Shown: in pieces, positions 1 through 27,583 of the stretch | How positions within the stretch are numbered: the stretch's first letter is position 1 | Layout of the letters: the number at the start of each line of letters is the position of its first letter | From: a virus | DNA length: 27,583 bases | Direction: 5' to 3' (one strand) | Virus record (IMG/VR): IMGVR_UViG_3300021961_009272 | Coordinates: 1 to 27,583 of that record | The notes under the pieces: generated by a model | Databases searched by the model: none | What the model was told of the DNA's origin: nothing | Seen by the model: only the letters and a program-made list of their open reading frames with translations | Position numbers and translations under genes: made by a program

Positions 1-2703
1 AAATCTATACAAGATTCTAGCATCAACACTGGCAAATTACGCAATTTGACTTCTAGTGTTGCTAGAAGCTTTAGTCAATATGCGGAATTATTAGAAAAAG
101 CTAAATCAACAGGTAAGTCTTCTAACAAAATACAGGAACTAGGTAATAAAGTTTCTAGACAAGCTGCAGAAATAGCAGAACTTCAGAGCAGAGCTGCGTT
201 GGAATATAACAAAGCATTACAAAGTAGAAGAGAAATAGAAGAGAAGTTAGCCAATGCCACAGGGGACCAAGCAAAAAATTTGCAGGGTCAATTAAAACAG
301 GCTATCAAAATAGAGAAAAACGCTAAAAACTTAAGTAGCGGTCTAAATGACGCAGCTTTTGAAGCACAAAGATTTAGAGATGCTGTTAAAGAAGCTGCTG
401 AAGCATCTGCAGAGGCTAGTAAAAGCGTACAAATTATGGCAGGTATTGCAGATTTATTTGAAACCCTAGGTGTAGGTAAACTTGCTCCCGAATTTCGAAA
501 AGCTGCTGATGCTATAAAAAAAGCCAAACTTGAAGGCAAAGGATTTGTAAAATCGTTAAGTGCAGGTTTAGGAGAACTTGCTAAAGGGTTTAGTAAACTA
601 TCTTTAGTGTTTCTAATCTCTCAACTAAAAAAGTTTGACACAAGCTTATCAGGTATAGCTAACAATCTTAACGTTTCTAGAGAAGTTGCTTTGCGGTTAA
701 ACGATGAAATGATTAACCTCTCTAAAAATAGTAAAGGAGTGTTAATCAACTCATACGAACTTAATCAAGCTCTTACATCAATAAACGATTTATTAGGTAC
801 TGTAGGTACACAATTTGGCAATTCTGCAGAATTTAGTAATGCTTTACTTAAGACAAATGTAATTCTTACCAAAAGACTAGGACTAACTAACCTAGAAGCA
901 GCTGGATTATCACAATACTTAATTGCAGCAAATGCTAACGCTGAAAAACTTACTGGGCAAGTAGGTCAATTTAATGCTGAAAATTTTGTACAAAGTTTAG
1001 CAGGTGCAGTTAAAGTTTTAAATGTAGCAGAAGAAACAGCCATAGACTTTAAAGATGTACTTAAAGACATTACAACATCAAGTGCCGCTACACTTGTAAA
1101 TGCAGAAAAATTCCCTGGAGGTATAAGACAAGCTGCTATAAATGCAAGAAAATTTGGATTTAGTTTATCTCAGGTTGAAAAAACAGCACAAGGATTATTA
1201 AATTTTGAACAATCTATTGGCTCAGAATTAGAAGCAGAACTACTCATAGGAAGAAATCTTAATTTAGAACAAGCTCGTTTAGCAGCTCTCAAAGGAGATA
1301 CAGCCAAACTAGCAGAAGAATTAAATAAAAATGTAGGTACATTTGCTGACTATCAAAATTATAACGTAATACAACAACAGGCATTAGCAGATGCTGTTGG
1401 TATGACTACTGATGAGTTAGCTAAAACATTAATGCAACAAGAAGCATTAGGTAACGTTACCAACTCGTTTAAAGAAAGTATAGCAGGATTAAATGCAAAT
1501 GAATTAGCTGCGTACACTGAAGCAATAAAAAATAACACCTCTTTAACTGCTGCTGAAAAAGAGAGGTTGTTAAATCTTGAAGCAAGAGGTGCTACTTTAG
1601 AAGATCAAATCAAAAAAGAATTAGCATTAATTGCTAGTTTAAAAGAACAAGCCTCACAAACAACAGATCAAGTAAAAAAACAAGAACTGTTAGATAAAGC
1701 AGCTAAATTAAGAGCAAGTTTAGATAATTCACAAGGTGCAGCTCAACTAGCAATCCAACAAGAAAATTTATCTAATCAGGAAAAAATACAAAGAGCAATG
1801 TTAAAAGTTGCTGAAGCTGTAGATAGAATATTCTCTCGTACCGGTTTTATGGAGGGGTTAGATAAAGCAGTTGATGGATTTATTAAACTAGCTAACATTG
1901 CCGACAGTATTGCAACAGGTGTTATTGCTATCACTGGAGCTTTTGCAAAAATGAGATTAAGAAAAGTTTTTGTAGAAGGATTTAAGTCTATAGGTAGTAT
2001 AATAGACAAAATAAAAAGCTTCTTTTCCGGTCCAAGCATATCAAATGTAGTGGAAGGCGGTGTAAAAGAAGGTACCAAAGACTTTGCAAAATCTGCAGGT
2101 TCACAAGCTGCTAAAGCAGGGGGAAAGACAGTTACAAAGGCAGCAGGAGAAACCGTTATCAAACAAGCAATAAAAACAGGAGCAGTTGCTGCTGCAAAGC
2201 AGTCTAGTAGTGCAGTTACAAAATCACTACTTAAAAAAATTCCTGTTATAGGTGCTTTAGCGTCTATACCATTTGCAATGTACAGAGCTAATAAAGGAGA
2301 CTGGACAGGAGCTGGAATGGAAGTTCTATCAGGGTTAGTTTCAACAATACCTGGAGTAGGTACTGCCGGTTCGGTAGCTATTGATGCTGCACTGTTTGCA
2401 AAAGATATTAACAATGCAATAAAAACTCCTGAACCAACCAGTCAGGAACAAGGAATTGTACCTAATGAACTTAAAACCAAAGAGGATACTAAAATCACAG
2501 GTAATAGTTTAGATGTAGAAGATTTTACTATACGTTCTAACCCTAAAGATACCTTAGTGATGGCCGGTGGCACTAAATTTGGTGAAGAAACTAACGAACT
2601 GTTAAAAGAGTTAATACAGGCAGTAAGAAGTGGGGGAGATGTATTCCTTGACGGTAATAAGGTAGGTAATAGTTTAATGCTTGCTACCAGTAAAACAACA
2701 TAA
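1..2703 (+). CDS. Tape-measure-like tail protein, 5' end cut off
   Basis: The frame is open from base 1, so the TTG at 46 is not a convincing start and the gene begins upstream of the window; about 900 codons are visible. The N-terminal part is Ala/Glu/Lys/Gln-rich and predicted helical or coiled coil, with further coiled-coil-like stretches near residues 515-590. Near residues 745-810 there is a small hydrophobic, Gly/Ala-rich block (KIPVIGALASIPF, then PGVGTAGSVAIDAALFA) of a kind often seen in phage tape-measure and other internal virion proteins. A long helical protein with a hydrophobic segment, directly upstream of baseplate genes, suggests the tail-length ruler. The family is inferred from architecture and position, not from a signature motif. 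A large baseplate or internal virion protein is the alternative. Confidence 0.55.
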   Translation, partial: KSIQDSSINTGKLRNLTSSVARSFSQYAELLEKAKSTGKSSNKIQELGNKVSRQAAEIAELQSRAALEYNKALQSRREIEEKLANATGDQAKNLQGQLKQAIKIEKNAKNLSSGLNDAAFEAQRFRDAVKEAAEASAEASKSVQIMAGIADLFETLGVGKLAPEFRKAADAIKKAKLEGKGFVKSLSAGLGELAKGFSKLSLVFLISQLKKFDTSLSGIANNLNVSREVALRLNDEMINLSKNSKGVLINSYELNQALTSINDLLGTVGTQFGNSAEFSNALLKTNVILTKRLGLTNLEAAGLSQYLIAANANAEKLTGQVGQFNAENFVQSLAGAVKVLNVAEETAIDFKDVLKDITTSSAATLVNAEKFPGGIRQAAINARKFGFSLSQVEKTAQGLLNFEQSIGSELEAELLIGRNLNLEQARLAALKGDTAKLAEELNKNVGTFADYQNYNVIQQQALADAVGMTTDELAKTLMQQEALGNVTNSFKESIAGLNANELAAYTEAIKNNTSLTAAEKERLLNLEARGATLEDQIKKELALIASLKEQASQTTDQVKKQELLDKAAKLRASLDNSQGAAQLAIQQENLSNQEKIQRAMLKVAEAVDRIFSRTGFMEGLDKAVDGFIKLANIADSIATGVIAITGAFAKMRLRKVFVEGFKSIGSIIDKIKSFFSGPSISNVVEGGVKEGTKDFAKSAGSQAAKAGGKTVTKAAGETVIKQAIKTGAVAAAKQSSSAVTKSLLKKIPVIGALASIPFAMYRANKGDWTGAGMEVLSGLVSTIPGVGTAGSVAIDAALFAKDINNAIKTPEPTSQEQGIVPNELKTKEDTKITGNSLDVEDFTIRSNPKDTLVMAGGTKFGEETNELLKELIQAVRSGGDVFLDGNKVGNSLMLATSKTT

Positions 2704-2728
2704 CACTATTTATATAAAAAAGATAATC

Positions 2729-2950
2729 ATGGGAATCAAAAAATCATTCGAAACAAAACCTTCTGGGTTAAGTGCAGGAGTTAATCCTAAAAAAACATCT
2801 GCTCAAGTATTTGAAGCAGAGTTTGGTAAAAGAACTGGTTTACACATTGACAAAAAAGGAAATCATTTAGATCACGTTACAACAACTAACGGAACTTCTG
2901 CATACAGTCCTTTTTCAAGCGGAACCAGATACCGTAATCCAGAAGGATAA
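2729..2950 (+). CDS. Small unknown protein in the tail operon
   Basis: This 73-residue protein starts at the ATG at 2729, just after the upstream gene ends at 2703; an upstream in-frame ATG at 2681 would overlap that gene and adds an unconvincing 16-residue extension. The protein is hydrophilic, with Lys-rich N terminus and a Gly/Ser/Thr/Asn-rich C-terminal half, and has no signal peptide or membrane segment. I do not recognise a family. Its place between a tape-measure-like gene and a baseplate gene, with 15 bases to the next start, suggests a minor virion component or an assembly factor. Confidence 0.6.
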   Translation: MGIKKSFETKPSGLSAGVNPKKTSAQVFEAEFGKRTGLHIDKKGNHLDHVTTTNGTSAYSPFSSGTRYRNPEG

Positions 2951-2965
2951 TTTTAACCTACATTC

Positions 2966-4693
2966 ATGGCTGATAACTCCAAAGTACCATTTGGACCTAA
3001 ACTACCTCTTCAAGATAGAAGGCCTATTATGACTGTTGATAATCCACTGTTTCCTACATATGGATTATTAAGAGAATACATAGATAGAGTTCAGTCAAAT
3101 AACCCTTCTGACCTAGTTGAATCATCTGCACAAATTAAACAAAGGTTTAATCCTGAAACTTTAATCGAAAAAAACTCAGAACTTAGATCTTTAACTTACG
3201 AAGAATTTGGAGGTGAAAAACCACTTGTACATAAAAAGATACCATCTTACACAGAAAACGGTCCATCTAAAAATCAAGTAACTGCAAGAGTAGACGATTT
3301 AGTCAGAATAACTAAACTATTAACAAAACCAGCAGGTTTAAAATTTGCTGCCAATCAAGCAGCACTACAGTCTGGAGGGTTAATAAAATTAGTAGACAAT
3401 GTAAAAAAAGTCAAAAGAACTTCAAAAGGTAAAAGTTTAGTAGGAGCTATTTTGCAAACAGCCGGTCAAACTATTTTAGGTACTGCTAAAATAATAGGTA
3501 GTACATTAGCTCAAATTCCGGTTAACGGTACAGGTACCCAATTTATAAGAGGATTTAACCCTAAAAGATACATAGGTGGAGGAGGTTTTGATCTATTTGG
3601 TTTTTCTGTAGGAAATAGTGATAACATAAGAGTACAATCTGATTTAGAAACACGTTTGAGCCAATATGGTACTCACACCTCAGATTATAACAAAAATCGT
3701 CTTTCCATACAAAATAACTCTAACGTACAATACAATGGTGGTAAACCGTACTTTAACACCAATGATTCTGGAGGCCCTGTAACTAATCTAGTAAGTGAAG
3801 AAACAGGTCTTGCCCAATATTCTCCTAATACGAAAACTTCTACTGGTAGACTTGGTAATACTCCCAGTACACCGGTACGTACAACATTAGATCGTGAAAA
3901 AACTAATACGGAGAATCAAAAAAAAATAGGTGAATCTATTGCAAATCAGGTAATAAACCCTCAAGACACACCAGAAAAATATAGTGAACAAAGTGATGTC
4001 AAGTCAAACATATTGCACGTTAGATTAAGAAGTGGCAACCAAAGTAGAGTTAAGACTGCAGACGAATTAAAAGATAAAACCATATCAGTTGAACCTGATG
4101 AATTAAATAAATTAGGTGATTTAACAGAAAGTATTTTAGATGCATCAAATCAACCTAAGGATATAATACCATTTGAGTTTAATGTTATTTCTACTGGTAA
4201 GTATTTATATTTTAGAGCTCATTTAGAAAATTTATCAGATAACTTTACAGGTAGGTGGAATAGTACCAAATACATAGGTAGAGCTGAAGATTTTTATACC
4301 TACGATGGTTTTGATAGAGATATTTCATTTGGATTTAAGGTAGCTGCTTTTTCTAGAGCAGAGTTGTCTCCTTTGTATAAAAAGCTTAACTTATTAGCTA
4401 ATTCAACTGCTCCTGTATATGGAGATAATGGAGAGTTTATGAGAGGTACTTTAACCAGAATAACTATAGGAGATTATTTACAAAATCAAGCTGGGTACAT
4501 AGGTGGTGTAGGTTTTAACTGGAGTAACAACTACCCTTGGGAGATAAACCTAGAAGAAAAAGATGATATACCCAGAGTACCCCATGTTTTAGATGTTAGT
4601 ATTAATTTTAAACCAATACACGACTTTAATATAAGAGCAAGTCAAGATCCTACACAACGTGCATTCTTTGCAAAAGGAACTTGGTACCAATAA
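2966..4693 (+). CDS. Putative baseplate / tail-tube-cap protein
   Basis: A 575-residue soluble protein. The N-terminal half is low-complexity and Asn/Ser/Lys-rich with a short Gly/Ala hydrophobic patch near residues 160-185. The C-terminal third, about residues 390-575, is the ordered part and has the pattern of baseplate proteins sitting at the base of the tail tube: a FEFNVIS strand, LSDNFTGRW, YIGRAEDFYTYDGF, RDISFGFKVAAFSRAEL, ITIGDYL and a final VSINFKPI strand. It lies one base upstream of the gp53-like LysM gene, and in contractile-tail systems tube-initiator and LysM proteins are neighbours or fused. The gp48/gp54-like role is an inference from these patterns and order; another wedge protein remains possible. 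Confidence 0.5.
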   Translation: MADNSKVPFGPKLPLQDRRPIMTVDNPLFPTYGLLREYIDRVQSNNPSDLVESSAQIKQRFNPETLIEKNSELRSLTYEEFGGEKPLVHKKIPSYTENGPSKNQVTARVDDLVRITKLLTKPAGLKFAANQAALQSGGLIKLVDNVKKVKRTSKGKSLVGAILQTAGQTILGTAKIIGSTLAQIPVNGTGTQFIRGFNPKRYIGGGGFDLFGFSVGNSDNIRVQSDLETRLSQYGTHTSDYNKNRLSIQNNSNVQYNGGKPYFNTNDSGGPVTNLVSEETGLAQYSPNTKTSTGRLGNTPSTPVRTTLDREKTNTENQKKIGESIANQVINPQDTPEKYSEQSDVKSNILHVRLRSGNQSRVKTADELKDKTISVEPDELNKLGDLTESILDASNQPKDIIPFEFNVISTGKYLYFRAHLENLSDNFTGRWNSTKYIGRAEDFYTYDGFDRDISFGFKVAAFSRAELSPLYKKLNLLANSTAPVYGDNGEFMRGTLTRITIGDYLQNQAGYIGGVGFNWSNNYPWEINLEEKDDIPRVPHVLDVSINFKPIHDFNIRASQDPTQRAFFAKGTWYQ

Positions 4694-4694
4694 T

Positions 4695-5000
4695 ATGCCA
4701 GATAGATATAGAAATATACAAGAATTAAGAACTACATCAGGTAGAAGGTATTTAAAAAATGCTATTTACCCCGATATTCCTGTATCAGAAAATGACACAT
4801 ATATTATGACCACAGGTGGTGATAGGTACGATACACTTGCACAACAATTTTATGGAGATAGTTCTCTTTGGTGGGTTATAGCTACAGCAAACACTTCTAA
4901 AACCGATGGTTTGATAGTGGAGCAAGGTGTTCAGTTAAGAATCCCATTTGATGGTCTAGCAGCACTATCTCAGTTTGAGGAACTTAACAGAAATATGTAA
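4695..5000 (+). CDS. Baseplate wedge protein, gp53-like with LysM-type fold
   Basis: A 101-residue protein. The start is the ATG at 4695, one base after the upstream stop; an in-frame ATG at 4659 lies inside the previous gene. After an N-terminal tail (RYRNIQELRTTSGRRYLKNA) comes a LysM-like core: GDRYDTLAQQFYGDSSLWW, then VIATAN and a final strand ending in LRIPFDG. This is the pattern of T4 gp53 and of LysM segments in contractile-tail baseplates, where the domain joins wedges around the hub rather than binding cell wall. It ends in a TAATG one-base overlap with the next gene, supporting co-translation with the other baseplate genes. Confidence 0.78.
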   Translation: MPDRYRNIQELRTTSGRRYLKNAIYPDIPVSENDTYIMTTGGDRYDTLAQQFYGDSSLWWVIATANTSKTDGLIVEQGVQLRIPFDGLAALSQFEELNRNM

Positions 5001-7195
5001 TGGCTAAAGAAACTATTGGTTCCCCAGTATCGGATAAACTACACAATCAAATTAAGGTTAGACAAGACATCTTAGGTAATGATGTTAAATCACCTGCTGA
5101 AATTTCCTATTTAAATAGTTCAACTGCATGGGTTAAGTTAAGATCAAGTGTTAACAGCATTAGTATAGAACAAGCTCAACAAATCGCAAGAGGAGAAAAA
5201 ACAAGAGAAGAAATAAAAGGTTCATCTACAGCTGCTAACAACTTCATACTAACCGGAGGGTTATTAACAGAAGAAGGTGGCCGCTACGGTATTAACTATA
5301 AACCCGGTACACAACCTGTAAAGTTTAACCAAAATACAGGTGAAGGAGAAGTAGCTAGTAAATCAGCATATAGTAACTACAGTAGTATGGGTATCCGACC
5401 TATGCCAGGTATAACTAGTTTAAAAGTTACTTCAAAAAATACATACGGTACTCTACAAGAAGCTTCCGTTGATTTTTCACTTTTTTCTAAAGAAGATTTA
5501 GAAATAGCAGAATTACTTTACTTTAGACCAGGTTACACCGCATTATTGGAATGGGGACATTCTCTGTACTATTCCAACGACCGTAAATTACAATACGTAA
5601 ATGACAGTTACACAGTTTCAAATAAATTTTTCTTTGCTCACAAAACATCAGATGAAATAGATAGTGAAATTGACAGATTAAAGTCGAATAGCGATGGTAA
5701 CTATGAAGGGTTATTTGGGTACGTAACAAATTTTAACTGGAGTTTTAGAAATGATGGTGGATACGACTGTTCAGTAAAAATAATTTCTAGAGGTGTAATT
5801 TTAGAATCCTTAAAAGTTGGTAAGACCTATAGTGCAACACAAAATAAGAAAGTTGAAAACGATGATACTACAGTTTTCAAAAATGATGTCAAAAGTATAT
5901 ACCATACAATATTCGAAAGAATAGAGGCTAACAAAGACGACAATAAAACTAGTGCGGATATTAAATCTATTTTAGATAGGTATGGTTTAGAAAAAATTTC
6001 TTCAAAATTAGAATTTAATACGTACTCTATACCATTCACATCAGAAGAACCAGGTTGGTTTGACTTTGGTTCAGATGTTAACAACCTATCCTACATCTCA
6101 TTAAGAGGGTTCTTATCTATTTTTAATAATTTTAACAGTATTTTTAACACCGCAGTAGAAAATCCTAAACCAGAGATTAGTTTTGATTTAGAAGCTGAGG
6201 ATAAATTCTTAACTTTTAATAAACATTTTAGCATACACCCAGTAATTGCACTAACACCTAAGGTACCAGGAGTTTCTGAGTTAAGTATAACAAATAGGGG
6301 GTTACACCAAACAGTTCAAACAGATAGCAACCCTAATGATGAAATTTTAAATATTTTAGTTTCAACTTACTTTTTAAAAAATGCATTAAATAGAGTTATT
6401 GATGGACCACAAGAAGAAGGTGTCGGTATATTTGATGTTATTAGATATGTTTTATCTAGCATTAACGACGCGTTCGGAGGTATAAACCAATTAGATATCG
6501 TAAACTACCCAGAGCAACCTTCTTTATACAGGGTTGTTGATAGAAGTGGGGTAGGTATGGCTAAAAAACCTAAAACAATTAATGTTACAGGTAAAAGTTC
6601 AACTATCACTAATTTATCAATAACTAGTGAAATAAGTAATAGGACAGCTGCTCAAATATCTATTGCCGCACAAGGTAACACTGGAACATATTCAGAAAAT
6701 TTAGATAACCTTCTATCATGGAATAGAGGGGCAATAGATAGACACATAGTAGTAAAAAATGAAAATAAACAAAAGACTGCCACTAAAGTTATTATAGACC
6801 CTTTAAGAGATCCAGATACAGGTGAAGATTCTGAAATTTATATAAAATTCAAAGAAGCTTATAAACAATTTAACAGTAGTGATGATTCTCCTTTAGTATT
6901 TATCGAATCAGAATGGAGTAACTTAAAAATTGAAGGAACATCTTTAATGAATAGATTACTACGTGCTTCAGAATCTAGCAAAACATCCCAAGCAAAACCT
7001 ATACCTGTTGTACTTTCACTACAAATGCAAGGTTTAGGAGGATTCAAAGTAGGTTCTGTATTTAAAGTAAACAAACTTGTTCTACCAGATCGATATGATG
7101 GGTTTGGCTTTATTATAACAGGAGTAGAACACAGTGTTTCTGCTGATAATAAATGGTTAACATCTTTAAGAACTCAATTTTTTCAAATAGAATAA
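5000..7195 (+). CDS. Large baseplate hub-like protein
   Basis: A 731-residue soluble protein starting in a TAATG overlap. Residues about 135-290 contain MRPMPGIT-type strands (here IRPMPGITSLKVTSKNTYGTL), a EELYFRPGYTALLEWGHS-like segment and FGYVTNFNWSFRNDGGYDCSVKIISRG, resembling hub or tube-interface proteins that build OB- and tube-like barrels. The last 70 residues (VVLSLQMQGLGGFKVGSVF, then FGFIITGVEHSVSADNKWLTSL) match the closing strands common in phage hub proteins, which end in a VxHxhxxxxWxT pattern. Between a gp53-like gene and an unknown baseplate gene, a hub or hub-associated role fits. The specific T4 equivalent (gp27 or other) cannot be fixed by eye. Confidence 0.55.
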   Translation: MAKETIGSPVSDKLHNQIKVRQDILGNDVKSPAEISYLNSSTAWVKLRSSVNSISIEQAQQIARGEKTREEIKGSSTAANNFILTGGLLTEEGGRYGINYKPGTQPVKFNQNTGEGEVASKSAYSNYSSMGIRPMPGITSLKVTSKNTYGTLQEASVDFSLFSKEDLEIAELLYFRPGYTALLEWGHSLYYSNDRKLQYVNDSYTVSNKFFFAHKTSDEIDSEIDRLKSNSDGNYEGLFGYVTNFNWSFRNDGGYDCSVKIISRGVILESLKVGKTYSATQNKKVENDDTTVFKNDVKSIYHTIFERIEANKDDNKTSADIKSILDRYGLEKISSKLEFNTYSIPFTSEEPGWFDFGSDVNNLSYISLRGFLSIFNNFNSIFNTAVENPKPEISFDLEAEDKFLTFNKHFSIHPVIALTPKVPGVSELSITNRGLHQTVQTDSNPNDEILNILVSTYFLKNALNRVIDGPQEEGVGIFDVIRYVLSSINDAFGGINQLDIVNYPEQPSLYRVVDRSGVGMAKKPKTINVTGKSSTITNLSITSEISNRTAAQISIAAQGNTGTYSENLDNLLSWNRGAIDRHIVVKNENKQKTATKVIIDPLRDPDTGEDSEIYIKFKEAYKQFNSSDDSPLVFIESEWSNLKIEGTSLMNRLLRASESSKTSQAKPIPVVLSLQMQGLGGFKVGSVFKVNKLVLPDRYDGFGFIITGVEHSVSADNKWLTSLRTQFFQIE

Positions 7196-7719
7196 TGTAT
7201 TTACCAAAATTTAGACAGATAGTAGGGGGAAAAATTCCCGGCAAGTTAATAGACCCTAAAACAGGTTTAAACTACCTTGGTGCGTTTGTTCAAGATTTTA
7301 AAGGTAATTTTTTCAAAGGAGATAGCATTACTTCTAAATCAAAACCACTAGAATTTATACCTGATGAAGAAATTGCTAAACAGGCATTAGGTTTTGAAAA
7401 CATATACGTATCCCCTAGTAGTGATGATGTTAGAAATGGGTACATGTTTCGTTATTTTGTTAAAGACTTAAGATCTGGTAAAATTGTAGAAGTTGATAAA
7501 GAGGTGTATAGTGCTCAAAGAAAACAAAATAAACTGTATAGACGAACATTAAAAATACAGTGGTATATTGTTGGTAATTTTGAAGATGAAACTATCAATG
7601 GATACATATACCCAGGCATTAAATCAAAAAATTTGGATGTGATAGATCAAGCTGAAACTGCACTCCCTGGTATCACTGCCCAACACTTAAAAGATCCAGC
7701 ACAGTTTGTTCGTAAGTAA
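7195..7719 (+). CDS. Unknown protein ending the tail/baseplate operon
   Basis: A 174-residue soluble protein. I use the ATG at 7195 because it overlaps the upstream stop by one base (TAATG), as the neighbouring genes do; an upstream in-frame ATG at 7153 lies inside the hub-like gene. It starts with a Gly/Pro strand pattern (YLPKFRQIVGGKIPGKLID) and has YLGAFVQDFKGNFFKGD, which looks like a beta-rich structural protein that carries a short beta-hairpin. Residues about 90-140 are basic. I recognise no catalytic motif. Position argues for a minor baseplate or tail protein. Confidence 0.6.
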   Translation: MYLPKFRQIVGGKIPGKLIDPKTGLNYLGAFVQDFKGNFFKGDSITSKSKPLEFIPDEEIAKQALGFENIYVSPSSDDVRNGYMFRYFVKDLRSGKIVEVDKEVYSAQRKQNKLYRRTLKIQWYIVGNFEDETINGYIYPGIKSKNLDVIDQAETALPGITAQHLKDPAQFVRK

Positions 7720-7734
7720 TTTTATCTTATATTA
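7706..7734 (+). promoter_or_regulatory. Promoter-like TTG-N18-TTATATTA before the DNA polymerase
   Basis: TTG at 7706-7708 is followed 18 bases later by TTATATTA at 7727-7734. The same -7-like box occurs before four other genes in this window, there with a 19-base gap. Its TAnnTT core and TTG box resemble the Bacteroidota housekeeping promoter. The -33 box falls inside the end of the upstream gene and the polymerase GTG start lies 19 bases past the -7 box. Confidence 0.5.
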
Positions 7735-7752
7735 GATAAAAAGGTTGTATAA

Positions 7753-9078
7753 GTGTTTTATATTGTAGAGCAAGAAGACAAGCTTGAGGGCTTGGAAAGA
7801 TTATCAAAATTAGGGTTATATGTTGATGTAATATCATCTAACGATCTCTACCACCCTAAACTAACCTCTACTATTGCTGTTTATGTTAGACCTGTTAATT
7901 CTAAACACGGTTATATTATTCCAATCAACCACGATGAAGGTTTAAATGTATCAAAAGATCGTGTCTACCGTATTCTTTCGAAAGCAAGTAAACTATATAC
8001 ATTAGATAAAAAATACTTACTCTATCACTTTAATTTACAAGCTGCTATTGATTTATCTTTAGTCTATGCAATGACTAAATACGATAGATTAGAGTATTCT
8101 AAAGAGAACGTAACATTAAACTATTTTTACAATAAGTTTAGAAACTTCCCAAAGATCAATCAGCTCATTCCTATATCTAAATTATACGAAAGCTGTGAAA
8201 AAGTATATGATCAAGTTAAGGAAGTTATCGAATACGACATTCCGTCTGGTTTCGATTTTTATAACAAGACTGCAACTAATATATTTTACCTATTAGAACA
8301 GTCAGGGTTAGGAATATACTACGATAATTTTGTTAAGATGTTTAGTCCACGTGACCCTCTTTACAACATCGTTGATAACACAGTTTTAACATCTTATAAT
8401 TTATACAATGTCACATCTAGACCTACTAATGCTTTTAATAGCGTTAATTTCGCTGCTATTCCTAAAAGTGAGCAACACAGGAAATGTTTCCGTCCGAAAG
8501 GGGACTATTTTGTTGAGTTGGATTTTGACGGTTATCACTTGCGCTTACTTTGTGAGCAAATTGGTTATAATCTTGGAACAGACTCAGCACATAAGCAGTT
8601 AGCAAAACTTTATTTCGAAAAAGAAGAGATTACAGAAGAGGAATATAATGAAGCAAAACAAATTAACTTTCACGCAATTTATGGCAAAATCCCAGAGAAA
8701 TGGGCATTCCTTGAAATATTTGACAAAATTGATCGATATATCCGAGAGCTTTGGAGACGATTTGAAAATGACGGAGAAGTCTTGGCACCGATTAGTGGAA
8801 AAACATTTAGCAAAGGATTAAAAGATATGCATCCTCAGAAATTGATGAATTATATTATGCAATCGCTTGAAACCTCAAGAAATATTCTTATATTAAAAGA
8901 AGTACTTAACTACTTAAAAAACAAAAAAACAAAATTAGTTCTTTACACATACGATGCTTTACTGTTTGATTTTCACAAAGAGGATGGTAAAGAAACATTA
9001 GAAAAACTTAAAGAAATATTAGAATCTGATGGTAAATACCCAACAAAATTTAAATATTCGAAAGATCTTGTGTTATAG
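7753..9078 (+). CDS. Divergent, short family A DNA polymerase
   Basis: A 441-residue protein with a GTG start. The C-terminal half carries the family A palm and fingers. Residues 221-264 align with the region leading into motif A, which reads DFDGYHLR (canonical DYSQIELR), with catalytic Asp257. Motif B is K302-x3-F306-x3-YG310-311, the O-helix KxxxFxxxYG. Motif C is TYDALL, with Asp401 where the family has HDE. Both metal-binding Asp are kept, but the steric-gate/sugar-site Glu of motif A is His262, the Arg four residues before the motif B Lys is Tyr298, and the Glu after the motif C Asp is Ala402. No exonuclease DxE or DEDD motifs are seen in residues 1-200. Family A is unusual among T4-like phages, which normally use family B gp43, but split family A polymerases are known, to my memory, from Rhodothermus phage RM378. 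It opens the replication block. Confidence 0.85.
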   Translation: MFYIVEQEDKLEGLERLSKLGLYVDVISSNDLYHPKLTSTIAVYVRPVNSKHGYIIPINHDEGLNVSKDRVYRILSKASKLYTLDKKYLLYHFNLQAAIDLSLVYAMTKYDRLEYSKENVTLNYFYNKFRNFPKINQLIPISKLYESCEKVYDQVKEVIEYDIPSGFDFYNKTATNIFYLLEQSGLGIYYDNFVKMFSPRDPLYNIVDNTVLTSYNLYNVTSRPTNAFNSVNFAAIPKSEQHRKCFRPKGDYFVELDFDGYHLRLLCEQIGYNLGTDSAHKQLAKLYFEKEEITEEEYNEAKQINFHAIYGKIPEKWAFLEIFDKIDRYIRELWRRFENDGEVLAPISGKTFSKGLKDMHPQKLMNYIMQSLETSRNILILKEVLNYLKNKKTKLVLYTYDALLFDFHKEDGKETLEKLKEILESDGKYPTKFKYSKDLVL

Positions 9079-9098
9079 AACGTAAAAGATATTTATAT

Positions 9099-9557
9099 AT
9101 GATACAACAAGTTGTAAGCACGGCATTTGATTATGATCTAGAGCCGATATATTTAAACGAAGATATGAGTAATAAACTTTTCTGTACCTTTGCTACTGAA
9201 GACACTTTAGATGAGATCCTTCAGGAGATTCAAGAGAGGTACAAAATCATATATAGTAAAATCTTTGTACTTTATTCCAAATCACAAGATGAGTATATTT
9301 GTACTTATAACGTTGACTTTGGCAATGTTGGTACATTTTTAGATAACACTATCCTAGTGCATAGAAAGAAAGAGTCTAACACTCTTTACACTATTAATGC
9401 ACTCAACACTCTAATAAAAGAACTTAACGGAGGAGTTCTTGATACTAATTACCGTATCAACTGGCCTGATTACCGTAACTGCATACTTCTCACTAAAGGC
9501 CCAGAATTAAAAAGAGTGAACACTAAACTTTACAAGATAGTAGAGTTGGAGAACTGA
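9099..9557 (+). CDS. Unknown phage protein beside the polymerase
   Basis: A 152-residue, mostly acidic, soluble protein with no signal peptide or membrane segment. It starts 20 bases after the polymerase stop in an A/T-rich leader. A helical acidic segment (EDTLDEILQEIQERYK) is followed by alternating strands (KIFVLYSKSQDEYICTYNVD) and a C-terminal part with Tyr/Asn/Arg-rich loops. I do not recognise the family. Sitting between DNA polymerase and the ssDNA-binding protein, a replisome accessory role is plausible but unproven. Confidence 0.65.
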   Translation: MIQQVVSTAFDYDLEPIYLNEDMSNKLFCTFATEDTLDEILQEIQERYKIIYSKIFVLYSKSQDEYICTYNVDFGNVGTFLDNTILVHRKKESNTLYTINALNTLIKELNGGVLDTNYRINWPDYRNCILLTKGPELKRVNTKLYKIVELEN

Positions 9558-9575
9558 AAATAAGTTCTTATATTA
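9546..9575 (+). promoter_or_regulatory. Promoter-like TTG-N19-TTATATTA before the ssDNA-binding protein
   Basis: TTG at 9546-9548, 19 bases, then TTATATTA at 9568-9575. The last 14 bases, AAGTTCTTATATTA (9562-9575), recur exactly at 17633-17646 before another gene. The ssDNA-binding protein start lies 30 bases downstream of the box. A dedicated promoter would fit the high demand for this protein. Confidence 0.55.
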
Positions 9576-9604
9576 CATAATAAACGTTATAATAAATTAG
9601 TTAT

Positions 9605-10405
9605 ATGGATTTAAATGCTATACGCGCAAAGCTGGATTCATTGAATAGCAATGGACAGCAAAGAGAGAAAACAGATTATTCCGAAATTTTTTGGAAACCT
9701 CAACTAGGTAAGCAGACGATTAGAATCGTACCTTCTACCTATGATCCTGCCTTCCCGTTTAAGGAATTAAAATTCCACTACGGAATTGGTAAGTATCCGA
9801 TGATTGCTTTATCAAACTTTGGTAAGCAGGATCCAATTGAAGAGTTCGTAAAAGAACTTAGAAAAACGAACGATAAAGACAACTGGTCATTATCTGGTAA
9901 AATTAACCCTAAGACCCGTATTTTTGCTCCTATTGTTGTTAGAGGAGAAGAAGATAAAGGAGTACGTCTATGGGGATTTGGTGTTACAATCTTTAAAGCA
10001 TTACTTGCTTTAGCAGAAGATGAAGATGTTGGTGATTACACCGATGTTATTAATGGATGGGATATGGTAGTAGAACAAAACCAAGGTAATCCCTACCCAG
10101 AAACAAGTGTTAGAATTAAACCTAAACAGACACCATTATCTGATAATAATGATTTAGTTGATAAGTGGTTGAAAGAACAACCTAATCCTGTTGATGTATT
10201 TACTCAATACGATTATGATTTCATTAAAAAACAACTACAAAACTACTTGAACCCTGGTAGTGAAGATGATACTACTACGGGTACAAACACAGATTCATCT
10301 TTGCCAGAAAGCTTAGGTCAACAAAAAACTGACTTTACTTTGGAATCAGCTACTGCTGGCAACCAAGACACAGTTAGTAAATTTGATGATCTATTTAACG
10401 AATAA
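9605..10405 (+). CDS. gp32-like single-stranded DNA-binding protein
   Basis: A 266-residue protein that coats ssDNA at the fork and in recombination. The N terminus (LNAIRAKLDSLNS) looks like the basic cooperativity segment of gp32. The central core begins FWKPQLGKQTIRIVPS and includes FHYGIGKYPMIALSNFG, DPIEEFVKEL and a RIFAPIVVRGEE-x6-LWGFG block, the usual pattern in marine T4-like phages. After a Gly/Thr/Ser linker it ends in the acidic tail FDDLFNE that in gp32 contacts replisome partners. There is no cysteine anywhere, so the zinc site of T4 gp32 is absent. It overlaps the recombinase gene by one base (TAATGG), matching their joint role in strand exchange. The symbol is left empty because only functional similarity is asserted. 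Confidence 0.85.
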   Translation: MDLNAIRAKLDSLNSNGQQREKTDYSEIFWKPQLGKQTIRIVPSTYDPAFPFKELKFHYGIGKYPMIALSNFGKQDPIEEFVKELRKTNDKDNWSLSGKINPKTRIFAPIVVRGEEDKGVRLWGFGVTIFKALLALAEDEDVGDYTDVINGWDMVVEQNQGNPYPETSVRIKPKQTPLSDNNDLVDKWLKEQPNPVDVFTQYDYDFIKKQLQNYLNPGSEDDTTTGTNTDSSLPESLGQQKTDFTLESATAGNQDTVSKFDDLFNE

Positions 10406-11475
10406 TGGCAAAAAAAACTGAAACTCAAGAAAAGGCTTCTGCTTTAGTGCAGAAGTCGTTTAATTTAGGGAATTTTAAGAAGAAAAAAGGGTATTCTAAT
10501 GCTTCTGTTAAATTTAAGGAGCAAAAATGGATACCTCTTTCTGAAGCTTTCCAAGATATTACTTCCTTACCCGGTATACCTACCGGACATATCACTCTAT
10601 TGCGTGGACATAGTGATACGGGCAAAACAACTGCCCTATTAGAAGCAGCGGTGAATGCTCAAAAAATGGGCATTCTCCCGGTCTTCATTATTACTGAGAT
10701 GAAATGGTCTTGGGAACATGCTAAAGAGATGGGATTACAGTTTGATGAAATAAAAGACGCAAATGGAACTGTAACTGACTACGAAGGACATTTCTTATAT
10801 GCTGATAGAGGTACACTAAATACCATTGAGGATGTGGCCGTTTATATTGCCGATCTTTTAGATGAGCAAGCAAAAGGTAATTTACCCTTTGATATGTGTT
10901 TCTTCTGGGACAGTATAGGTTCAGTACCCAGTGATTTATCAGTTAGATCAAATAAAAATAATAATGAGTGGAATGCTGGTGCTATGTCTACTCAATTTGG
11001 TAATAACTTAAATCAAAAAATTCTTCTATCAAGAAAGGAGAACTCTCCTTATACTAATACCATGGTAGCTATTAACAAAGTATGGACTCAAAAGCCAGAG
11101 TCGCCTATGGGTATGCCTAAACTACAGAATAAAGGTGGTATGTCGATGTGGTACGATGCTACTTTAGTGGTAACATTTGGCAATATTACTAACCCTGGTA
11201 CATCTAAGATTAAAGCTATCAAAAACGGTATGCAAGTAGAATTTGCTAAACGTACTAACGTACAGATAGAGAAGAACCACATTGGTGGAGTACAATCTAG
11301 AGGTAGAATAGTAATGACAGCTCACGGCTTCATTGCTGATGATAAAAGAGCAATTGATAAGTATAAAGATCAACATAAAGATCACTGGTTGAAACTTGTT
11401 GGTAGTTTAGATTTTGACCTAATTGAAGAAGGAGACCTAGAAGAAGATACAATTACTCCAAATCTTCTTGATTAG
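10405..11475 (+). CDS. uvsX: UvsX/RecA-type recombinase
   Basis: A 356-residue ATP-dependent strand-exchange protein. Walker A is GHSDTGKTT (residues 68-76), preceded by the typical GIPTGHITLLRG strand. A RecA-type Glu follows in VFIITEMKW. Walker B is MCFFWDSIGSVPSDLS, and the stretch around NNEWNAGAMSTQFGNNLN with the NKVWTQ segment matches RecA/UvsX sensor and loop regions. The tail is acidic (LIEEGDLEED). The protein is RecA-like in its Walker region, and shorter than T4 UvsX at about 390 residues. It overlaps the gp32-like gene by one base and ends in a TAGTG overlap with the nuclease gene, so the three are probably translationally coupled. Confidence 0.9.
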   Translation: MAKKTETQEKASALVQKSFNLGNFKKKKGYSNASVKFKEQKWIPLSEAFQDITSLPGIPTGHITLLRGHSDTGKTTALLEAAVNAQKMGILPVFIITEMKWSWEHAKEMGLQFDEIKDANGTVTDYEGHFLYADRGTLNTIEDVAVYIADLLDEQAKGNLPFDMCFFWDSIGSVPSDLSVRSNKNNNEWNAGAMSTQFGNNLNQKILLSRKENSPYTNTMVAINKVWTQKPESPMGMPKLQNKGGMSMWYDATLVVTFGNITNPGTSKIKAIKNGMQVEFAKRTNVQIEKNHIGGVQSRGRIVMTAHGFIADDKRAIDKYKDQHKDHWLKLVGSLDFDLIEEGDLEEDTITPNLLD

Positions 11476-12506
11476 TGGCATATAACGATATTTTACAGAA
11501 TTTAAAGGAGACCCCACCCCGAGCGTTAAATGATCATATTCTGATCATAGATGCTATGAATATGTTAATTCGTAGCTTCTCCCTGCTCAAAGCGATGAAT
11601 CCGACCGGCACCCATGTAGGAGGCTTGGTTGGGTTCCTTCGCTCCTTAGGGTATGTTACCCGTATATTTGATCCTACTAGAGTAGTGGTAATATGGGACG
11701 GAAAAGGTGGGTCTGCGAATAGAAAAAATATTGATCCAAATTATAAAGCACATCGTGCTACATCTCGAATAACGCATTGGGGTTTATACGACACCAAGGA
11801 ACAAGAGATGGAAGCATTAATTGGACAGTTATACCGTACCCAAGATTATTTAGATTGTCTACCCATACACCAGATGGTTATGGATAAGTTAGAAGCAGAC
11901 GATATTATAGCATATCTTGCAAAAAGAGCTTCTAATGCAGGTAAAAAAGTTACAATAGTATCTTCCGATAAGGATTTTCTTCAACTTATAGACCACTATA
12001 TTGAGGTATATGCTCCAGTAAAGAAAAAGACTTTCAATAAAGGTAATGTAAAAGAGGAACTTAAAGTAACTCCTAGAAACTACAATATAGTAAAAGCACT
12101 ACTTGGAGATAATTCTGATAATTTAAAAGGAATTAAAGGACTGGGAATCAAAACTATAGTCAAAGAGTTTCCAGGTTTGGCATCAAATTCTGATATGCAA
12201 TTAGGGTACGTATATAAACTTTGTGAACATAAATTAGACGAAAAAAAGATCTTTGCTAAAATAATACACGATTGGGATAGAGTGGAGACTAATTTTAAGT
12301 TGATGGATTTACATAACACAGCATTATCGGAAAACGAAATAGAGTATGTTGAAGACGTACTTAAAGAACCTATTCCAGATCTACAAACCGGTACGTTTTT
12401 ACATTATTTAGATTTGGATAAAATAGAAGGTATTACAAAAAATACAGAAATTTGGTTAGAAACATTTAGAGATTTAACTAAATATGGAAAAAGCAATAAT
12501 AGTTAG
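11475..12506 (+). CDS. 5'-3' exonuclease / RNase H, FEN-PIN family
   Basis: A 343-residue protein with a GTG start inside TAGTG, overlapping the recombinase stop by one base. It shows the 5' nuclease set: LIIDAMN (Asp26), VVIWDGKGG, the EADD cluster in DKLEADDIIAYL, SSDKDFLQL, and a helix-3-turn-helix DNA-binding element in LGDNSDNLKGIKGLGIKT. These are the acidic metal ligands and duplex-binding motif of T4 RNase H and the FEN family, which remove RNA primers from lagging-strand fragments. Length is close to T4 RNase H (305) with a modest C-terminal extension. Its end overlaps the next gene by 23 bases. Confidence 0.9.
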   Translation: MAYNDILQNLKETPPRALNDHILIIDAMNMLIRSFSLLKAMNPTGTHVGGLVGFLRSLGYVTRIFDPTRVVVIWDGKGGSANRKNIDPNYKAHRATSRITHWGLYDTKEQEMEALIGQLYRTQDYLDCLPIHQMVMDKLEADDIIAYLAKRASNAGKKVTIVSSDKDFLQLIDHYIEVYAPVKKKTFNKGNVKEELKVTPRNYNIVKALLGDNSDNLKGIKGLGIKTIVKEFPGLASNSDMQLGYVYKLCEHKLDEKKIFAKIIHDWDRVETNFKLMDLHNTALSENEIEYVEDVLKEPIPDLQTGTFLHYLDLDKIEGITKNTEIWLETFRDLTKYGKSNNS

Positions 12507-12900
12507 CGGGTATTTCAATCCGGTTCATAGAGGACATATAGAGCTGTTTATTAATGCCAAAGCCATAGCTGATAAACTTTTTGTAGTGGTTAATAATGAT
12601 CACCAAAGAGAATTAAAAGGGTCTAAACCATTTATGTTAGAGCATGAACGTGCTTTTATAGTTTCTAACTTAAAACAAGTAGACGGTGTATTCTTATCTA
12701 TAGATGAAGATCGAACAGTAATAGAAACTGTAAAATACATCTACGATACATACCCTCAGTATAAGTATTTATTTGGAAACGGAGGAGATCAAAACAATAA
12801 CAGCATTCCAGAAGCAAAAGTATGTACTGAGTTAGGAATAGAGTTAGTTGAAAATTTAGGTAAAAAAGTACAATCATCTTCTTGGTTATTAGAAGATTAA
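12484..12900 (+). CDS. HxGH nucleotidyltransferase (cytidylyl/adenylyltransferase-like)
   Basis: A 138-residue Rossmann-fold enzyme of the cytidylyltransferase superfamily. SGYFNPVHRGHIELF holds the nucleotide-binding HxGH (His15, His18); FVVVNNDHQRELKG follows; near residues 95-110 is LFGNGGDQNNNSIPEAKVC and the C terminus has LGKKVQSSSWLLE. The last two segments resemble heptose/glycerol-3-phosphate nucleotidyltransferases, where SSS plays the part of the ISSTxxR motif. The substrate is not determined. It overlaps the nuclease gene by 23 bases and sits within the replication block, so it may act on a sugar phosphate for glycosylation or as a DNA-modification precursor enzyme. A second, different HxGH enzyme lies at 19650-20009. 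Confidence 0.8.
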   Translation: MEKAIIVSGYFNPVHRGHIELFINAKAIADKLFVVVNNDHQRELKGSKPFMLEHERAFIVSNLKQVDGVFLSIDEDRTVIETVKYIYDTYPQYKYLFGNGGDQNNNSIPEAKVCTELGIELVENLGKKVQSSSWLLED

Positions 12901-12911
12901 ATCATATATTG
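12882..12911 (+). promoter_or_regulatory. Promoter-like TTG-N19-ATATATTG before the helicase
   Basis: TTG at 12882-12884, 19 bases, then ATATATTG at 12904-12911, which matches the TAnnTTG form of the Bacteroidota -7 box. Spacing is the same as at 9546, 17617 and 23361. The helicase ATG lies 22 bases past the box. Confidence 0.45.
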
Positions 12912-12932
12912 AGATATAATTAAAGGTTATAA

Positions 12933-14279
12933 ATGACGCTAAAAAGTTTACAACAATACGGGAAGGGGTTCCAATTGAAGGTTCTAGGATCTTTATTAAC
13001 AGATAAAGCATTTTTACTAAACGTTAGAGATGTTTTATATGACCATTATTTTGATTCGGATGCTCACAAATGGATTGTTAATGAAATAAAAGGATATTTT
13101 GACAAGTATCACAATACCGTTACTATGGATGTTCTAAAAGTAGAACTTCAAAAGGTAGAAAATGATATTTTAAAAGTAGCTCTTAAAGAAGAACTTAGAA
13201 ACTCCTATCAAGCATCACAAGATGACTTAGAGTATGTTCAAGAAGAGTTTTTAGGTTTTTGCAGAAATCAAGAAATGAAACACGCCATACTATCTTCAGC
13301 TGACTTACTTAAAGACGGTGATTTTGACGGTATCAGAAACATGGTAGAGAAAGCTATGAAGGCTGGTATGGATAAACATATTGGACATGAATATAATAAA
13401 GATATCGAAGCTCGTTATAGACAGAATTACCGTCCTACTATACCCACTCCTTGGGGTATACTTAATAGCGGAATACAAGGCGGATTCGGACCCGGTGATC
13501 TCACAATTGTTTTTGGTAACCCAGGTGGTGGTAAAAGTTGGGCTATGGTCGCTATTGCTGCTCATGCTGTTCAACTTGGGTATAAAGTTAACTACTATAC
13601 TTTGGAACTTGGAGAAGATTACGTTGGCAAAAGGTTTGACTGTTACTTTACGGGATACGGAATCGACGAAATAAATGATAAAAGAAAAGAAGTACAACAT
13701 ATTGTAGATAACCTTAAAGGTAAGCTTATCGTTAAGGAGTATGCTCCTAAAAATGCTTCTGTAAATACAATAAAATCTCATATTCAAAAATGTACTGATA
13801 TAGGGCATAAACCTGATTTAGTGGTTATTGATTATGTAGATTATTTAAAAGCTCCTTCTAAAGGTAGATTTGCAGAACGTAAAGATGAGATTGATGACGT
13901 TTTTATTGCAACTAAAGGGTTAGCCAAAGAGTTAAAGATTCCAATCTTAACACCATCACAGGTCAATAGAATGGGTGCTAAAGATAATGTAATTGAAGGT
14001 GATAAAGCGGCTGGAAGTTACGATAAGATGATGGTAGCTGATATATGTCTGTCATTATCAAGACAGAAAGAAGATAAAGTTCTAGGAACAGGGCGAGTGC
14101 ATGTTATGAAAAATAGATATGGTCAAGATGGTATGACGTATAATGTTACAATGGATACCAATAATGGGCATATAGAATTTTTAGAAAAAGCACTTCCGGG
14201 TGACTTACTTACTACTGATGACGGTAAACCAAAATTTACCCTCGATAGAGAAGTCATGCAAAAATTGAATTTTTCATAA
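12933..14279 (+). CDS. DnaB/gp41-type replicative helicase
   Basis: A 448-residue ring helicase. The N-terminal helical domain (residues 1 to about 165) leads through a linker into a RecA-like motor: Walker A in IVFGNPGGGKSWAMVA near residues 190-204, YYTLELGEDYVGKRF (the catalytic Glu motif), Walker B LVVIDYVDYLK, the ILTPSQVNRMG Gln motif, and an arginine-bearing MKNRYGQDG near residue 390. This is the SF4/DnaB order and spacing, and the length is close to T4 gp41 (475). It begins after its own promoter-like site and ends just before a terminator, so it may form a single-gene unit as well as part of a longer transcript. No primase is visible in this window. Confidence 0.9.
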   Translation: MTLKSLQQYGKGFQLKVLGSLLTDKAFLLNVRDVLYDHYFDSDAHKWIVNEIKGYFDKYHNTVTMDVLKVELQKVENDILKVALKEELRNSYQASQDDLEYVQEEFLGFCRNQEMKHAILSSADLLKDGDFDGIRNMVEKAMKAGMDKHIGHEYNKDIEARYRQNYRPTIPTPWGILNSGIQGGFGPGDLTIVFGNPGGGKSWAMVAIAAHAVQLGYKVNYYTLELGEDYVGKRFDCYFTGYGIDEINDKRKEVQHIVDNLKGKLIVKEYAPKNASVNTIKSHIQKCTDIGHKPDLVVIDYVDYLKAPSKGRFAERKDEIDDVFIATKGLAKELKIPILTPSQVNRMGAKDNVIEGDKAAGSYDKMMVADICLSLSRQKEDKVLGTGRVHVMKNRYGQDGMTYNVTMDTNNGHIEFLEKALPGDLLTTDDGKPKFTLDREVMQKLNFS

Positions 14280-14322
14280 TTTTTTAAGTTAAAAGTGGAA
14301 TATATATTCTATTTATTAACGA

Positions 14323-14355
14323 GCCCGAATGACACTAGTCTAACGGGTGTTTTTG
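14323..14355 (+). terminator. Intrinsic terminator after the helicase
   Basis: The stem GCCCG (14323-14327) pairs with CGGGT (14344-14348; outer pair G-U). An inner GAC/GTC stem (14331-14333 with 14338-14340) holds the loop ACTA, with a 3x3 internal loop between. It is followed by GTTTTTG. It lies in the 105-base gap before nrdB and separates the replication from the nucleotide-reduction block. Confidence 0.65.
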
Positions 14356-14385
14356 TCTAACATTTTAAGTAATATATAAGTATAT

Positions 14386-15360
14386 ATGAGTTTATTAGAG
14401 GAACGAGTTGTGTATAAGCCCTTTGAATACCCAAAAGCATACGACTACTGGTTAAAACAACAACAAGCACATTGGCTACACACAGAAGTTCCCATGGCTC
14501 AAGATGTTTCCGACTGGAAAGGTAATTTAAAAAATCACGAAAAGAACGTAGTAGGAGGAATCTTAAAAGGATTTGCTCAAACAGAAACAATTGTAAATGA
14601 CTACTGGTCTACCCTTGTAACAAAGTGGTTCAGAAAACCAGAAATAATTATGATGGGCACCACATTAGGTTCTTCTGAAACTATCCATGCAGAAGCATAT
14701 TCATTATTAAATGAGCAATTAGGTTTAGATAACTTTGCCGAATTTATGGAAGATGAATCTACTATGGCAAAGATTGAAGCTTTGATGGAAGTTAGAGATT
14801 CTCATGAAGCACCAGACTGGCATAAAAGAGCTGTTTCTCTGGCTATTTTCTCTGCTTTCACAGAAGGTGTTAACTTATTTTCATCCTTTGCTGTGCTACT
14901 GTCTTTTAAAATGAGAAACCTTCTTAAAGGTGTTGGACAGATAGTAGAATGGTCTGTAAGAGATGAATCTCTACATTCAGAAGCAGGTTGTTGGTTATTC
15001 AGAACGCTAATGGAAGAGCATCCAGAATTTAAAACTGAGAAACTAGTTAAAGATATCGAATCAGCTGCTAAAAATGCATTAAAGTTAGAGTTTGACTTTA
15101 TTGACAAGATATTTGAAATGGGTGATTTAGAGAATCTTTCAAAAAATGAACTTAAAAACTTTATTCGCCATAGAGTGAATACTAAGATGGGTGATTTAGG
15201 TTTAAAACCTATCATTCCTGCAGAGGAAATAGATAAAGGAGCATTAAAAACTATGAAATGGTTTGATGCAGTGATTGCAGGTAAACAGCAAACTGACTTT
15301 TTCGCAGGAAGAGTTACAAATTACAGTAAAGGCCATATGGATTGGTCATCAGCATTTTAA
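14386..15360 (+). CDS. nrdB: Class I ribonucleotide reductase, small (beta) subunit
   Basis: A 324-residue protein holding the di-metal/tyrosyl-radical site that starts ribonucleotide reduction. By spacing to E. coli R2 the ligands are Glu67 (QTETIV), Glu98 and His101 (SSETIH), Glu160 (FTEGV), and Glu194 and His197 (RDESLH). Tyr105 sits at the radical position four residues after His101. Glu67-Glu98 and Glu160-Glu194 spacing (31 and 34) equals that of E. coli 84-115 and 204-238, which supports the assignment. The first ligand is Glu rather than Asp. The tail lacks an obvious E. coli-like C-terminal peptide. It starts shortly after a terminator and is followed by nrdA after 11 bases, the reverse of the usual nrdA-nrdB order in T4. 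Confidence 0.92.
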   Translation: MSLLEERVVYKPFEYPKAYDYWLKQQQAHWLHTEVPMAQDVSDWKGNLKNHEKNVVGGILKGFAQTETIVNDYWSTLVTKWFRKPEIIMMGTTLGSSETIHAEAYSLLNEQLGLDNFAEFMEDESTMAKIEALMEVRDSHEAPDWHKRAVSLAIFSAFTEGVNLFSSFAVLLSFKMRNLLKGVGQIVEWSVRDESLHSEAGCWLFRTLMEEHPEFKTEKLVKDIESAAKNALKLEFDFIDKIFEMGDLENLSKNELKNFIRHRVNTKMGDLGLKPIIPAEEIDKGALKTMKWFDAVIAGKQQTDFFAGRVTNYSKGHMDWSSAF

Positions 15361-15371
15361 TAAAATTAGTT

Positions 15372-17087
15372 ATGAGCTTACAAGTAGATACTTCCAACTG
15401 GGAGAAAGGTAAAGATTATCCGGAATGGATGAATGACGTTTCACTAGCAACTATTTCAAAAGGATATTTGCTACCTAATGAAACTCCAAGAATAGCATTT
15501 AGACGTGTAGCAGACACGGTAGCAAAACGACTTGACAAACCCGACCTAGCCAATAAATTTTGGCGTTATATGTGGAAGGGTTGGTTGAACTTAGCCTCAC
15601 CCGTTCTATCAAACACCGGTACAGACAAAGGTCTGCCCATCTCTTGTTTCGGTATTGATACACCTGATTCGATTAGAGGAATCGGCCTTACTAACGCTGA
15701 GTTAATGAGGCTGACCTCCTTAGGTGGTGGTGTTGGTATTGGATTATCAAAAGTTAGAGGTAGAGGATCTAAAATTGGCGACGGTACAACAGGTCAAAGT
15801 GAAGGAGTAGTGCCATGGGCTAAGATTTATGATTCAACCATCATAGCAACAAATCAAGGAGCAGTAAGACGTGGAGCAGCTTCTGTTAACCTCGACATTA
15901 ATCACTCAGATATTGAAGAATATCTACAAATCAGAAGACCTAAAGGAGATCCAAACAGACAGTGTTTAAATTTACACCAATGTATAGTTGTTGATGATAA
16001 ATTTATGCAAAAATTAGAACATAGGGATCCAGAGGCAATGAGGCTATGGGTAGAAATACTTAAATCTAGGGTTGAAACAGGTGAACCTTATATTATGTTT
16101 AAAGATAACGTTAATAACGCTAATCCTCCAGCATATAAGAGAAATAACCTTGATGTTTCAATGACAAACATTTGCTCTGAGATAACTTTACATACAGATG
16201 AGGAACATTCATTTATTTGTTGTTTATCGTCTGTCAACCTTACTAAATGGCATGAATGGAAAAACACGGACCTAGTAGAAACCGCAATATATTTTTTAGA
16301 TGGAGTATTAGAAGAGTTCTTACAAAAAACTTCTGGAAGGGACTCACTGGTAAGAGCTCATCGTTCCGCTAAAAAAGGTAGAGCTATAGGTCTAGGAGTA
16401 TTAGGATGGCATACACTACTTCAGAACGAAAGAATACCATTTGCTTCAATAGCAGCGACATCATTAACTCATCAAATATTCTCTGACATTAAAAATAAAG
16501 CTGAGGCAGCTTCAAGAAAATTAGCAGATGAATACGGTGAACCAATATGGTGTAGAGGAACTGGTATGAGAAATTCTCACTTATTAGCTATTGCTCCAAC
16601 TGTATCTAACAGCACTATTGCAGGTGGAGTATCAGCAGGTATTGAACCAATTCCAGCTAACGTTTATACGTTCAATTCCGCTAAAGGTACGTTTATTCGT
16701 AAGAATGAAGCATTAGTAGATTATCTAGAAGAAAAAGGAGCTAATACAGAAGAAGTTTGGGATCAAATAATGAAAGATAGAGGTTCTATTGCTAATTTAC
16801 CAGAAGATGTAATGCCAGCAGAAGATAAACCTATATTTTTAACATTTGCAGAGATTAACCAACTTCAGTTAGTTGAACAAGCTGCTGCTAGACAAAAGTA
16901 TATTGATCAAACACAGTCTTTAAATTTAGCTTTTGACCCAACAGACAGTCCTAAGTTTATTAATGAAGTTCACCAAACAGCTTGGAGATTGGGTGTGAAA
17001 ACTTTATATTATTTGAGAACAGATTCAGTCATTAATGGGGATATAGGTAGTAGAACATCTACCGATTGTTTAAGCTGTGATGGATAA
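15372..17087 (+). CDS. nrdA: Class I ribonucleotide reductase, large (alpha) subunit, no ATP cone
   Basis: A 571-residue catalytic subunit that makes dNTP precursors from NDPs. The ATG at 15372 is preferred over the in-frame one at 15342, which lies within nrdB. Active-site cysteines are Cys92 (LPISCFG), Cys268 in N266-x-C268-x-E270 (TNICSEI), and the FICCLSSVNL pair Cys283/284. The radical-relay tyrosines are Tyr546-Tyr547 (KTLYYLRT), and the C-terminal swinging thiols are CLSC (Cys566, Cys569) before DG. The protein is about 180 residues shorter than E. coli NrdA because the N-terminal ATP-cone is missing, so dATP overall inhibition is probably lost, as in some phage enzymes. Substrate specificity control may remain. 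Thioredoxin at 17808 is a likely reductant. Confidence 0.93.
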   Translation: MSLQVDTSNWEKGKDYPEWMNDVSLATISKGYLLPNETPRIAFRRVADTVAKRLDKPDLANKFWRYMWKGWLNLASPVLSNTGTDKGLPISCFGIDTPDSIRGIGLTNAELMRLTSLGGGVGIGLSKVRGRGSKIGDGTTGQSEGVVPWAKIYDSTIIATNQGAVRRGAASVNLDINHSDIEEYLQIRRPKGDPNRQCLNLHQCIVVDDKFMQKLEHRDPEAMRLWVEILKSRVETGEPYIMFKDNVNNANPPAYKRNNLDVSMTNICSEITLHTDEEHSFICCLSSVNLTKWHEWKNTDLVETAIYFLDGVLEEFLQKTSGRDSLVRAHRSAKKGRAIGLGVLGWHTLLQNERIPFASIAATSLTHQIFSDIKNKAEAASRKLADEYGEPIWCRGTGMRNSHLLAIAPTVSNSTIAGGVSAGIEPIPANVYTFNSAKGTFIRKNEALVDYLEEKGANTEEVWDQIMKDRGSIANLPEDVMPAEDKPIFLTFAEINQLQLVEQAAARQKYIDQTQSLNLAFDPTDSPKFINEVHQTAWRLGVKTLYYLRTDSVINGDIGSRTSTDCLSCDG

Positions 17088-17101
17088 ACTATTTATTATA
17101 T

Positions 17102-17620
17102 ATGAAAAAGATAAAACTTACTGCAACATCTGTAGGAGGAGAACTTACCACAGTAAATATTTACCATACTTCTGCTAGTGCGGAAAATTTAATTACAGCT
17201 AGTGTTCAAGCATCAAAACTACTTACACCCGGTTTTGATTTAATTGTTTCCGAATCAGTAGGTACAATTATAGTACAAGGAGATGTAGGAACTGTTTGCA
17301 ACAACATAACCAGTAGTGTGGTAGTTGCTTTTCCCCAAACAAAACGCTATTTTGACGTATATTCAGACGGTACCGGTACAGTTCAAATTAATGCTCCAAC
17401 ATCTGCCGGACCTACTATAGGTTCATTAGCACAAACAGTTGATTTTGCAATATATTCTACTTTCGTTATAGAAGGAACAGCACCCTACGGTTACACTTTT
17501 GACGGTTGGTATAACGGACCAGAAGGATCTGGTGCTGGTCTTTTATCTACAGACAATCCGTTGACAATTACCCAAACTACTTATACGGGATCTGATGCAT
17601 TTTATGGTCATTTTAGTTGA
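17102..17620 (+). CDS. Unknown beta-rich protein, possible InlB-like repeat at C terminus
   Basis: A 172-residue, beta-strand-rich protein that is low in charged residues and rich in Thr, Ser, Gly and Val, with no signal peptide. The last 50 residues (YGYTFDGWYNGPEGSG, then STDNPLTIT and FYGHF) resemble the F-x-GWY ... sxsnPlsht ... Y.A.F pattern of InlB-type B-repeats found in surface and adhesion proteins. The first 120 residues look like an Ig-like or tail-spike-type fold. Such a protein would be expected among virion genes, but it sits between nrdA and thioredoxin. It may be a capsid decoration or fiber protein placed by rearrangement. I do not assign a function. Confidence 0.55.
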   Translation: MKKIKLTATSVGGELTTVNIYHTSASAENLITASVQASKLLTPGFDLIVSESVGTIIVQGDVGTVCNNITSSVVVAFPQTKRYFDVYSDGTGTVQINAPTSAGPTIGSLAQTVDFAIYSTFVIEGTAPYGYTFDGWYNGPEGSGAGLLSTDNPLTITQTTYTGSDAFYGHFS

Positions 17621-17646
17621 TATTCTGAACAAAAGTTCTTATATTA
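17617..17646 (+). promoter_or_regulatory. Promoter-like TTG-N19-TTATATTA
   Basis: TTG at 17617-17619, 19 bases, then TTATATTA at 17639-17646. Its final 14 bases are identical to those at 9562-9575. GAAC (17627-17630) and GTTC (17635-17638) also form a short inverted repeat in the spacer. It precedes the 55-residue gene and thioredoxin. Confidence 0.55.
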
Positions 17647-17662
17647 ATATAAAATAAGTTAT

Positions 17663-17830
17663 ATGTCAAAACAATCACCTAAACAACGCTACGAACAGTT
17701 AATTTCCTGGCTACCAACACTTACGTCATATAGAGCTAAAAATTCTGATGATAAATCAGGTAGAAATTTTTCGAAAGCAGATCACTACAAAAAAGTTAAT
17801 AAACATTATGGCGGCAAAAAAGTTAATTAA
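17663..17830 (+). CDS. Small basic protein (55 aa), unknown
   Basis: Translating the ATG at 17663 gives MSKQSPKQRYEQLIS, then WLPTLTSYRAKN, and a Lys-rich tail ending GGKKVN. The gene follows a promoter-like site and a short A/T-rich leader with AGTTATATG at the start, as at 9605. It overlaps the thioredoxin start by 23 bases. The high Lys/Arg content could suit nucleic-acid binding, but I know no family. Coding is supported by position and leader only. Confidence 0.55.
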   Translation: MSKQSPKQRYEQLISWLPTLTSYRAKNSDDKSGRNFSKADHYKKVNKHYGGKKVN

Positions 17831-18074
17831 ATTTTATGCTACATGGTGCGGTCCATGTAAAGTTTATGCTAAGACATGGGATGAAGTTGTACCAAATTAC
17901 CATGATCAAGTTGATATCATTAATATTGATATTGATAAAGATACAGCAGGGTTTGCTGCTAAATATAAAGTTCAATCCGTACCCACAACTATACTTATCA
18001 GAGAAGACGGATCTGAATTAAAAAAAACTGGTAGACTATCTGCCGATCAATTAACCGAATTAATACTATCTTAA
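17808..18074 (+). CDS. Thioredoxin
   Basis: An 88-residue, minimal thioredoxin fold starting at the ATG at 17808; an in-frame ATG at 17748 lies within the small upstream gene and would give an improbable extension. The active site is WCGPCK (Cys14, Cys17) near the N terminus after FYAT, and the cis-proline loop is SVPTT. The N-terminal beta-alpha element of host thioredoxins (about 105 residues) is short, so this is a compact phage form. It would reduce the C-terminal thiols of NrdA. It overlaps the small gene upstream and abuts the next gene (TAAATG). Confidence 0.88.
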   Translation: MAAKKLIKFYATWCGPCKVYAKTWDEVVPNYHDQVDIINIDIDKDTAGFAAKYKVQSVPTTILIREDGSELKKTGRLSADQLTELILS

Positions 18075-18377
18075 ATGTTACGAAATCCAAATTCAATCCC
18101 GTCCGGTGATACGCTTATTCAGGACCCAGTTATGGAACCATTTTTTATTGCTCGATCTCAAACTGGAGGTTTTACAGTATATGAAAGAGTTGTTAAAGGA
18201 GAAAAAAACACAGAGTACATTAAAACTATTTCATACCCATCTACTTTTGGTTCGGCTTTAAAAACTGTTGCTAGAGAGATTTTGAACGGTGATCCAAACA
18301 AAAAAGTATATTCAATAAAAGAATATGTAGAACGTTGGGAGTCTGTAGAAAAATCTTTAACTTCTATATTAGAATAG
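18075..18377 (+). CDS. Conserved-looking phage protein of unknown function
   Basis: A 100-residue soluble protein whose ATG is immediately after the thioredoxin stop, so it is surely co-translated. It has MEPFFIARSQTGGFTVYERV, a KTISYPSTFGSALKTVARE segment and a C-terminal acidic helix with YVERWESVEKSLTSIL. I remember this kind of small phage protein in several tailed-phage genomes with no assigned role. Adjacency to thioredoxin and RNR may suggest nucleotide metabolism, but that is weak evidence. Confidence 0.65.
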   Translation: MLRNPNSIPSGDTLIQDPVMEPFFIARSQTGGFTVYERVVKGEKNTEYIKTISYPSTFGSALKTVAREILNGDPNKKVYSIKEYVERWESVEKSLTSILE

Positions 18378-18379
18378 CG

Positions 18380-18410
18380 TTTGCCTATACGCTTAATAAT
18401 ACCTGGCAAA
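18380..18410. repeat. Inverted repeat in the queC leader
   Basis: TTTGCC (18380-18385) and GGCAAA (18405-18410) can pair over a 19-base loop, just before T-rich sequence TTTAATTATTTTTT and 18 bases upstream of the queC start. It could be a weak terminator for the preceding operon or a leader element of queC. The stem is short and no preQ1-riboswitch consensus is seen, so regulation is only a possibility. Confidence 0.35.
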
Positions 18411-18427
18411 TTTAATTATTTTTTATC

Positions 18428-19222
18428 ATGGCAAAAAATGTCGTAGTCAGTCTTTCAGGAGGGATGGACTCCTCAACTTTATTATTACGTGCTATAAAAG
18501 AGTACGATGAAGTAACAGCTTTATCTTTTCATTACGGTCAAAAGCATAGTGTTGAGCTTGAAAGAGCTAAATCACTTGTTGAGTATCTTAAGACAAAAGG
18601 TATTAATGTTAACTATGAAGTAATTGAACTAAAAGGTTTAGTTAACTTATTAAACTCAGCTTTAGTAACCGGAGGTGCAGATGTTCCAGAAGGTCATTAT
18701 GAGCAAGATAATATGAAAGCTACTGTAGTTCCTAACAGAAACAAGATATTTGCTTCTTTAGTTCAAGCTGTAGCTTTATCAGCTGCTAATGCTAATGGAA
18801 ATGATACCGATATTGCGTTAGGTATTCATGCAGGTGATCATGCAATCTATCCAGATTGTAGACAAGAGTTTCGTGATGCAGATGATGCTGCCTTTAGAAT
18901 AGGTAACTGGGATGCAGAAAAAGTAGGTTATTTTACTCCTTACTTAGAAACTGATAAATATGGAATACTACAAGACGGCCAAGTGTTATGTGAACAATTG
19001 GGTCTTGATTTTGATGAAGTTTATAGTAGAACTAATACAAGTTATAAGCCTTATCCTTCCGGTAATAGTGATTATAAGTCTGCTTCTTCTGTGGAGCGCA
19101 TCGAAGCATTTATTAAATTGGGCCGTAAGGATCCAGTTCAATATGAGGATGAGACCGGACCTGTTGATTACGAAGTTGCGAAATTGCATGTTGAGAAACT
19201 TTTAGCAGAACACGCAGCATGA
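18428..19222 (+). CDS. queC: QueC, 7-cyano-7-deazaguanine (preQ0) synthase
   Basis: A 264-residue ATP-dependent enzyme that turns 7-carboxy-7-deazaguanine into preQ0. The PP-loop is SGGMDSST (residues 9-16). Further family motifs are LSFHYGQKHS, TVVPNRNKIF and IHAGDHAIYPDCRQEF. The usual C-terminal zinc site (TCYNG...CGHCAAC in E. coli) reads TSYKP...DYKSASS, so by alignment all four Cys are Ser, Asp or Ser. The zinc knuckle is therefore lost, though VERIEAF after it is kept. It is the first gene of an ATGA-overlapping operon with the kinase. With queD and queE it gives preQ0, which can become queuosine in tRNA or, in phages, a modified base in DNA. Confidence 0.9.
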   Translation: MAKNVVVSLSGGMDSSTLLLRAIKEYDEVTALSFHYGQKHSVELERAKSLVEYLKTKGINVNYEVIELKGLVNLLNSALVTGGADVPEGHYEQDNMKATVVPNRNKIFASLVQAVALSAANANGNDTDIALGIHAGDHAIYPDCRQEFRDADDAAFRIGNWDAEKVGYFTPYLETDKYGILQDGQVLCEQLGLDFDEVYSRTNTSYKPYPSGNSDYKSASSVERIEAFIKLGRKDPVQYEDETGPVDYEVAKLHVEKLLAEHAA

Positions 19223-19653
19223 TATACTGGTTTACAGGTCAACCAGGAGCTGGAAAAACAGTTTTAGCTAACATGCTAAGTGATAAACTACCTAGTGCTT
19301 TTAGAATAGACGGTGATGATATTAGAGCGTTGTTCTCTAATAATGATTATTCAATCAAAGGTAGAGTGGAAAACGTGGGTACTGCACAACGCATTGCCCA
19401 CTATCTCCACAATCAAGGACATGATGTTATTGTATCTTTAGTAGCTCCATATGTTGATCAACGAGAAGATTTTAAAAAACTTGTTGGTATAGAGAATATA
19501 GTAGAATTTTATATACATACTTCTGAACCTAGAGAAAGAGATCATTTTAAAGCAATTGCCTACAATCCTCCAACCTCAGATTACGTAGATATTGATACAA
19601 CAACTGATACACCGGAACAAAGTTTTGGAATAGTTAAAAAATGGGTGTTATGA
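19219..19653 (+). CDS. P-loop kinase, APS-kinase (CysC)-like
   Basis: A 144-residue kinase starting in the ATGA overlap with queC. Walker A is GQPGAGKT (residues 7-14); FRIDGDDIRALF matches the CysC LDGDxxR segment; RVENVGTAQRIAHYLHNQGHDVIVSLVAPYVDQRE matches the APS-kinase RxxNxxRIAxxA ... SxISPYxxxR block in spirit. The later CysC KGLYxKAR/GxxxxFTGID loop is only partly present (ATG-like ATKW is missing). It is shorter than CysC (about 200), so the acceptor may not be APS. It is followed by a nucleotidyltransferase and DUF2061, which together mimic the bacterial sulfate-activation neighbourhood. Kinase activity is likely; the substrate is unproven. Confidence 0.75.
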   Translation: MIYWFTGQPGAGKTVLANMLSDKLPSAFRIDGDDIRALFSNNDYSIKGRVENVGTAQRIAHYLHNQGHDVIVSLVAPYVDQREDFKKLVGIENIVEFYIHTSEPRERDHFKAIAYNPPTSDYVDIDTTTDTPEQSFGIVKKWVL

Positions 19654-20009
19654 GTAGTAAAAAATACAGTTTATTTATAGGAAGATGGCAACCGTGGCAT
19701 CCTGGTCATAGGTGGTTAATCGATCAGAGATTAAACGAAGGTAAAAACGTTTGTATAGCAATACGAGATGTTGAAACAGACGAAAATCAACCTTGGTCAG
19801 CCACAGAGATAAAATATGACTTAGAAATTAAGTTACAAGATTTAATAGAAGAAGGCAGAGTTAAAGTAATTAAAATACCGGATATCGAATCTGTTAATTA
19901 CGGAAGAGGTGTTGGATATGAAATTATAGAACATATACCTCCAACTGAAGTGGAAAAAATATCTGCTACAAAAATTAGAGAGCAGATGAGAAATGATGGT
20001 AAGTTATAA
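19650..20009 (+). CDS. HxGH nucleotidyltransferase (NMN/sulfurylase-like)
   Basis: A 119-residue protein; the ATG at 19650 gives an ATGA overlap with the kinase, preferred over the in-frame ATG at 19641. GRWQPWHPGHRWLI carries the HxGH nucleotide-binding motif, and ISATKIREQMR is the ISxTxIR motif that closes over the phosphates in NadM- and PanC-type adenylyltransferases. The fold is clear; the substrate is not. Known possibilities are NMN, pantetheine phosphate, a sugar phosphate, or sulfate in place of ATP sulfurylase. It is tightly coupled to the kinase and DUF2061, so all three probably share one substrate or pathway. Confidence 0.8.
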   Translation: MSSKKYSLFIGRWQPWHPGHRWLIDQRLNEGKNVCIAIRDVETDENQPWSATEIKYDLEIKLQDLIEEGRVKVIKIPDIESVNYGRGVGYEIIEHIPPTEVEKISATKIREQMRNDGKL

Positions 20010-20202
20010 ACGACACATAGCAAAAACAATATCATGGAGGGCCATAGGAACGTTAGACACTATGATCCTTTCTGGTATAATTACAGGTTCTTGGAAAATG
20101 GGACTCACGATTGGAGGGGTGGAAATTATCACAAAAATGGTTCTTTATTTTGTACACGAAAGAGCGTGGTATAAATACAGTAAATATGGATTGAAAAAGT
20201 AG
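19996..20202 (+). CDS. DUF2061 small membrane protein
   Basis: A 68-residue protein (ATG at 19996; 19993 is an equally possible start adding one Met) overlapping the previous gene by 14 bases. It matches DUF2061: KTISWRAIGTLDTMILSGIITGSW, then an IGGVEIITKMVLYFVHERAW tail with the conserved Glu-x3-Lys and HERxW. Two hydrophobic stretches suggest membrane insertion. DUF2061 genes are, as I recall, common next to cysC/cysN-type sulfate activation genes in bacteria; here the phage carries the same pairing with a CysC-like kinase. Biochemical function is unknown. Confidence 0.82.
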   Translation: MVSYKRHIAKTISWRAIGTLDTMILSGIITGSWKMGLTIGGVEIITKMVLYFVHERAWYKYSKYGLKK

Positions 20203-20204
20203 TC

Positions 20205-20837
20205 ATGATCTTAGCTACAGTAGCAGTAGGTAAAAAATATATAACTAGTCTCAAAAGTCAATTAGAAATTTTTGACCAGAAAAACTTACATGTACTCACA
20301 GATCAAGTAAACGCATTTTTTTCAAATACAAATACATATAATTTTAATAAAAGTATTTGGTCGTATTTTGACAAACTACTTTTTGCTTTTAACTTAGCTA
20401 AAAAATACAACACCGATGTATTTTATTTTGACGCAAACAAAGTAGGTATGATCCAACCTTCTTTTTTCCAATACTTTGATGGAGGAAAAAATATTTGCGT
20501 AAAAGGAATATGGGAAGACTACACACCGGAGTGGGAAAATATAAAATTTAAAGGACAGTATTGGTCTCCTTTTGTTAAATTTTTAGAAAATAACAATATA
20601 GATCCCACTTCTTGCCCAGCTTATAATGAACAACATATTTACATACCTAAAGATATAAATCTAGATAAAGTATTAAAAGATTTAGAGACTGTTAAACCTG
20701 TTTTAGAATACTGTTCAATAATAGGGGGTAATAAATACTCAGGCATTGGTTCTGGAGAAGGAGCAGGACTTGGTTACGTAGTTATAAAAAATAAATTAAA
20801 CGTAGACTTTTTTGATAAAAAATACTTTTCTATATAA
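20205..20837 (+). CDS. Glycosyltransferase-like protein A
   Basis: A 210-residue soluble protein that starts two bases after the upstream gene. An alpha/beta beginning (MILATVAVGKKYITSL) leads to KYNTDVFYFDANKVG, where YFDAN resembles the acidic metal-binding motif of GT-A enzymes, and to a Gly-rich end (IIGGNKYSGIGSGEGAGLGY). The order of these elements fits GT-A transferases that use nucleotide-sugar donors, but no classical DxD is seen. Together with the next gene it may act on the phage DNA, capsid or host polysaccharide. Confidence in the fold is moderate and in the substrate low. Confidence 0.5.
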   Translation: MILATVAVGKKYITSLKSQLEIFDQKNLHVLTDQVNAFFSNTNTYNFNKSIWSYFDKLLFAFNLAKKYNTDVFYFDANKVGMIQPSFFQYFDGGKNICVKGIWEDYTPEWENIKFKGQYWSPFVKFLENNNIDPTSCPAYNEQHIYIPKDINLDKVLKDLETVKPVLEYCSIIGGNKYSGIGSGEGAGLGYVVIKNKLNVDFFDKKYFSI

Positions 20838-21613
20838 TGAGATTTATAAGAGCATTTTGGGGAAATTTAGATTACGATAATGGTAAATATAGAAATGAAA
20901 TATTAAACATTGCTGAGACATCAAATCTAAATGATTATGTTTACGTTTGGGGTGAAGAAAATTATAAGTTTATTAAGTTACTAGGTTTTGATGCCGAACT
21001 AGTTAATAAAAATTCTACAGAATTTGGGGATGATTTTTTAAAGAATTCTGATACGTTTTTCTTTCATAAATTAGACGCTGTAAAGAGAGGTTGTGACAGA
21101 TTTGACTCTGTAGTGTTTTTAGACTGGGACACCAGACAACTTAAAGGTATAGATAATCTATTTTTTGATTTACTTTATAAACAAGATGAATATGTTCAAA
21201 TGCCCTTGTATGTCTATCCAAAAAATTATATTGAATTGGTACTAAATGAGTGGAAAGAAATACCACCTAAAGTAATAAAATATTTATATAAACAAGTAAG
21301 GGGGTTACAAAAACACCACTACAGTTGGAATGACAGCTGGGTAACTCCAAATGCTGGTTTTATTTACTGTAAAGATAGTAGTGTAATTGAAAATTTATTC
21401 CTAATTTGTAAAGAATATAATATAAACGTCGCTAGTGAAGAAATGTCAATGGTTGAATACTCTAAAAAGTACTGCCCCAGTATAGAACAGTATGTAAAAA
21501 GATTTGAACCTATTGTGTGCAGTGCAAAAAACAACTCACATTTTAATCAATCTGAGCTTAATAGAGAAATAGATCTACATATAACCAAAAACCTGTATTT
21601 TATACATGATTAA
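20837..21613 (+). CDS. Glycosyltransferase-like protein B
   Basis: A 258-residue soluble protein whose start overlaps the upstream stop (TAATG). Features: an N-terminal RFIRAFWGNLDYDNGKYRNE, a central DSVVFLDWDTRQL with a DxD-like DWD, a WNDSWVTPNAGFIYCK segment typical of the acceptor-side loop of GT-A enzymes, and EEMSMVEY. Together these support a nucleotide-sugar-dependent glycosyltransferase. The paired gene A could make a two-step sugar chain. It overlaps the carbamoyltransferase by 8 bases. Whether it modifies DNA bases or glycans cannot be told here. Confidence 0.55.
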   Translation: MRFIRAFWGNLDYDNGKYRNEILNIAETSNLNDYVYVWGEENYKFIKLLGFDAELVNKNSTEFGDDFLKNSDTFFFHKLDAVKRGCDRFDSVVFLDWDTRQLKGIDNLFFDLLYKQDEYVQMPLYVYPKNYIELVLNEWKEIPPKVIKYLYKQVRGLQKHHYSWNDSWVTPNAGFIYCKDSSVIENLFLICKEYNINVASEEMSMVEYSKKYCPSIEQYVKRFEPIVCSAKNNSHFNQSELNREIDLHITKNLYFIHD

Positions 21614-23246
21614 ATTAGGAATATCAGCATTTTATCACGATTCAGCCGCTTGTATTACAAACGGTAATATTGTTCTGGCTGCAGCTGAAGAAGAGAGATT
21701 TACTGGTATTAAACATGATAGTAGTTTTCCTATCAAAACTATAGAGTGGCTGTTACATTCTTTAGTACTAAAAATTACAGATATAGACGAAGTTCATTGG
21801 TATGAAAATCCCGAAACAAAAGACGATAGAGTTAAAACTATCTTTAATAAAAGACCGATTAAAACTTTTTTTCTTCGACAAAGGTATAAAAAAGACCGAT
21901 TGTATAACACTCCGGAAACTTTACTACAGAACCTTGGGTACACCGGAAAAATTATTTACCACGATCATCACTACTCTCATACTGCTTTCAGCTACTACAC
22001 TAGTCCTTACCGTAATGCAGCGATACTTACAATAGACGGTGTAGGAGAGTGGGAAACTACAACAATCTCTTTAGGTAGCGACAAGACAATCAAAAAGCTT
22101 ATCTCAATTGATTTTCCTAACTCTCTCGGTATGTTATATTCAACAATAACATCTTACTTAGGATTCAAACCCAATGAGGGAGAGTATAAAGTTATGGGTC
22201 TTGCACCGTACGGAGACCCTGAAATATATTTACAGAAACTACAAAAGACTTTATGTCATACAACCAACAAATACTATATTGACCAAAAATACTTTACCTG
22301 GGAATATTCAGATAGAATAATGTTTAACAAAAAATTATGCCAGTTACTAGACTTACCACCAAGACTACCAGAAGAGCCCTTGACGCAGGATCACAAGAAT
22401 TTAGCCGCAGCATTGCAAAAGCTGTACGAACAGGAATTTTTGAAATTAGTAGAAACAGCCAAAAATATTACAGGTTCGGAAAACTTATGTTTAGGAGGAG
22501 GATGCGCTTACAATGGCGTAGCTAATTCATTAGCATATAAGTATTTTAAATCTGTACATATTCCTTTTGCTCCTTCAGATGCAGGATCAGCAATAGGAGC
22601 TTGTTTAGATGGACATGCTAGTCCTCCACCTTACTTAGGTCCATATTTTCAAGACCACCAAGTTAAAAGAGTATTAGAGAATTATAAAGATAGAGTATTG
22701 GTATTTAAATTATCTGAGGATAAATTAATTCAAAAGGTAGCTCATATTTTAAGCTCTCAAAATATTGTTGCTTGGTTTCAAGACAGAATGGAGTTTGGTG
22801 CAAGAGCACTAGGAAATAGAAGTATTCTTGCTTCACCCGTTAAACCTCAAATGAGAGAAAAACTTAATCATGTAATTAAGAAGAGAGAAGGATTTAGACC
22901 TTTTGCTCCTTCAGTTACATTAGAAGATGCTGGTAAATTCTTTGATATTAAAGAACCTGTTCCTTTTATGAATCAAGTAGTAAAAGCTAAAGTTAAATTT
23001 TTACCTGCTGCTACCCATATAGATGGAACGTGTAGAGTACAGACAGTTAATTCTAAACAAAACCCTAAGTACTATAAACTATTAAAAGAGGTTGGAAGAT
23101 TAACTAATATACCTGTGCTACTAAATACATCTTTTAATCTTAAAGATGAAACAATAACAGTAACCCCTAAACAAGCTATAGAGAGATATTTGAACTCAAA
23201 TATAGATTTTTTAGTTATAAATAATTTTTTAATAAAACGAATATGA
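21606..23246 (+). CDS. O-carbamoyltransferase, NodU/TobZ family
   Basis: A 546-residue two-domain enzyme that transfers a carbamoyl group from carbamoyl phosphate to a hydroxyl. The Kae1-like N-terminal domain has GISAFYHDSAAC, EEERFTGIKH, the metal-binding HDHHYSHTAF (His119, His121, His122, His125), TIDGVGEWETT (Asp144) and GEYKVMGLAPYGD, then LGGGCAYNGVANS. The YrdC-like C-terminal domain has WFQDRMEFGARALGNRSIL, FRPFAPSV and VLLNTSFNLKDE. All expected motifs are present, so the enzyme should be active. Members act on Nod factor and aminoglycosides, and phage/metagenomic relatives have been reported (from memory) to carbamoylate 5-hydroxymethylcytosine in DNA. Next to two GT-like genes, a base or glycan cap is plausible. 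Confidence 0.92.
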   Translation: MIKLGISAFYHDSAACITNGNIVLAAAEEERFTGIKHDSSFPIKTIEWLLHSLVLKITDIDEVHWYENPETKDDRVKTIFNKRPIKTFFLRQRYKKDRLYNTPETLLQNLGYTGKIIYHDHHYSHTAFSYYTSPYRNAAILTIDGVGEWETTTISLGSDKTIKKLISIDFPNSLGMLYSTITSYLGFKPNEGEYKVMGLAPYGDPEIYLQKLQKTLCHTTNKYYIDQKYFTWEYSDRIMFNKKLCQLLDLPPRLPEEPLTQDHKNLAAALQKLYEQEFLKLVETAKNITGSENLCLGGGCAYNGVANSLAYKYFKSVHIPFAPSDAGSAIGACLDGHASPPPYLGPYFQDHQVKRVLENYKDRVLVFKLSEDKLIQKVAHILSSQNIVAWFQDRMEFGARALGNRSILASPVKPQMREKLNHVIKKREGFRPFAPSVTLEDAGKFFDIKEPVPFMNQVVKAKVKFLPAATHIDGTCRVQTVNSKQNPKYYKLLKEVGRLTNIPVLLNTSFNLKDETITVTPKQAIERYLNSNIDFLVINNFLIKRI

Positions 23247-23359
23247 AATTTAAAGATAAAATAAAACAAAAAATTGCTAGTTGGCAAAAAAAGAAAGAGT
23301 ATGAAAAAAAGATTGCTGAACTTAAAAAAAGAGATCCTTTCACATATAAAAACTTTTAA
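23243..23359 (+). CDS. Very small Lys-rich protein (38 aa)
   Basis: The ATG at 23243 overlaps the carbamoyltransferase stop by 4 bases (ATGA). The 38 residues are MKFKDKIKQKIASWQKKK, then EYEKKIAELKKRDPFTYKNF. The final RDPFTYKNF recalls a tail seen in small proteins of marine T4-like phages, which supports coding; the rest is a basic helix. Function unknown. Confidence 0.6.
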   Translation: MKFKDKIKQKIASWQKKKEYEKKIAELKKRDPFTYKNF

Positions 23360-23360
23360 G

Positions 23361-23390
23361 TTGGTAAATTGTATTTTTATTCTTATATTT
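23361..23390 (+). promoter_or_regulatory. Promoter-like TTG-N19-TTATATTT before the membrane/queD/queE operon
   Basis: TTG at 23361-23363, 19 bases, then TTATATTT at 23383-23390, the fourth site with this exact spacing. The next start (23439) is about 49 bases past the box, so the transcript would have a longer leader than at the other sites. Confidence 0.5.
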
Positions 23391-23438
23391 ATAGTAATAT
23401 AGACTATAGTGTCGTAGCACCACTTTAAAAACACATTT

Positions 23439-23690
23439 ATGAAAACAGAAGAACAAAGGTTATTAGACGAACTCTATGATGTAGAGTCAAGAAGAGTATC
23501 AAAGATTGTAGATCTCTCAACTTCCAACAACATTCAAGACTACCCAGACGCAAAAAAACACCAAATTGTGTCGTTTATTAAATCAGGAATTCGTATATTT
23601 GGTTATATACTAATACCTTTCAACCTACTAGCGGCTGCTAGCGTATTAGTAATATCAGAATTAATCGGTATATATGAAGAATTAGTATAA
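23439..23690 (+). CDS. Small membrane protein, unknown
   Basis: An 83-residue protein starting after a promoter-like site. The first half is hydrophilic with an acidic start (KTEEQRLLDELYDVESRR); residues 52-78 (FGYILIPFNLLAAASVLVISELIGI) form one long hydrophobic helix, so it is probably a single-pass inner-membrane protein with the N terminus inside. I recognise no family. It is one base short of the queD start, so it is co-translated with queD. A role in anchoring, holin-like activity or superinfection exclusion is possible but has no direct support. Confidence 0.6.
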   Translation: MKTEEQRLLDELYDVESRRVSKIVDLSTSNNIQDYPDAKKHQIVSFIKSGIRIFGYILIPFNLLAAASVLVISELIGIYEELV

Positions 23691-23691
23691 T

Positions 23692-24165
23692 ATGGGAACA
23701 TTTCAATCAACAAAAGTATTTGACGGATTCTCAACAGTATTTCGTCAATGGAGAGCAGAAGATACACATTGTAGATTTGTACACGGGTATGGTGTTTCAT
23801 TTAAACTATGGTTTGAAGGTCAATTAGATAATCGTAATTGGGTTTGGGACTTTGGCGGTATGAAAAGAGCTAAAGGTACAATCGATGGTAAGTCACCTAA
23901 AGAGTGGATGGACTATATGTTTGACCATACTTACATAGTTGCATCAGACGACCCTCATAAAGATAAATTTGAGAAGTTAGCAAGATATGGACTACTTCAA
24001 CTAAGAGAAGTACCTGCTACAGGGGCAGAAAGATTTGCACAATTTGTGTACGATAAGGTAAATCCCTTTATTATGCAGGAAACTAACGGAAGAGTTAGGG
24101 TAACAAAAGTAGAATTTAGAGAACACGATAAAAATAGCGCAATATATGAGCCTGGGCAGAATTGA
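23692..24165 (+). CDS. queD: QueD-like 6-carboxytetrahydropterin synthase
   Basis: A 157-residue T-fold enzyme of the queuosine/preQ0 pathway; QueD makes 6-carboxy-5,6,7,8-tetrahydropterin from dihydroneopterin triphosphate. Family motifs: THCRFVHGYGVSFKLWFEG, WVWDFGGMKRAKG, FDHTYIVASDD and a final VEFREHDKNSA with the conserved Glu. Cys27 and His31 are where E. coli has them, but the third position of CxxxHGH is Tyr33 (HGY), and I see no equivalent of the upstream His16 ligand (STVF). The zinc site is therefore altered. It overlaps queE by 20 bases. The substrate may still be the pterin; an acquired variant function cannot be excluded. Confidence 0.85.
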   Translation: MGTFQSTKVFDGFSTVFRQWRAEDTHCRFVHGYGVSFKLWFEGQLDNRNWVWDFGGMKRAKGTIDGKSPKEWMDYMFDHTYIVASDDPHKDKFEKLARYGLLQLREVPATGAERFAQFVYDKVNPFIMQETNGRVRVTKVEFREHDKNSAIYEPGQN

Positions 24166-24922
24166 AGATTATAATAAAAAATTACCTATAGTAGAACTTT
24201 ACACAGCAGTTCAATCAGAAGGTTCTCGTCAAGGTTATCCTACGATTGTTATTAGAACTACTGGATGTACTCACAGATGTTACTTTGGTGAAGGTGGATG
24301 GTGTGATTCATGGTATACAAGTATACATCCTGAAAAGGGTAGATATTCTTTTCAAGATATAATAGATATGTATGATGCAAATCCTCATATTTCAGAAATG
24401 ATGTTAACAGGAGGCTCTCCTACTATGCATCCAAAACTTGTTAATGAATTAACACATTTTGCAAATGAAAGAGGAATATTCATCACGATTGAGACAGAAG
24501 GATCGCATTTTCTTGCTACTGACTACCCTATAAATCTACTTAGTATTTCTCCTAAATTTAGTAATAGTATTCCCCATCTTGGTGTCACAACACCTCAAGG
24601 AGCTACTACAGACCAAAAAATGATAGATAAACATAATAGTTTAAGATTAAATAAAGAAGCTATAAAAAAATCTATTGAATATCACAGTGACTACCATATT
24701 AAACCTGTATTAGATAAAGATCTAACAATATATGGTGAAGTATGGAAGTTTTTAGAAGAATTGGAAATACCTAACGAAAAAGTATGGATGATGCCTGCAG
24801 GTGATACAAGAGAAGCTTTATTTGAGAGTTACCCTGTTGTTATGAACTTCTGTAGAGATAAAGGATATCGATTTACCGGTAGAGCTCATATTATGGCATT
24901 TGACACTCAAAGAGAAGTTTAA
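24146..24922 (+). CDS. queE: QueE-like 7-carboxy-7-deazaguanine synthase (radical SAM)
   Basis: A 258-residue radical-SAM enzyme that contracts the pterin to 7-carboxy-7-deazaguanine. N-terminal PIVELYTAVQSEGSRQGYP matches the family start. The [4Fe-4S] ligand motif here is C41-THR-C45-YFGEGGW-C53 followed by DSWYT, that is CX3CX7C instead of CX3CX2C; W-C-D-S-x-x-T aligns with WCDTxxT of ordinary QueE with a five-residue insertion. SAM-binding elements MLTGGSPTMHP, ITIETEGS and ISPKFSNS are present. The C-terminal part (MMPAGDTREAL) fits. The enzyme needs an electron source; a ferredoxin lies at 25530-25841 in the same operon. Confidence 0.88.
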   Translation: MSLGRIEDYNKKLPIVELYTAVQSEGSRQGYPTIVIRTTGCTHRCYFGEGGWCDSWYTSIHPEKGRYSFQDIIDMYDANPHISEMMLTGGSPTMHPKLVNELTHFANERGIFITIETEGSHFLATDYPINLLSISPKFSNSIPHLGVTTPQGATTDQKMIDKHNSLRLNKEAIKKSIEYHSDYHIKPVLDKDLTIYGEVWKFLEELEIPNEKVWMMPAGDTREALFESYPVVMNFCRDKGYRFTGRAHIMAFDTQREV

Positions 24923-25083
24923 TGGAAGAACTTTGGGAAGAAATAGAGCAACATTTTAGAGTAGTAGATAGTAATTTAGGTATTTGCTGTCAAGATTATT
25001 GTGATGCATCTAACGCAAGATATGAATTAGAACAAGCAATACAAAAGTTAGCAACAATAAGAGAAAACTATGGCACAGTATAG
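24922..25083 (+). CDS. Small unknown protein (53 aa)
   Basis: The ATG at 24922 overlaps the queE stop by one base (TAATGG). The 53 residues include an acidic amphipathic N-terminal helix (MEELWEEIEQHFRVV), a Cys pair and third Cys (ICCQDYC), then a helix (YELEQAIQKLATIR). The three Cys could bind a metal, but no known motif is matched. It overlaps the next gene by 14 bases. Function unknown. Confidence 0.55.
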   Translation: MEELWEEIEQHFRVVDSNLGICCQDYCDASNARYELEQAIQKLATIRENYGTV

Positions 25084-25282
25084 AGTAATTAAAATGCTTC
25101 GAAAAACCTTTGAAGCTCAAAGAGAAAGAGCGTTAATGACATTTGAGTTATTGACCGAAAATCCTGCAGGTATTGGGGATCACTCAACAGAAGATTTTTA
25201 TAAAAATGCAGAAGAAGCAGCAAGAGCATTAGCAGAAGCTGACGATGTTTTAGATACACTGTCAAGATACTTCCCAGAATGA
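25070..25282 (+). CDS. Conserved-looking small phage protein (70 aa)
   Basis: A 70-residue, largely helical protein: RVIKMLRKTFEAQRERA, then LLTENPAGIGDHSTEDFYKNAEEAA and a final ALAEADDVLDTLSRYFPE. Similar small proteins are, as I recall, common in T4-like marine phages. It overlaps both neighbours (14 bases upstream, 4 bases ATGA downstream), which argues for real expression. No catalytic motif is seen and function is unknown. Confidence 0.65.
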   Translation: MAQYRVIKMLRKTFEAQRERALMTFELLTENPAGIGDHSTEDFYKNAEEAARALAEADDVLDTLSRYFPE

Positions 25283-25533
25283 GATTACCAATAATAAAAC
25301 ATTTAAGTAATTTCATAGAAAAAAACGATCAAGATTTTATCACCGAAACTTTAGAGGTGTTAGAAGATCTTATTGAAGCAAGGGGGATCAAAGATGAAGA
25401 GCTTGATGTTATTGGTGAACTTATATCCAACCTTGAAGGTGCTTTAGAAGTTCAAAAACTTATTAGTAATGGTATGACTCAAAAAGAAGCATTGAATACT
25501 TTTATGAAAAGAGTAAGTAACATAGGTCAATGA
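25279..25533 (+). CDS. Small helical protein (84 aa), unknown
   Basis: An 84-residue, acidic, all-helical protein beginning in an ATGA overlap. It is rich in Glu and Ile/Leu (IIKHLSNFIEKNDQDFITE, then EDLIEARGIKDEELDVIGEL), suggesting coiled-coil or protein-interaction helices. The last residues overlap the ferredoxin start by 4 bases. I do not recognise it. Confidence 0.6.
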   Translation: MRLPIIKHLSNFIEKNDQDFITETLEVLEDLIEARGIKDEELDVIGELISNLEGALEVQKLISNGMTQKEALNTFMKRVSNIGQ

Positions 25534-25841
25534 GTTACATAATAGGTAAACCATGTGAAGGTACTTGTGATACTGCTTGCGTTGCTGCCTGTCCTGTTGA
25601 CTGTATTAACGGACCTATAGAAATCGATGGATTAGGTCAAGAAGTTAACGGTATGCAAATAGGCGAAAACCATATGCTTTACATAAACCCAGAGGAGTGT
25701 ATAGATTGTGGTGCCTGCCTCCCGGAATGTCCAGTTGAAGCTATTTATATTAGCGAAGAGGATGCTATTGCAAAAGATGGCACCGATGAATACGTAAAAC
25801 GAAATTATAAATTTTATGATCTCGAATTTAAAGGTTTGTAA
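25530..25841 (+). CDS. Dicluster bacterial-type ferredoxin
   Basis: A 103-residue electron carrier. The first cluster ligands are in KPCEGTCDTACVAACPVDCI (C9, C17, C21, C25, with an extra C13); the second is ECIDCGACLPECPVEAI (CxxCxxCxxxCP). The 30-residue Gly/Asn-rich link between them is longer than in simple 8Fe-8S ferredoxins. The acidic C terminus (EEDAIAKDGTDEYVK) is typical. It is the last gene of the queD-queE block and could reduce the radical-SAM cluster of QueE or other redox enzymes in the cell. Ferredoxins also appear in marine phages for other redox needs. It overlaps the next gene by 26 bases. Confidence 0.88.
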   Translation: MSYIIGKPCEGTCDTACVAACPVDCINGPIEIDGLGQEVNGMQIGENHMLYINPEECIDCGACLPECPVEAIYISEEDAIAKDGTDEYVKRNYKFYDLEFKGL

Positions 25842-26439
25842 CCTTTCTTTTTTAGTTACATTACTAGTTGCTAGTTGTTCTAAACCGGAAAATATCGTAG
25901 CACAGCAGCTACGAGAGCAAGTAGAAGTAACCACATCAATCTTTACTGTTCTTTACTCAGAAACAAAAGAACAACCAATCACCCTAACATATAAATCTTC
26001 TAATCGTCCTAAAAACGTCGATAGAGGTTCTATGAACTTTTATACCGAAGACAATTACCATACTTCCGACAATAAAGACTACTACAGAAATGTATGGGAT
26101 AAAGGGCATTTAGCACCAGCTGCTACTTTCTCTGATTCTATGGAGAATCTTAAACAAACTTTTTCATTCCTTAACTGTGCTCTTCAAGACCAATATCTCA
26201 ATAGAGGTGAATGGAGATTACTAGAGGAAAAAGAAAGAGATTGGGATGACATAGAAGAGCTACAGATCACTATTGATATAGAATTTTCAGATTCTATTTT
26301 ACCTACCGGGGCTACAATCCCATCAAAATTTATAAAACACATTAAATTCCTGAATTCTAATGTATACAAGTGTTACGACTTTCCTAATGAAAAGCCAACC
26401 AAAGATTGGCAAGAATATCAAGTACAGCATAGTCATTAA
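25816..26439 (+). CDS. Secreted lipoprotein-type DNA/RNA non-specific nuclease
   Basis: A 207-residue protein with a lipoprotein signal: basic start NLKV, hydrophobic SFLVTLLVA and lipobox VASC, with Cys21 as the acylated residue. The mature part is the NUC1/NucA fold: DKGH (residues 95-98; family DRGH with the general-base His98) in WDKGHLAPAATFSD, then TFSFLNCALQDQYLNRGEW, where Asn120 and Asn129 and the Gln-rich segment match the metal-binding Asn and PQ...N.GxW of the family. The substitution Arg to Lys in DRGH is tolerated in some members. The protein would be anchored to the periplasmic face of a membrane or outer surface. It overlaps the ferredoxin by 26 bases, so it belongs to the phage operon. 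A role in host DNA degradation or superinfection exclusion is possible. Confidence 0.85.
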   Translation: MISNLKVCNLSFLVTLLVASCSKPENIVAQQLREQVEVTTSIFTVLYSETKEQPITLTYKSSNRPKNVDRGSMNFYTEDNYHTSDNKDYYRNVWDKGHLAPAATFSDSMENLKQTFSFLNCALQDQYLNRGEWRLLEEKERDWDDIEELQITIDIEFSDSILPTGATIPSKFIKHIKFLNSNVYKCYDFPNEKPTKDWQEYQVQHSH

Positions 26440-26559
26440 TAACAAAAATAAACAACATTCTGTTGGCAGTTCGAAATCAATTCCATATATTATTGATAGC
26501 CGATACTGGACAACTGATGTTGCCTAAAGGTTATATATTTGTTTAACTTAATTTTAATT
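26440..26559. other. Intergenic region before the TonB receptor: short inverted repeats
   Basis: A 120-base gap with no coding sequence. It holds CAACA (26453-26457) pairing with TGTTG (26461-26465) over a 3-base loop, and ATCAAT (26476-26481) pairing with ATTGAT (26492-26497) over a 10-base loop. Neither has a U-tract, so I do not call a terminator. A B12-riboswitch or tRNA was considered and rejected. Confidence 0.4.
26534..26541 (+). promoter_or_regulatory. TATATTTG, Bacteroidota -7 box before the TonB receptor
   Basis: TATATTTG at 26534-26541 is an exact match to the TAnnTTTG -7 element of Bacteroidota. It lies 18 bases before the receptor start. No TTG is found at the matching upstream distance, so the -33 element is missing or weak. 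It differs from the five phage-type sites, which end TATATTA/T/G. Confidence 0.4.
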
Positions 26560-27583
26560 ATGAGAAATCTCGTTGCAATACTGTTAATATTTTTAGCAGT
26601 AGGAGCTTATGCTCAAGAAACTATCGTGTCTAAGGATTCTATCCTTGTGACAAATTTGCAAGAAGTTGTAGTATCTTCAAGAGTAATTGATGTCGCAATA
26701 GAAAGAAAGACACCAGTTGCCCTGAGTACAATTTCTGCACAAGAGGTAGCTTTAAAAGTAGGAAACTTAGAGTTTCCAGAAGTAATGAATCGCACCCCTG
26801 GTGTTTACGTTACTAAACAAGGAGGAGGATACGGAGACTCACGTATTAACCTAAGAGGATTTGACCAAAGAAACACATCTTTCCTTATCAACGGACAACC
26901 CGTTAATGATATGGAAAGTGGATGGGTTTACTGGTCTAACTGGCAAGGGTTAACAGACGTAGCTTCTGGTATTCAGATCCAGAGAGGTTTAGGTGCCTCA
27001 AGATTAGCAGTTCCTTCAGTTGGTGGAACTGTTTCTATTTTCACTAAAAGTGCCGAACTTGCAGAAGGTGGTTCATTAAACCAAATGATTGGTAATGATG
27101 GATACATTAAAACTACTGCAATTTACAACACTGGTAAGAACGATAAAGGTTGGGCTACTTCTGTGCTGTTAACTAAATGGTCAGGAGATGGTTATATTTA
27201 CGGTACAGCTGGAGAAGGTTGGACATATTTTACAGCTATCGGATACGCACCAGAGGGTTCAGCACATAGTCTGAACCTTTCTATTTTAGGAGCAGGTCAA
27301 TGGCATCATCAGAGAAGTTCTTGGGTATCTATTAGAGATTACCAAAACTTTGGAGAAGAAGGTATTGACAGAAGATGGAATACAGATAGTGGATTCTTAA
27401 ATGGAGAAGAATATAACATCAGAAGAAACTTCTATAACAAACCATTAGCTACTTTCAACTGGGATTGGGATATCAATTCTACTACTCAGTTAAACACTTC
27501 ATTCTATGCATCAGCTGGACGTGGTGGAGGAACAGGAGCTCGTGGTAATAACTTTAGAAGTGCTGCTATTGATTTTTGGCCAT
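26560..27583 (+). CDS. TonB-dependent receptor, 3' end cut off by the window
   Basis: ATG at 26560 is followed by 341 open codons running to the window end with no stop. A signal peptide (MRNLVAILLIFLAVGAYAQ, cleavage after AYA) precedes a TonB-box-like NLQEVVVSSR and the plug domain: PEVMNRTPGVYVTKQGGG, RINLRGFDQRNTSFLING, GWVYWSNWQG, IQIQRGLGASRLAVPSVGG and TVSIFTKS. Beta-barrel strands follow. The N-terminal carboxypeptidase-like domain common in large Bacteroidota receptors is absent. These outer-membrane transporters import iron chelates, vitamins or glycans. Sampled lines here have 38-47% G+C against about 27-35% in sampled phage lines, so it may be host-derived. Either a phage-carried receptor or host sequence next to the phage in the assembly would explain it. 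Confidence 0.93.
   Translation, partial: MRNLVAILLIFLAVGAYAQETIVSKDSILVTNLQEVVVSSRVIDVAIERKTPVALSTISAQEVALKVGNLEFPEVMNRTPGVYVTKQGGGYGDSRINLRGFDQRNTSFLINGQPVNDMESGWVYWSNWQGLTDVASGIQIQRGLGASRLAVPSVGGTVSIFTKSAELAEGGSLNQMIGNDGYIKTTAIYNTGKNDKGWATSVLLTKWSGDGYIYGTAGEGWTYFTAIGYAPEGSAHSLNLSILGAGQWHHQRSSWVSIRDYQNFGEEGIDRRWNTDSGFLNGEEYNIRRNFYNKPLATFNWDWDINSTTQLNTSFYASAGRGGGTGARGNNFRSAAIDFWP

Follow-up and report, generated by a model that had tools for sequence, protein, structure and literature searches.

The locus described here raises the question of how the gene of a TonB-dependent receptor (TBDR) comes to lie at the end of a phage contig, whether it belongs to the phage at all and which role it could have in the infected cell. 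The window, by which the whole analysed stretch of DNA is meant, is a 27.6-kb phage fragment from IMG/VR, whose nearest isolate as judged by UvsX (71.6% identity) is Flavobacterium phage immuto (vB_FspM_immuto, genus Immutovirus, 160 kb). The label T4-like, given in a preliminary description, is fair for its replication genes, and the other phage genes located 5' of the receptor encode a baseplate wedge protein, a class I ribonucleotide reductase and QueD- and QueE-like enzymes. As described earlier, no integrase is seen in the window, nor is any tRNA.

The receptor gene and its surroundings in the window

The features used in the following are:

10405..14279, + strand: UvsX-like recombinase (compared with that of immuto), exonuclease, small nucleotidyltransferase-like ORF and DnaB-like helicase (phage replication)
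14386..17087, + strand: genes of the beta and alpha subunits of class I ribonucleotide reductase, which in other phages are followed by the TBDR at once or at a short distance
23692..24165, + strand: QueD-like 6-pyruvoyl-tetrahydropterin synthase
24146..24922, + strand: QueE-like radical SAM enzyme (7-deazaguanine pathway)
25279..25533, + strand: DUF6952 protein, part of the upstream gene order
25530..25841, + strand: 4Fe-4S ferredoxin, in the conserved upstream gene order
25816..26439, + strand: Endonuclease_NS (EndoG/NUC1 type), predicted lipoprotein with an LLVASC lipobox (PF01223, 9.8e-20; EndoG alignment; lipobox compared with homologues)
26529..26546, + strand: leader motif GGTTATATATTTGTTTAA, just upstream of the TBDR
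26560..27582, + strand: first 341 codons of the TBDR, encoding a signal peptide, the putative TonB box LQEVVVSS, the plug and the beginning of the barrel, where the contig stops

The receptor reading frame begins with an ATG at 26560 and contains no stop before the contig end, with about 341 of about 824 residues present. The presence of a receptor with signal peptide and plug on the same strand as the phage operon, 120 bases 3' of the stop of the preceding gene (26439), is confirmed, as the plug scores 48.1 bits with PF07715 (1.8e-12; cut-off 23.9) and the signal peptide can be read as MRNLVAILLIFLAVGAYAQ. The preceding gene at 25816-26439, left unnamed previously, encodes the Endonuclease_NS lipoprotein, which retains the D[R/K]GH motif as WDKGHLAPA. 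Elsewhere in the window, a Nol/NodU-like carbamoyltransferase gene (21606-23246) lies near those of QueC, QueD and QueE and may serve DNA or surface modification, while two small nucleotidyltransferase-like ORFs recognized by eye (12484-12900 and 19641-20009) are possibly involved in NAD or cofactor metabolism.

Base composition had been taken as a sign of host origin. The G+C content of the TBDR gene (39.2%) is indeed high as compared to 28-39% in the other genes of the window, but its third-position G+C of 24.6% falls inside the phage range of 17-36%, and hence the excess is due to amino-acid content and not to recent import. The host-type -7 box proved to be a weak sign as well, since the sequence TATATTTG fits TAnnTTTG, a motif found 21 times in the window, and no -33 TTG is present at the spacing tested, leaving a two-hexamer host promoter before the TBDR unsupported. 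Across viral loci totalling 1.04 Mb, a strict pattern of the leader motif was found ten times, on each occasion just 5' of a TBDR, and a relaxed pattern gave 47 matches in viral loci, of which about two thirds are at the TBDR. The strict pattern was absent from 1.16 Mb of host loci, a zero that carries little weight because the pattern was derived from these very upstream regions and the host loci have a higher G+C content. The leader motif is largely specific to the phage copies of the TBDR, and it may be a promoter or leader travelling with the phage gene.

Copies of the receptor gene in other viral contigs

A search for the receptor in relatives of the phage and in host genomes found it in both. 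The scan of viral contigs yielded 113 relatives, the best 80 of which share 69-85% identity with it, so that no fewer than 80 further viral contigs contain the same TBDR. Phage-only families, defined as those found in viral loci only, flank the gene on both sides in 52 of the 80 loci, on one side in 25 (many of them at a contig end) and on neither side in three. Genes neighbouring the TBDR in the window recur in the same order beside it in contigs from many separate metagenomes. Near the lineage of the window two main settings prevail, one after the QueE-ferredoxin-nuclease genes as in the window and the other directly or closely after nrdA (13 loci), while in other phages the TBDR gene adjoins an IMPDH-like gene, GroES or clamp-loader genes.

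These observations bear on the possibility, raised previously, of an assembly junction, or else of host contamination of viral contigs. The window contig does end inside the TBDR gene, a search for its extension by the exact end pattern gave no match, and marine Bacteroidota are rich in TBDRs. However, the gene order, with phage genes on either side of the receptor, is the same in contigs from many separate metagenomes, viral and host TBDR loci have almost no other families in common, and terminase and TBDR are found on one contig in four large records including one of 191 kb. Syntenic copies in independent contigs thus refute an assembly junction, and an artefact of either kind is hardly credible. 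Plug domains occur exactly once in 23 of 24 viral records and twice in the remaining one.

Repeated gain and optional presence

On a tree of 144 rows, phage and host copies interleave, and the phage and host labels require 13 changes, at least eight of which are forced by well-supported branches; a second tree of 77 rows requires 11 changes, eight of them forced. This indicates that the TBDR was gained by phages repeatedly, although a part of the changes may represent losses or transfers back. Host origin, as suggested earlier, is therefore supported in the long run, whereas a recent capture is not supported, given the presence of the TBDR in dozens of phage contigs, its phage-like codon third positions and purifying selection. 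One of the rows counted as host is a Crocinitomicaceae MAG contig (L116, NZGF01000066.1), whose TBDR is identical to a phage copy (L021) and whose neighbours belong to phage families; the contig probably represents phage DNA that ended up in a bacterial MAG.

With the QueE-like gene as an anchor for finding relatives with and without the TBDR, the relatives retrieved frequently lacked it. Empty sites at the same place are present in L232, L161, L235 and the isolate immuto. The order in L232 is QueE, o70, ferredoxin, Endonuclease_NS, phosphoribosyltransferase and FolE, and in L163 (the same contig as L015) it is QueE, ferredoxin, Endonuclease_NS, TBDR, phosphoribosyltransferase and FolE. Absence from the same place in relatives, the isolate included, marks the TBDR as an optional cassette, and it combines the features by which auxiliary genes are recognized: a host-derived gene inside a phage genome, under selection and absent from near relatives.

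The full-length receptor: fold, class and selection

Full-length phage copies comprise 824-932 amino acids. The homologue L002 (824 amino acids) contains plug and barrel (PF00593), and an N-terminal CarboxypepD_reg-like domain is present in a class of about 900 amino acids and absent from the shorter class. The terminal residue is the aromatic F in each of nine aligned copies, and LEEVVVSS, a candidate TonB box picked by eye, is conserved before the plug. Pairwise dN/dS values among phage copies are 0.05-0.16. Conservation is usually higher in the plug than in the barrel, with the pair L023-L037 showing the reverse. Low dN/dS together with a conserved plug agrees with a functional transporter and speaks against a passive decoy. 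Comparison of these sequences shows the phage TBDR as a gene that is complete in relatives, under purifying selection, in syntenic phage positions and gained several times from Bacteroidota, and it is probably a working importer of some kind. Among the three roles proposed in the preliminary description, a change in nutrient uptake is the best supported.

Neither the sequence nor the fold reveals a ligand. An AF2 model (mean pLDDT 73.8, with the plug poorly modelled) has a barrel that matches TBDR structures in general, such as FhuA, PqqU and FecA, and a fold search was uninformative as to the ligand since many TBDRs match. None of the NCBIfam receptor-class models reaches its cut-off, with scores of 79 against 324 bits for haem, 65 against 224 for siderophores and 47 against 600 for B12. 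Import of iron, haem or cobalamin in support of phage metalloenzymes, for instance class I ribonucleotide reductase and ferredoxin, would be a common TBDR role and would suit the position after nrdA in 13 loci or downstream of ferredoxin in others. However, these scores lie far under the cut-offs and no siderophore or haem genes are among the annotated neighbours, which makes this reading quite improbable. For the SusC/RagA model, L002 gave no match and L010 scored 89.6 bits against a cut-off of 368, and a SusD-like partner (PF12771) was absent from 30 viral records.

Exported nucleases and other neighbours in phages

In one group of phages the TBDR gene is preceded by that of the exported Endonuclease_NS and followed first by that of a secreted S1/P1 nuclease and then by the genes of a three-helix membrane protein and a thymidylate-kinase-like protein. 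The Endonuclease_NS carries a lipobox in ten of 11 phages with the TBDR and in none of eight without it (Fisher 1.2e-4, a p value that ignores kinship); the regular expression used for scoring missed L007, L031 and the host locus L113, which were scored by eye. An exported Endonuclease_NS is also found in relatives without the TBDR.

The S1/P1 nuclease is known from relatives, as the window ends before the position where it could appear. It is present in seven of 28 viral records, always within two genes of the TBDR, and is recognized by PF02265 (2e-60), readable signal peptides, an N-terminal WGxxGHR and an alignment over its length with SmNuc1 (8qjl, 1.2e-29). When used as a query it retrieved 18 loci, with the TBDR in 15 of 17 after exclusion of the cut-off locus L250; several of these contigs were already among the best 80 above. 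No match to the S1/P1 nuclease was found among 50,697 phage records.

The kinase encoded 3' in many relatives matches AAA_28 and the thymidylate kinase family phrog_2107. Between nuclease and kinase lies a conserved membrane protein of 72-81 amino acids, present in 17 viral loci (for example L002:5893-6111), for which AF2 predicts three helices; no Pfam, PDB-sequence or fold match identified the 72-residue protein as a PnuC- or SemiSWEET-like carrier, and PnuC itself was absent from 30 viral records of these phages. The SNase neighbours were rejected as exported nucleases, lacking a signal peptide. A gene for AhpC/1-Cys peroxiredoxin belongs to the same operon in two relatives of the window phage (L002:423-1058 and L007:5829-6464).

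Host loci with the receptor

A counterpart of the phage arrangement exists in Candidatus Arcticimaribacter. In a MAG of this genus (L113) the TBDR is followed by S1/P1, a CNT nucleoside transporter (PF07662), a PF03641 protein and Endonuclease_NS; in a second genome (L304) TBDR and S1/P1 are arranged in the same way together with a CNT-like gene, the latter recognized by eye from its similarity to that of L113, and in a third (L095) TBDR and S1/P1 are followed by the contig end. Phage S1/P1 proteins and those of L113 and L095 form one clade with support of 99, apart from other Flavobacteriaceae S1/P1 proteins that have no adjoining TBDR, and the best match to a phage S1/P1 in the whole order is again that of L113. 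As in the phages, a TBDR of the same family is directly followed by S1/P1 in L113 and L304; unlike in the phages, the locus is chromosomal and the CNT transporter takes the place of the three-helix protein and kinase.

This nuclease is present in three of 19 genomes of the genus, and the host link of TBDR, S1/P1 and CNT was found in this one genus only, in three genomes of which one is cut short, which counts against a nucleic-acid substrate. Since none of the 30 best Flavobacteriaceae S1/P1 loci (L266-L295, about 1.5 kb on each side) has this TBDR beside it, the pairing is unsupported as a general trait of the family. A link of the TBDR to EEP nuclease and DUF5689 genes in hosts was rejected, as those genes flank a second, distant TBDR.

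Most host homologues, by contrast with the nucleic-acid reading, adjoin pgi and cell-envelope genes (annotated by eye), and eight copies (L083, L086, L088, L091, L097-L099 and L101) adjoin SusC/SusD and/or GH16-like genes, likewise by eye. The combination of SusC/SusD and GH16-like genes is typical of glucan loci. From these host contexts, the TBDR could import glucan or another substrate, and in the phages it would then be an auxiliary gene for uptake of an oligosaccharide such as beta-glucan or of another carbon source. TBDRs of marine megaphages have been read in that way (PMC9723777). However, nucleases and enzymes of nucleotide metabolism are what surrounds the TBDR in phages, with no glycoside hydrolase adjoining it in the annotated phage loci, and the SusD-like partner (by PF12771) is missing from the 30 records, so we consider a carbon importer unlikely.

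Proposed role in the infected cell

The explanation that we prefer, as plausible rather than probable, is that the TBDR is a working importer which supplies the infected cell, most likely with products of nucleic-acid degradation, and forms an optional auxiliary uptake cassette. During infection the phage would add the TBDR to the host outer membrane, where it would be energized by the host TonB-ExbBD. In one phage group, the Endonuclease_NS lipoprotein and the S1/P1 nuclease would cut nucleic acids outside the cell or in the periplasm, the TBDR would take in the products, and the thymidylate-kinase-like protein, ribonucleotide reductase and IMPDH-like enzyme could turn them into nucleotides for phage DNA. 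The nucleic-acid-derived substrate is the least certain step, drawn from the phage neighbours and the host pair, and outside the S1/P1 group a secreted nuclease adjoining the TBDR is missing in most of the phages with this receptor. A bolder version, which we regard as doubtful, is that a group of marine Bacteroidota phages possesses an almost complete pathway that leads from extracellular nucleic acid to nucleotides inside the cell, comprising secreted nucleases and others anchored in the outer membrane, a TonB-driven importer, a putative three-helix inner-membrane carrier and a nucleotide kinase, so that DNA synthesis would be fed from outside and not by host DNA alone.

The same genes could instead control superinfection, with exported nucleases degrading the incoming DNA of rivals and the TBDR acting as a decoy or as a replacement of the host receptor. 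TBDRs do serve as phage receptors (FhuA of T5), the exclusion lipoprotein Llp binds FhuA (8a60, among the fold matches), the exported Endonuclease_NS is found in relatives without the TBDR too, and these phages have 7-deazaguanine DNA-modification genes. However, a decoy could do without conservation of the plug, whereas in this receptor, which is under purifying selection, no part is usually better conserved, S1/P1 is paired with the TBDR and, in the host locus, with a nucleoside transporter, and PADLOC gave no match. Blocking of rivals, as proposed earlier, has thus gained no positive evidence and is improbable.

The auxiliary genes known from phages concern, for example, photosynthesis, nucleotide synthesis and phosphate uptake; to our knowledge, outer-membrane importers have hardly been described among them. 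The presence in many uncultured marine Bacteroidota phages of a complete, selectively maintained TBDR gene, often beside those of exported nucleases, suggests that these phages cause infected cells to take up nutrients from outside, possibly nucleic-acid breakdown products. Given repeated gain and purifying selection in many marine phages, infected Bacteroidota may change their uptake from seawater, and if the nuclease link is functional, phage replication would have a source of phosphorus and nucleotides other than the host genome, and one that is open to testing. As phages also enter via TBDRs, a phage-encoded one could in addition change which other phages infect.

Relation to known systems

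SusC/SusD importers share the TBDR fold, and the CarboxypepD_reg_2 domain with the phage copies of about 900 amino acids; they differ in that the phages have no PF12771 partner and score far under the SusC/RagA cut-off. Phage immuto resembles the window phage in the order QueD-QueE ... phosphoribosyltransferase-FolE and in an exported NUC1 nuclease, and differs in lacking the TBDR, the S1/P1 nuclease and a lipobox on its nuclease. No report of a phage TBDR together with nucleases was found in the open-access PMC literature, which is not proof of novelty.

The marine megaphages Mar_Mega_1 and LR745206 carry a TBDR, for which increased nutrient uptake in infection and SusC-like carbohydrate uptake were proposed (Michniewski 2021, PMC9723777). 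Like the TBDR described here it is phage-encoded with a proposed uptake role, but the phages here form a different group with smaller genomes and several separate gains, and the LR745206 receptor is distant from the window family, with about 31-33% identity over the aligned part. Whereas nucleases accompany the receptor in the phages here, the TBDR in LR745206.1 (L296:6962-10478) is directly followed by PnuC (PF04973, 7e-48) and a NadR-like nucleotidyltransferase/kinase, and this locus looks like an operon for import of an NAD precursor and not for carbohydrate uptake as published.
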